Source: Megalodesulfovibrio gigas DSM 1382 = ATCC 19364
GTDB lineage: Bacteria > Desulfobacterota > Desulfovibrionia > Desulfovibrionales > Desulfovibrionaceae
DNA length: 48,273 nucleotides
Direction: 5' to 3'
Assembly: GCF_000468495.1 (NCBI RefSeq)
Contig: NC_022444.1
Coordinates: forward strand, 1,804,887-1,853,159
This document shows positions 1 through 48,273 of the stretch, one piece after another (position 1 is the first letter of the stretch; every line of letters starts with the position of its first letter). Made by a program: the position numbers and the translations under genes. The notes under the pieces were generated by a model. The model searched no databases. It was given only the letters and a program-made list of their open reading frames with translations, and had not been told where the DNA came from.

Positions 1-76
1 TGGAAAGGGGGTTCGGGGGAAGAACCTTTCTTCAGAAAGGTTTTCCCCCGAGAACTCTGTTCAGACACAACATGCC
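1..76 (-). repeat. Gene-end terminator repeat, copy A (cut by window edge)
   Basis: Reading the minus strand from the TAA stop of the gene ending at 77, the sequence runs through a GTTCTCGGGGG block. It then forms a strong hairpin (GGGGGAAAACCTTTC paired with GAAAGGTTCTTCCCCC) followed by CGAACCCCC. The same arrangement recurs at 9712-9801, 15189-15245 and 48197-48252, always in the same direction relative to the upstream gene. It probably acts as the transcription terminator of the two-gene operon above it. The far end is missing because the window begins here. Confidence 0.7.
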
Positions 77-691
77 TTAGCCGGCTTCCGGCAGGCACGC
101 GGTGTGCTCCCGGATGAAGGCCAGGGTCTTTTCCGGCAAGGCGCTGTGCGGCGTGTCTGCCTGCAGCTGGGAGAGGTCCTCGGTGATGGTCAGCATGAGG
201 GCGGTGAACCGCGTCTGGTTGCGCAGGCGTTCGCGGGTGTCCTGGCTGAACCAGGCTTCCTTGAGCAGCTCTGCGGCATGGTGATGGATCATCAGGGCAA
301 TGGGCTTGGGCATGGACGCGTAGGACGTCAGCATGTTGGCCTTCATCTCGTCGATGCTGTCCAGGAATTCCTGAAACTGCGCCGTCTGGCGCTCCTCTTC
401 CATGCGGATGCGCGTGCATTCCTCCTGCAGGCGGATGTCCAGCTGCGCCAACCGGTGCTTGAGCTGCAGCTCGGCCAGGGCGCGATCGTGCCGCAGCTTG
501 TCCAGTTCCGGCAGGTGGGTCTTCTTCCACGCGGCGGATTCCGTCTTCAGGGTGTAGATGATGCGGGCGATGTACCCGCCGATGTTGTCGCGCCCAGTGT
601 CGCGCCCAGTATCTGGGGTGGCGGCCTGCCCAGCGTCCGGGGTGGCGTCCGGGGTGGCGTCCGGGGTGGTGTCTGGGTTGGTGTCCTGCAT
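77..691 (-). CDS. Hypothetical coiled-coil protein with N-terminal TPD repeats
   Basis: I do not recognise this 204-residue protein. The first ~35 residues are low-complexity repeats of Thr-Pro-Asp-Ala/Thr. They are followed by a long charged, probably coiled-coil helix (about residues 55-115, rich in Glu, Arg, Leu and Gln) and a helical C-terminus. There is no signal peptide. The start at 691 is chosen because its ATG overlaps the TGA of the upstream gene (TGATG), which implies translational coupling. A longer open frame upstream only reads through that gene. With its partner it forms a two-gene operon ending at a gene-end repeat. No function can be assigned. Confidence 0.65.
   Translation of the reverse strand: MQDTNPDTTPDATPDATPDAGQAATPDTGRDTGRDNIGGYIARIIYTLKTESAAWKKTHLPELDKLRHDRALAELQLKHRLAQLDIRLQEECTRIRMEEERQTAQFQEFLDSIDEMKANMLTSYASMPKPIALMIHHHAAELLKEAWFSQDTRERLRNQTRFTALMLTITEDLSQLQADTPHSALPEKTLAFIREHTACLPEAG
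609..690 (-). repeat. 12-bp tandem repeats coding for Thr-Pro-Asp units
   Basis: On the minus strand several units of ACCCCGGACGCC or close variants (ACCCCAGATACT, ACCCAGACACC) stand in tandem. They encode the TPD stretch near the N-terminus of the adjoining gene. A 15-bp version of the same ACCCCGGAC core appears three times in the unrelated gene at 9045. Confidence 0.7.
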
Positions 692-1176
692 CACGATTGC
701 GCCTCCTGCTGGAAAAAAGCCTGGAGCACGCGGGAATGGTCTGCCTCTGCATCGTGCAGCAGCTCGTACAAGGCGTGCAGCCGGTCGAACTGCAGGGTGC
801 GGACAGCATGGCGGATGCATTCCTGCGTCTGATGGTACAAGCCCAGGGAAAGGGAGTCCCGCCGGCGGTGCAGCTGCTCCCTGGCCAGGGCGGCCAGTTC
901 GTTAAGATTGCGACGCTGCCGGGCCAGCAGCAGGGCCTCCCGCCGACTGCGACCCCGGGCGCGCAGGCGCTCCTGCCGCGCCAGCCACCGACGCCGGGCC
1001 AGCGTCAACAGCCACCGGCGCTTGAAGAGCAGCACCATGAGCAGTACCGTGCCGGCCAGACCCGCGAGAAACAGTCCCAGGCCTCCCGAGGCAAGCACAA
1101 ACGCGAGCTGCGCGGCAAGGTCCTCGGGCAGCAGGTCCCAAAGTTCGTTGAAAGAAGAGGCAGGCACGGTGAACAT
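691..1176 (-). CDS. Small membrane-anchored coiled-coil protein, unknown
   Basis: A 161-residue protein with one clear hydrophobic segment at about residues 28-50 (Gly/Leu-rich, ending LLFKRRW). A very Arg-rich helical region with likely coiled coil follows (residues 52-100), then a helical tail. The layout is a short N-terminal region, one membrane span and a basic cytoplasmic domain. The downstream gene overlaps its stop by one base, so the two products are probably made in fixed ratio and may interact. The ATG at 1176 lacks a strong ribosome-binding site, so the start is uncertain. No family recognised. Confidence 0.6.
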   Translation of the reverse strand: MFTVPASSFNELWDLLPEDLAAQLAFVLASGGLGLFLAGLAGTVLLMVLLFKRRWLLTLARRRWLARQERLRARGRSRREALLLARQRRNLNELAALAREQLHRRRDSLSLGLYHQTQECIRHAVRTLQFDRLHALYELLHDAEADHSRVLQAFFQQEAQS

Positions 1177-1199
1177 GGCGGCATCTGGGCCGCGCGGCG

Positions 1200-1241
1200 G
1201 TTTGCCCTTGTGAAGTTTGCCCTTGGCGGGTTTGCAACTCC
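1200..1241. repeat. 15-bp tandem repeat with GTTTGCCC core, near three copies
   Basis: GTTTGCCCTTGTGAA and GTTTGCCCTTGGCGG stand in tandem, followed by a degenerate GTTTGCAACTCC. The array lies 24 bp upstream of the start codon of the gene at 691-1176. A second array with the same GTTTGCCC core and the same 15-bp period lies at 13734-13777 between two divergent genes. Confidence 0.65.
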
Positions 1242-1295
1242 TATCAGCCTGTGGAAAGCATCGTCAAGGGCCGAGGTGTGTTTGGTGACAGTTCC

Positions 1296-1341
1296 TTGAA
1301 ATAAAAGAGAAAGGCCGGGGAGAAGACTTCCCCCCGGCCTT
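1296..1341 (-). terminator. Rho-independent terminator of the peroxiredoxin gene
   Basis: AAGGCCGGGG at 1311-1320 pairs with CCCCGGCCTT at 1332-1341. On the minus strand the hairpin is followed by TCTCTTTTATTT, a T-rich tail, about 30 bp after the peroxiredoxin stop codon. Confidence 0.8.
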
Positions 1342-1371
1342 GGCGGTGCGCACGCTGAACACGCCGTCAGG

Positions 1372-2007
1372 CTATTTCAGGGCCTCGCCCACCTTGCCCA
1401 CCAGCTTTTCGGAGGGGGTGAGGGTCTTGGCGCCGGGCACCCACTTGGCCGGGCAGGCCTCGGCGGGGTGGTCCAGCAAGTAGATGTTGGCTTCCATCTT
1501 GCGGACCAGCTCCTCGGCATTGCGGCCGACGTTGTAGAAGTTGATCTCGCTGCTTACCAGCACGCCTTCGGGGTTGATGATGAAGGTGCCGCGCAGGGCC
1601 AGGCCGGTTTCTTCATCGTAGACGCCGAAATACCGGGAGATTTCGCCCGTGGGATCAGCAGCCATCTTGAAGGTCACGTCCGCGAGCATGGTTTCGGACT
1701 GCCGCCAGGCCAGATGCGCGAATTTGGTGTCCGTGGAAACGGAAATCACCTCGCAGCCCATGCGGGTCAGGGCGTCGTGCTTGGTGGCCAGGTCGGCCAG
1801 TTCCGTGGGGCAGACGAAGGTGAAGTCCGCCGGGTAGAAGAACAGCACGCACCACTTCTTCTGTTCTTTCAGGGCGTCCAGGCTGACCGTGGCGAAAAAG
1901 CCTTCCTTGGGATCGTAGGCGTCCAGGCTGAACGGGTAGACGGGGGCGCCAATGCGGGCGCCTTCGTCGCAATAGCAATTTTCTTCTTCGTAGGGGTGGC
2001 AGCTCAT
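1372..2007 (-). CDS. 2-Cys peroxiredoxin (AhpC/Prx1 type)
   Basis: This 211-residue enzyme reduces hydrogen and organic peroxides in the cytoplasm. The peroxidatic cysteine is C66 in DFTFVCPTEL, with the conserved preceding FYP. The resolving cysteine is C185 in HPAEACPAKW, placing it in the typical 2-Cys group. The N-terminus carries extra cysteines (C3, C11, C13), which is unusual and may bind metal. Start at 2007: AAGGAG stands 9-10 bases before this ATG, and a good promoter lies upstream. It is monocistronic with its own terminator. A role in defence during oxygen exposure of an anaerobe is inferred. Confidence 0.92.
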   Translation of the reverse strand: MSCHPYEEENCYCDEGARIGAPVYPFSLDAYDPKEGFFATVSLDALKEQKKWCVLFFYPADFTFVCPTELADLATKHDALTRMGCEVISVSTDTKFAHLAWRQSETMLADVTFKMAADPTGEISRYFGVYDEETGLALRGTFIINPEGVLVSSEINFYNVGRNAEELVRKMEANIYLLDHPAEACPAKWVPGAKTLTPSEKLVGKVGEALK

Positions 2008-2090
2008 GTGTGGCTTGCTCCTTAAGGTAATACTGGGTGAAACCGATGCCCGGCCAGGCAGGGTGCCAAAGGCCGGGCCATCATTCATGT

Positions 2091-2119
2091 TTTCTAGCCA
2101 ATGCCGCAGGCTGCGTCAA
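2091..2119 (-). promoter_or_regulatory. Sigma-70-type promoter of the peroxiredoxin gene
   Basis: On the minus strand, TTGACG (2114-2119) and TAGAAA (2091-2096) are separated by 17 bp. Transcription would start near 2084, leaving a leader of about 75 nt before the ATG at 2007. Confidence 0.6.
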
Positions 2120-2175
2120 GGCAGTGACAGGACATGGCGACAAATTAATGAGAATAGGATTCAAAAAGCAACCCC

Positions 2176-3540
2176 TTAGAACTGCCACTTTTTGTTGGCA
2201 TAGCGGAAGAGCTCCCGCACGGTGACGCTGTTGATCATCTTGAACGCCCCTGCTTTTGCCGCCTGGGCGGTGTCGCCTTCAGCCTCGAACAACTGCTCGG
2301 AATACTGCAGCACGCCCACAAAGGGGGTGTGGTCGTATCCAGAGGTTTTGACCAGCAGATGCACGGAGTTTTGGTCCAGATTCACGTAGCGCGCCACGTA
2401 TTTGCCGTCGCGCTTTTCCACCTTGATGTTGGTGATGGTGCCCTTGTCGTAACTGGAGCCCACCTTCTGGACGAACTGCGAGCAGAACTGGCGGAAGGAA
2501 TCGTGGGCGTGCTTGCCCTCGGGTGTGGCGAGGACGGTCGGATCCTGCGTGGTGTTTCGGGACGTGGCAGCCTTGGGCACAATGCTCTTCGGCGGGGTCG
2601 CCGGGGCAGTGGGAGACGGCGGTGGCGTCAGGGCGGCCACTTCCTTGCCGGGAGCCTTGGCCGGCTGTTGTGCGGGCGCCTGCGGTGCGGCGGCAGCCTT
2701 TGAGGCTTTGGCTTCGGGCGTCTTGTTGACGGTTGCCCCCAGCAGGGAACCGGCATGCATGGTCCCGGCCGGACCGGACGGCTTGGCCGGAGCGGCGGGC
2801 GGTGTCGGAATCTGGGCCGCGAGATTCTTGGCAATGGCTGCCTGAGGGGAGGCAGGCGCAGGCGCTGCCGCGGTTGCGGGGGCCTTGGTTTCGGCTGGCT
2901 TCGCGTCGGGCGTTTTGGTCACGGGAGCCTGCAGCAGTGTGCCCGCGGTGACGGAGGCCGCGGGTTGCCTGGCTCCGGTTGCGGTCGTGGCAGGGGCCTG
3001 GGTCACGGGAGCCTGCAGCAGTGTGCCGGTGCTCAGGGGCATGGCCGGAGGAGAGCCGGCCGTCGGCGGCGAGGTTGGCGGGACGTACGCCGCATTGGCG
3101 CGGGCCTTCTCGGCCTCCTCTTCCTTTTTCTTTGCGGCAAGCAGGCGTTCTTCTTCCTGGGCCAGTCTGCGCCTGGTGCGTTTCAGGGCGTCGGCAATCC
3201 ATCGCTCTGCCTGGGTGGGGGTATAGGAGGGCGCTGCAGGCAAGGGCAGATACTGCTGCGCCTGGAGCATGCTGGCATCGGCGAGCGGTATTGGCTGCAT
3301 CACCATGGCGAAACGGGGCAGCCAGGGGCCAGGCATGGCGAGTTCGCAGCTGAAGGGGATGGCCTGCAGGGATGGTTGCACGGCGATGGTCCACTTGGTC
3401 ACGGTGCCTTCCGGCAGGGTGAGGCTGCGCGCGCGAGGGGCCTGGGCAGCCCCGGCCGGGCTGGTGGCAAGCAGTGTGCAGGCAACACAGAGAGTTGCGA
3501 GCAATACAGGGAACGATGGACGGGATGGCTTGTGAGACAT
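2176..3540 (-). CDS. Secreted Ala/Pro-rich repeat protein, unknown
   Basis: A 454-residue protein with a signal peptide (residues 1-33, cleavage likely after SPAGAAQA). A globular stretch follows to ~110, then a charged coiled coil (120-150, many Glu/Lys/Arg), then a long low-complexity Ala/Pro/Thr linker. Three degenerate repeats of GTLLQAPVT lie in the linker at 172-180, 200-208 and 264-272. The C-terminal ~110 residues form a folded domain of unknown type. The protein is probably periplasmic or envelope-associated. The chosen ATG (3540) gives the best signal peptide; an ATG at 3552 is possible and neither has a good ribosome site. The neighbour is the vWA-OmpA protein. Confidence 0.65.
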   Translation of the reverse strand: MSHKPSRPSFPVLLATLCVACTLLATSPAGAAQAPRARSLTLPEGTVTKWTIAVQPSLQAIPFSCELAMPGPWLPRFAMVMQPIPLADASMLQAQQYLPLPAAPSYTPTQAERWIADALKRTRRRLAQEEERLLAAKKKEEEAEKARANAAYVPPTSPPTAGSPPAMPLSTGTLLQAPVTQAPATTATGARQPAASVTAGTLLQAPVTKTPDAKPAETKAPATAAAPAPASPQAAIAKNLAAQIPTPPAAPAKPSGPAGTMHAGSLLGATVNKTPEAKASKAAAAPQAPAQQPAKAPGKEVAALTPPPSPTAPATPPKSIVPKAATSRNTTQDPTVLATPEGKHAHDSFRQFCSQFVQKVGSSYDKGTITNIKVEKRDGKYVARYVNLDQNSVHLLVKTSGYDHTPFVGVLQYSEQLFEAEGDTAQAAKAGAFKMINSVTVRELFRYANKKWQF

Positions 3541-3711
3541 GGCGTATCCCATGCGGTGACGCGGTAAAAAACTGAACAGGGTGCCGCAGTTGTATGCCCC
3601 GGAATAAGGACGGCTGCATGCCTGCGAGGCCAAAGAGATCAGAACGGGCGGTGGCACGTTCCGGGCGTCGGCCCGGCCGCACATGGCAGGGCTGCGTTGG
3701 GCGGGAGTATA

Positions 3712-3747
3712 CATAAAAAAACGGCGGCGCGTCTAGACGCGCCGCCG
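3712..3747 (-). terminator. Rho-independent terminator of the vWA-OmpA gene
   Basis: A perfect palindrome with CGGCGGCGCGTCT arms at 3722-3747 is followed on the minus strand by seven T residues. It lies about 38 bp beyond the stop codon. Confidence 0.9.
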
Positions 3748-3784
3748 AGATGAGACTGTGTGTCTGCGTTCAGATCAGTATAAC

Positions 3785-4819
3785 CTACTGAGGCAGCACG
3801 CGGATTTCCACGCGACGGTTCAGGCGGCGGCCTTCGCGGGTCTTGTTGTCATGCTTGGGCTGCAGTTCGCCGTAACCCACAGCGCGGAGCTTGGAAGCGT
3901 CCACGCCCTTGCCGGTGAGGTACTTCACCACGGAGGCGGCGCGGCGTTCGGACAGGCCCTGGTTGTACTTTTCGGTGCCGATGTTGCAGGTGTGGCCGGC
4001 AACTTCGTAGCTGCAGTCGTTTTCCTTGATGAGGGAAGCGGCTTCATCCAGGACGGGCATCATTTCCTTCTTGATGTTCGACTTGTCGAAATCGAACTGG
4101 ATGGAGCGGAACATGATCACTTCGCCGTCGCACACGTTCACCAAGTCGTACAGGGCGCACTTGATGAAGTTTTCCATGGCGGTGGCGTCGGTGCGCAGCT
4201 GGGCGCCGTCAACCACGCCGCAGGAGCAGTCGTTCAGGGCGGCAATGGCTTCCAGCACGGACTTGCCGTATTCGGTATCCGCGAAGGAAACCACGTGGAA
4301 GCACACGTTGGGGTAGGTGTTGTAGATGGCCGTGGCTTCGGCAACAGGGTCGATGCCCTTGTTGTGGACGCCGTCGGACAGCAGGAAGATGGCGGTTTTG
4401 CCAGACAAGGTGTCAAGCACCGGGCGCAGTTCCATCAGGCCGGGGCCCATGGGGGTCAGGCGCTGGAAGATGGGGTATTCGGTCTTGATCTTATCGATGC
4501 CGGCGCTCATGGCGGACTTGTCGTAGCCGCCCATCTTCACGTATTCCTTGAAAGGCGCGAAGGTCACCAGACCGGCGTTGTAGCCCAGTTCAGGAATGGC
4601 GTCGTTCATGGCCGTCATGACCTGCTTGGACATGACGATCTTGGTGTCGCCCTTGATTTTCTTCATGTGCATGGCCATGGACCCGGAATGGTCCTGGAAG
4701 AAAATGAAGTTGTCCACTTTGGGGACTTTCTTCCACTTCGCCTCAGCCGGCATGGCGATGGCGAGCACACAGGCGACCATCAGCAACATGCTAAGGAAAG
4801 AACCCTTTCTACGCATCAT
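3785..4819 (-). CDS. vWA-domain OmpA-family envelope protein
   Basis: A 344-residue protein with a signal peptide (MMRRKGSF start, cleavage near AMPAEAKW). A von Willebrand A-like domain follows, with the metal-site motif DHSGSM and a later LLSDG strand. The C-terminal OmpA/MotB domain (from about FDFDKSNI to the end) binds peptidoglycan; AGHTCNIGTEKYNQGLSERRA and the final GRRLNRRVEIRV are typical. Several cysteines (DCSC, NVCDG, NDCS) suggest disulfides. Start at 4819: GGAGGT lies 7 bases upstream of the first of two ATGs. It probably sits in the periplasm tied to the wall. It has a strong terminator and so is a single-gene unit. Confidence 0.85.
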   Translation of the reverse strand: MMRRKGSFLSMLLMVACVLAIAMPAEAKWKKVPKVDNFIFFQDHSGSMAMHMKKIKGDTKIVMSKQVMTAMNDAIPELGYNAGLVTFAPFKEYVKMGGYDKSAMSAGIDKIKTEYPIFQRLTPMGPGLMELRPVLDTLSGKTAIFLLSDGVHNKGIDPVAEATAIYNTYPNVCFHVVSFADTEYGKSVLEAIAALNDCSCGVVDGAQLRTDATAMENFIKCALYDLVNVCDGEVIMFRSIQFDFDKSNIKKEMMPVLDEAASLIKENDCSYEVAGHTCNIGTEKYNQGLSERRAASVVKYLTGKGVDASKLRAVGYGELQPKHDNKTREGRRLNRRVEIRVLPQ

Positions 4820-5111
4820 AACCCGTACCTCCACAAAACTGTTGGCGGATGGTTTCCCCATACCCCCCCGGCAGCCCCTGGCTGCAGAGGGTTCTCCACT
4901 CGTCACTGCATGAGAACTGTCTTACACGAGTTCCTAAAATTTTGTAAACCATCCGAAGGAAAAAAAAGAAAGAACCGCCCAACTCGCCTGAACTGCTACG
5001 CGCATGGAAGACGACAGGGTGCAGGAAAGGGGGCCTGCATTAATCTTTGGTCATCTCTCATCGCCCACGACTTAAACCTGTAGCAAATCCCCCGGATATT
5101 TCAAGCGCTCT

Positions 5112-6488
5112 TCATGCCTCGCCAAATCTTTCTCGCGGGGCATGCATCAGGGCGGCCTCCAGGCTCTCATCCAGTGTCGGATGGGCAAAGATTAACGAGT
5201 CCAACTCGTTGCGGGTTGTTTGCTGCGTTATCAGGGCCTGGGCCAGGGTCACCAGATGGGACACATTCCAGCCCATCGCGGTTACGCCGGCCAGTTGTTC
5301 GCCGTCCCACACGCATTTGACCAGTCCGGCAGAGGCGCCATGGGCCTGGGCCAGGGGGTTGGCCGCCAGGAGCGAGCGGGAGATGGACACCGGCCTGCCG
5401 GCTGCGGCGAGTTCCCGGGCCGACGCACCCACGCGCATCACCTCATGGGTGCCATAGATGCAACCCGGCATGCTCGGGAACGGGTACGGCGCGGAGGACG
5501 CCGCCAGTATGCTGCGCACGGCATGGCGGGCCTGGTGCATGGCGGCGTGGGCCCACAGGGCGCGGCCGTTGACGTCGCCCACGGCATATACCGTGGCCGA
5601 GGCGCGCAGGTGGTCGTCGATCTGGACGAAGCCCCGGCCATCGGTGGCGATGCGGGCTGCCTCCAGCCCGATGCCGTCGGTGTTGGGGCGACGGCCCAGG
5701 GCGGTGAGGGCCAGATCGGCCTCCAGCACCGTGCCGTCCTCCAACTCGCAGCGGGCAATGTCGCCAACAGTCTGCAAGGAAACGGCTTTTTTGCCAAGAT
5801 GGATCTTCCAGCCGTCGCGGCTCAGGGCGGTTTTGAGCTGGGCGCTGACTTCTGGATCCTCGAAGGGGGCCAGACGATCCGCGGCTTCCACCATGATGAT
5901 GGCTGTGCCCAGCCGCGAGAGCCATTCGCCAAGCTCCAGGCCGATGGCGCCGCCGCCCAGGATGAGGATGGATTGCGGGACGGTCTGCAGGGAGAGCAGG
6001 GCGTCGGAGTCCAGCACGCGGCAGCCGTCGGCGGTCAGGCCGGGGAAGTCTGCCGGCCGTGTGCCTGTGGCCAGGATGGCGTGGCGGAAGTCCACGGGCG
6101 TGTCGCCGTCAGCAGTCCGGATCAGGGCGGATGTTGGTCCGGTAAAGCTCGCGGCGCCCGTGAAGAGCGTGACGCCCAGGCCGGCCAGTTCCTTTTCCAC
6201 GGCCTGCCGGGAGCCGGCCACCAGACGGTCCTTGCGCTGCATCAGGGCCTTGAGATCAAAAGAAATCTCGCCGCTGCACAGCCTGCGTTTCTGCTGGGCT
6301 TTCAGTTCCGCCACGGCATTGGTGGCTCCCAGCAGGACCTTGGTGGGGATGCAGCCCACGTTCAGACAGGTGCCGCCCAGCAGATGCCGTTCGGCCAGGG
6401 CCACAGACAGGCCCCGGGCTGCGGCGTCCCTGGCGGCCACATGGCCAGCGGGCCCGCCGCCGATGATGAGGAGGTCATGGGAAGGCAT
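5112..6488 (-). CDS. lpdA: Dihydrolipoamide dehydrogenase (E3) family flavoprotein
   Basis: A 458-residue FAD/NAD(P) disulfide oxidoreductase. It has an N-terminal FAD motif GGGPAGHVAA, a redox disulfide C41/C46 in GGTCLNVGCIPTK, and a second nucleotide-binding motif ILGGGAIGLELGEW. The FAD motif AVGDVNG is present, and C-terminal FAHPTLDE supplies the catalytic His-Glu pair. This fits dihydrolipoamide dehydrogenase, which reoxidises lipoyl groups in 2-oxoacid dehydrogenase or glycine cleavage complexes. No lipoate-bearing partner is nearby, so the exact substrate is inferred. It lies 105 bp downstream of nfnB on the same strand, so co-transcription is possible. Confidence 0.85.
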   Translation of the reverse strand: MPSHDLLIIGGGPAGHVAARDAAARGLSVALAERHLLGGTCLNVGCIPTKVLLGATNAVAELKAQQKRRLCSGEISFDLKALMQRKDRLVAGSRQAVEKELAGLGVTLFTGAASFTGPTSALIRTADGDTPVDFRHAILATGTRPADFPGLTADGCRVLDSDALLSLQTVPQSILILGGGAIGLELGEWLSRLGTAIIMVEAADRLAPFEDPEVSAQLKTALSRDGWKIHLGKKAVSLQTVGDIARCELEDGTVLEADLALTALGRRPNTDGIGLEAARIATDGRGFVQIDDHLRASATVYAVGDVNGRALWAHAAMHQARHAVRSILAASSAPYPFPSMPGCIYGTHEVMRVGASARELAAAGRPVSISRSLLAANPLAQAHGASAGLVKCVWDGEQLAGVTAMGWNVSHLVTLAQALITQQTTRNELDSLIFAHPTLDESLEAALMHAPRERFGEA

Positions 6489-6593
6489 GGCGATGATCCT
6501 GCATGGCGCGTCGAAAGATGGAAGGGAGCACAGGGCAGGGGGATGCCGCTCTCTGGAATGGCTTCCCCCTGCGCGCTGATGGGTGTTGTCGCC

Positions 6594-8039
6594 TCAGGCG
6601 GCGTCTTCGCCCAGGAGCCGGCGGGCGATTTCCTTGGCAGCCCGGCGGCCGGCTCCCATGGCCGAGATGACCGTGGCTGCGCCGGTGACGATGTCGCCCC
6701 CGGCAAAGACCATGGGCATGCTCGTTTCGCCGGTGTCCTGGTTGGCGTCGATGTAGCCGCGGCGGGTGCGCTTGAGCTCGGGGGTGGAGTCCAGCAGGAT
6801 GGGGTTGGGTCCCGCGCCCACGGCGATGACGGCCATGTCGCAGGCGAGCTCCTGGAACGCGCCCTCGATGGGCACCGGGGAGCGTCGGCCCGAGGCATCG
6901 GGTTCGCCCAGTTCCATTTTCTGGATGACCATGGATGTCAGCCGGCCCTGGGAATCGCCCTTGAATTCCACGGGGGCGGAGAGGATTTCCAGGATCACGC
7001 CTTCTTCCACCGCATGTTCCAGCTCTTCGTGGCGGGCGGGCATTTCGCCCTGGGTGCGGCGGTAGACGATGCGCACTTCTTCCGCGCCCAGGCGCAGGGC
7101 GGTGCGTGCGGCGTCCATGGCCACGTTGCCCCCGCCCAGCACGGCCACGCGGCGGCCGGGGAAGGTGGGGGTGTCCCAGTGGGGGAAGTCGTAGGCGCGG
7201 CCGAGGTTGGCGCGGGTCAGGTACTCATTGGCCGAGAACACGCCGATGAGGTTTTCACCGGGGATGCCCAGGAACTTGGGCAGGCCCGCCCCCACGCCGA
7301 TGAACACGGCCTTGTAGCCTTCGTCGAACAATTCCTTGATGGTGAAGGTCTTGCCGCCCACCCAGTTGGGCAGCAGATCCACCTGCTGCTCCTTGAGGGC
7401 TGCCACCTCCGCCGCCACAATGCCCTTGGGCAGGCGGAACTCGGGGATGCCGTAAATGAGCACTCCGCCCACCTCGTGCAGGGCCTCGAACACCGTCACC
7501 TTGATGCCGCGGGCAGCCAGGTAGCCGGCGGCCGTGAGGCTGGAGGGGCCGGAACCGATGCAGGCCACCTTCAGATCCTCATTGATCAGGGGACACTCGG
7601 GCTTGCCGGTAATCTGATCGCAGGCGGAGAGGGCCATGTACGTGTCTGCCACATAGCGTTCCAGACGGCCGATGGCCACGGGCTCGCCCTTCTTGCCCAG
7701 GATGCAGTTGCCTTCGCACTGCGTTTCCTGCGGGCAGACGCGGCCGCAGACTGCAGGCAGGCTGTTGGTGGACTTGATGACTTCGTACGCCTTCTGCACG
7801 TCGTTCTTTTGCAGGTGGGCGATGAAGTCCCGGATGGGCACTTCCACGGGGCAGCCTTGCACGCACAGGGGCTTTTTGCATTGGATGCAGCGCGAGGCTT
7901 CGATGAGCGCCTGGTCTTCTGCATAGCCCAGGGCCACCTCGGCAAAGTTTTTGATGCGCGCCAGGGGCTCCTGCGTAGGCATGGGCACGCGCGGAGTGGG
8001 GGACTTGCCTTTCTTGGGGGAGGACTCGCTACTTGCCAT
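6594..8039 (-). CDS. nfnB: NfnB: large subunit of electron-bifurcating ferredoxin-NADP oxidoreductase
   Basis: A 481-residue protein of the glutamate-synthase-small-subunit/NfnB family. Two iron-sulfur motifs stand at the N-terminus: C51, C54, C59, C63 and C98, C102, C108, C112. Then come an FAD motif (IGSGPSSLTAAGYLAARG), an NADP motif (VLGGGNVAMDAARTALRLGA) and a final FAD motif with AGGDIVTGAATVI. With NfnA it couples NADH, NADPH and ferredoxin by flavin-based electron bifurcation in the cytoplasm. The ATG at 8039 overlaps the end of nfnA by 11 bases, and the upstream extension in frame lies inside nfnA. A glutamate synthase role is less likely because no large subunit is present. Confidence 0.88.
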   Translation of the reverse strand: MASSESSPKKGKSPTPRVPMPTQEPLARIKNFAEVALGYAEDQALIEASRCIQCKKPLCVQGCPVEVPIRDFIAHLQKNDVQKAYEVIKSTNSLPAVCGRVCPQETQCEGNCILGKKGEPVAIGRLERYVADTYMALSACDQITGKPECPLINEDLKVACIGSGPSSLTAAGYLAARGIKVTVFEALHEVGGVLIYGIPEFRLPKGIVAAEVAALKEQQVDLLPNWVGGKTFTIKELFDEGYKAVFIGVGAGLPKFLGIPGENLIGVFSANEYLTRANLGRAYDFPHWDTPTFPGRRVAVLGGGNVAMDAARTALRLGAEEVRIVYRRTQGEMPARHEELEHAVEEGVILEILSAPVEFKGDSQGRLTSMVIQKMELGEPDASGRRSPVPIEGAFQELACDMAVIAVGAGPNPILLDSTPELKRTRRGYIDANQDTGETSMPMVFAGGDIVTGAATVISAMGAGRRAAKEIARRLLGEDAA

Positions 8040-8877
8040 GGCGCTCTTTGAATGCCTCAAAGGAGAGGGCTTCCTGGGGTTTGAAGGCCGCAAGCCGCTG
8101 GCGGAGCTCGCCGAAATCCACCTGATGGCCGTCGAATTCCGGGCCGTCCACGCAGGCGAACTTCACCTGCCCGCCCACGCTCACGCGGCAGGCGCCGCAC
8201 ATGCCGATGCCGTCCACCATGATGGAGTTCAGGCTCACGGTGGTCTTTACGCCGAATGGTTTGGTGGTTTTGGACACGGCTTCCATCATGGGCACCGGGC
8301 CGATGGCCACGACTTCCTTCACGGTCTTGTCGGTCTTGAGCCGTTCTTCCAGCACCTGGGTGACGAAGCCCTTGTGGCCGTAGGAGCCGTCGTCCGTGGC
8401 GATGAGCACTTCATCGCAAAAACTTTTCAGCTCGTGTTCAAAGAGTAGCAGGTTCTTGCTGCGTGCGCCGATGATGGCCACGGTGTGGTTGCCGGCGCGT
8501 TGGTGGCCCTTGGCGATGTGGTGCATGGCCGCGATGCCGGTGCCGCCACCCACGCAGATCACGGTGCCCACCTGTTCAATGTGCGTGGCCTGGCCCAGGG
8601 GGCCGCAGAGGTCGTGCAGGGCGTCGCCTTCCTCCAGGGTCTCCAGGTGGGCCGTGCTTTTGCCCATAACCAGATAGACCATGGTGATGGTCCCGGCCTC
8701 GGGGTCGGCGTCGGCAATGGTCAGGGGAATGCGTTCGCCTTGTGCGCTGACGCGCAGGATGACGAAGTTGCCGGGTTGCGCCTTCTTGGCGATGTGGGGG
8801 CACGAGATGACCAGCTTGCTCGTCTGCCCAGGAATCAGCCGCTCTTTTTTGACGATGGTGCAAGGCGTCTGCTGCAT
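8029..8877 (-). CDS. nfnA: NfnA: small subunit of electron-bifurcating ferredoxin-NADP oxidoreductase
   Basis: A 282-residue ferredoxin-NADP-reductase-like subunit. It has an FAD-binding beta barrel (about residues 8-100), an NAD-binding fold starting at VICVGGGTGIAAM (107-119), and a C-terminal [2Fe-2S] site MVDGIGMCGACR with C227, C230 and C242. D222 occupies the place where characterised NfnA proteins use an aspartate as fourth ligand. It overlaps nfnB, so the two subunits are translationally coupled. Start at 8877: AGGAG precedes the ATG and a plausible promoter lies upstream. SudB/HydG-like sulfide dehydrogenase is an older name for the same family. Confidence 0.87.
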   Translation of the reverse strand: MQQTPCTIVKKERLIPGQTSKLVISCPHIAKKAQPGNFVILRVSAQGERIPLTIADADPEAGTITMVYLVMGKSTAHLETLEEGDALHDLCGPLGQATHIEQVGTVICVGGGTGIAAMHHIAKGHQRAGNHTVAIIGARSKNLLLFEHELKSFCDEVLIATDDGSYGHKGFVTQVLEERLKTDKTVKEVVAIGPVPMMEAVSKTTKPFGVKTTVSLNSIMVDGIGMCGACRVSVGGQVKFACVDGPEFDGHQVDFGELRQRLAAFKPQEALSFEAFKERHGK

Positions 8878-8904
8878 GGGGGCTCCTGGCGAGAGAATGG
8901 GAAC

Positions 8905-8933
8905 ATATAATGGCACAACGCAAAGTTTGGCAA
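8905..8933 (-). promoter_or_regulatory. Candidate promoter of nfnAB
   Basis: On the minus strand TTGCCA (8928-8933) is followed after 17 bp by TTATAT (8905-8910). The leader would be about 20-25 nt. Confidence 0.4.
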
Positions 8934-9044
8934 GGGCGGCTTGCGTTTGACCCCGGAAATGCCTACTGTAAAGAAAGGTTAATCCTGTCTGCGTCCGTCG
9001 CATGCAGGATATCGGGATGCAGCCCGGAGCCAAGGAGGAAAGGC

Positions 9045-9569
9045 ATGGTAGACGCCGCTTCCGCCGTCCGCGCAGGACTGGCCGCCTATCAGCAGCAACT
9101 GATGACCGTTTCGCGCCCTGCCCCCGCCGCGCGTGTTCAGGAGGTTCCCTCCAAAAACGCTGCGCAGGAGAACGGGCGTTCCGCCACCCCGGACACTGTC
9201 ACCCCGGACACTGTCACCCCGGACACTGCCGGCACGTCCTTCCGTCTCAAGCTGGGCAAGCTGCAAATCTCGCTGTTCGACGGGTCCCCCACGACCCGTG
9301 ACGCCACGCAGACAGCCCTGGATGCCCTGAACGGTCTGGAAACGCAGGCCGATCAGGCCGCAAGCGCGGCGTTCGCCATGCGGCAGGCCCTGGCCGGGAC
9401 ATCGCGTCAGGACAACAGCGCGGCCTCTGCCGCTGCGCCCCTGGCGTTGGGATCCTCGTCCGCGCCGGCGTCGTACCTGCGTAAGATGGCAACCTCCGCG
9501 TACCGGCAGGCGGAGCTGGCGTGGTCCGTGGACCCGTACCGCCCTGGCCTGCTGCTCGGGGTGTTCTGA
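9045..9569 (+). CDS. Hypothetical protein with TPDTV repeats
   Basis: A 174-residue protein with no recognised domain. An N-terminal helical stretch (AVRAGLAAYQQQLM) is followed by three TPDTV-like repeats (residues ~47-61), a short beta-like segment (FRLKLGKLQISLFDG), and an Ala-rich helical C-terminus. No signal peptide. Start at 9045: AAGGAGG lies about 6 bases upstream, and the open frame further upstream runs through the nfnA promoter region. It is a single gene facing the chemoreceptor, with two convergent hairpin repeats between them. Confidence 0.7.
   Translation: MVDAASAVRAGLAAYQQQLMTVSRPAPAARVQEVPSKNAAQENGRSATPDTVTPDTVTPDTAGTSFRLKLGKLQISLFDGSPTTRDATQTALDALNGLETQADQAASAAFAMRQALAGTSRQDNSAASAAAPLALGSSSAPASYLRKMATSAYRQAELAWSVDPYRPGLLLGVF
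9186..9230 (+). repeat. 15-bp tandem repeat inside the gene at 9045
   Basis: Three consecutive units ACCCCGGACACTGTC, ACCCCGGACACTGTC, ACCCCGGACACTGCC encode TPDTV-TPDTV-TPDTA. The ACCCCGGAC core matches the repeat in the gene at 77-691. Confidence 0.85.
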
Positions 9570-9617
9570 TATTCCTGGCAGGCTGTTCTTTCGGGATGCA
9601 GTGAGGGCATTTTTATT

Positions 9618-9705
9618 TTGAAAAAGGACGTTGCGAGAGGGGAAACCTTTTGCAACAGGTTCTCCCCTCTCGCGCTCTCCCCTTCCAAAACTTTGATAGT
9701 GACCT
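9618..9705 (+). repeat. Gene-end terminator repeat, divergent copy F
   Basis: GCGAGAGGGGAAACC pairs with GGTTCTCCCCTCTCGC around 9635-9673. The downstream CCCCTTCCAAAACTTTGATAGTG resembles the tail of copy B (CCCCCTTTCCAAAGACTTTTATTGTG, divided by small differences). It is plus-oriented, follows the gene ending at 9569, and faces copy B. Confidence 0.6.
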
Positions 9706-9711
9706 TGAATC

Positions 9712-9801
9712 ACAATAAAAGTCTTTGGAAAGGGGGTTCGGGGGAAGAACCTTTCTTGAGAAAGGTTTTCCCCCGAGAACTCCTTTCAAAGATACCTTGC
9801 C
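9712..9801 (-). repeat. Gene-end terminator repeat, copy B
   Basis: It begins on the minus strand directly at the TAG stop of the chemoreceptor (TAGGGCAAGGTATC). It continues with the CTCGGGGGAAAACCTTT hairpin (9737-9772) and ends in CCAAAGACTTTTATTG. It is nearly identical, including the stop codon, to the start of copy C after the aldolase gene. Confidence 0.8.
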
Positions 9802-11979
9802 CTAGCGCGTCTTGCCGTCCCCTTCGGCCTGGAGACTGTGAATGAGGCTGCGCAGCACCTGGGCCTGCTCGGCCAGCTGGTCCACGACCCCGGAGGACTG
9901 GCGCATGGCCTGGGCCACGATGGAGGAGATGCGGTTGATGTCGTCGATGTTCCTGGTGATCTCGTCGCTGGCGGCGGACTGTTCCTCGGCGGCGGCGGCG
10001 ATGGAGCGCACCTGATCCGTGGCGGCATCTACCAGACTGACGATCTGCTCCAGGGCGCTGCCGGAGCGGCCGGCCTTGGTGGTGGCCTCGTCGATGAGCC
10101 GGGAGGCGGCGTCGAAGTTGGCGATATTGGTGTTGGCTCCCTGCTGGATGGCGGCAATGGCGGCGCCGACTTCCCTGGTGGCGTGCATGGTTTTTTCGGC
10201 GAGCTTGCGCACCTCGTCAGCCACCACGGCAAAGCCTCGGCCGGCGTCGCCGGCTCTGGCGGCTTCGATGGCGGCGTTCAGGGCCAGCAGGTTGGTCTGG
10301 TCGGCAATGTCGTTAATCACCACCATCACCTGACTGATTTCCTCGGCCTGCTTGCCCAGGGCGTGCATGTCGCGGGTCAGCCCCTTGGCCTGGGCCAGCA
10401 CCTGTTCAATGCTTTGCACCACCTGGGCCACCACCTGGGCGCCGGCGGTGGCTTCGCGCTTGGCGTGGTCCACGGTGTCCGCGGCCTGCCCGGCATTGCG
10501 GGCCACCTCCAGCACGGTGGCGTTCATTTCTTCCATGGCCGTGGCGGTTTCGCCCAGGCGGCGGGCCTGTTCCTCGGTGCCCCGGCTGGATTCCCCCACC
10601 TGACCGGCCAGTTCCCCGGAGGCGGAGTGGATGACCGTGGCAGCGCCTTCCAGGCGGGCTGCGGCGGCCAGCATGCCTTCGCGCCGGGCCTGTTCGGCAG
10701 TGGCAAGGGCTGCCTCGGCCTGGCTCATGGCGGTCTGGGCCGTGGCGGCGTGTTCTTCCGCTTCCATGGTCTTGGCGTTGGCCATGGCGATTTTGGATTT
10801 GAGGGATTCCACCATCTCCCGCAAGGCATCGGCCAGCACGCCGATTTCATCGCGCTGGTGGATGTCGATGGGCCGGTCCAGATCGCCGGCGGCCACGGCC
10901 TGGGCCGCACGCATGATGCGGTTCACGGGGGTGACGATGAGCCGCGTCACGCCGAAAACCAGCACCATCAGCAGCGCCAGCCCGCCCAGGCTCAGCAGCA
11001 GCAGCAGGCGTTGCGTGGCATGGACGCTTTCCAGCATCCTGGCCTGGGGCAGGGTGATCAGAAAGCTCCAGGCTCCCTCTGCCCCTTCCAGGGTGATGGG
11101 GGTGATGCTGTACAGCATGGATTGGTTGGCGACTGCCGACAGCTGGTCGTATTGGAAGGCGGCACCCTGGGCCAGGGCCTTTTCGAAGCCTGCCTTGTGT
11201 TCCGCAGGGACGAAATCCTTGGCATTTTTGCCGATGAAGCTCTTGTCAGGGTGGGCCACGATCATGCCGGTATTGGAGAGCAGCATGCCGTAGCCAGTCT
11301 CGAAAATGGAAATGCGTGCAGCCATGGCCTGGAGGTTTTCCAGGCTCAGGTCCACCCCGGTCACGCCCTTGCCCTGCTGGAGCATGGGCACGCACACGCT
11401 GATCATCATGCGATCCTGGCCTGCCACCTCGTACACCGTGGGTTCGGTGAGGAAGAGTTTGCCCGTCTGCAGGGGGGTCCAGTACCATTTTTCGCCGGGA
11501 TCGCGGCTGGTGGCGAGCACGGGGGTGGCGAAGGTCTCCTCAAGGCCCTGGGTGCCGCGGATGACATAGGGCAGGAAGCGGCCGGATTCCTCATGCAGGG
11601 CATTGGCCTTGATGAACTCGGCGTCGCGGCCGTCGAAGGCGTTGGGGTCCCAGGCGGTCCAGGCGCCGAAGATGGTCGGGAAGCTCTCCAGCGTGCGATG
11701 CAGCAGGCTGGCCACCACGGTGCGGTCCGGCTGGGGGCGGGCGCGTTCGTTGGTCACGCCGGCGGCCAGGGCCTTGCCGGCGGCGATGGCGGCATCCAGG
11801 TCGCTTTTGACCAGATTGGCGTACCGTGCGCTGATTTCATGGGCCAACTGCCGGGTGTCGGCCGTGGATTGCTCCTGAATCTGCATTCGTACCACCAGCA
11901 GGATGGCCAGCAAGACGAGGATGGCCGCCAGGCTGACCGGCAGCAAAATCTTGTTGCGCATTTTCAGATGGTTGAACAT
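9802..11979 (-). CDS. Methyl-accepting chemotaxis protein with double-Cache sensor
   Basis: A 725-residue chemoreceptor. TM1 is at about residues 12-32. The periplasmic dCache-type sensor that follows includes [16 protein letters not shown] and later [17 protein letters not shown]2 is at about 325-350, followed by HAMP and a long coiled coil. The signalling tip is [20 protein letters not shown] with [16 protein letters not shown], which contacts CheA and CheW. The Cache fold usually binds small organic acids or amino acids; the ligand is unknown. The start at 11979 ([10 protein letters not shown]) has AGGA upstream. No CheR-tethering pentapeptide is seen at the C-terminus. Confidence 0.93.
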
Positions 11980-12152
11980 TGCAGCATCCTGGGGTTGAGG
12001 GTGGATGGAGGAGGGCACGCCGCACACGTTCCCGGCACTGCCTTTCTTACGGGAAAGGTGTGACAGGATGTTGAACGGCTGCCCGTCCCAGATGGCATGG
12101 TGACAGTTGTCTCAACTTAGAGCATAAAAGGCTACGAAACAAGAGGGAATCA

Positions 12153-12200
12153 GTTTAAAACGCCCCCTGTCCGCGGTTCCGGGCAAGGGGCGTTTTAAAC
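12153..12200 (-). terminator. Hairpin terminator after the diguanylate cyclase gene
   Basis: GTTTAAAACGCCCC (12153-12166) is a perfect inverted match of GGGGCGTTTTAAAC (12187-12200), with a 20-base loop. It lies 20 bp past the stop codon of the gene ending at 12221. The T-run is inside the stem, so it may work in both directions. Confidence 0.75.
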
Positions 12201-12220
12201 AACAAACAGTCTGGAGCATG

Positions 12221-13645
12221 TCAGCAGGCGTTTTTGCCCTGTTCCTTTTCGGCGTACATGGCGGCGTCTGCCTGGGCCAGCAGGGTGTCCAGGGTCATGC
12301 CGGGGGCATACATGGCCACTCCGCAACTCACGCGCAGGGGGCCACAGGGCAGGCTGGAGGAACGCGTGTGCAGGGAGTGCTGCAGCCGTTCCACCAGGGC
12401 GGCGGCTTCCCCGGCCGTGCATTCGGCCAGCAGCAGGAATTCGTCCCCGCCAAAGCGGAACAGGGCGTCCATGGGGCGGATGTTGGCGCGGACGATGTTG
12501 GCCACGGCCTTGAGGGCTTCGTCCCCGGTGAGGTGGCCGAATTTGTCGTTGATTTCCTTGAAGCGGTCCACGTCCATGGCCACGGCGGCAAAGTCGCGTC
12601 CCTGCCTGCCGTGGCGGGAGACGGCGCGCTGGAAGAAGTGATCCAGGGAGCGGCGGTTCAGGCAGCCGGTGAGCTCGTCGTGCATGGCGAGGAATTCCAG
12701 CCGGCCCTGGAAGTAGTTCACGGCCAGGACCACGATGACGATGATGATGAGGGACGCTGCCGCGCCCACGCCCAGGGTGGTCATGAGGTTTTTGCGGGCG
12801 GCGCCCAGCACATCGCGCTCGTTCTGTTCGACAATGAGAAACCAGTTGAGTTCCGGGATGTAACGGGACGTGAGCTGGGTGACGCCGTCCTCGTTTTCGT
12901 AGCTCAGGTCCACATGGTCCTTGCCGGCGTCGAGGATCATCCGCGCCACCTTGCCGATGCCGGGTTGGTCGTGGATGTTCACCTGCTCCACCAGACTGGT
13001 ATCCATGTGGGCCTGGATCACGCCCCGGGGGTCCACCAGATAGATGCGGCGCAGGTACGTGGCCTGGGTGGTGCGGATGATGTCTGCCACAGCCTTCAGC
13101 TCCAGACCCACGCCGGTCACGCCCAGCAGGCGGCCGGCGGTGTCCTGGACCCGGAAGTTGATGAAGATGGTCAGGGTGTTGTTGGCGGCTTGGTTGGCGT
13201 CCACGTCCAGGTCGTATTCCATGCCCGAGTTGGCGAAGGTGTAGTACCAGACGTCGTGGGCATCTTCCTTGGAAACGGTCTTCAGCACGCCGTTGTAGTG
13301 ATAATAGCGCGACGTTTTCGCCGAGACGAAAAATGTGCTGAAGTAGCCGTATTTTTTGTGGATGCCATCCAGAAAGCGCTGCACCTGGCCTTCGTCCTGC
13401 TCGCCGCGCTGTGTCCATTCCTTCAAAAAGTTGTCGTTGGCCATGAGGGAGGAGACGTGCAGGGGCTGCATCAGACTTTTCAGGATTTCCGAATAGATGG
13501 TGTCCCGTGTCAAGGGCAGGGCCGACGTGGTGAGCTCCTTGAGCGCCGCGGAGCGGGAGACGGCGTAGTTGACCAGACTGGTGGCCGCAAAGGCCGCCAC
13601 CAGCACGGTGGAAAGCAGCAGGATGAGACGGGACTTGATCGTCAT
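12221..13645 (-). CDS. Membrane diguanylate cyclase with Cache sensor
   Basis: A 474-residue protein with TM1 at ~6-28, a periplasmic dCache-like domain (~30-275), TM2 at ~285-310 (ASLIIIVIVVLAVNY), and a C-terminal GGDEF domain. The active site FGGDEF is intact (399-403), and the inhibitory I-site RPMD (390-393) stands five residues before it. It is therefore predicted to make cyclic di-GMP under product feedback, in response to a periplasmic ligand. The start at 13645 gives a proper signal anchor; the long in-frame extension upstream would cover the 15-bp tandem repeats and is unlikely to be translated. It is divergent from the aldolase gene. Confidence 0.9.
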   Translation of the reverse strand: MTIKSRLILLLSTVLVAAFAATSLVNYAVSRSAALKELTTSALPLTRDTIYSEILKSLMQPLHVSSLMANDNFLKEWTQRGEQDEGQVQRFLDGIHKKYGYFSTFFVSAKTSRYYHYNGVLKTVSKEDAHDVWYYTFANSGMEYDLDVDANQAANNTLTIFINFRVQDTAGRLLGVTGVGLELKAVADIIRTTQATYLRRIYLVDPRGVIQAHMDTSLVEQVNIHDQPGIGKVARMILDAGKDHVDLSYENEDGVTQLTSRYIPELNWFLIVEQNERDVLGAARKNLMTTLGVGAAASLIIIVIVVLAVNYFQGRLEFLAMHDELTGCLNRRSLDHFFQRAVSRHGRQGRDFAAVAMDVDRFKEINDKFGHLTGDEALKAVANIVRANIRPMDALFRFGGDEFLLLAECTAGEAAALVERLQHSLHTRSSSLPCGPLRVSCGVAMYAPGMTLDTLLAQADAAMYAEKEQGKNAC

Positions 13646-13733
13646 GCAACGCTCGCCGGGGGGGCTGGACTGTTGGAAGGGGAGTTTGCCATGGTGTACG
13701 TTGTGGGGCGGGAGACGGTCAAGGCACAACCCT

Positions 13734-13777
13734 GGGTTTGCCCGCGTAGGGTTTGCCCGCGCAGGGTTTGCCTGTAC
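13734..13777. repeat. 15-bp tandem repeat, three copies, between divergent genes
   Basis: GGGTTTGCCCGCGTA, GGGTTTGCCCGCGCA and GGGTTTGCCTGTAC follow each other. The array ends 18 bp before the -35 of the aldolase promoter and lies about 90 bp upstream of the cyclase start. It shares its core and period with the array at 1200-1241. Confidence 0.8.
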
Positions 13778-13794
13778 GGCGGTGTTGCCGGGCA

Positions 13795-13823
13795 TTGCCG
13801 TTCTGCGCGGATGGGGGTATGCT
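13795..13823 (+). promoter_or_regulatory. Promoter of the aldolase gene
   Basis: TTGCCG (13795-13800) and TATGCT (13818-13823) are separated by 17 bp. The start site is predicted near 13830, giving a leader of about 63 nt. Confidence 0.55.
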
Positions 13824-13827
13824 TATG

Positions 13828-13848
13828 GTGTTGTTCCGTCAACAACAC
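13828..13848. promoter_or_regulatory. Candidate operator palindrome at the aldolase transcription start
   Basis: GTGTTGTT (13828-13835) and AACAACAC (13841-13848) form a perfect inverted repeat with a 5-bp spacer. It covers the predicted +1 position, the usual place for a repressor site. The binding protein is unknown. Confidence 0.5.
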
Positions 13849-13892
13849 GCCATCATATCCAGCCACTCTATCCCCGCAAGGAGGACGGCCTC

Positions 13893-15188
13893 ATGCCCGC
13901 TTTTGGTCAGCCGCCGCATCCGCAGTTCGACACCGCCCTGAAAGTGGGCCGCCCGCCCAACGTGCAGGCGCTGTTCCCCCATTCCCGCGCGCTTCTTGTC
14001 AGCGGCAAAGTTGTGGACCGGGCCATGCTCGCCAAGGGCCACGCCATGACCATTGCCGCCAACGGGCGCAGCCACTTTGTCATCCGCGGCACGCTCCTGG
14101 CCGCCCAACGCGCCAACGCCGCGGTGATTCTGGAAATCGCCAAGAGCGAAGGCGGCGCCGCCCAGTACTGCGCCACCACCATGTGGAACCTGGCCCGTCA
14201 GGTGGACGCCATGTGCAACGAACTGGGCATCACCGTGCCCGTGGCCGTGCACACGGACCATTATGGCATCAAGAACCCGGCCGATCTGGAAAAGGCCAAG
14301 GTGGAGATCCCCACGCTGTTCGAAGCCGGCGTCACCTCCATCGCCATCGACGCCTCCCACCTGCCCGATGACGAAAACCTCCTGGCCAACATCCTCCTGA
14401 AGGATTACGTGCCCACCTGGGCTGGCTACGAAACAGAAGTTGGCGAGATCAAAGGCAAAGCCGGCCTCTCCACCCCGCAGGAAGCGCTCTTTTTGATCCA
14501 GGGGCTGAACGCTCACGGCATTCATCCGGATTGGATCGCCCTGAACAACGGCACCACCCACGGCATCGAGGCCTCGGAAGCCGGCATTCAGGTGGAGCTG
14601 ACGGCGGAAATCCATGCCGCCCTGGCCCCGTACAAGCTCTCCGGCGCGCAGCACGGCACCTCGGGCAACAGCTCGGCCAAGCTGCGGGAAATCGCCGCCA
14701 AGACGGCCACCACCAAGGCCAACGTGGCCACGGCCCTGCAGATGCTCTCCTGGGGCGTGCAGGTGAATGAGTACGGCAACGCCGTGCTGGACGAAGCCAA
14801 GCGCCTGATCAAGGAACCCGGCAAGGGTGTGACCGAGGATCTGTGGACCGAACTGGTGGCCTACGCCGATGCCAAGGGTCTGAGCGCCGGGGACTACAAA
14901 AAGCTGAACCTGCCCTTCGAGTGCCGCATGCTGGGCCTGCCCAAGGACGTGCGCGACCGCATGGCCGAGGCCGTGGCCGGCTTTGTGGAAGAGCTCCTGG
15001 TGGACGTGTTCAACGCCAAGGACACCGCACCCCTGGCCATCGACGCCATTCTGGCTGCCAATTCCTACGATCTCGGCCCCAAGGTGGGCGTCATTGAGGA
15101 TCCGGCAGAGTGGACCGAGGACAAGATCCGCGCCAGGGCCAAGACCATCGAGTCCGACAAGGGCCCTGAAGGCGACTTCGACGATTAG
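13893..15188 (+). CDS. Class II (zinc) fructose-bisphosphate aldolase family
   Basis: A 431-residue metal-dependent aldolase, expected to cleave or form fructose 1,6-bisphosphate in glycolysis and gluconeogenesis. The zinc ligands fall in HTDHYG, in GTTHGI and in AQHGTSGNSS, which also binds phosphate. The aspartate motif AIDASHLPDDEN is conserved. It is much longer than the usual 300-360 residues; the extra length lies mainly at the C-terminus. AAGGAGG lies 8 bases before the ATG at 13893, so the longer open frame upstream is not used. A related sugar-bisphosphate substrate cannot be excluded. It is a single gene with its own promoter, and the stop codon begins a gene-end repeat. Confidence 0.8.
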   Translation: MPAFGQPPHPQFDTALKVGRPPNVQALFPHSRALLVSGKVVDRAMLAKGHAMTIAANGRSHFVIRGTLLAAQRANAAVILEIAKSEGGAAQYCATTMWNLARQVDAMCNELGITVPVAVHTDHYGIKNPADLEKAKVEIPTLFEAGVTSIAIDASHLPDDENLLANILLKDYVPTWAGYETEVGEIKGKAGLSTPQEALFLIQGLNAHGIHPDWIALNNGTTHGIEASEAGIQVELTAEIHAALAPYKLSGAQHGTSGNSSAKLREIAAKTATTKANVATALQMLSWGVQVNEYGNAVLDEAKRLIKEPGKGVTEDLWTELVAYADAKGLSAGDYKKLNLPFECRMLGLPKDVRDRMAEAVAGFVEELLVDVFNAKDTAPLAIDAILAANSYDLGPKVGVIEDPAEWTEDKIRARAKTIESDKGPEGDFDD

Positions 15189-15245
15189 GGCAAGGTATCG
15201 TTGAAGGGACTTCTCGGGGGAAAACCTTTTGCAAAAAGGTTTTCT
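15189..15245 (+). repeat. Gene-end terminator repeat, copy C
   Basis: Together with the TAG stop (15186-15188) the sequence TAGGGCAAGGTATC is identical to that of copy B. Then follow TTGAAGGGACTTCTCGGGGG and the hairpin AAAACCTTTT-GC-AAAAAGGTTTT. The right side after the hairpin has diverged. Confidence 0.75.
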
Positions 15246-15260
15246 CGCTCGCAATGTGAT

Positions 15261-15295
15261 CGGGGGAAGCCATCTGTTCTGGATGACTTCCCCCG
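15261..15295. terminator. Second hairpin in the convergent interval
   Basis: CGGGGGAAG at 15261-15269 pairs with CTTCCCCCG at 15287-15295, with an inner CATC/GATG pairing. It lies between the aldolase and the convergent gene ending at 15326 and probably serves the latter. Confidence 0.55.
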
Positions 15296-15325
15296 AATGC
15301 ATTGGCATGTGTGCCCTTGTGGGGG

Positions 15326-15661
15326 CTACTTCCGTCGCCGTCCCGGCATGGTTAGTTTTTCCAGCGTGTTGGCAAGCCAGGCTTCCAGCACGTGGTCCAC
15401 GTTGCCGGCGATCCATGGCGAGAGCCGGATCCCGGCGCGCTGCAGGTGTTCGGCATAGCTTTCCGCCACCGCCCCGCAGACCAGGGACCGGATGCCCGCG
15501 GCGTGGAGGGTTTCCGCCAGGGCGCTGGGGCCTCCCCTGGGCATGGGAATGAACCCGCGGGAGTCCAGTTCCCCGGCGCGTGATTCATAGAACCGCAACT
15601 CCGAGGCGTTTTCCAGCAACGAGGCCATTCTGTCCCCATATGTCGCCAGGCATACGCGCAT
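15326..15661 (-). CDS. NifX/NifB-type dinitrogenase cofactor domain protein
   Basis: A 111-residue protein resembling the small NifX-like domain family. It starts with a beta strand (MRVCLATYG), has a mid-protein SRGFIPMPRGGPSALAETL segment, and then AGIRSLVCGAVAESYAEHLQRAGIRL, the typical cofactor-pocket region. In sulfate reducers such proteins are often orphan and may bind a molybdenum- or iron-sulfur-containing cluster; function here is unknown. The ATG at 15661 and a GTG at 15676 are both possible starts. It lies beyond a hairpin that closes the tmc operon, so it is probably transcribed separately or by read-through. Confidence 0.6.
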   Translation of the reverse strand: MRVCLATYGDRMASLLENASELRFYESRAGELDSRGFIPMPRGGPSALAETLHAAGIRSLVCGAVAESYAEHLQRAGIRLSPWIAGNVDHVLEAWLANTLEKLTMPGRRRK

Positions 15662-15726
15662 GCTCCCCTGCCTCACCCTTGCTCCGTGAGTCCGCCAGAA
15701 CCACGTATTGTTGCGGACGGTTCTCC

Positions 15727-15762
15727 CCGAAACAGGATGATGGAAACATCACCCTGTTTCGG
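15727..15762 (-). terminator. Hairpin closing the tmc operon
   Basis: CCGAAACAGG (15727-15736) pairs with CCTGTTTCGG (15753-15762), with additional inner TGATG/CATCA pairing. It lies 11 bp beyond the response-regulator stop. There is no long T-run, so termination strength is uncertain. Confidence 0.6.
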
Positions 15763-15772
15763 AGACATTGCA

Positions 15773-16129
15773 CTAGCTGCCGATGGTGTTTTTGACGATT
15801 TCAAGCACCTGCTTGGGATCGAAGGGCTTGTTCACCGTGGCCACAGCCTTGCGGATGGCCAGGTGGATGCCGGAGAGCCCGCTGATGACGATGACCGGCA
15901 GTTCCTTGAACTCCGGCTTCTGGGAGAACTTGCGGTAGAACCGTGGCCCCCATTCCTCGGGCATTTCCAGATCCAGGGTGAGGAGATCCGGCTTTTCGCG
16001 CTCCAGCACCTCAAGGGCCAGGCTGCCGTCGGAGGCGGAGCAGGTTTCGTAGCCGTTGTCCTTGAACAGGGAGGTCAGGAACTCCACGATGGCCGGGTCG
16101 TCATCGACGACCATGATCTTCTTGGGCAT
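15773..16129 (-). CDS. Single-domain response regulator at the end of the tmc operon
   Basis: A 118-residue CheY/DivK-like receiver. Conserved elements are the acidic pair VVDDDP near the N-terminus, the phospho-accepting aspartate in LLTLDLEMP, the serine in VIVISGLSG and the lysine in TVNKPFD. It has no output domain, so it must act by protein contact. It lies 11 bp after tmcA in the same operon, so its amount follows that of the Tmc complex. The kinases encoded 5-13 kb away on the other strand are natural partners, but that pairing is inferred. GGAG precedes the ATG at 16129. Confidence 0.85.
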   Translation of the reverse strand: MPKKIMVVDDDPAIVEFLTSLFKDNGYETCSASDGSLALEVLEREKPDLLTLDLEMPEEWGPRFYRKFSQKPEFKELPVIVISGLSGIHLAIRKAVATVNKPFDPKQVLEIVKNTIGS

Positions 16130-16140
16130 GGCGTACTCCG

Positions 16141-16554
16141 TTACTCCTGGGCGGTTGGGGCGTGGCACTGGCCGCAGGCGAGGGGACCCTTGCCTGTTTT
16201 TTCATGGCAGCCCACGCACTGCAGGTGGTAGGCGCGGCGCAGGGGCGTTTTGTGCTGCAGCTTGGGGTCCGCGGCGGGGTTGGCGGCGTGGCAGTCGGCG
16301 CAGGGGGTGCCTTCGGAGGTGTTGGCAGGGTCCATCTTGCCGTCGGTCTCGCCGTGGTGGCAGGCGCCGCAGTCTTCGAGCTTGGCCTTTTCGTTGTGGG
16401 CGTCATGCTCGAACTTGGCCGCCGGCCGCTGGGCCTTGGGGAAGGGATCGCGGTTCACGACCACCATGTCGGACTGCGAAAACGCCGGCAACACCCAGAC
16501 CAGCAGGCTCAGACCCAGCAGGAACAACAGCAACGGGGATGTGGTGCGACGCAT
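16141..16554 (-). CDS. tmcA: TmcA, tetraheme type II cytochrome c3
   Basis: A 137-residue periplasmic cytochrome. It has a signal peptide (1-27) and four heme-c sites: CGACH (62-66), CADCH (85-89), CVGCH (113-117) and CGQCH (127-131). Histidines at H50, H53, H67, H101 and H110 can serve as sixth ligands. In Desulfovibrio the acidic type II cytochrome c3 takes electrons from the type I cytochrome c3/hydrogenase pool and hands them to the membrane-bound TmcBCD. The start at 16554 has a GGGAGGGG site within the last codons of tmcB, 2 bp upstream. Confidence 0.92.
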   Translation of the reverse strand: MRRTTSPLLLFLLGLSLLVWVLPAFSQSDMVVVNRDPFPKAQRPAAKFEHDAHNEKAKLEDCGACHHGETDGKMDPANTSEGTPCADCHAANPAADPKLQHKTPLRRAYHLQCVGCHEKTGKGPLACGQCHAPTAQE

Positions 16555-16556
16555 GG

Positions 16557-17891
16557 CTATTCCCCTCCCCCGGCATCGGCCGGCCGTTCCATGTGCTTGT
16601 AGATGATGTCGCCCAGGAAGTAGATGTGCATGTCAAGCTCAAAGTGCTTGATGATGTCTTCCAGGCCGCCATGGCAGTTGTGACAGGGGGCAATGAGCGT
16701 GTGCACGCCCGTGGCCTTGAGCTGCTCGGCTTTGATCTTGTTGCCGATGACGCGGACCTTCTTGAATGGCGGGCCGCAGTTGATGACGCCGCCGCCGGCG
16801 CAGCAGCAGTAGTTGTGTTCGCGGTTGGGGGTCATTTCCACCACGTCTTCGCAAATGTGGTGGACCACATCGCGCAGCTTGTCCATGAGGCCACGGCCGC
16901 GGATGATGTTGCAGGGGTCGTGGATGGTCACGGTGCCGGGATGCTTGCTGGCCATGCGGATCTTGCCGCTTTCCAGCAGGTCCCAGAAGAATTCCACGGA
17001 GTGCACCACTGGCACGGGAGGCACTTTCCAGCCCAGCCAGCGGTTGGCCACGTCGCACACGGCGCGGAAGGCGTGTCCGCATTCACCCATGACAATGCGC
17101 TTGACCCGCAGGCGCTGCGCGGTTTCGTAATGGGCGCGTTCCACACGGGACATGACTTCGGCATCGCCGCTGAACATGGCCATGTTGGAGTTGTCCCAGC
17201 CTGGGGTGGCGGGCATGGTCCAGTCCAGACCGGCGGCATTGAAGATGGCCGCGGCCTGGTAGATGAGCTGGGTGCGGAACTTGGGCTCCGGCGCAATGAC
17301 GGAGTACATGAAGTCCGCGCCTTCCTTTTCCAGGGGGATGCGCAGCGTGGGGAATTCTTCCCGGGCTTCGTCCTCCTGCCACATCAGGGAGTCGATCCAC
17401 TCGTCATCCTTGACCCACATCTGGTTCAGGGTGGCGGCGTGGGAGTGGGCGGTATCCTGGATGTACTGCGGGGTTACGCCCAGCTTGTGACAGATGCGGC
17501 GCACCACGCTGATGATGTATGCCGTATCGATGCCCAAGGGGCAGTAATGCATGCAGCGGCGGCACAGGTTGCATTCCGTATAGGCGATCTGCGCGAACTG
17601 CTGCAGTTGCTGTTTGCTGACGTCGCCGTCGGCCTTGAGGATCTCCCACATGGTCTGACGGACCTTGCCCACGGGGGAGTAGCTGGGGTCGCCATCGTGC
17701 GACATATAGTAATGGCAGGCCTTGGCGCACAAGCCGCAGCGCATGCAGGTTTCGGCGTAGGTCTTCAGGCGCGCCCCGGTTTCGCTGGCCAGCACACCCT
17801 TGATGATGGAGCGGATGCGGGATTGCTCCAGGCGGTTGAGCCCGCGTTGGATCCCGGCGTCGTCTATGAGCCTGTCGGCAATGGTGCTCAT
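16557..17891 (-). CDS. tmcB: TmcB, CCG-domain iron-sulfur subunit
   Basis: A 444-residue HdrD-like cytoplasmic subunit. Two [4Fe-4S] motifs come first: C49/C52/C55/C59 and C107/C110/C113/C117 followed by Pro. Two CCG-type cysteine motifs follow: HDPCNIIRG with YCCCAGGG, and APCHNCHGG near the C-terminus, as in heterodisulfide reductase catalytic subunits. In the Tmc complex it is thought to pass electrons between the membrane subunit and a cytoplasmic acceptor that is still debated. AAGGAG lies upstream of the ATG at 17891. Flanked by tmcC (17 bp away) and tmcA (2 bp away). Confidence 0.92.
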   Translation of the reverse strand: MSTIADRLIDDAGIQRGLNRLEQSRIRSIIKGVLASETGARLKTYAETCMRCGLCAKACHYYMSHDGDPSYSPVGKVRQTMWEILKADGDVSKQQLQQFAQIAYTECNLCRRCMHYCPLGIDTAYIISVVRRICHKLGVTPQYIQDTAHSHAATLNQMWVKDDEWIDSLMWQEDEAREEFPTLRIPLEKEGADFMYSVIAPEPKFRTQLIYQAAAIFNAAGLDWTMPATPGWDNSNMAMFSGDAEVMSRVERAHYETAQRLRVKRIVMGECGHAFRAVCDVANRWLGWKVPPVPVVHSVEFFWDLLESGKIRMASKHPGTVTIHDPCNIIRGRGLMDKLRDVVHHICEDVVEMTPNREHNYCCCAGGGVINCGPPFKKVRVIGNKIKAEQLKATGVHTLIAPCHNCHGGLEDIIKHFELDMHIYFLGDIIYKHMERPADAGGGE

Positions 17892-17908
17892 TGTCTGAAC
17901 TCCTTATA

Positions 17909-18568
17909 TTACCAGTCGTTGGCGTGACGAACGCCGCCGAATTCGCTGCCCGTGTACGCCCGGCTGAAGAGCCCAAAGAGCATGTGCGAGAGCCTGGTGA
18001 ACGGGATGGCGACGAGCATCAGCTCGCCGGACAGGATGTGCAGCGTGGTCATGACCAGATTCGGCCCCACGTGATGATACGCCAGCACGCCGGTGAGGAA
18101 CGGCAGGCACGCGATGATGAGCACCAGCCAGTCCTGCCCGCTGGTGACAAACCGCACCTCCGGCTTCATGAGCCGGCGCAGGGCGAAAAACGCGCAGCAC
18201 ACCACCACCACCATGGCCACGATGTCCGTCACCATTTCTGGTGGCGACCACCACGAGAAGCCGTGGAACTGTTCCACCAGCACCACATGGCCCAGCACCA
18301 CCAGCGGCAGCAGAATGAGCCCGATGTGGAAGACAAAGGTGGCGATGGTTTCCAACGGGTTTTCTTTCCACCCCAGCGAGCCGAAGGGCGTGAACCAGTG
18401 CGCCAGGGACCGCAGACCGAACTTCCAGCTCATGTACGCCAGGGCCTGCCCGTCTTTTTCCTTGGCCAGATTGTACATGCGGACAAGACGGTACAGGGAG
18501 CCGAATACAAAAATCGCCGCCGCCGCCCATGCCAGGGGGCCGACAGCCAATGCATACAACTGTTCCAT
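17909..18568 (-). CDS. tmcC: TmcC, membrane cytochrome b-like subunit
   Basis: A 219-residue integral membrane protein with five likely spans: about 7-27, 68-90, 107-128, 142-165 and 177-200. It resembles the NarI/DsrM gamma subunit fold. Histidines in or near the spans (FHIGLILL, GHVVLV, LAYHHVG, LHILSGE) are candidates for heme b ligation. Its expected job is electron transfer across the membrane between TmcA outside and TmcB inside. Start at 18568 with GGGAGG 6-7 bases upstream; the longer frame upstream overlaps tmcD and is rejected. Confidence 0.9.
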   Translation of the reverse strand: MEQLYALAVGPLAWAAAAIFVFGSLYRLVRMYNLAKEKDGQALAYMSWKFGLRSLAHWFTPFGSLGWKENPLETIATFVFHIGLILLPLVVLGHVVLVEQFHGFSWWSPPEMVTDIVAMVVVVCCAFFALRRLMKPEVRFVTSGQDWLVLIIACLPFLTGVLAYHHVGPNLVMTTLHILSGELMLVAIPFTRLSHMLFGLFSRAYTGSEFGGVRHANDW

Positions 18569-18591
18569 GGAATCCTCCCTTGGACCGTGCC

Positions 18592-19851
18592 CTACGCTTT
18601 GAAGGACGAAATGTGATCCACGATGCGCAGGCATGCGCCGCCGGAAACCGCCCGGATGAGCACTTTTTCCCCGCTGGGGTCAAAGACCGGAGGCCAGACC
18701 TTGTCGAACCATTCCTTGTACACTTTGTCGTCCAGGACGATGGTCTGGCGGCCGTGCTTTTCCACCGCCGCGGCCACGCGCTTGCCATCCGGCGAAAACA
18801 CCGGCGGCCAGGCCATGTCGTAGCGGCCAGTCCAGGCCGTGCCGTCCACCACCACGCGGAAGCGGGTGTTGCTCTCGTTGGCCAGACAGGCTGCCCGGCC
18901 AGTGGGGCTGAGCACCAGATCCGTCACCACGGGCCACGTCTGGTTCCAGGGCGTGCCGTTCACCGCCACGGTGAATTCGCCGAATTTCGGCGCCACAATG
19001 GCGGCCAGGGTGCGGCCGTCACGGGAATAGGCGGGCTGCCAGAGCTGATGGAAGGTGGGCTCCCAGCGGAAGCCGCCACGATGCGCCAGCCCCCACTTGC
19101 CGCCGGTGCGCACCGGGGCCAGCACTTCGCCGGTGTTGGGATCGAAGAACGGTTCCCACACACACTGATACGTGGTGGTCCAGGGGCGACCTTCTTCTAT
19201 GATGCCATAGTCATACAGCGAGAACCGGGCCGCTGCGGCCACGCGCTCGCCGGCGGCGTCGAAGGCCGGGCCCCAGCAGTTGACGAAATTCGAGCCCCAG
19301 GGCTCGCCGTCCACCGCCACGGAGAAGACGCCTTTCTGGTAGCCTTCGATGTCCGCCTGCCCCAGGGAGATGGTCTGCACCACGGCAGCGCTGTGTGCGC
19401 CGTCGCGACTCAGAACAAACTGGTTGGCGTTTTCATACAGGGTTTCCCAGGGGGCGTCGTCCACGGCGATGCCGTATTCGCCGTCCTGCTGGATGCAGAT
19501 GGCCAGACGGCTGCCGTCCTGGCTCCACATGGGATTCCACACAAAGGCGAAGGTGTTTTCCCAGGGGGCGTCGTCCACAGCCGCTGTCCATTCACCGTCA
19601 GTCTGGACAAAGGCCATGAGTCGGCCGTCGGGGAGGAACCTGGGCATCCAGAGTTTCTCGAACACGTTTTCCCAGGCTTGCCCGTTGACGCACGCCGTGG
19701 CGCCATCATCGGAGACGGCAGCCATGGCCACACGCTCCCCATCCGGGGAGAAGTACGGTTCCTCCAGCCAATTGTAATCACGGGCGCAGGCGTGCAAATC
19801 GCACAGACTGCGCGCGCCTGTTTCAAAATCCCAGGCATCGCTTTGGGGCAT
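18592..19851 (-). CDS. tmcD: TmcD, Trp-rich beta-propeller-like subunit
   Basis: A 419-residue soluble protein with no signal peptide or membrane span. It is built from about nine repeats of a strand-turn-strand pattern, such as FSPDGERVAMAA, FLPDGRLMAFVQ, WSQDGSRLAICI, YSRDGRTLAAIV and FSPDGKRVAAAV. Each is followed by a DDAPWE- or NGTPWN-like turn with a conserved tryptophan. This WD40-like architecture matches TmcD, a cytoplasmic subunit whose exact role is not settled. It is the first gene of the operon here, preceded by a sigma-54 promoter about 60 bp upstream of the start. AAGGAG precedes the ATG. Confidence 0.88.
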   Translation of the reverse strand: MPQSDAWDFETGARSLCDLHACARDYNWLEEPYFSPDGERVAMAAVSDDGATACVNGQAWENVFEKLWMPRFLPDGRLMAFVQTDGEWTAAVDDAPWENTFAFVWNPMWSQDGSRLAICIQQDGEYGIAVDDAPWETLYENANQFVLSRDGAHSAAVVQTISLGQADIEGYQKGVFSVAVDGEPWGSNFVNCWGPAFDAAGERVAAAARFSLYDYGIIEEGRPWTTTYQCVWEPFFDPNTGEVLAPVRTGGKWGLAHRGGFRWEPTFHQLWQPAYSRDGRTLAAIVAPKFGEFTVAVNGTPWNQTWPVVTDLVLSPTGRAACLANESNTRFRVVVDGTAWTGRYDMAWPPVFSPDGKRVAAAVEKHGRQTIVLDDKVYKEWFDKVWPPVFDPSGEKVLIRAVSGGACLRIVDHISSFKA

Positions 19852-19913
19852 GATCTACTCCTTGAACGCTTGCTGTTCCCGCTGCGGCAGGTTGATGGCC
19901 TTGATTGCGGCAG

Positions 19914-19930
19914 AGCACACGGCGTACCAG
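19914..19930 (-). promoter_or_regulatory. Sigma-54 (-24/-12) promoter of the tmc operon
   Basis: Minus strand: CTGGTACG-CCGT-GTGCT. The invariant GG (19927-19928) and GC (19915-19916) are exactly 10 bp apart, and most consensus positions of TGGCACG-N4-TTGCW match. Transcription would start near 19903, about 50 nt before the tmcD ATG. The neighbouring gene encodes a sigma-54 activator. Confidence 0.75.
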
Positions 19931-19966
19931 CAGCCCGGCAAGCAAGGGAGAATGCGGAAGCCCGCA

Positions 19967-19998
19967 GAAAAAAGCGCCGTTCCAGGTGGAGACGGCGC
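19967..19998 (-). terminator. Rho-independent terminator of the sigma-54 activator gene
   Basis: GCGCCGT (19974-19980) pairs with ACGGCGC (19992-19998). On the minus strand the hairpin is followed by TTTTTTC. It insulates tmcD from the upstream regulator. Confidence 0.8.
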
Positions 19999-20005
19999 AC
20001 GAATT

Positions 20006-20022
20006 GGGCGCAAAACGCGCCA
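20006..20022. promoter_or_regulatory. Palindromic candidate activator site 1 (tmc side)
   Basis: GGGCGCAAAACGCGCCA is a near-perfect palindrome of form GGGCG-N7-CGCC. Its centre is about 110 bp upstream of the predicted tmc transcription start, a typical enhancer distance for a sigma-54 activator. On the opposite strand its inner 15 bp, GGCGCGTTTTGCGCC, match site 3 at all positions outside the central AT triplet. Confidence 0.6.
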
Positions 20023-20044
20023 TGTTGCAAAAGTAGTGGGCGAG

Positions 20045-21370
20045 TTATGCGTCAGCACCAGTGCGCAGGATGCGCCGCAGGGTGTCTTTTGAGATGCCAA
20101 GCTCCCGGCAGGTGGCCATTTTCTTGCCGCCGTTGCGTTGCAATGCTTCCATAGCTGCCTGATATTTAATGGATTTCAACTTTCCATCCGGCTTGAGGGA
20201 AAAGTGGTGCGAATCTGGCGGCAGCAGGTATTCCGGGAGGTGGTCCACCTGGATGTACCCTTTGCGGCACAGGATGAATGCATATTCGATGATGTTCTCC
20301 AGCTCACGCACGTTGCCTGGGAAGCGATGGCGCATCAACAGCTGATAGACATCTTCTGACACGCCATGGATGTCCATCCCCTTGATGCAATTGTTGCGGT
20401 TGACGAAGTGGGAGATCAGCAACGGGATGTCTTCAGGGCGCTCGGCCAGGGACGGCAGGCGTATCTGCACCACATTCAGGCGGTAGAACAGATCGTCACG
20501 AAAGCGTCCCGTGTCCACCATGCGTTGCAGTTCCTTGTTTGTGGCGGCGATAACGCGCGCTTCCGTGCGCAGGCTTTTGGTGGAGCCCAGGGGCTCGAAG
20601 CTGCGCTCCTGCAGCACCCGCAGGATCTTCACCTGCAGTTGCAGGGGCATATCCCCGATTTCATCCAGAAAGATGGTGCCTGTGCCAGCCAGCTGAAAGC
20701 GGCCGGGTTTGTCGGTCTTGGCGTCGGTGAATGCGCCGGCCTTGTAGCCGAACAGCTCGGATTCCAGGAGATTTTCCGGCAGCGCCCCGCAGTTCACGGC
20801 CACGAACGGCCCCTGCTTGCGTGCGGAAAGATTGTGGATGGCCCTGGCGAAAAGCTCCTTGCCCGTGCCGGATTCTCCCAGCAGCAGCACCGAGGCCTCG
20901 CTTTCGGCAATCTGGGGCAGGATTTGCAGAATGCGTATCAGTGCCTGGGACTTGGTGACAATGTCATCCAGGGTGTAGCGGCCCTCCAGCTTCTGGCGCA
21001 TGAGCTGAATGGCCGTGATGTCCCGAAAAGTCTCCACGCCGCCCACCACCTGCCCGGTGGCGTCGCGCAGCGGTGCAGCACTGATGGATACCGAGAGCTT
21101 GGAGCCGTCCGGCTTCACAATGTATATGGATTTATTGCACAGGCTGCGTTCCGTCTCCAGGCATTCGCGAATGGCGCATGCACCGTCGCAAATGCTGGAG
21201 TGGAATACTTCCCAGCACTTGCGGCCCATGGCTTCCAGGGTCGATACCCCGGTGATGCGCTCCGCCGCGCGGTTGAAAAAGGTGATGTTCCAATCCAGAT
21301 CAACGGTAAACACGCCGTCGGCAATGGAATTCATGACGGCATCGCACGAGATGTGTTTGGGAAGGGTCAT
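20045..21370 (-). CDS. Sigma-54-dependent transcriptional activator with Cys-rich PAS domain
   Basis: A 441-residue activator. The N-terminal PAS domain (~10-120) carries a cysteine cluster C52, C61, C65, C70, C78. A sigma-54 AAA+ domain (~135-365) has Walker A GESGTGKE (165-172) and Walker B TIFLDEIGD (232-240). A Fis-type helix-turn-helix closes the protein (CRELGISKDTLRRILR). The sigma-54 contact loop reads GAFTDA (212-217) where GAFTGA is usual. It has no receiver domain, so it senses directly through PAS, perhaps redox or metal. It probably controls the flanking tmc and kinase operons, both of which have sigma-54 promoters. Good GGGAG site before the ATG at 21370. Confidence 0.92.
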   Translation of the reverse strand: MTLPKHISCDAVMNSIADGVFTVDLDWNITFFNRAAERITGVSTLEAMGRKCWEVFHSSICDGACAIRECLETERSLCNKSIYIVKPDGSKLSVSISAAPLRDATGQVVGGVETFRDITAIQLMRQKLEGRYTLDDIVTKSQALIRILQILPQIAESEASVLLLGESGTGKELFARAIHNLSARKQGPFVAVNCGALPENLLESELFGYKAGAFTDAKTDKPGRFQLAGTGTIFLDEIGDMPLQLQVKILRVLQERSFEPLGSTKSLRTEARVIAATNKELQRMVDTGRFRDDLFYRLNVVQIRLPSLAERPEDIPLLISHFVNRNNCIKGMDIHGVSEDVYQLLMRHRFPGNVRELENIIEYAFILCRKGYIQVDHLPEYLLPPDSHHFSLKPDGKLKSIKYQAAMEALQRNGGKKMATCRELGISKDTLRRILRTGADA

Positions 21371-21403
21371 ACAGGCTCCCTCTCATTCGCTGCCGGCCCC
21401 GTA

Positions 21404-21420
21404 GGGCGAATAATACGCCC
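21404..21420. promoter_or_regulatory. Palindromic candidate activator site 2
   Basis: GGGCGAATAATACGCCC matches the GGGCG-N7-CGCCC pattern. It overlaps the possible -10 (TATTAT on the minus strand, 21410-21415) of the activator gene, with TTGCCA at 21431-21436. Binding here could repress the activator's own promoter. It lies about 198 bp upstream of the predicted start of the kinase operon and exactly 100 bp from site 3. Confidence 0.55.
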
Positions 21421-21436
21421 AGCACGGAATTGGCAA
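21410..21436 (-). promoter_or_regulatory. Possible promoter of the sigma-54 activator gene
   Basis: Minus strand TTGCCA (21431-21436) and TATTAT (21410-21415) with a short 15-bp spacer. The weak spacing lowers confidence. Confidence 0.3.
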
Positions 21437-21503
21437 GATGTACTGCAACACACTGTCCTAATACATACTGGCGTGGGTTGGAACCAGTAGAAAATGTCAC
21501 TTC

Positions 21504-21520
21504 GGGCGCGAAATGCGCCC
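21504..21520. promoter_or_regulatory. Palindromic candidate activator site 3 (kinase operon side)
   Basis: GGGCGCGAAATGCGCCC, an imperfect palindrome of the same 17-bp form, is centred about 98 bp upstream of the predicted sigma-54 start of the kinase operon. Confidence 0.6.
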
Positions 21521-21581
21521 ACTTGCAGGCGCGTCCTGATCCCACATTGCCAAAATCCGCGCCGTTGCTTATCTGGTGGTG

Positions 21582-21598
21582 CTGGCACACAACGTGCT
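21582..21598 (+). promoter_or_regulatory. Sigma-54 promoter of the sensor-kinase operon
   Basis: CTGGCACA-CAAC-GTGCT: GG (21584-21585) and GC (21596-21597) are 10 bp apart, and TGGCAC is a full match to the -24 consensus. Transcription would begin near 21610, which rules out kinase start codons upstream of that point. Confidence 0.75.
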
Positions 21599-21667
21599 CA
21601 TGCGTTTGCACGGAGTTCTGCATTCCAGAATCGTTCCATCCGTGTACAGCCAGGAGCAGGAGCGCCC

Positions 21668-24007
21668 ATGTCCGGGGTTACGTCAGGGTCCATGTTTTCG
21701 TCCATCAGCCACAGCCTGGCCGGCAAGCTAGTGGTGGCCAATGGCGTGTTGCTGCTGGGCAGTGTGGCCTTGCTGACGTGGGCGGCCATGATCAACCAGC
21801 AGGAGCTTGGCAACCGGGCGGCCCTGGATGGCGCGGAACGGCTCTCCACCACTGTGAAGCTCGGGCTGCATTATGCCATGATGCTCAATTCCCGGGACGA
21901 CATCTCCCAGATTGTGGCCAACATTGCCCGCCAACCCGAAATTCTGGCCGTGCGCGTGTACAACAAGGACGGCGCCATCAAGTTTTCCAACAAGCCCGAA
22001 GAGGTGGATACCGTGGCCGGCATGCGGGAGCCTGCCTGCGCTCCCTGCCACGCCTCGGCCACGCCGCGCACCATCCTGAGCGTGATGGAGCGCACGCGGA
22101 TGGCAGAGGACGAAACCGGCCGCAGCATCGGCATGCTCACGCCCATTGAGAACGAGCCGGGCTGCAGCGAGGGGTGCCACTTTCATCCTGCGGACACCAA
22201 AATCCTCGGCGCCATAGACATCGTCCTCTCCCAGGGGACTTCGGACGAGGAGGTGCAGGCCCTGGGCCGGCGCATGCTGCTGTTTTCCGCCGGCGTGTTC
22301 CTGGCAGTTTCCGGTCTGTTGCTGTTTTTCATGGGCCAGTACGTCAACCGGCCCATCCGGGCGCTCATCCAGACCACCCGCGGCATTGCCCGTGGGGAGG
22401 AACCCCCGGTGCCGGTGACCAGGCAGCGCGACGAGATCGGTCAGCTGGCGCAGGCCGTGGCAGACATGGGCGCGGCCATTGTGGAAAAGCAGAAGGATCT
22501 GAATCGTCAGCGCGACGAATACCAGAACCTCTTTGCCAATGTCCCGTGTTTTATCACCGTGCAAGACCGCAATTTTCGCCTGTTGCGCTACAACAGGGAA
22601 TTCAAGGAGCATTTTCATCCCCGCCCCGGCCAGCCCTGCTACAAGGCATACAAGGGCCGCAGCGAAAAGTGCCCTGTCTGCCCGGTGGAAACCACCTTCC
22701 AGACCGGCCGCTCGGCCACCAGCGAGGAAAGCGGGCTGGATTCCCAGGGCAACCTGCGCCACTGGCTGGTGACCACGGCCCCCCTGCGCGATGAGAAGGG
22801 CGAGGTGGTGGCGGCCATGGAAATGAGCCTGGACATCACCGCCCGCAAGGAGCTGGAACGCGAGGCCAAGCGCCTGGAGGAAAAATACCAGGCCATTTAC
22901 CGCACCATCCCCAGCCCGGTGTTCCTGCTGGATCTGACCGGCCTGACCGTGCTGGATTGCAACAAGAGCGCCGAAACCGTGTACGGCATTCCGCGCAAGG
23001 ACATGCTGGGCCGCTATTTCCCGGACTTTTTTCTGCCGGACTCCCGCGGGCGCATGGCAGCGGATTTGCGCGTGTGCAAATCCATAGATCGCGCGCCGCA
23101 GCTGGTGCCGGACGGCCGTACCCTGTACGTGGCCATGCTGGCCACGCCGGTGGAGATTGGCGGAACCCACGTGCTGCTCATCACCGTCACGGACATCACC
23201 CGCCGGCTGGAGGCGGAACAGCAACTGGTGCATGCCGGCAAGATGGCCACCCTGGGCGAGATGGCGGCCGGCGTGGCCCACGAGCTCAATCAGCCGCTGA
23301 CGGTCATCAAGGGCGCAGCCTCCTACTTTTTGAAGAAGATTCGCCGCGGCGAGACCGTGGCCCCGGACGTGCTGGCCGACCTCTCCCAGGAGATGGACAG
23401 CCACGTGGACCGCGCCTCGCGCATCATCAATCATTTGCGGGAATTCGGCCGTCGTCCGGAAATGGAGCTCATGGAAGTGGACGTGGGCGAGGTGCTCTTG
23501 CGCTCCCTGGAGATGTTCCGCCAGCAACTGGCCCTGCGGCAGATCAAGGTGGAGCTGGACGTGTCTCCCAACGTGCCCAAGGTGATGGGCGATGCCGGCC
23601 GGCTGGAGCAGGTGTTCGTGAACATGCTCATGAATGCCCGGGACGCCATCGAAGAAAAGTTCCAGGGGGAAAAATCCCGCACCCTGCGCGAGTCTGGCTC
23701 TGGCGAAGAAAAACTGATATCCATTGTCGCCAGGGACTGCCACGGGTGGGTGCATATTCGCGTGTCAGACACCGGTGGCGGCGTGCCCGCGGGCGTGCAG
23801 GGCCGGATATTTGAGCCTTTTTTCACAACCAAGGCCACAGGCAAAGGCACCGGGCTGGGGTTGTCCATCAGTTACGGGATTGTCCAGGACTGCGGCGGGG
23901 AGATCTTCCTGGAGCGTTCCGGGCCGGAAGGCTCCACGTTCCTGGTGATTCTGCCATCCCCCGAAGCCACAGCCTGCGCCCTCCCGGAGGAGTCGTCCAA
24001 TGGTTGA
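21668..24007 (+). CDS. Sensor histidine kinase with periplasmic heme-c motif
   Basis: A 779-residue kinase: TM1 (~20-41), periplasmic sensor (~42-203), TM2 (~204-224), HAMP, PAS-1 (~285-395), PAS-2 (~405-510), HisKA with H538 in GVAHELNQP, and an ATPase domain (NMLMNARDAI, DTGGGVP, GTGLGLSI). The periplasmic part holds a heme-c motif CAPCH (124-128) and a second, unusual C-x3-C-H (C166, C170, H171). PAS-1 has C324, C335 and C338. It likely senses redox state or gas through heme, as the DcrA chemoreceptor does. Start at 21668: AGGAGC precedes it and it lies downstream of the sigma-54 promoter. It overlaps the next gene by 8 bases. Confidence 0.9.
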   Translation: MSGVTSGSMFSSISHSLAGKLVVANGVLLLGSVALLTWAAMINQQELGNRAALDGAERLSTTVKLGLHYAMMLNSRDDISQIVANIARQPEILAVRVYNKDGAIKFSNKPEEVDTVAGMREPACAPCHASATPRTILSVMERTRMAEDETGRSIGMLTPIENEPGCSEGCHFHPADTKILGAIDIVLSQGTSDEEVQALGRRMLLFSAGVFLAVSGLLLFFMGQYVNRPIRALIQTTRGIARGEEPPVPVTRQRDEIGQLAQAVADMGAAIVEKQKDLNRQRDEYQNLFANVPCFITVQDRNFRLLRYNREFKEHFHPRPGQPCYKAYKGRSEKCPVCPVETTFQTGRSATSEESGLDSQGNLRHWLVTTAPLRDEKGEVVAAMEMSLDITARKELEREAKRLEEKYQAIYRTIPSPVFLLDLTGLTVLDCNKSAETVYGIPRKDMLGRYFPDFFLPDSRGRMAADLRVCKSIDRAPQLVPDGRTLYVAMLATPVEIGGTHVLLITVTDITRRLEAEQQLVHAGKMATLGEMAAGVAHELNQPLTVIKGAASYFLKKIRRGETVAPDVLADLSQEMDSHVDRASRIINHLREFGRRPEMELMEVDVGEVLLRSLEMFRQQLALRQIKVELDVSPNVPKVMGDAGRLEQVFVNMLMNARDAIEEKFQGEKSRTLRESGSGEEKLISIVARDCHGWVHIRVSDTGGGVPAGVQGRIFEPFFTTKATGKGTGLGLSISYGIVQDCGGEIFLERSGPEGSTFLVILPSPEATACALPEESSNG

Positions 24008-25229
24008 GTTGTCGTCGGAAAAAACCATCCTGCTGGTGGATGATGAAGAAGGCATCCGCAAGGTGTTGTCCCTGATCCTGCGCGATGCCGGCTACGAAGT
24101 GCACCTGGCCACTTCCGGGGAAGATGCCCTGGCGCAGCTGGAAGTCGTGCGCCCGGCCATCGTGCTGACGGACATCAAAATGCCGGGCATGGACGGCATC
24201 GAGCTGCTCACGCGCATCAAGGCCAACAATCCGGACATCGAAGTCGTCATGCTCACCGGGCACGGGGATCTGGATCTGGCCATCCAGTCCATCAAACGCG
24301 AAGCCACGGATTTTGTAACCAAACCCATCAACGAGGACGTGCTGGATATCGCCCTCACCCGCGCCCGGGAACACCTGGCCATGCGCCGGCAGCTGCGGCA
24401 ATACACCGAACACCTGGAGCGCCTGGCCCTGGAAAAAAGCCGGGAACTGGCCGCCGTGGAGCGGTTTGCCGCCGTGGGGCAGACTGCGGCATCCCTGGCC
24501 CATGCCATCAAGAACATCGCCTCCGGACTGGAAGGCGCCATCTTTCTGATGGAGTCCGGCCGCAAGGGCGACGACGCCATGCAGGAACAGGGCTTCGCCA
24601 TGCTCAAGGACAATGTGGCCGCCATCAGGCACCTGATGCAGGACTTGCTGCAGATGGGCTCGGAACGCGTCCCCCAGCGCGCCCCGTGCGACCCAGACCA
24701 GCCGGCCCTGGAAGTGGCCTCCCTGCTGCGCCACAAGGCCCTGGAGGCCGGCGTGGAGCTGACGGTGGAGGCCGGCGCCGGTCGCGAGCCCATCCTCATG
24801 GACGCCAAGGCCATTCACCAGTGCCTCATGAATCTGGTGGGCAACGCCATCGAGGCCGCGGCCATCCCCTTCAAGGGCGTGCGCCCCGTGGAAGCCTGCG
24901 TGCGGGAAGTGCGGCTCACCACCAGCCGGCAAGGGCGCTTCATCTGCTACCGCATCTCGGATACCGGCCCCGGCGTGATGGAAGAGGCCCGGGAGCGGCT
25001 CTTCGCCGCCTTCGCCACGGGCAAGGCCACGGGCACCGGCGTGGGGCTGATGGCCACCAAGCGCATTGTGGAGGCCCACGGCGGCACCATCGAGCTGGAA
25101 AACGCCGGCCCCGACGGCGCCACCTTTGCCCTGTGCCTGCCTGCCGCCAGCGCCAAGGGCTATTTTGTCACGGAAGCCGCCCCCGCAGGGCTGGCCGGAA
25201 CGGGGAGGTGTGCATCATGCAGCGAGTAG
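24000..25229 (+). CDS. Receiver-histidine kinase hybrid (REC then kinase)
   Basis: A 409-residue soluble protein. The N-terminal receiver domain (~8-125) has LLVDDEEG, the phospho-accepting aspartate in VLTDIKMPG, TGHGD and TKPIN. A linker helix follows, then a histidine-kinase core with phospho-accepting His in SLAHAIKN and an ATPase domain (NLVGNAIEAA, DTGPGV, GTGVGLMATKRI). The layout suggests a phosphorelay element that takes a signal from another kinase. Its ATG lies inside the last codons of the heme sensor kinase, so the two are coupled. The C-terminal tail CASCSE is extra. The aldolase-side receiver at 15773 is one possible downstream partner. Confidence 0.88.
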   Translation: MVELSSEKTILLVDDEEGIRKVLSLILRDAGYEVHLATSGEDALAQLEVVRPAIVLTDIKMPGMDGIELLTRIKANNPDIEVVMLTGHGDLDLAIQSIKREATDFVTKPINEDVLDIALTRAREHLAMRRQLRQYTEHLERLALEKSRELAAVERFAAVGQTAASLAHAIKNIASGLEGAIFLMESGRKGDDAMQEQGFAMLKDNVAAIRHLMQDLLQMGSERVPQRAPCDPDQPALEVASLLRHKALEAGVELTVEAGAGREPILMDAKAIHQCLMNLVGNAIEAAAIPFKGVRPVEACVREVRLTTSRQGRFICYRISDTGPGVMEEARERLFAAFATGKATGTGVGLMATKRIVEAHGGTIELENAGPDGATFALCLPAASAKGYFVTEAAPAGLAGTGRCASCSE

Positions 25230-25756
25230 ACATCACCCCCGATGGCTGCCTGCTGGTGGATGGCCGCCCCTTTGCCCAGGATCCTCTGATCCTGCTGGGC
25301 GAGGCCGTGACCCTGGAAGAGGGCTTCACCCTGGGCAGTTGGTTCAGGATGATTCAGCTGCATACGGATTTTGTGCGGCTCAGCCAGTTTCTCCCGGCCC
25401 TGCTCCAGGCTGCAGCCCAGGGCAAAGGCCCCATGCCGCCGGATTGCGATCGGCTGGAGCTGGTGCGCACTGTGGAATTGGTGGGCCATCCCGGCCCGGC
25501 CCGATTGGATATGTACACGTCGCTCATCGGCGTCCACAACGATACCCCCAGCCAGGAGGTCCCCATCAAGCACATTCCCCCGGCGTCCCTGTGGGACGCG
25601 CCGTTCCGCCTGGGCCGTTGCCGGCACATGGTCCTGGGCGACCGCTTTGCAGAGTTCGTCTTCGAAACGGTCTTCACCCTGTTCGAGCTGATCGAAGCCG
25701 TGGCCTGGCAGCTTTCGTTCCACGGCGCTTCAGCGGAATGCGCCCTCAGGAGGTAA
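25217..25756 (+). CDS. Conserved-looking protein of the tmc regulatory operon, unknown
   Basis: A 179-residue soluble protein that I cannot assign to a named family. It starts with MQRVDITPDGCLLVDGRPF and has a helical section GSWFRMIQLHTDFVRLSQFLPALL. A central LELVRTVELVGHPGPARLDMYTSLIG stretch and a C-terminal helix (FVFETVFTLFELIEAVAWQLSFHG) follow. No membrane span, no signal peptide, few cysteines. It overlaps the preceding kinase by 13 bases and is followed after 3 bases by the Usp gene, so it is a true operon member. GGGAGGTG precedes the ATG. A role as adaptor in the signalling pathway is only a guess from position. Confidence 0.75.
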   Translation: MQRVDITPDGCLLVDGRPFAQDPLILLGEAVTLEEGFTLGSWFRMIQLHTDFVRLSQFLPALLQAAAQGKGPMPPDCDRLELVRTVELVGHPGPARLDMYTSLIGVHNDTPSQEVPIKHIPPASLWDAPFRLGRCRHMVLGDRFAEFVFETVFTLFELIEAVAWQLSFHGASAECALRR

Positions 25757-25759
25757 TAT

Positions 25760-26719
25760 ATGTTCGAGAAGATTTTGTTCGCCACCACTGCGTCCCCCAC
25801 CTGCGACGATGCCGCCAAGGTGGCCTTTGAACTGTCCAAGAAGAACAAGTCCGAACTGACGGTCTTCCACGTTTTCGGCATCCCCACCCGCGGGTTCTCC
25901 ACCTTTGCCACGGACGTGCGCACCGGCAGCGAAACCGAGGCCCAGGACCAGAACTACGTGGACCTGGTGAAGGAGGAGATGGAAACCACGTACGAAGCCC
26001 TGATGAAGGACCATCCCGGCTGCACCCTGGAAGCCGTGGTGGGCGATCCGGCCATGGAAGTGCTGCGCACGGCCCGCAAGATTGGCGCGGATCTCATCAT
26101 CATGGGCGCGCACACCCGCGCGGACGACGTGGGCGCCACCCGCCACCGCGCCGTGGCCGGCTCCACCATGCAGCGTGTGGCCCGCACGGCCCGCTGCCCG
26201 GTGCTGGTGGTCAGCCGTCCGTGTATCACCTGCTGGAGCTACTTCGCCAACATCGTGGTGGGCGTGGATTTCTCCAAGCAGTCCGGCCATGCCTTTACCT
26301 TTGCCCGCAACGTGGCCGCAGACATCGGCTGCCGTCTGCACCTCTTCCACGCCCTGGACGTGGGCAAGGAAGGCGGCGCCGTGGCCCCGGATCAGGCCTA
26401 TGTGGAAAAGAAGCTCGAAGCCGCCAAGAAGAAGATCGAAGACAAGTACATCAGCAAGATGGAAGGCTTCGACAACTACGTCATCCAGATCTGGGAAGGC
26501 GAGCCGTACGTGGAAATCCTGAAGTACGCCCGGGAAGCCAAGGCTGACCTCATCGCCATGGCCCACCACAGCAAGGACGTGGACCCGGAACAGGCCCTCA
26601 TGGGGTCCACCCTGGAACAGGTGGTGCTGCGCTCCAACTGCCCGGTGGTCAGCGTGAACCATCCGGACAAGGTGGACGTCTCCCCCTACGGGCACCGGCC
26701 GGAAACCGAAGAGGCCTAA
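25760..26719 (+). CDS. Universal stress protein with two Usp domains
   Basis: A 319-residue protein formed of two UspA folds in tandem: residues ~1-150 (starting MFEKILFATT) and ~158-312 (starting ANIVVGVDFS). The ATP-binding loop is recognisable in both: IIMGAHTRADDVG with later AGSTMQRVARTARCPVLVV, and IAMAHHSKD with MGSTLEQVVLRSNCPVVSV. Such tandem proteins often bind ATP and modulate other proteins under stress or energy limitation. It sits between signalling genes, which suggests coupling energy status to the same pathway (inference). Strong AGGAGGT site 6 bases before the ATG. Confidence 0.92.
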   Translation: MFEKILFATTASPTCDDAAKVAFELSKKNKSELTVFHVFGIPTRGFSTFATDVRTGSETEAQDQNYVDLVKEEMETTYEALMKDHPGCTLEAVVGDPAMEVLRTARKIGADLIIMGAHTRADDVGATRHRAVAGSTMQRVARTARCPVLVVSRPCITCWSYFANIVVGVDFSKQSGHAFTFARNVAADIGCRLHLFHALDVGKEGGAVAPDQAYVEKKLEAAKKKIEDKYISKMEGFDNYVIQIWEGEPYVEILKYAREAKADLIAMAHHSKDVDPEQALMGSTLEQVVLRSNCPVVSVNHPDKVDVSPYGHRPETEEA

Positions 26720-26723
26720 GCGC

Positions 26724-27125
26724 ATGGCCAACGTGCTGGTGGTGGACGACGAAGCGCATCTGCGGGTGTTCGTGAGCGCCGTCTTCCGCTCGGCCGGCCA
26801 CGAAACCGCCACAGCCAGAGACGGTGCGCAAGGATTGGAAAAAGCCAGGGAGATGCAGCCGGACTGCATCTCCCTGGACCTGATGATGCCGGAGCAGGGC
26901 GGGCTCAAAATGCTCCAGGGGCTCAAAATGGACCCAACCCTGGCGCGTATTCCCGTACTGGTCCTTTCCGCCGTCTCGGAGCCGGCCTTCCGCCATGCCG
27001 TGGCGCTGGTGGAGGCCGGCCTGGGCCGGCCCCTTGCCGAATGTGGCGCACCCGTGCTGCATGTGCACAAACCGCCAACCCCCCAAGGATTGCTGGACGC
27101 CCTGGCCCGTCTTCTGGCAGGATGA
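26724..27125 (+). CDS. Single-domain response regulator
   Basis: A 133-residue receiver without output domain. VLVVDDEAH gives the acidic pocket, the phospho-accepting aspartate is in CISLDLMMP, VLSAVSE supplies the conserved Ser/Thr, and the lysine lies in HVHKPPTP. An insertion before the last strand (VEAGLGRPLAECGAPVLHV) makes it a little longer than CheY. It begins 4 bp after the Usp gene. It is probably phosphorylated by one of the two kinase hybrids beside it or by the heme kinase, and would act by protein contact. Confidence 0.85.
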   Translation: MANVLVVDDEAHLRVFVSAVFRSAGHETATARDGAQGLEKAREMQPDCISLDLMMPEQGGLKMLQGLKMDPTLARIPVLVLSAVSEPAFRHAVALVEAGLGRPLAECGAPVLHVHKPPTPQGLLDALARLLAG

Positions 27126-27166
27126 CCCCATCAGTCGCAAACGGGAAATCTCCCGGAGGAGCACGG

Positions 27167-28882
27167 ATGCAGCAGTGTCAGACGGCCAGCGAATCCATTC
27201 TGCTGGTGGACGACGAAGCCGGCGTCCGCAAGGTGCTGGGCCTGACCCTGCGGGACATGGGCTTTTTGGTGATTGAGGCCGCCGACGGCGATCAGGCCTT
27301 GGCGCATTTTGCGTCCGTCACCGCCCAGGGGACAGCCGCGCCTCCTCCGCCGGCCATCGTGGTGACAGACGTGCGCATGCCCGGCAAAAGCGGGCTGGAA
27401 GTGCTGGAAGCCATAAAAGCCGTGGCTCCGGAAACGGAAGTGATCATCGTCACCGGTCACGGCGATATGGATCTGGCCATCAAGGGCCTGCAGTTGGGGG
27501 CGGCGGATTTTTTGCCCAAGCCTGTGAGCGATGGCGCCCTGGAAGTGGCCGTGGCCCGCGCCCTGGAACGCATCGAAACCCGTCGCCAGCTCCACGAGTA
27601 CACCTGCAACCTGGAGGCCCTGGCGCAGTCGCAGGCCTCCCGCCTGGTGGCCATGGAACGCCAGCTCGCCGCCCGGCAGGTGGTGGAGGGTCTTTCCCAG
27701 GCGTTTAGCGGCGTGGCGGCCGATCTGCAGGACGGCCTCTCCGTGCTCGACGAACTGCCCTGCTTCGTGGCCCTGCACGACCGCGACGGCCGCATCGTCA
27801 GCGTCAACCAGCGCTACCGCGAACGGCTGGGCGATCCCACCGGCGAGAGCGCCCAGGTCCGGGATGGCTGGGCCATCTACAAGGACGGGGCGACCAGAAA
27901 ACGCGCCCTGCCCGTGCCGGCCACCTTCTTTTCCGATGCCCCCCGCCGCGTGCATGAAGTGCTGCTCTGCAAGGAGGGCAACGAGATTCCCGTGGTGGTC
28001 CACACCGCGCCCATCCGCACCAGCACCGGCGAAACCGTGCTGGTGATGGAACTGGCCGTGGACATGGGCGAACTCAAGCGCCTGCAGACCGAGCTGGCCG
28101 CCACCCGCGAGCATCTGGCCTCCCTGGGGCTGGTGGTGGCGTCCCTCTCCCACGGCGTCAAGGGCCTGCTCACGGCCCTGGATGGCGCGCTGTACGCCAT
28201 GGAAGCCGGCCTGGAACGCAACGACATGCCCCGCATGCACCGCGGCTTTGAACAGACCAAGGACGTGGCTGGTCGCATCAAGACATTGATTCTGGATATC
28301 CTCTTCTGCGCCAAGCGCCGCGAGCCGGAGCGCAAAGTATTGGAATTGCGTCGCTTCGGTCGGGAGACGCTGAATATGGTGCGCGAAAAGGCCGAGCGCC
28401 TGGGCGTGCAACTGGTGCTGGACGCGCCGGAACCGTCCGACGAGTCCTCACAGCCTTCGGCCACCTTCGCAGCAGATCCCACGCTGTTGGCTGCCGCCCT
28501 GGTGAACCTGCTGGAAAACGCCATTGAGGCGTGCGCCGCCTCGCAATCGACAGCCGACGATGGCCGCGCCCGCACGGTCACCCTGCGCTGCCGGCGCGTG
28601 GACGGCAGGGTGCGCATCGACGTGCAGGATACCGGCCCCGGCATGGACGAATCCACCCGCAACAAGCTCTTCCAGGTGTTCTTCTCCACCAAGGGCAGCA
28701 ATGGCACGGGCCTGGGCCTGTTCATCACCCGCCATGCCGTGTTGGCCCACGGCGGCAGCATTGCGGTGGATTCCACCCCCGGCCAGGGCAGCTGCTTTCG
28801 CATTGAACTGCCCCTTGCTCCCGGTGACACCACGGCGCAGGACCTCTGCGAGCCGGTCTCCCTCTCCTCTCCGGCTGCGTGA
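27167..28882 (+). CDS. Second receiver-PAS-histidine kinase hybrid
   Basis: A 571-residue soluble protein. It has a receiver domain (~8-130; ILLVDDEAG, VVTDVRMPG, TGHGD, PKPVS), a linker coiled coil, and a PAS-like domain (~200-310; LPCFVALHDRDGRIVSVNQRY). The kinase core has phospho-accepting His in SLSHGVKG, and an ATPase domain follows (NLLENAIEAC, DTGPGMDE, GTGLGLFITRHAV). It is parallel in design to the hybrid at 24000 but has an added PAS. Start at 27167 chosen for GGAGGA 7 bases upstream; an ATG at 27122 overlapping the preceding stop is the alternative. Last gene of the operon, followed by a hairpin at 28896. Confidence 0.88.
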   Translation: MQQCQTASESILLVDDEAGVRKVLGLTLRDMGFLVIEAADGDQALAHFASVTAQGTAAPPPPAIVVTDVRMPGKSGLEVLEAIKAVAPETEVIIVTGHGDMDLAIKGLQLGAADFLPKPVSDGALEVAVARALERIETRRQLHEYTCNLEALAQSQASRLVAMERQLAARQVVEGLSQAFSGVAADLQDGLSVLDELPCFVALHDRDGRIVSVNQRYRERLGDPTGESAQVRDGWAIYKDGATRKRALPVPATFFSDAPRRVHEVLLCKEGNEIPVVVHTAPIRTSTGETVLVMELAVDMGELKRLQTELAATREHLASLGLVVASLSHGVKGLLTALDGALYAMEAGLERNDMPRMHRGFEQTKDVAGRIKTLILDILFCAKRREPERKVLELRRFGRETLNMVREKAERLGVQLVLDAPEPSDESSQPSATFAADPTLLAAALVNLLENAIEACAASQSTADDGRARTVTLRCRRVDGRVRIDVQDTGPGMDESTRNKLFQVFFSTKGSNGTGLGLFITRHAVLAHGGSIAVDSTPGQGSCFRIELPLAPGDTTAQDLCEPVSLSSPAA

Positions 28883-28895
28883 GGGCCAGTTGTCA

Positions 28896-28922
28896 GGGGA
28901 AACCTTTCCGAAAGGCTTCCCC
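28896..28922. terminator. Hairpin between convergent genes (partial gene-end repeat, copy D)
   Basis: GGGGAA-A-CCTTTC pairs with GAAAGG-C-TTCCCC. The stem resembles the hairpin of the gene-end repeats but without their flanks. It lies 13 bp after the kinase stop and 35 bp from the stop of the convergent epimerase, so it may serve both. Confidence 0.65.
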
Positions 28923-28957
28923 CGTGCAAACGCCTGCCAGGAATGCAGCGGTACGCG

Positions 28958-29995
28958 CTACGCAAGCCTGGAGATATACCACGGCGCGGTGATGCGCAGC
29001 CCTTCCTCAAGCGTATAGTACGGCTCGTACCCGAGCAGGGTGCGGGCCTTGCCGATGTCGGCCAGGGAGTGCCGGACATCGCCGGCGCGGAAATCCCTGT
29101 ATGTGGGCGTCCTGGCCGTTGCGTCCGGGGTGTGGTCGGCAACGTTGCATTGGATGAGCGCATACAATTCATTCAATGAGGCCTGCTTGCCGCAGGCAAC
29201 ATTGTACACCTGATTCAGCGCGTCGGGGTTCTCGGTCAGGGCGGAACGCAGGTTGGCCTGCACGGCGTTGTCCACATGGCAGAAATCGCGAGAGGTCATC
29301 CCGTCACCATTGATGAAAATATCCGCATGTTGCAGCAGGCCCCTGAACCAGAGCGGGATGACTGCGGCATAGGCGCCGTCCGGACTCTGGCGGCGTCCAA
29401 AGACATTGAAGTAGCGCAGCCCGATGCATTCCATGCCATAGGTTTTGGCAAAGACATCAGCATATAATTCGTTCACATACTTGGTTACTGCATAGGGCGA
29501 CAAGGGCTTGCCGATCACATGCTCCACTTTTGGCAGTGTGGGTGAATCGCCATATGTCGAGCTTGAGGCGGCATAGACGAATCGGCGGACGCCAAGATGC
29601 ATCGCCGTGGTCAGCAGCGTCAAAAAGCCGGTGATATTGGCGTGATTGGTGGTGATGGGGTCCTGGATGGAGCGCGGCACCGAACCCAGGGCCGCCTGGT
29701 GCAGCACCACGTCCACGCCGGCAAGGCTGGCAGAGCAGTCGGCAACGTTGCAGATGTCGCCCTGTATAAACGTGAACGATCTCCAGCGATCCTCCCCCAC
29801 AGCCTCCCGCACGTCTGCAAGATTTCGCTCGCTGCCGGTGGAGAAGTTGTCCAATCCGACAACGTGCTGCCCAAGGAAAAGGAGTGTTTCGAGGAGGTTG
29901 GATCCAATGAAGCCGGCGACGCCGGTCACAAGCCATTTCCGGGGCGGCTGATCCAACATCCATTTGAATTCATTGAGTAAGGTTCTGCTCTGCAT
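28958..29995 (-). CDS. UDP-sugar C4-epimerase, WbpP/TviC-like
   Basis: A 345-residue extended short-chain dehydrogenase. NAD motif [12 protein letters not shown], catalytic YxxxK in [11 protein letters not shown], and the SSSTYGDSP serine motif are present. The stretch [15 protein letters not shown] is typical of UDP-N-acetylglucosamine/UDP-glucuronate C4-epimerases such as WbpP. It would make UDP-GalNAc-type precursors for surface polysaccharide. No other glycan genes are adjacent, so it is an isolated precursor enzyme here. A promoter (TTGCCC, TACAAC) lies upstream. Confidence 0.88.
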
Positions 29996-30035
29996 GGTGA
30001 GATTCCCAGGTCATAACAGGTGAAAAAGTGTCTTT

Positions 30036-30064
30036 GTTGTAAGCCAGGGCAGGGTGTCGGGCAA
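30036..30064 (-). promoter_or_regulatory. Promoter of the epimerase gene
   Basis: Minus strand TTGCCC (30059-30064) and TACAAC (30036-30041) with a 17-bp spacer. The predicted leader is about 35 nt. Confidence 0.5.
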
Positions 30065-30076
30065 GCACGAAATGTG

Positions 30077-30105
30077 TTGCGTTTTTTGCGCGTGATGTAT
30101 ATAAA
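30077..30105 (+). promoter_or_regulatory. Promoter of the S24 repressor gene
   Basis: TTGCGT (30077-30082), 17-bp spacer, TATAAA (30100-30105). It sits in an AT-rich pocket and is divergent from the epimerase promoter, whose -35 is 12 bp away. Confidence 0.6.
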
Positions 30106-30131
30106 ACTAATCAAAAGAGTGCAGAAAGGAT

Positions 30132-30785
30132 ATGAAACAAAACATCCCCTTTGAATCTTTCTTCATCCGGGCCTCGCAGGTCCTGGGGTTGCAGTCGCAG
30201 CAGGATCTGGCCCGGGCCCTCGGCGTGAACAGGTCTGCGATTTCCCAGGCCAAGCGGCGCGAGGCAGTGCCGTACGCATGGGTGGCGATTCTGGCCAAGG
30301 AGCATTCGCTGTCGCCGCAATGGCTGGCCACCGGCGCGGGGGAGCCGCATCAGCCAGGCACTGGCCCGGAGGAGGGTTTTGTGCAAATCCCAAAGGTTCG
30401 CGCCAGGTTGTGTGCCGGGGGCGGCTCCTTTGAGGTGGATGACGCCGTGGAGGAGTACTACGCCTTCAGCAGCGCATGGCTGTTGCGTAAGGGTGTGCCG
30501 GGCATGATGGTGCTCATGGATGTGTTCGGCAATTCCATGGAGCCGTTGATTCAGGAAGGCGACATGGCGCTCATCGATCAAAGCAAGAAGACCATCATTG
30601 CCGGGGCCATCTACGCAGTCGGCGTTGAGGAGACGGTCATGCTGAAACGAATTGAACGTCGCCCCGGGGCGCTGGTGTTGCGTTCTGACAACACGGGCTA
30701 TGCCCCGATCGTGTTGCAAGGAGAAGAGCTGGAGCAGGTGCGGATCATCGGGAAGATGATTTGGAGTTGTCGGGAATATCGGTAG
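30132..30785 (+). CDS. CI/LexA-type repressor with S24 peptidase domain
   Basis: A 217-residue phage-type repressor. The N-terminal helix-turn-helix (~18-65; QQDLARALGVNRSAISQAKRR) is of the phage CI family. The C-terminal S24 autoprotease domain has catalytic Ser135 in FGNSMEP and Lys172 in VMLKRIE. A likely self-cleavage site is Ala95-Gly96 in LCAGGG. It should dissociate upon RecA activation, as in the SOS response, or on another stress. No phage structural genes surround it, so it is a stand-alone chromosomal regulator. It is followed after 48 bp by a tiny zinc-ribbon gene on the same strand. Confidence 0.9.
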   Translation: MKQNIPFESFFIRASQVLGLQSQQDLARALGVNRSAISQAKRREAVPYAWVAILAKEHSLSPQWLATGAGEPHQPGTGPEEGFVQIPKVRARLCAGGGSFEVDDAVEEYYAFSSAWLLRKGVPGMMVLMDVFGNSMEPLIQEGDMALIDQSKKTIIAGAIYAVGVEETVMLKRIERRPGALVLRSDNTGYAPIVLQGEELEQVRIIGKMIWSCREYR

Positions 30786-30833
30786 CCGTATCATCATTGC
30801 GCAGCCGGCCCGAGGGGCGGCGAGGAGTTGGTC

Positions 30834-30998
30834 ATGCAAGAGAGGTTTTGTCGCTGCGGACAAAAAATCGTGGTGCAATTTGCAACGCAGGGGGGCCGGT
30901 GGCGCGTCCTGTTCTGGTGCGTTGCCAGCCTGACGGGCGAGCGGATCCAGCGGTGCCCGGCGTGCAGCAGCCCCTTGAGCATTGATGAATTGCATTGA
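30834..30998 (+). CDS. Small zinc-ribbon-like protein (54 residues)
   Basis: An ATG with GAGGAG 7 bases upstream opens a 54-codon frame ending TGA at 30998. The product begins MQERFCRCGQKIVV and ends with IQRCPACSSPLSIDELH. The C-x-C and C-x2-C pairs would bind one zinc ion. It is too short for most gene callers. Position and strand suggest co-transcription with the S24 repressor. It is followed by a GC-rich inverted repeat. Function unknown; a partner or accessory protein of the repressor, or a nucleic-acid-binding peptide, is conceivable. Confidence 0.7.
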   Translation: MQERFCRCGQKIVVQFATQGGRWRVLFWCVASLTGERIQRCPACSSPLSIDELH

Positions 30999-31004
30999 AC
31001 AGGG

Positions 31005-31045
31005 CAGGGCGCGTCGTCGCGTTGCATGCAGCACGGCGCGCCCTG
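31005..31045 (+). terminator. GC-rich hairpin after the zinc-ribbon gene
   Basis: CAGGGCGCG (31005-31013) pairs with CGCGCCCTG (31037-31045). It lies 6 bp after the stop. No T-run follows, so it may be a weak or Rho-assisted terminator. Confidence 0.5.
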
Positions 31046-31083
31046 CGTGGCAATGATTGTGTCGGCGTCAAGGATCTCTTTTG

Positions 31084-31109
31084 CGCCACGTTGCGCAAAA
31101 AACGTGGCG
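31084..31109 (-). terminator. Hairpin after the gene at 31118
   Basis: CGCCACGTT (31084-31092) pairs with AACGTGGCG (31101-31109); the loop is T-rich on the minus strand. It lies 8 bp beyond the stop of the minus-strand gene. Confidence 0.6.
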
Positions 31110-31117
31110 TCACCCGC

Positions 31118-31564
31118 TCAGGCGGTGTCCTTGCTCCGCAAGCGGGAGGCCAGGGCATGGGAGATGGTTTGCAGCAGCACCTCTTCTTCGGGCGAGCACT
31201 GCTGCGTCGCCACCGCAGCAATATCCAGGGGCATTTGCTGTTCCATGCGGGCGGACTCCATAAACATCACGAAGGCGAGCTTCAGGGCGGCGTCGTTTTC
31301 CTGCTCGCCATTGCACAGGTACTGCAATTGATCGTGCGGAATGGTCTCCACCATGCGCTCGGCAAACATGGTGGCCCATTTCTCATAGAGCGAGGGCATG
31401 CACGAAGGAAGGACCGCACACCAGCGTTCAATGGGGCTATCCAGGGTTTTGGGGGCCACCACGCTCAAAAACTCGCGCAGGGCCTCCGTGCGGGCGTCCA
31501 TATCCGTGGAAAAGGCGGCGCGGATTACGCCGACGACATGTTGTGTGATGTGTTCGGTATTCAT
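31118..31564 (-). CDS. Hypothetical helical protein, 148 residues
   Basis: An all-helical soluble protein beginning MNTEHITQHVVGVIRAAF. Cysteines lie at WCAVLPSC and in the C-terminal half. There is no signal peptide or obvious motif. It lacks a good ribosome-binding site at the chosen ATG (31564). It lies 86 bp downstream of korB on the same strand and might be the last gene of that operon, or independent. I do not recognise a family. Confidence 0.55.
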   Translation of the reverse strand: MNTEHITQHVVGVIRAAFSTDMDARTEALREFLSVVAPKTLDSPIERWCAVLPSCMPSLYEKWATMFAERMVETIPHDQLQYLCNGEQENDAALKLAFVMFMESARMEQQMPLDIAAVATQQCSPEEEVLLQTISHALASRLRSKDTA

Positions 31565-31650
31565 GGGGGTGTCGTGTTGCAGTCATGCGCCGGGAATGTG
31601 CGGTCTGCGGCCCGGCATTGCGAACGCGGACAGTACCGTGTCTGCCTCTG

Positions 31651-32502
<852 letters not shown>

Positions 32503-32511
32503 GGCAGGCTC

Positions 32512-34203
32512 CTACAGTCTGTCGAGGATGTAGCGTGCGGTGAAGGGCAACCCGTCATATCTGGTGATGCACTGTGTCATCGCAAACCCGGTTTCCATTC
32601 GAATGCAGTTGGCAAGTTGCCCGGCATGATTCCCTTCCACCATGACGACCTTGCCTGCCTGGGCAAAGCGCGGCAAAAAGTGGTCCGGGTTCAGGGGCCA
32701 GACCTGCGTGAAGTGCAGCACACCCACGGCCTGGCCTTCCGCGCGCAGCAGGGCTGCCGCCTCCTGCACCGCGCCAAGGGTGGATCCCCAGCAGGCAAGC
32801 AGCAGGTCTGGGGTGGGGGGGCCGTCGTAGTCGGGCGGGATGGCATCGGTACGCAGCAGCGCATGCTTGCGCAGGCGTTTTTCATGCATGGTGACGCGAA
32901 CGGCCAAATCTTCGGTGATGTGCCCGTCCGGCGTGTGTTCGTCTGAGTCGAGCACCACAAGCGACTGCCCCGCGCAGGGCAGGCGGCGCGGCGAGACGCC
33001 GGATTCCGTCACGGCGTACCGCTGGTACGATTCGGGCGCATCGTCGCTGCGATCCGGCAGGACCGCCGGCGGGAGCGCGGCAAGGTCGAACGGCTCCACA
33101 TTGCGGACGGAATCGGCAAGGAACTGATCGGACAAGACAAATATGGCGGTCTGGGCCTTTTCCGCCTGGTTGAAGGCATGCACCGTCAGGTGGAAGCACT
33201 GCTCGATGGTGCCCGGGGCGAAGATGGCGCGGGGGAACTCGCCGTGCCCGGCATACAGGGCGAGGGTGAGGTCTGCCTGTTCGGTGCGGGTTGGCAGGCC
33301 GGTGGCCGGGCCGGGGCGCTGTGACAGAAAGACCACGAGGGGCGTTTCCGTCATACCAGCCAGTGAGACGCCTTCCACCATCAGGGCAAAGCCACCGCCG
33401 GAGGTGGCGGTCATGGCCCGGGCGCCGGCATAGCTCGCGCCGAGGACCATGTTGACGGCGGCGATTTCGTCTTCCGCCTGCTCCACCACTATGCCCACAG
33501 TCTCCGCATGGGCCGCGAGCATCATGGGAACAGACGTGGCCGGCGTCATGGGATAATAGGAGCAGAACGTGCAGCCTGCGGCCATGGCGCCCAGGGCCAC
33601 GGCCTCGTTGCCGTTCAGGGCCAGATGTTCGCCGCGGGCAGGGGCCTTGGCCAGGGGGCCAAAGCCATGCGGCTGTTGTTCCACCCAGTCATGGCTTTTG
33701 GCGAGCACGGCCAGGTTTTGGTCAATGACGTCTTGTCCCTTTTTCTGGAACTGCTCCGTCACCAGCCGGGCGGGGTGGGCGCGGTCCAGACCCAGCAGGC
33801 CGCACAGCACGCCCAGGGCGGCCACATTCTCGAAAATTGGCTTGGGGATAAGTTCCTTGTACGGCACGGCCAAGGCATTGACATCGTGCGCGGACATGGC
33901 CTGACCCATCAGCAGCACGCCCCCGGGGGTGAGGGCCGGCGTGTGCAGGTCGATGGTTTCCTGGTTCAGCGCCACCAGGATATCCACGGATGCCGAGGGG
34001 GCGGCCACCCGCGGACCCTCGCCGGGCAGGGTTGTGCGAATGGCGAAGGTGTTGTGCCCGCCACGGATGCGGGATTGGTAATCCTGGGTCACGACCACAT
34101 CGTACCCGGCGCGGACCAGGGTCTTGGTCAACAAGTGCCCCACCGTGGCCAGGCCTTGGCCTGCCTCGCCGCCGATGAGGATGGTTGCGGCAGTCAACTG
34201 CAT
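32512..34203 (-). CDS. korA: 2-Oxoacid:ferredoxin oxidoreductase, fused gamma-alpha subunit
   Basis: A 563-residue subunit that joins the gamma domain (residues 1-~185; IGGEAGQGLATVGHLL and RIRGGHNTF) to the alpha domain (from ~200; GNEAVALGAMAAGCTFCSYYPMTPATS). ATSGGGFALMVEG and PGPATGLPTRTEQADL are typical of alpha subunits. It binds CoA and the ThDP cofactor's pyrimidine end together with KorB. No ferredoxin-like delta subunit is encoded nearby, so electrons go straight to free ferredoxin. Start at 34203 with GGGAG upstream. It follows the ferritin-like gene by 51 bp and may share its transcript. Confidence 0.88.
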   Translation of the reverse strand: MQLTAATILIGGEAGQGLATVGHLLTKTLVRAGYDVVVTQDYQSRIRGGHNTFAIRTTLPGEGPRVAAPSASVDILVALNQETIDLHTPALTPGGVLLMGQAMSAHDVNALAVPYKELIPKPIFENVAALGVLCGLLGLDRAHPARLVTEQFQKKGQDVIDQNLAVLAKSHDWVEQQPHGFGPLAKAPARGEHLALNGNEAVALGAMAAGCTFCSYYPMTPATSVPMMLAAHAETVGIVVEQAEDEIAAVNMVLGASYAGARAMTATSGGGFALMVEGVSLAGMTETPLVVFLSQRPGPATGLPTRTEQADLTLALYAGHGEFPRAIFAPGTIEQCFHLTVHAFNQAEKAQTAIFVLSDQFLADSVRNVEPFDLAALPPAVLPDRSDDAPESYQRYAVTESGVSPRRLPCAGQSLVVLDSDEHTPDGHITEDLAVRVTMHEKRLRKHALLRTDAIPPDYDGPPTPDLLLACWGSTLGAVQEAAALLRAEGQAVGVLHFTQVWPLNPDHFLPRFAQAGKVVMVEGNHAGQLANCIRMETGFAMTQCITRYDGLPFTARYILDRL

Positions 34204-34254
34204 GTCGTCTCCCTGCGGCTGAGTCGTGAACAAGCGGATGCCGGACGCGGGCAA

Positions 34255-34743
34255 TCAGCTCATGGAGTCGTCGTAGTATCGTTGCAAGTCGCTTAGCATG
34301 ATGTATTGGCTGTTGGATTCCTGGACCAGCCGCTGCCACAGGGCGGTCTCTTCGGCAAACTGGGCCTGCCCCAGCTGCGCTTCGTAGAACGCCTTGATTT
34401 CCAGCTCCAGCGCCAGCCCGGTGTCGATGGCCGCCAGGGCGGAGGGGGGGCATGTCTTGGGCAAGTCGGCCGTGGCCTTGGCAAAGACGGCATCGCCGCG
34501 GGCAAGCGCTGCCTCGTCCAGCGTGCAGGCCGCCGGGGCATCCTGGGTGGCCAGCGCGGCGAGCATGGCATCGAATTTTTTCAGGCGGGCCAGCTTGAAT
34601 TCGGCAATGCGGTCGAACACGTGCCGAATGCTGCTGTCGCTGCAGGCCTGGGCGGCCCGGGTATAAAAATCCACGGCCCGGGTGCACAGATCCGTGGCCT
34701 GGCACAGGGTCTGATGGAACGGCGCGTAGGCGTCGGCGGTCAT
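34255..34743 (-). CDS. Ferritin-like/rubrerythrin-fold protein
   Basis: A 162-residue four-helix protein. Carboxylates and histidine are spaced as in ferritin-like domains: helix RHVFDRIAEFKLARLKKFDAML and helix ALELEIKAFYEAQLGQAQFAEETALWQRLVQES. It lacks a rubredoxin domain. The usual E-x2-H pairs are incomplete, so diiron binding is uncertain. Cysteines at positions 14, 20, 34 and later are numerous for this fold. It is likely cytoplasmic, in iron or peroxide handling. It lies between the ferritin gene and korA on the same strand. GGGAG precedes the ATG. Confidence 0.65.
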   Translation of the reverse strand: MTADAYAPFHQTLCQATDLCTRAVDFYTRAAQACSDSSIRHVFDRIAEFKLARLKKFDAMLAALATQDAPAACTLDEAALARGDAVFAKATADLPKTCPPSALAAIDTGLALELEIKAFYEAQLGQAQFAEETALWQRLVQESNSQYIMLSDLQRYYDDSMS

Positions 34744-34817
34744 GGGCGATCTCCCGGTTCAATGCGCTGCCTGGCACGGGCGCAGGCGAACGCATGCATC
34801 ACGCGGCTTGGGGAGGC

Positions 34818-34853
34818 CATGGAACAGGAGGCATTGTCAGGAAATGTTCCATG
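34818..34853. promoter_or_regulatory. Inverted repeat between the two ferritin-like genes
   Basis: CATGGAACA (34818-34826) is perfectly complementary to TGTTCCATG (34845-34853), with an 18-bp spacer. It may be the terminator of the ferritin gene or an operator for the gene starting at 34743; neither is certain because no T-run follows. Confidence 0.4.
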
Positions 34854-34878
34854 GCGCTCCCGGGGTTTCGGGCCTGTC

Positions 34879-35388
34879 TCAGGCGGCAGGCGGCGTGGGG
34901 GCAGGACGGGTGGCAAGCTCCTTGTCCATCATGAAGAGCCCCTCGCCCTGGCCGCCAATGAGGCGCAGCTTTGCAAGAATATCGTTGAAGGAATCTTCTT
35001 CCTCCACCTGCTCCGTGACAAACCACTGCAGGAAGATGGCGCAGGCATGGTCCCGCTCTGCATGGGCCACGTCCATGAGATCGTTGATGCGTTTGGTGAC
35101 GCTGTATTCGTGGTTCAGGGCATACTCAAACACGGCAAGCGGCGTTTCCCATTCCTGCGTGGGGGCGTCGATGGCGAACAGCGTGGTTGCTCCGCCGCGT
35201 TCAAGGATGTAGTCGTAAAATTTCAAGGCATGGAAGAGTTCTTCCTGCGCCTGCATCCGCATCCAGCTGGCAAAGCCGGGCAGACCCTTTTGGGAGCACC
35301 AGGCGGCCATGCCAAGGTACAGGTACGAGGAATACAGCTCCCACTTGACCTGTTCATTGAGGGTATCGTTCATTTTGGGGCTGAGCAT
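34879..35388 (-). CDS. Bacterial ferritin (FtnA type)
   Basis: A 169-residue non-heme ferritin that oxidises and stores iron in a 24-subunit shell. All ferroxidase residues match FtnA numbering: E17, E50, H53, E94, Q127 and E130. The A helix reads KWELYSSYLYLGMAAW and the B helix MQAQEELFHALKFYDYI. The C-terminal Pro/Ala-rich tail is unusual. The start at 35388 has AGGAG 7 bases upstream. In a sulfate reducer it protects against free iron during oxygen exposure and supplies iron for abundant cytochromes and iron-sulfur proteins. Confidence 0.93.
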   Translation of the reverse strand: MLSPKMNDTLNEQVKWELYSSYLYLGMAAWCSQKGLPGFASWMRMQAQEELFHALKFYDYILERGGATTLFAIDAPTQEWETPLAVFEYALNHEYSVTKRINDLMDVAHAERDHACAIFLQWFVTEQVEEEDSFNDILAKLRLIGGQGEGLFMMDKELATRPAPTPPAA

Positions 35389-35515
35389 GCGAGTCTCCTG
35401 AAAAGAAATGTGGCTGCTGCGACAAAGGGTTGTTTGAGTGTAGACCATGAATTCGCAACCAGCGCAAGGGGGGAGCGTCCGGGAAAGCCATTCGAGGGCC
35501 TGGGCTGCAGGCGGA

Positions 35516-36280
35516 TCATGGCAGGGAGGGAATGCCCCGAAGTCCCAGATTGAGCCGCTCCAGGAGGCTGTCCGGCGTTGCCCGGGTGCACATCAGATGC
35601 CGGCTGTTGCCGGGCGGCACATCTGGAAAGTGCAGGATGCGGAAGGCGTTGCGGGAAAATGCGTCGAGGGTGAAGAGGTGTTCTGCCTCCTCCGGGGCCA
35701 GCAGCATGTAATCCGCCTGTCCGTTTTGGATCATGTGCAGCATGGCGATGTTTTCTTCAAAGGTGCTCACCCGCCGCGGCCTGTGCGTCCGGATCAGCGT
35801 ATCCACATGCTCCCCATAGGAAAAGCTTTCCTTCACCAGCAGGGTCAGGGAGCTGTTGGACATAGTCTGGTCCAGGGTCATCTGGTCGGCAAAGGCCTGC
35901 GCATTTTGGCGGGCCAGCCCCACGAAGGGGGCATCGCGATAGATTTCTGCCGAAAACTTGGCAAGGTGTTCGCGTTCCGGGGTCTTGAACCAGCCCAGGG
36001 CGCAGGCCGGGCCTGCATTGGCCTGAATGTGCGGCAGGTGCTGGGCCGGGGGCAACACCTCCCAGCGCAGCGGCACATGCGCCAACGCCGCAGCCCGGAG
36101 CACGGGGTCTGCGGTCAGCCCGCGGACGCCTCCGTCCCCGTCTTCCACATAATATGGCGGGCGAATATAATAATATATTTTGAGTATTTGTCGGTCGAAC
36201 GCGAGCAGCGCGGAATTGTCCACGGCAAACATGGCACATGCCCATAGCACGGCCAGGCAGATGGCGCAGCGCAGCAACAT
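35516..36280 (-). CDS. Periplasmic solute-binding protein (SBP family 3-like)
   Basis: A 254-residue secreted protein with a signal sequence at residues 1-27 (LLRCAICLAVLWACAMFA). The mature part begins with a strand ILKIYYYIRPPYYVEDGDG, resembling the opening of amino-acid-binding SBP-3 folds. GLTADPVLRAAALAHVPLRWEVLP and later YMLLAPEEAEHLF fit the second half. No ABC permease is nearby, so it may be a stand-alone sensor-type binding protein. The start is uncertain: the frame extends to a TTG at 36316, and the ATG at 36280 gives the better signal peptide. Confidence 0.65.
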   Translation of the reverse strand: MLLRCAICLAVLWACAMFAVDNSALLAFDRQILKIYYYIRPPYYVEDGDGGVRGLTADPVLRAAALAHVPLRWEVLPPAQHLPHIQANAGPACALGWFKTPEREHLAKFSAEIYRDAPFVGLARQNAQAFADQMTLDQTMSNSSLTLLVKESFSYGEHVDTLIRTHRPRRVSTFEENIAMLHMIQNGQADYMLLAPEEAEHLFTLDAFSRNAFRILHFPDVPPGNSRHLMCTRATPDSLLERLNLGLRGIPSLP

Positions 36281-36325
36281 AAGGACAAAACTACGCAGAT
36301 CACAGGCAGCCGTCAAACGGTTCCA

Positions 36326-36369
36326 GACAAAAAAAGACGTCTGCCGCCCAGGCGGGCAGGCAGACGTCT
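36326..36369 (-). terminator. Rho-independent terminator of the DHS-like gene
   Basis: AGACGTCTGCC (36335-36345) pairs with GGCAGACGTCT (36359-36369). On the minus strand the stem is followed by TTTTTTTGTC. It lies 31 bp after the stop codon. Confidence 0.9.
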
Positions 36370-36400
36370 GTGCAACTGCAGAGCGGAGGATGGCCGGTGA

Positions 36401-37372
36401 CTACCAGTCCATCACATAGGCGAAAATCAGCGGGGCGACGATGGTGGCATCCGAGTTGATCATGAACCGCGGCGTATCCACATCCAGCTTGTACCAGGTG
36501 ATTTTCTCGCTGGGGTTGGCGCCGGAGTAGCCGCCGTAGGAGGTCACGGCATCGCTGATCTGGCAGAAGTACGCCCAGAACGGGGTGTCGTCCTTGTGCA
36601 GATCCTGGATGAGCATGGGCACGGTGCAGATGGGGAAGTCCCCGGCAATGCCGCCGCCGATCTGGAAGAAGCCCACGGGGGTGCCGGCATCGGCCTGGGC
36701 CATGTACCATTCGGCCAGCACGTGCATGATTTCCGTGCCGCTTTTGATGAGGCTGTGGGAAGACAGCCGACCGTCCATGACCATGGCCGTGAACTTGTTG
36801 GCCAGGGTGGAGTCCTCGAACCCGGGGGAAAAGATGGGCACCTGCATTTCCTTGGCCGCCAGGACCCAGGAATGCTCGGCAGGAATGGCGAAATGCTGTT
36901 TGATTTCAGGACGGTCCAGCATGTCGAAGAAGTATTCGCACATGAATTTGCGGGTGCCGTTCTTGTCCGCCTGCTTCCAGATGTCCAGGAGGGTGGCCTC
37001 GGCCTTGAGCATGACGGTTTCGGGAATGCAGGTGTCCGTCACGCGGTTAAAGCCGCGATCACGCAGGTCGCGTTCCATTTCTGCGGTCAGTTCGCGCCAG
37101 TTGGGCACCACTTCGTAGCTGTGGTTGTCGAAGAGGTTGAACAGATCCTCTTCCAGGTTGGCCGCCGTGCAGCTGATGGCGTGCACCTTGCCGGCGCGGA
37201 TCATCTGGCCCAGGGAGATGCCCAGCTCCGCGCTGCTCATGGCGCCAGCCAGGGTGATGAACATCTTCCCGCCCTTGTCCAGCAGCGCTTTCCAGGCTTT
37301 GGCCGCCGCCAACGTTTCCCGGGCGTTGAAGTGTTTGTAATTGGTCTCCATGAACTGGCTGACGGCGCCCAT
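36401..37372 (-). CDS. Deoxyhypusine synthase family protein
   Basis: A 323-residue NAD-dependent enzyme of the deoxyhypusine synthase fold. In archaea and eukaryotes it attaches a spermidine-derived butylamine to eIF5A. ITLAGAMSSAELG and the C-terminal SGANPSEKITWYKLD keep the lysine (about K295) that carries the covalent intermediate in the family. GGGIAGDFPICTVPML belongs to the NAD site. Bacteria lack eIF5A, so the substrate must differ, for example in polyamine (homospermidine-like) synthesis. GGAGGA lies before the ATG at 37372. It is monocistronic with a strong terminator. Confidence 0.85.
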   Translation of the reverse strand: MGAVSQFMETNYKHFNARETLAAAKAWKALLDKGGKMFITLAGAMSSAELGISLGQMIRAGKVHAISCTAANLEEDLFNLFDNHSYEVVPNWRELTAEMERDLRDRGFNRVTDTCIPETVMLKAEATLLDIWKQADKNGTRKFMCEYFFDMLDRPEIKQHFAIPAEHSWVLAAKEMQVPIFSPGFEDSTLANKFTAMVMDGRLSSHSLIKSGTEIMHVLAEWYMAQADAGTPVGFFQIGGGIAGDFPICTVPMLIQDLHKDDTPFWAYFCQISDAVTSYGGYSGANPSEKITWYKLDVDTPRFMINSDATIVAPLIFAYVMDW

Positions 37373-37639
37373 GCAATTTCCTCCGGCTAGGGTGCTATGA
37401 TGTGCGGATCGCATGCAGTCCGTGTGATCCGGCTGCAGTGGCGGCGGCCGATGCCGGCGCGCGTACCGCACGAGTTTCTTGTAAATGAGGGTTGAGCCAT
37501 AGCACGCTTGCCGGCAATGCGCAAATGCCGGCCGGGTATGCCCGGCCGCACGGAGGTGCGAAGAAAGGTGCGATGCGGCCTTGCCCGCGCGCCACGGATC
37601 GGGCATGCAGGGACAATGCACGCCAACAAGGAGGCTTCC

Positions 37640-38104
37640 ATGCCCACGTCCTCTGCCCCTGCCGCCCTGCTGATCGGGCGCTGTCTGGATTTGCTGGATG
37701 CGTCGGATCTGGCCGTGCTGGCCACGTGCCCTGCCCGGGCGGACGCGCCGCCGCATTGCTCCCTCATGGCGTATGCGCTGGATGCGGAACGCAGGCACCT
37801 GCTGCTGACGACGCCGCAAGACTCGCGGAAATATGCAAATCTGATGGAGAATCCCAGGGTGAGCCTGCTGGTGGACACACGACAGGTGCACGCGCGCGAG
37901 GCTGTGCAGGCCCTCACCGTCTCTGCTGTGCTGGCGGACACGCCCCCGGAGGCCGCCGCCGGACTGCGCGCCCGGTTTCTGGCCCGGCATCCCAGGCTGA
38001 CGGAGTTCGCCTCCCGGCCGGACACTGCCCTGATCCGCCTGCGGCTGACGGCGTTTCAGTTGCTGGACGGCGTGGAGCACGCCCAGTACGTGTCGCTGGT
38101 GTAG
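37640..38104 (+). CDS. Pyridoxamine 5'-phosphate oxidase-like flavin-binding protein
   Basis: A 154-residue split-barrel protein. LAVLATCPARADAPPHCSLMAYAL and RHLLLTTPQDSRKYANLMENPRVSLLVD are the hallmark beta segments that bind FMN in the PNPOx-like family. It is too short for a true PdxH and more like small flavin or F420-type reductases or general stress proteins. AAGGAGG precedes the ATG at 37640. It is divergent from the DHS-like gene, with a 267-bp spacer containing two small GC-rich inverted repeats (near 37510-37546) but no recognised regulatory motif. Confidence 0.75.
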   Translation: MPTSSAPAALLIGRCLDLLDASDLAVLATCPARADAPPHCSLMAYALDAERRHLLLTTPQDSRKYANLMENPRVSLLVDTRQVHAREAVQALTVSAVLADTPPEAAAGLRARFLARHPRLTEFASRPDTALIRLRLTAFQLLDGVEHAQYVSLV

Positions 38105-38110
38105 CGTCAG

Positions 38111-38150
38111 GCTCGTCTGGGCTCGTCTGGGCTCGCCTGGGCGCGGCTGG
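38111..38150. repeat. 10-bp tandem repeat after the PNPOx-like gene
   Basis: GCTCGTCTGG, GCTCGTCTGG, GCTCGCCTGG, GCGCGGCTGG follow each other in register, 7 bp after the stop codon, in the short interval between two convergent genes. Confidence 0.75.
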
Positions 38151-38171
38151 TGTGGCTGGTGTGCCTGAGGA

Positions 38172-39308
38172 TTACGCCTTCAGTGCAGTCGGCGCAGGGC
38201 TGTCGTCCAACGGCAGGGCCTTGACGAACCCGATGAAGGACGCCTTGTGCCCGTCGGCAGACACTGCCGGCGGCAGCAGCCGGGCGGTGATGGCGGCACG
38301 GAAGGTGCGGCCGTCCTTGGCCTTGAGGGTGACTGCGTAATCGTCAATGGCCCCTTGACGGAGCAGCATCTCCAGGAGTTCGCTGCGATGGGAGGGATCG
38401 ACATATAATTGTCGGCCAATGTCCTCCATGGCCAGGATCTCTTCGTGCGAATCATAGCCGAACATGCGCAGGGCTTCATGGTTCACGGCATGGAAGCGGC
38501 CCTCGGGCACGCTCTGGAAGATGCCTACCGGCGCATGGTCGAAGAGGATCCGCCAGTGGGCCTCGGCGGCGGCCAGGGCGGCCTCGCTTTCGCGGCGGCG
38601 GCGGACTTCTTCCTCAAGCTGAGCCACGGTTTCCTGCAGTTGCCGGGTGCGCTCCTCGGCCAGGGCCTCCACGGCGGCCTGCAGATCCAGCTGGGTCTGC
38701 TTGAGCCGCAGATGGTCCGAGACGTCCATGAGCACCATGCGCAGGGACGCGTCCGGCTGCTGCACCGCATAGGCCAGGATGCGCAGGGGCGGGTCGGCCA
38801 GCAGGCGGAAGGAGAACAGCGGCGCGGGATTGCCGGCGGCGGCCGCCTGCAGGGCTTCCTGGATGCGTCGGGCGTCTTCCGGCGGCACGTGGGAAAAGAG
38901 GGAGACGGGCGTTGCGGACTTGTCGCCACGACTGCCGCGGCCACCCCCGGCAGGCTGGGCCGGCAGCCAGGACGCAAGCTCGGCAGAGATGGTCTCCACG
39001 CCCTGTGGATCCACCACCCAATGCGCCACCCGGCTCAGGTTCTCCGGCAGGGTGGGCAGGGGCAGGGGCGGGGCCTCTTCGCCCTCAAGCCGGGGAAACA
39101 GAAACAGCGCCGCGGGGTGCGCATCCAGCGTGCGGGAGAGCTGCGCCACCAGGGAAAATGACGGCGCGGACAAACCCCGCTCCAGCATGCTGATGTACTG
39201 CTCCGTGACCCCGATGCGCTCGGCAAGCCGGGCCTGGGTGAGACTGCGCAATTCCCGCAAGAATCGCAGCCGTTTGCCAAACGCTTTTTTGAATGCTGTC
39301 CCGTCCAT
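38172..39308 (-). CDS. XRE helix-turn-helix regulator with PAS domain
   Basis: A 378-residue protein. The N-terminal XRE-type DNA-binding domain (~12-68; LTQARLAERIGVTEQYISMLERG) is followed by a PAS-like region (~90-205), a coiled coil (~205-250; EERTRQLQETVAQLEEEVRRRRE) and a C-terminal PAS domain (~250-365). An XRE domain joined to PAS and a coiled coil is an uncommon build; the protein probably dimerises and responds to a ligand or redox signal. AAGGGTG precedes the ATG. Its target genes are unknown; the neighbouring lysA and flavin genes are candidates only by position. Confidence 0.85.
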   Translation of the reverse strand: MDGTAFKKAFGKRLRFLRELRSLTQARLAERIGVTEQYISMLERGLSAPSFSLVAQLSRTLDAHPAALFLFPRLEGEEAPPLPLPTLPENLSRVAHWVVDPQGVETISAELASWLPAQPAGGGRGSRGDKSATPVSLFSHVPPEDARRIQEALQAAAAGNPAPLFSFRLLADPPLRILAYAVQQPDASLRMVLMDVSDHLRLKQTQLDLQAAVEALAEERTRQLQETVAQLEEEVRRRRESEAALAAAEAHWRILFDHAPVGIFQSVPEGRFHAVNHEALRMFGYDSHEEILAMEDIGRQLYVDPSHRSELLEMLLRQGAIDDYAVTLKAKDGRTFRAAITARLLPPAVSADGHKASFIGFVKALPLDDSPAPTALKA

Positions 39309-39338
39309 GTCACACCCTTAGTCGAGACATTTGCAAAA

Positions 39339-39376
39339 CGACACAAACCGGGAGTTTGAGTTCCCGGTTTGTGTCG
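39339..39376 (-). terminator. Terminator of lysA
   Basis: CGACACAAACCGGGA (39339-39353) pairs with TCCCGGTTTGTGTCG (39362-39376). On the minus strand TTTTGC follows. It lies 21 bp past the lysA stop and just upstream of the XRE-PAS gene. Confidence 0.85.
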
Positions 39377-39397
39377 CGATCAAAGGCTGGGTGCGTC

Positions 39398-40651
39398 CTA
39401 TTTCAGGCCGCCTCGTTCCAGGGCCACCAGGTCTTCGTACGTCTCGCGGGCACGGGCCAGGGTGACGGTGGCGCCATCCACCAGCACTTCCGCCGCCCGG
39501 CAGCGCGAGTTGTACTGCGAACTCATGCTGAAGCCGTACGCCCCGGCGGAAAACACGGCCAGCAGTTCACCGGACTGCACGGCAGACATGGTCCGCTCCC
39601 GGGCCAGGAAGTCGCTGGATTCGCAGATCGGGCCCACCACATCCACAATGCTCGCGGTGCGGTGCCGGGGCTCCACCTCGGCGATGCGATGGTAGGACCC
39701 GTAGAGCGCCGGCCGGGTCAGGTCGTTCATGGCTGCGTCCACAATGACGAAATGCTTGCTCGGGGTGTCCTTGGTGTACACCACCTTGGTGATGAGGAGG
39801 CCGCTGTTGCCGGCGATGACGCGGCCCGGCTCCAGAATCACCGTGAGGGGGCGTTCCTTGAGCACTGGTATCAGGGCCTGCGCAAACACCTCCGGATGAG
39901 GCGGGTCTTCTTCGTTGTACTGGATGCCCAGGCCGCCGCCAAGGTCCAGGTACTTGATGTCCAGGCCCAGTTCGCCGGTGAGGCGGTCGTGGAAGGCCAT
40001 GAGCTTGTCCATGGCTTCCTTGAACGGCTCAATGGATGTGAGCTGGGACCCGATGTGGCAGTCCAGGCCCACGGGATCCAGGGCGGGCAGGCTCTTGGCC
40101 AGGGCATAGGCCTGCATGGAGGTCTCCATGTCCAGGCCGAACTTGTTCTTTTTCATGCCCGTGGAGATGTAGGGGTGCGTCTGGGGGTCCACATCCGGGT
40201 TTATGCGCAGGCTGATGCGGGCGCGGGTGCCCATGGCCTGGGCGATCTCGTTGATGCGGACCAGCTCTGCCTGGGATTCCACGTTGAACATAAGGATGCC
40301 CGCTTCCAGGGCCTCCTTGATCTCCTCCGGCCGCTTGCCCACGCCGGAATAGACGATCTTATCCGCCGGCACGCCGGCAGCCAGGGCGCGGTACAGCTCC
40401 CCGCCGGAGACGATGTCCATGCCGGCGCCTTTTTTGGCCAGCAGATTGAGCACGGACAGGTTCGAGTTCGCTTTCACCGAGTAGCACGTCAGGTGCGGCA
40501 GCTCGTTGAAGGCTGCGTCAAAAATCTCGAAATGGCGGGAAAAGGTGGCCGCACTGTACACGTACAGCGGGGTGCCGAACTCTTCCGCCAGCCGGGCCAC
40601 GGGCACGTCCTCGGCAAACAACTGGCCGTCGCGATACTCGAAATGATGCAT
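39398..40651 (-). CDS. lysA: Diaminopimelate decarboxylase
   Basis: A 417-residue PLP enzyme that makes L-lysine from meso-diaminopimelate. PLP-binding K60 is in CYSVKANSN. SGVGKRPEEI and DLGGGLGIQY form the phosphate-binding barrel loops. EPGRVIAGNSG is conserved, and the catalytic cysteine is in GPICESSDFLA. The length and all motifs fit LysA rather than ornithine/arginine decarboxylase. AGGAG lies 8 bases before the ATG. It is transcribed alone from a recognisable promoter. Confidence 0.95.
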   Translation of the reverse strand: MHHFEYRDGQLFAEDVPVARLAEEFGTPLYVYSAATFSRHFEIFDAAFNELPHLTCYSVKANSNLSVLNLLAKKGAGMDIVSGGELYRALAAGVPADKIVYSGVGKRPEEIKEALEAGILMFNVESQAELVRINEIAQAMGTRARISLRINPDVDPQTHPYISTGMKKNKFGLDMETSMQAYALAKSLPALDPVGLDCHIGSQLTSIEPFKEAMDKLMAFHDRLTGELGLDIKYLDLGGGLGIQYNEEDPPHPEVFAQALIPVLKERPLTVILEPGRVIAGNSGLLITKVVYTKDTPSKHFVIVDAAMNDLTRPALYGSYHRIAEVEPRHRTASIVDVVGPICESSDFLARERTMSAVQSGELLAVFSAGAYGFSMSSQYNSRCRAAEVLVDGATVTLARARETYEDLVALERGGLK

Positions 40652-40695
40652 CTCGCATCTCCTGCATGGTGTTTAAGCAATCGATGAAGGAATTT

Positions 40696-40724
40696 TCGAT
40701 AGCCCGAACGGCCAGGATTGTAAA
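40696..40724 (-). promoter_or_regulatory. Promoter of lysA
   Basis: Minus strand TTTACA (40719-40724) and TATCGA (40696-40701) with a 17-bp spacer. The leader is about 38 nt. Confidence 0.5.
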
Positions 40725-40776
40725 GCCGGCTGGCAATGCTGCGTCCATTTGGTTCGGGAGGCAGGCGTGCAATGGG

Positions 40777-40825
40777 TTGTGTCACAATGGGCCTGCATGG
40801 GCGTCATGGCGCGTCATTGTGACAC
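40777..40825. promoter_or_regulatory. Long inverted repeat with a TTGTG-T-CACAA core
   Basis: GTGTCACAATG (40779-40789) is a perfect inverted repeat of CATTGTGACAC (40815-40825), with a 25-bp spacer. The left arm also contains the compact palindrome TTGTG-T-CACAA (40777-40787). Such TGTGA/TCACA half sites are typical for CRP/FNR-family or Rex proteins. It lies in the 469-bp gap between lysA and the AmiS/UreI gene. Confidence 0.45.
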
Positions 40826-40855
40826 TGCCTTGATTTATTGATGCATTACATGGTG

Positions 40856-40884
40856 TTGGTGTGAATAAGTGCAGGGGATATCGT
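40856..40884 (+). promoter_or_regulatory. Candidate promoter of the AmiS/UreI-like gene
   Basis: TTGGTG (40856-40861), 17-bp spacer, TATCGT (40879-40884). It would give a leader of about 230 nt. Most of the remaining gap (to 41120) holds no gene; a perfect 14-bp palindrome GCCGGCGCGCCGGC lies at 41051-41064. Confidence 0.35.
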
Positions 40885-41120
40885 TTTTTTGGGGCGCAAC
40901 ACCCCCGCGAGTGTGGCGCTTTGCCCACGCTGCGGGGGAATCTGCGGGATGGTAAACAGCGTATCTCCCAGGGACAACAGGGAATCGAACTATTGGACAA
41001 GAAATTGATATGACAAATGGAATCAACAGGCATTCCGCCTGGCGCCCGGGGCCGGCGCGCCGGCACCAGGGTGCCCGCCACGCACATGCGCTCTTTTATC
41101 ACCCACTACAGGAGGGTATT

Positions 41121-41651
41121 ATGACAACGGCAATACTTGTGTTGATCTCGGTCATGTGGCTGCCGGTGGCGCTGCTGAACCTGGGCAAAGGGGAGCCCAA
41201 GGGGACGGGAGCGGCAACGGCATTTGTGGGCGTGCTGGTGGTGGTGGGCGCGTTGTTGCAAGCGGCCCTGTTCAAGGATGCCTTCACAGCAGGCTTGTTG
41301 TTCGCGCACGGGGTGCTTTATTGCTGCGTGGCCTTCGCCTTGCTGACGGGCCTGCAGGACTTGCGTTCCGTGGGCAACGTGAGCCTCACCGTGGCGTTGA
41401 TTTCTTTTATTTACATGGTGTTGTTCTTCACCGGCGGTCCCGTGCTGGCCAACGGCACACAGCTGATTGCCCCAAGCAACTACCTGGCCATGGCCTGTCT
41501 GGGATACACGGTGCTGACGCTTGAAGTCTGGCTGGCGTTCTACGGCAAACTGAGCGCCACGCTGTTGGCATGGTCGCTCATCATCTGGGTGCCCGTGGGG
41601 CTGTGGGCGCCGGCGTTCTGGTTGATGTCTTCAAATTCTTTGCCTTTCTAG
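41121..41651 (+). CDS. AmiS/UreI family amide or urea channel
   Basis: A 176-residue membrane protein with six or seven spans. The start ILVLISVMWLPVALLNLGKG, the motif PKGTGAATAF, and the C-terminal half NGTQLIAPSNYLAMACLGYTVLTLEVWLAFYGK agree with the AmiS/UreI family, which lets urea or short amides through the inner membrane. No urease or amidase is in the window, so the substrate cannot be told. AGGAGGG lies 5 bases before the ATG at 41121; the longer frame upstream is not used. Confidence 0.85.
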   Translation: MTTAILVLISVMWLPVALLNLGKGEPKGTGAATAFVGVLVVVGALLQAALFKDAFTAGLLFAHGVLYCCVAFALLTGLQDLRSVGNVSLTVALISFIYMVLFFTGGPVLANGTQLIAPSNYLAMACLGYTVLTLEVWLAFYGKLSATLLAWSLIIWVPVGLWAPAFWLMSSNSLPF

Positions 41652-41659
41652 TGTGATGT

Positions 41660-41697
41660 CCCTGAAGTGGTGATGGCATCATCACGTTACTTCAGGG
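41660..41697 (+). terminator. Hairpin after the AmiS/UreI-like gene
   Basis: CCCTGAAGT (41660-41668) pairs with ACTTCAGGG (41689-41697), with an inner GTGATG/CATCAC pairing. It starts 8 bp after the stop. No T-run follows. Confidence 0.65.
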
Positions 41698-41763
41698 AAG
41701 ACCGTCCGCCGAAATGCGTGGAACCCGGCGGACCAGTGGAGCACATTATGTCGGCGGGCAGCA

Positions 41764-41804
41764 ACGCCCCTCTTCGCCTCCTGCAGGAGCGCGGGGAGGG
41801 GCGT
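41764..41804 (-). terminator. Hairpin after mutS
   Basis: ACGCCCCTC (41764-41772) pairs with GAGGGGCGT (41796-41804). It lies 22 bp beyond the mutS stop and probably ends the five-gene operon. Confidence 0.6.
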
Positions 41805-41826
41805 CCGTATTGGCGGGCATCGTCCT

Positions 41827-44529
41827 TCAGTCGGGCTTGCCCCAGCGCTGTTTCCAGTCGTGCAGCAGGGTCAGGGCCTGCACAGGGGTGAGGTGCTCCA
41901 CATCCAGCGCCTGCAGCGCCTTGCGCAGTTCCAGGGCCTGGGGAGACACGGCAGGAGCCGCCGGCCCGGGCAACGGCGGCGGTTCCATGCCCGGCAGCAT
42001 GGCCGGGCAGGCCATCTGCTCCACGAACCGCGCCCGACCCTCGCCGCCCTGTTTTTCCAGAATCTGCAGCAGTTCCCGCGCCCGGTGCACCACCCGCGGC
42101 GGCACGCCGGCCAGGCGGGCCACCTCCACGCCGTAACTTTTGTCTGCCGGACCAGGAACCAGACGCCGCAGGAAGATGATCTCCCCGCCGTATTCCTTGA
42201 CCGCGATGTTGCAGTTGCGCACGCCGGGGATGCGGCCTTCCAGGGAGGTCAGCTCGTGATAATGGGTGGCGAAGAGGGTGCGCAGACCGCCCTGGCGGCG
42301 GGCCAGATCCTCCACCACGGCCCAGGCCAGGGCCAGGCCGTCGAAGGTGGCGGTGCCGCGGCCGATCTCGTCCAGGATGACCAGACTGCGCCGGGTGGCC
42401 TGCCGCAGGATGCGGGCGGTCTCGGTCATTTCCACCATGAAGGTGGAGCGGCCCTGGGCCAGATTGTCCGAGGCCCCCACGCGGGAAAAGACGCGATCCA
42501 CCAGACCGATGCGCGCCTCCCGGGCCGGGACGTACCCGCCCATCTGGGCCAGCAGGACGATGAGGGCCGTCTGCCGCAACACCGTGGACTTGCCGGCCAT
42601 GTTCGGCCCGGTGATGAGCAGGATGCGGCGGTCGTCGTCCAGATCCAGATCGTTGGGGATGAAGCTGGACGCGCCTTGCACGGCCTCCACCACGGGATGG
42701 CGGCCGGCGATGATGCGCAGGGCCAGGCCATCGTGCAGGGTGGGGCGGGTCCAGTCCCAGCGGCGGGCGGTCTCGGCCAGGCCTTGCCAGTAGTCGATGC
42801 CGGCCAGGGCGTCGGCCATGAACAGCAGCCGCGGCCGGGCCTGGGCCATGCGGTCCCGAATCTCCAGAAAGATCTTGTGCTCCAGGGCGTTGCGTTGCTC
42901 CGTGGCCGAGAGCAGCTTCTGCTCCAGGGATTTGAGCTCCGCGGTGACGTAGCGTTCGCAGTTGGCCAGGGTCTGGCGGCGTTCCCAGTGGGCCGGCGCC
43001 TGCTTGCTGGCGGCGGCGGGGAGCTCGAAATAGTGGCCGAAGACGCGGTTGTACCCCAGCTTGAGCCGGGGCAGGGCGTGGGCGGCCTGTTCTGCGGCCA
43101 GCAGTGCCTTGAGCTTTTCCTCGCCATGGTCGGCCAGGTCCGCCAGCTCGGTCAGCTCGGGCTGGAAGTCCGGGCGGATGAGGCCGCCATCGGTGATGGT
43201 GGGCGGCGGCGAATCCGTCAGGGCGCGGTGCAGGAGGTCGAAGCAGTCGCCCAGATCGTCCCAGCGGTCCAGCAGCTTTGCCAGGGCCGGCGGCGGGGCG
43301 GCCGCGGTCAGCAGGCCGCGCAGGTGCGGCAGGCCGGCCAGGCTCTGGCGCAGGCCCGTGAGATCCCGCGGCATGGACCGCCCCAGGCAGACGCGGGTGG
43401 AGAGGCGTTCCAGATCGCCCACGGCCTTGAGGGCCTGGGCCGTCTCCTGGCGCAGGCCGTCCTGGTCATGAAAAAAGGCCACCATGGCCTGGGTGTCCAG
43501 GATGGGGGTCATCTCCCGCCAGGGCTGGCGCATGCGCTGGCGCAGCAGCCGGCCGCCCATGGGGGTGATGGTGCGGTCAATGGCGTGCCACAGACTGCCG
43601 GGACCCTTTTTGCCGTCCAGGCGGACGAAGAGTTCCAGATTGCGTTCGGTGATCTCGTCCACCAGCAGATGACGGGAACGGTCCAGCGGGGCAAAGGGAG
43701 CCAGGTGCGTGGCCTCCTGGAGCTGGGTGTGCTCCAGATAGGCCAGGATTGCGCCCAGGCAGCGCGCGAGCTCGGGCTTGTCCGTCAGGTCCAGCACGGC
43801 AAGGTCCGTCACGCGCTGGGCCTTGAGCAGGCGGGCGACGGCGGCGGCATGGTCGAAGTAGGCCTTGGCCGGCATGGGCACGAGGCTGATGCCTTCATCC
43901 AGAAAGGCCCGCATTTCCTTGTGCAGGGCCGCGGGGCCGTCGGCAATGAGCAGCTCCCGGGGGCGCAGCTTGTGCACCCACTGCCAGAGCTCCTGCTCTT
44001 TCTTGGACTCGAACCCCGTCCACTCGCCGGTGGAGAACTCGGCCCAGGCCAGGGCGCCGGTGTCCGTGCGATCGTTCCAGAACAGGGCCGCCAGGAAGGT
44101 TTCTTCCTTGGCGTCCAGGGATTCGTCCTCCAGCACCGTGGCCGGCGTGAGCACGCGGGTGACGGCGCGTTTGACCAGCCCCTTGGCCTGGCGGGGGTCT
44201 TCCACCTGATCGCAGATGGCCACCTTGTAGCCCTTTTCCAGCAGCCGGGCCAGGTAGTCCTTGGCGCTGTGGTGGGGCACGCCGGCCATGGGAATGCGCG
44301 AGGCGTCGTTGGGATTTCGGCTGGTGAGGGTGATGGACAGCTCGCGGGCGGCGGTTTCGGCGTCCTCGAAAAAGAGTTCGTAGAAGTCCCCCATGCGGTA
44401 AAACAACAAGGCGTCCGGGTACTGCTCCTTGATGGAGAGGTACTGCTCGAACATGGGGGTGAGTTTTTTGGGGGGGGCTGCGGAAGACGAGGGGACGTTA
44501 CCGGGATACTGCGAAGGAGTTTGTGTCAT
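41827..44529 (-). CDS. mutS: DNA mismatch repair protein MutS
   Basis: A 900-residue MutS. The mismatch-binding domain has the Phe-x-Glu motif in MGDFYELFFEDA. Connector, lever and clamp domains follow. The ATPase domain has Walker A GPNMAGKST, Walker B LVILDEIGRGTATFDG and LFATHYHEL. The C-terminal helix-turn-helix includes AGVPPRVVHRARELL. It recognises mispairs and recruits MutL, which is not encoded here. The start at 44529 gives the usual short leader before PMFEQYLSIKEQYPDALLFYRMGD; an extended frame upstream runs into lapB and is rejected. Last gene of the operon. Confidence 0.97.
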   Translation of the reverse strand: MTQTPSQYPGNVPSSSAAPPKKLTPMFEQYLSIKEQYPDALLFYRMGDFYELFFEDAETAARELSITLTSRNPNDASRIPMAGVPHHSAKDYLARLLEKGYKVAICDQVEDPRQAKGLVKRAVTRVLTPATVLEDESLDAKEETFLAALFWNDRTDTGALAWAEFSTGEWTGFESKKEQELWQWVHKLRPRELLIADGPAALHKEMRAFLDEGISLVPMPAKAYFDHAAAVARLLKAQRVTDLAVLDLTDKPELARCLGAILAYLEHTQLQEATHLAPFAPLDRSRHLLVDEITERNLELFVRLDGKKGPGSLWHAIDRTITPMGGRLLRQRMRQPWREMTPILDTQAMVAFFHDQDGLRQETAQALKAVGDLERLSTRVCLGRSMPRDLTGLRQSLAGLPHLRGLLTAAAPPPALAKLLDRWDDLGDCFDLLHRALTDSPPPTITDGGLIRPDFQPELTELADLADHGEEKLKALLAAEQAAHALPRLKLGYNRVFGHYFELPAAASKQAPAHWERRQTLANCERYVTAELKSLEQKLLSATEQRNALEHKIFLEIRDRMAQARPRLLFMADALAGIDYWQGLAETARRWDWTRPTLHDGLALRIIAGRHPVVEAVQGASSFIPNDLDLDDDRRILLITGPNMAGKSTVLRQTALIVLLAQMGGYVPAREARIGLVDRVFSRVGASDNLAQGRSTFMVEMTETARILRQATRRSLVILDEIGRGTATFDGLALAWAVVEDLARRQGGLRTLFATHYHELTSLEGRIPGVRNCNIAVKEYGGEIIFLRRLVPGPADKSYGVEVARLAGVPPRVVHRARELLQILEKQGGEGRARFVEQMACPAMLPGMEPPPLPGPAAPAVSPQALELRKALQALDVEHLTPVQALTLLHDWKQRWGKPD

Positions 44530-44560
44530 GAGGCGGGAGCAGGGCAGGGCATGGTGGTGA

Positions 44561-45823
44561 TCAGTGCAGGCAGCACTGGATGCGCCGCCAGCTCTGGCAG
44601 CGGGGGCATTGGAAAAAGAGGGTGTTGGACCGATGCCCGCACGCGGCGCAGGCAAAACGGGGCTGGGCGGTGAGCAGGGAAAAGAGGGTGTGCGCGGCAT
44701 CGTAGAAGGCCGGTTCCACTTCCTGGCGCGGCAAGGCCAGGGCGGTCAGGTCCATGCGGGCCCGCCAGAAGGTGGGCTCCAGGGCCAGGGCCTTTTCCAG
44801 CCAGATCTGGGCGGCTTCCTGCAGATTGCCGGCCCGGCACAGACAGGCAGCCAGGTGGCACAGGGCTGCGTCCGCAGGTTGGGCGACCGGGGGCTGCCCG
44901 GGGGGCGGCGGGGTGGTCAGGATATGCTGCACCACTTCGGCCTGGGCGCGCAGGGGGTTGTCTGCCGGATGGACGCGATCTGAAACACTGGCCGGTCCCA
45001 GGCAGCAGGGTCGCTGGGCCGGGGCTTTGCCCGAATCGTGCCAGGGAGTGTCCGGGTTGAGCAGGGCTTCCAGCAGGGCGAAGCGGAGCCGGGGCGTCAC
45101 CGCGTGCATGCCCTTGCGCAGCTGTCGGGCCAGCCGTGCCCAGTTGCGGGAGACGGCGGCTTCGCGCACCAGCACCAGCCAGCCTTCGGGAAGCGTGGGC
45201 GCCAGGGCCGCGGCGCGGGAGGCATGGCGGCGGGCATGGGAGCATTCCCCGGCCAGCAGCAGGGCCTGGGCATGCCGGGCCAGGGCATGGGCCTGCAGAT
45301 CCTTGCGGCCGGCCTCGGCAAACAGTCTGGCGGCCTCCTTGGCCTTGCCCAGACGCAAGGTGCAGTCGGCCAGGGCCAGCCGGACAGCCTGGCTGCGGGG
45401 AAGGATCAACTGCGCGACTTCGAATGCTTCCAGGGCCTTGCCCAGTTCACCCAGACGCAGGAGATCGCGGCCAATTTCGTACTGCAGGCGGGCGCGTTGG
45501 CCTTTGTCCAGACCCGGACGATGGGCCAGACGTCGGCGCACGGTCAGGGCGCGCTGAGGCTCGCCCTGGGAGCGGTGCAGGGTGGCCAGGGCAAAGCAGG
45601 GTTCGATGGCGGCCGGATCCAGGGTGAGCATGCGGGCCAGCTCGTCCTGCACAGCCTGCAGATCGTCGGGAGGAGGGAACGGCAGCTTGGCAGAGGGTGC
45701 AGCCGACGACGAATCATCGGCTGCACCGGAAGGATCACCCCACTGCCGTGGCGTGGCGATGGCTGGCCTCAAGGACCGGCCCGGCAAGGCTGCCGCAGGA
45801 AATCGCCACCACCGCCAGCGCAT
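44561..45823 (-). CDS. lapB: LapB-like TPR protein with rubredoxin-type C-terminus
   Basis: A 420-residue protein with several TPR helices (about residues 60-390; for example LQYEIGRDLLRLGELGKALEAFEVAQLILP). It ends in a four-cysteine metal site CAACG...CPRC in RFACAACGHRSNTLFFQCP, as in LapB/YciM. In enterobacteria LapB, anchored beside LapA, guides FtsH to LpxC and balances LPS synthesis. Unlike E. coli LapB, it has no clear N-terminal membrane helix here, only a Trp/Arg-rich start. ATGs at 45829 and 45823 are both possible; GGAG spacing favours 45823. It directly follows lapA. Confidence 0.8.
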   Translation of the reverse strand: MRWRWWRFPAAALPGRSLRPAIATPRQWGDPSGAADDSSSAAPSAKLPFPPPDDLQAVQDELARMLTLDPAAIEPCFALATLHRSQGEPQRALTVRRRLAHRPGLDKGQRARLQYEIGRDLLRLGELGKALEAFEVAQLILPRSQAVRLALADCTLRLGKAKEAARLFAEAGRKDLQAHALARHAQALLLAGECSHARRHASRAAALAPTLPEGWLVLVREAAVSRNWARLARQLRKGMHAVTPRLRFALLEALLNPDTPWHDSGKAPAQRPCCLGPASVSDRVHPADNPLRAQAEVVQHILTTPPPPGQPPVAQPADAALCHLAACLCRAGNLQEAAQIWLEKALALEPTFWRARMDLTALALPRQEVEPAFYDAAHTLFSLLTAQPRFACAACGHRSNTLFFQCPRCQSWRRIQCCLH

Positions 45824-45835
45824 AGGCATGCTCCG

Positions 45836-46183
45836 CTAGGAGGATTGCTCTTCGCCCTGGGCTCCCATGCCTGCATCTTCGGAAGGCAGGGTGCGCAGGG
45901 AATTCACTTCGGCTTCCAGCTTGGCAGCCAGCTTCTTGAAGCGGCTGGCCTGGGCCTTGAAGCGCAGGGTTTCGAACACCAGCAGGAAGAACACGCTGAA
46001 GGCGCCCAGCACAAAGAAGAACAGCAGGAAGAAATACAGCTTCAGCGGCGGGGTGGTCCAGGCATGCCAGTGCAGATCATAGCCGAGGGCAATGGTCTGC
46101 TGCAAGGTCTGGATGTTCTGGGCGTAGATGATCATCAAGAAAAAAATCAGGATGATCAGGAAGAAAATTTGAATGAACCGCAT
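45836..46183 (-). CDS. lapA: LapA-like membrane protein (DUF1049)
   Basis: A 115-residue protein with two membrane spans (~2-22 and ~47-70) and a cytoplasmic coiled coil (~72-100; RFKAQASRFKKLAAKLEAEVNSL). This is the layout of LapA/YciS, which scaffolds LapB at the membrane. Its start lies inside the end of the HIT gene (28-base overlap), with GAGGAGG before the ATG, and lapB follows after 12 bases. So lapA and lapB are kept adjacent as in many Gram-negative bacteria. Confidence 0.8.
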   Translation of the reverse strand: MRFIQIFFLIILIFFLMIIYAQNIQTLQQTIALGYDLHWHAWTTPPLKLYFFLLFFFVLGAFSVFFLLVFETLRFKAQASRFKKLAAKLEAEVNSLRTLPSEDAGMGAQGEEQSS

Positions 46184-46692
46184 GTGGGGTCCTCCTCTAA
46201 AAGGTCCTTTTCCAGACGATGGAAGTTGGGCGTCAGCCTGTCATATGTCGCGAGGAGATGTTCGGGGATGACCCGAGTCTCCGAAAAGACCGCCATGAAA
46301 GAGGAGTCGCCGTTCCAGCGAGGCACGAGATGGAAGTGCAGATGCTCGCGGATGCCTGCCCCGGCGGCTTCGCCCAGATTGAGGCCGATGTTGACGCCCT
46401 GAGGATTGAAGTGCTGGCAGAGAATATCGGTGCAGCCTTGCAACAGCTGCATCATCTCGTTGCACTCGTCGCGGGTGCAGTCTTGCAACCGCATGACATG
46501 GCGATATGGCGTCACCATGAGATGGCCATTGTTATAGGGGAATTTGTTCATGATGACGAAGGCCTGCCGCCCACGCAGCAGCACCAGCCGCTCCCTGTCC
46601 TCGTTCCTGTGCGCCGGCAAACAGAAGACGCATGCGTCAGGTTTTGGACCAAGGATGTAGTCAAGACGCCACGGCGCCCATAAGACATCCAT
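46156..46692 (-). CDS. HIT family nucleotide hydrolase/phosphorylase
   Basis: A 178-residue histidine-triad protein. The triad is in EHLHFHLVPRW, preceded by GLNLGEAAGAGI. The N-terminus MDVLWAPWRLDYI and the CVFC zinc pair with a later histidine are typical of the HIT group related to Ap4A phosphorylase. It would hydrolyse or phosphorolyse dinucleoside polyphosphates or AMP derivatives. Start at 46692 because GGAAGGTGA precedes it and the family begins there; the ATG at 46722 would overlap the upstream gene. It lies 19 bp after the LOG-like gene. Confidence 0.88.
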   Translation of the reverse strand: MDVLWAPWRLDYILGPKPDACVFCLPAHRNEDRERLVLLRGRQAFVIMNKFPYNNGHLMVTPYRHVMRLQDCTRDECNEMMQLLQGCTDILCQHFNPQGVNIGLNLGEAAGAGIREHLHFHLVPRWNGDSSFMAVFSETRVIPEHLLATYDRLTPNFHRLEKDLLEEDPTCGSFKFSS

Positions 46693-46711
46693 CCAGTCAC
46701 CTTCCTCGTCG

Positions 46712-47260
46712 TCACCAGGCATGCGGCGGCGCCCAGTCAGGGAACATCGCACCCAGCTGCCTGCGCACTGCGGCCACTGCCGAGGCAGGGTCCTGCGCGG
46801 GTATTGCATCCGGGAGCGTGCTCCATTTCCCCATGGCCACAACCACCTTACCCATTTTTCTGGCAAAGGCAAATTCCGAAAGTGTGCCCCAGCCTCCTTC
46901 CACAGCCACAATCACATCCCCGTTGAGCACCACCAGCACGTTGCGCATGTGGGAAATTCCTGTCACCACAGGAACTTGTACATACACGTTGGCGTCTTCC
47001 AGCCGGGTCCCAGGCAGAATGCCGATGGTCAGGCCGCCCTGCGATTGCGCCCCGGCCGAGGCGGCTTCCATCACGCCGCCCAGGCCTCCCGTGACCACCG
47101 CGACCCCCAGCCGGGCCAACCCCTGGCCCAGCGCATACGCGGCGGCGTGGACGTCCGCATCGCAACTGCCTGGGCCGATCACGCTCACGCGCGGTTGACG
47201 CGCATGTCCGGCATCCGTGACAGGGGCATCGGGCGTACCGGGGGCACCGGACTCTGGCAT
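46712..47260 (-). CDS. LOG-related Rossmann protein (TIGR00725 type)
   Basis: A 182-residue protein of the lysine-decarboxylase-like/LOG superfamily. It has VSVIGPGSCDADVHAAAYALG at the start, VVTGGLGGVMEAASAGA, and VEGGWGTLSEFAFA, the last corresponding to the PGGxGTxxE nucleotide-binding motif. Relatives are often nucleotide 5'-monophosphate nucleosidases; its exact substrate is unknown. AAGGAG precedes the ATG at 47260. It is the first gene of the LOG-HIT-lapA-lapB-mutS operon and divergent from the TauE-like gene. The 154-bp spacer contains no clear regulatory motif beyond weak promoter-like hexamers. Confidence 0.8.
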   Translation of the reverse strand: MPESGAPGTPDAPVTDAGHARQPRVSVIGPGSCDADVHAAAYALGQGLARLGVAVVTGGLGGVMEAASAGAQSQGGLTIGILPGTRLEDANVYVQVPVVTGISHMRNVLVVLNGDVIVAVEGGWGTLSEFAFARKMGKVVVAMGKWSTLPDAIPAQDPASAVAAVRRQLGAMFPDWAPPHAW

Positions 47261-47414
47261 GCGGCGCTCCTTGTCATCATCTGGAAATGAGACTCCCTTA
47301 CACATGGATTGGCTGGAGTGCAAGGCGTTTGCGCGGCGAGCCCGGGGAGGTGGTGGCAAGTGCCTTGCAACTATGCTAACATGGTAGGGAATCTTGACAT
47401 GGAAGGAATATCCC

Positions 47415-48188
47415 GTGGAATATCTGGTAATTTGTTTTGCCTGTCTGGCCGTCTCCGGGTTGACACTGTTTTCCGGATTCGGACTCGGCACGGTCCTCAC
47501 GCCGGTCATGGCCTTGTTTTTTCCCGTGGAGACGGCCGTGGCCCTGACGGCCGTGGTGCATTTTGCCAACAATCTTTTCAAGCTGGCCCTGTTTGGGCGT
47601 GCTGCTGACTGGAAGGTGACGCTGCGATTCGGCTTCCCGGCCGTGCTGGCCAGTCTGGCCGGGGCCTGGGTGCTGGTGCGGCTGGCGCATCTGGAGCCCT
47701 GGTTCGTCTGGTCCATCGTGGGCCGGACCATGGACGTGACGCCGGTCAAGCTGCTGCTTGGCGTGCTCATTGCGTATTTTGCCCTGCGGGAGCTGCGGCC
47801 CAGGCGGCAGGGCCGGCCGTATCCGGCGGCCTGGCTGCCCGTGGGCGGGCTGGTGAGCGGCTTTTTCGGCGGGTTGTCCGGCAACCAGGGGGCCTTCCGC
47901 AGCGCCTTTTTGCTGGGGGCAGGATTGACCAAGGAAGCCTTCATCGCCACCGGCGTGGTGCTGGCCTGCGTGGTGGATGTGTCCCGGCTGGCGATCTACG
48001 CCGGACTGGCCGGCACGGAGATGGTGTCCGGCAATGCCGGGCTGCTGGCGGCGGCGTGCCTGTCCGCCTTTCTGGGGGCGTTTTTTGGTGGCAGGCTGCT
48101 GAAAAAGATGACCCTTGACGCCGTGCGTTTGCTGGTGGGCATCATGCTGCTGACATTGGCGGCAGGGCTGGTGCTGGGCGTGCTGTGA
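47415..48188 (+). CDS. TauE/SafE family permease (sulfite exporter-like)
   Basis: A 257-residue inner-membrane protein with about seven or eight spans in two related halves: GLTLFSGFGLGTVLTPVMALFFP in the first, and GLVSGFFGGLSGNQGAFRSAFLL in the second. This is the TauE/SafE signature; relatives export sulfite, sulfoacetate or similar anions. In a sulfate reducer export of sulfur oxyanions or C2-sulfonates is plausible but unproven. The likely start is the GTG at 47415, with AAGGA 8 bases upstream; a TTG at 47394 has no such support. It is followed by a gene-end repeat. Confidence 0.8.
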   Translation: MEYLVICFACLAVSGLTLFSGFGLGTVLTPVMALFFPVETAVALTAVVHFANNLFKLALFGRAADWKVTLRFGFPAVLASLAGAWVLVRLAHLEPWFVWSIVGRTMDVTPVKLLLGVLIAYFALRELRPRRQGRPYPAAWLPVGGLVSGFFGGLSGNQGAFRSAFLLGAGLTKEAFIATGVVLACVVDVSRLAIYAGLAGTEMVSGNAGLLAAACLSAFLGAFFGGRLLKKMTLDAVRLLVGIMLLTLAAGLVLGVL

Positions 48189-48196
48189 GGCGGCGG

Positions 48197-48252
48197 GCTC
48201 GGGGGCAAACTTTTCTGAAGAAAGGTTTTCCCCCGAACCCCCTCTTCAAAGA
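48197..48252 (+). repeat. Gene-end terminator repeat, copy E
   Basis: CTCGGGGGCAAACTTTTCTG and the complementary AAGAAAGGTTTTCCCCC form the hairpin, followed by CGAACCCCCTCTTCAAAG and AATTTTTTT. It is the best example of a complete terminator in the family, 8 bp past the permease stop. The upstream flank differs from copies A-C. Confidence 0.75.
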
Positions 48253-48273
48253 ATTTTTTTGGTATAATTACAA

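Follow-up and report, generated by a model that had tools for sequence, protein, structure and literature searches.

The closest described relatives of the sensor domain considered here carry a single heme. In GSU0935 of Geobacter, which together with GSU0582 is represented by the PDB entries 3B42 and 3B47 and by the Pfam family PF21563, the axial ligands are His144 and Met60, the latter being bound in the reduced form, and both proteins undergo a change of spin and ligation upon reduction; DcrA senses redox and oxygen (PMC8396549). The heme Cache domains, as recently described, likewise cover one CXXCH (PMC12889525). Two-motif transducers have already been noted, i.e., GSU0591 and GSU0599 of G. 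sulfurreducens, in each of which a review counts two CX2-4CH motifs (PMC8396549); GSU0599 further figures as a two-component protein and GSU0593/0594 as a cytochrome b and c pair (PMC7726332). Their likeness to the protein reported below, namely two motifs in one signal transducer, is one of motif count alone (PMC8396549), and no study characterising them was found in the literature searched, subscription papers being outside that search. Redox sensing of this kind in sulfate reducers seems untried by anyone.

As regards electron flow in sulfate reducers, Tmc is important to D. alaskensis G20 for using H2, whereas Hmc is detrimental in this strain (PMC4215793). In the literature searched, no sensor governing the choice of the transmembrane electron route (Tmc, Hmc or Qrc) was encountered for sulfate reducers, and papers on the regulators mapped in D. 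vulgaris make no mention of tmc. A diheme sensor kinase encoded beside Tmc and Hmc genes would constitute a concrete candidate for a sensor choosing between electron routes. Judging by locus order, its counterpart in D. vulgaris should be DVU0258, a protein on which the literature search returned no paper.

The gene concerned lies at 21668..24007 on the forward strand of the window, i.e., the whole stretch of 48,273 nucleotides analysed from Megalodesulfovibrio gigas, and encodes a protein of 779 aa whose layout was established by translation, domain search and hydropathy. Along this same strand, it comprises (i) a first transmembrane helix, TM1 (residues ~16-42; 21713..21793), (ii) a predicted periplasmic diheme sCache domain (residues ~43-200; 21794..22267), delineated from topology, Pfam, structure model and fold search, (iii) a second transmembrane helix, TM2 (residues ~201-226; 22268..22345), both helices being given by hydropathy, and, from domain search, (iv) HAMP (22328..22480), (v) PAS_4 (22532..22852), (vi) PAS (22880..23194), (vii) HisKA (23252..23455) and (viii) HATPase_c (23588..23962). 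With both HisKA and HATPase_c above cut-off, the protein is a sensor histidine kinase. Two start codons are conceivable, ATG at 21668 or 21692, a difference of a few residues which leaves the sensor domain unaffected. As the initial annotation had read them, CAPCH is found at residues 124-128 (22037..22051) and CSEGCH at residues 166-171 (22163..22186 when H173 is included), 42 residues separating C124 from C166, and both motifs are periplasmic since their positions fall between the two TM helices.

The two motifs are not a product of chance, because residue shuffles of the sensor domain, which yielded a CxxCH in 0.16% of cases, produced both together in 1/20,000. Conservation across relatives is a stronger test in this respect. 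When 59 related genomes were searched with the sensor region, relatives were recovered in 29, and both motifs are kept in the 25 of 25 that were aligned; a scan of named genomes added 80 further loci, nearly all from Desulfobacterota by title. Over 106 domains, a count containing a few repeats, the first motif is invariably CX2CH, and the second occurs as CX3CH (35 domains), CX4CH (66) or CX5CH (5) and is in every instance followed by one residue and a His. Once identical domains were removed and later loci added, 124 full-length two-motif domains remained, with a median pairwise identity of 44%. The initial annotation had regarded orthologues devoid of both motifs as grounds against a heme sensor; both are present in 124/124 of these relatives. 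The sole invariant columns are C124, C127, H128, C166, C170, H171, H173, L180 and G181, seven of the nine being Cys or His of the motif region. Besides C166, C170 and H171, as originally read, the second site includes H173, an invariant member (124/124) that had been missed. The pattern used to scan the named genomes spanned residues 62-71 and biases the conservation of T62, L65, G66, Y69, A70 and M71, the motif Cys and His columns lying outside it and being unbiased; M71 (21878..21880, forward strand), a position occupied by Met in 122 of 124 two-motif domains and in all 31 one-motif domains, is nearly invariant also in the unbiased set of 25 aligned relatives. By its profile, the predicted diheme-type domain is common in Desulfobacterota, with matches in 142 of 395 sampled genomes, an upper bound as weak matches include one-motif relatives. 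Kinases dominate among the output domains and two relatives are shorter proteins; in the one of the latter that was scanned (L123:1369-2784), the diheme-type domain is associated with a GGDEF (diguanylate cyclase) output. Among the viral contigs searched, no relative of the sensor domain was found.

Structure prediction with AlphaFold2, from an alignment of 77 relatives, returned a Cache-like model of the sensor domain as a monomer without heme (pLDDT 79.3), which Foldseek and VIA-align matched to WalK (Z 14.5), CitA and other Cache domains, and Foldseek to GSU0935 (3b42; E 1.5e-4). As modelled, the sensor domain is a single Cache fold, to which GSU0935, GSU0582 and DcrA, each with one heme, are related; the second motif lies between strands 112-122 and 140-150, late in the sheet, as does the heme-motif loop of GSU0935. 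When a profile of the family was compared with all PDB sequences, GSU0935 ranked first, if weakly by sequence (E 0.0012 and 0.003); a weak match to the synaptonemal protein 6r17 was judged to be chance. The GSU0935-type family PF21563 weakly matches 12/12 tested members, the kinase itself scoring 22.4 bits, below the gathering cut-off of 27, and PF11845 weakly matches 1/12. A search of the own genome for PF21563 gave no match anywhere, the controls likewise giving none.

With GSU0935 and GSU0582, the kinase shares the Cache/PAS-like fold, the position of the heme site (at its second motif), the equivalent of Met60 (M71) and the TM-sensor-TM-HAMP layout, whereas those proteins have one heme, CX2CH spacing and a chemotaxis output, and lack any equivalent of either CAPCH or the HxH. 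With the sCache_heme/DUF3365/Tll0287-like family (PF11845), the common traits are the Cache fold, a heme motif inserted in the sheet and the fusion to HAMP and kinase, but the hallmark of that family is a single, strictly conserved CXXCH (PMC12889525), in place of which the kinase exhibits CX3CH, and all its relatives CX3-5CH, in addition to the extra motif. Should the present reading hold true, the recently named heme-Cache family would be extended from one heme to two. Receptors of the DcrA type combine one heme-c motif with an MCP output, unlike the two motifs and histidine kinase output found here. Even so, a one-motif sister domain is available in the same genome, namely the DcrA-like chemoreceptor L004 (G000:C2:410190-410885), which has the same I.NEP.C..CH......ILG context and Met but a single heme motif, CHHCH, and an MCP output. 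Comparison with such DcrA/GSU0935-type domains lends support to the original suggestion of a heme-c sensor kinase akin to DcrA.

In a profile alignment, the single motif of GSU0935 (NEQRCQSCH) falls on the second motif of the family (NEPGC...CH) and Met60 on M71; His144 and Met60 correspond to chain positions 110 and 26, position 26 being the one aligned with M71, and it is from this alignment together with the published residue numbers (PMC8396549) that we infer Met60 to be the partner of M71. When the 124 two-motif domains were aligned with 31 one-motif DcrA-like domains and two Geobacter domains, the first Cys of every one-motif CxxCH came to lie in the C166 column, and the columns of C124, C127 and H128 held no heme motif in the one-motif group. 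It follows from these two observations that the widened second motif is, by alignment, the ancestral heme site and the canonical CAPCH, absent from one-motif relatives as well as GSU0935/0582, a derived addition. This reverses the initial annotation, where CAPCH was the standard site and the second motif the doubtful one. The two-motif domains form one clade, being all located on one side of a single branch of the tree (support 98/87), and H173 accompanies the added motif. If true, this would be a case of an original heme site having widened while a second one was added. Gap placement would allow either H171 or H173 to match the ancestral proximal His; H171 is preferred as putative proximal ligand because heme-c chemistry needs a His adjacent to the Cys.

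The initial annotation had hesitated between two hemes and one heme plus a metal or disulfide site. CxxC pairs serve in general as redox switches and metal sites, and from this general role, at the level of sequence, it could be argued that the only heme sits at the ancestral second site and that C124 and C127 form a thiol/disulfide switch or a metal site. Such an arrangement is quite unlikely, as the first motif is a canonical CX2CH and H128 is invariant along with C124 and C127 in 124/124, a His that is indispensable to a heme-c motif but not to a disulfide. The converse arrangement, i.e., one heme at CAPCH as the only canonical motif, with C166, C170, H171 and H173 as a metal or disulfide site, would benefit from the two Cys and two His making four metal ligands, but looks more improbable still: in the alignments, the second motif falls on the site where heme binding by GSU0935 is proven and on the CxxCH of the 31 one-motif relatives, its spacing varies from 3 to 5, ImcH homologues conserve a CX3CH that is counted there among the atypical heme motifs (PMC6295460), and CX2-4CH has been used to list Geobacter heme transducers (PMC8396549). 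A spacing of 3, 4 or 5 would be more in keeping with a heme-c motif than with a fixed site for a disulfide or metal. Of the two options left by the initial annotation, two hemes thus appear most likely by comparison, the metal or disulfide option fitting this variable spacing less well.

Our preferred reading is that of a diheme, redox-reading Cache sensor kinase of periplasmic or membrane electron flow, which adjusts Tmc-type electron transfer, a proposal we hold with a slight lean in its favour. The kinase probably reads how reduced the outer electron carriers are. Two covalent c-type hemes would be borne by the periplasmic single-Cache domain of this transmembrane histidine kinase. Heme A would occupy the ancestral site, with C166, C170 and proximal H171, its distal ligand being M71, which would switch with redox state as Met60 does in GSU0935; heme B would occupy the added site, with C124, C127 and H128, the invariant H173 being the likeliest partner ligand. 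Heme B would probably be reduced by the periplasmic cytochrome pool or by the neighbouring membrane complex and equilibrate with heme A, where loss or gain of the M71 ligand would move the first helix and, via TM2 and HAMP, set kinase activity; together with the neighbouring receiver proteins, the kinase would then adjust Tmc-type electron transfer. The main rival to this redox reading is gas sensing, given that the signalling one-heme Cache protein of Pseudomonas azotoformans binds NO tightly and releases it slowly, like known NO sensors (PMC12889525). The signal would then be a gas bound at heme A in place of M71, NO being the likeliest and CO or O2 damage the other candidates, and the part of heme B would be confined to supplying the electrons that keep heme A ferrous. 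GSU0582 and GSU0935 do bind NO and CO, losing Met60 on binding (PMC8396549), but one-heme sensors bind NO without a second heme, electron-transfer complexes (Tmc, Hmc, Hdr-like) adjoin the kinase, and NO-detoxifying genes were not noticed in the loci read, in what was an unsystematic look; on balance we regard gas sensing as unlikely.

The surroundings of the kinase in the window are in line with redox reading. That it stands beside Tmc, as first annotated, is upheld by tmcD (18592..19851; NF045725), tmcC (17909..18634; NF045723), tmcB (16557..17891; NF045724) and tmcA, encoding the tetraheme cytochrome c3 (16141..16554; NF045722), which all pass the NCBIfam equivalog cut-offs, and a DVU0259-family response regulator (15773..16168; NF045717) also passes its NCBIfam cut-off, the five genes being on the reverse strand. 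Between tmcD and the kinase, and divergent from the latter, domain search identified a PAS-sigma54 activator-HTH regulator (20045..21370, reverse strand); near tmcD and near the kinase, the sigma-54 promoter consensus is matched at two sites, each with two mismatches, but these candidates were dismissed, the entire window containing fewer matches than chance. Downstream on the forward strand follow (i) a receiver and HATPase protein with no HisKA detected (24000..25229; domain search), (ii) a conserved hypothetical protein of 176 aa with no Pfam or NCBIfam match (25226..25756; domain search), (iii) a tandem universal stress protein (25760..26719; domain search), (iv) a receiver-like protein (26724..27125; ORF and neighbourhood comparison), the last three belonging to a conserved cassette, and (v) a receiver-PAS-HATPase protein (27041..28882; domain search) whose true start is probably near 27167. 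Of note, the two receiver-HATPase proteins (24000-25229 and 27041-28882) are conserved beside the kinase and have no Pfam HisKA match.

In relatives, a homologue of the first of these proteins (24000..25229) occurs within the DNA examined in 68/80 kinase loci, and the 176-aa protein accompanies Tmc and Hmc loci in 30/80. Tmc genes are found in 23/80 and Hmc-like genes in 8/80 (31/80 together), or 18/37 when loci of 16 kb or more are considered; about half of the long loci, few of which were read, have neither. In one locus (L062), HmcA, B, C, E and F pass equivalog cut-offs beside the same cassette, i.e., a full Hmc. Single relatives of the kinase adjoin Hdr-like or NrfD-type complexes, e.g., L070 with HdrA/B/C-like genes and L177 with genes for a tetraheme cytochrome and for HmcB-like and HmcC-like proteins. 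ORFs rich in heme motifs (four or more) are present in 23/50 kinase loci, where they are mostly TmcA/HmcA and not independent of the Tmc/Hmc count, and in 8/20 others, versus 1/20 control stretches, 17 of these 20 originating from the window's own genome. A broader and more tentative proposal, to which we would give somewhat less than even credence, is that of a separate input class. In it, a two-heme Cache domain would dock periplasmic multiheme cytochromes or the membrane complex and relay electrons from the heme where they enter to a signalling heme switched by its Met, giving the kinase a direct reading of electron pressure; throughout Desulfobacterota, this one module would control Tmc, Hmc, Hdr-like and NrfD-type complexes.

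In L176 (982-4596, 1204 aa), nine-heme cytochrome and cytochrome b561 sequence lies immediately upstream of a diheme kinase and in frame with it; because the reading frame crosses a run of N in the assembly, this apparent fusion was retained as evidence of adjacent genes only. Elsewhere, a segment of no less than 12.9 kb occurs twice, in inverted orientation and with 99.97% identity (L174 and L175; G000:C2 ~1915911-1928843 and 1995065-2008001), and each copy carries a CX5CH-type diheme sensor kinase paralogue together with a receiver-PAS-HATPase gene.
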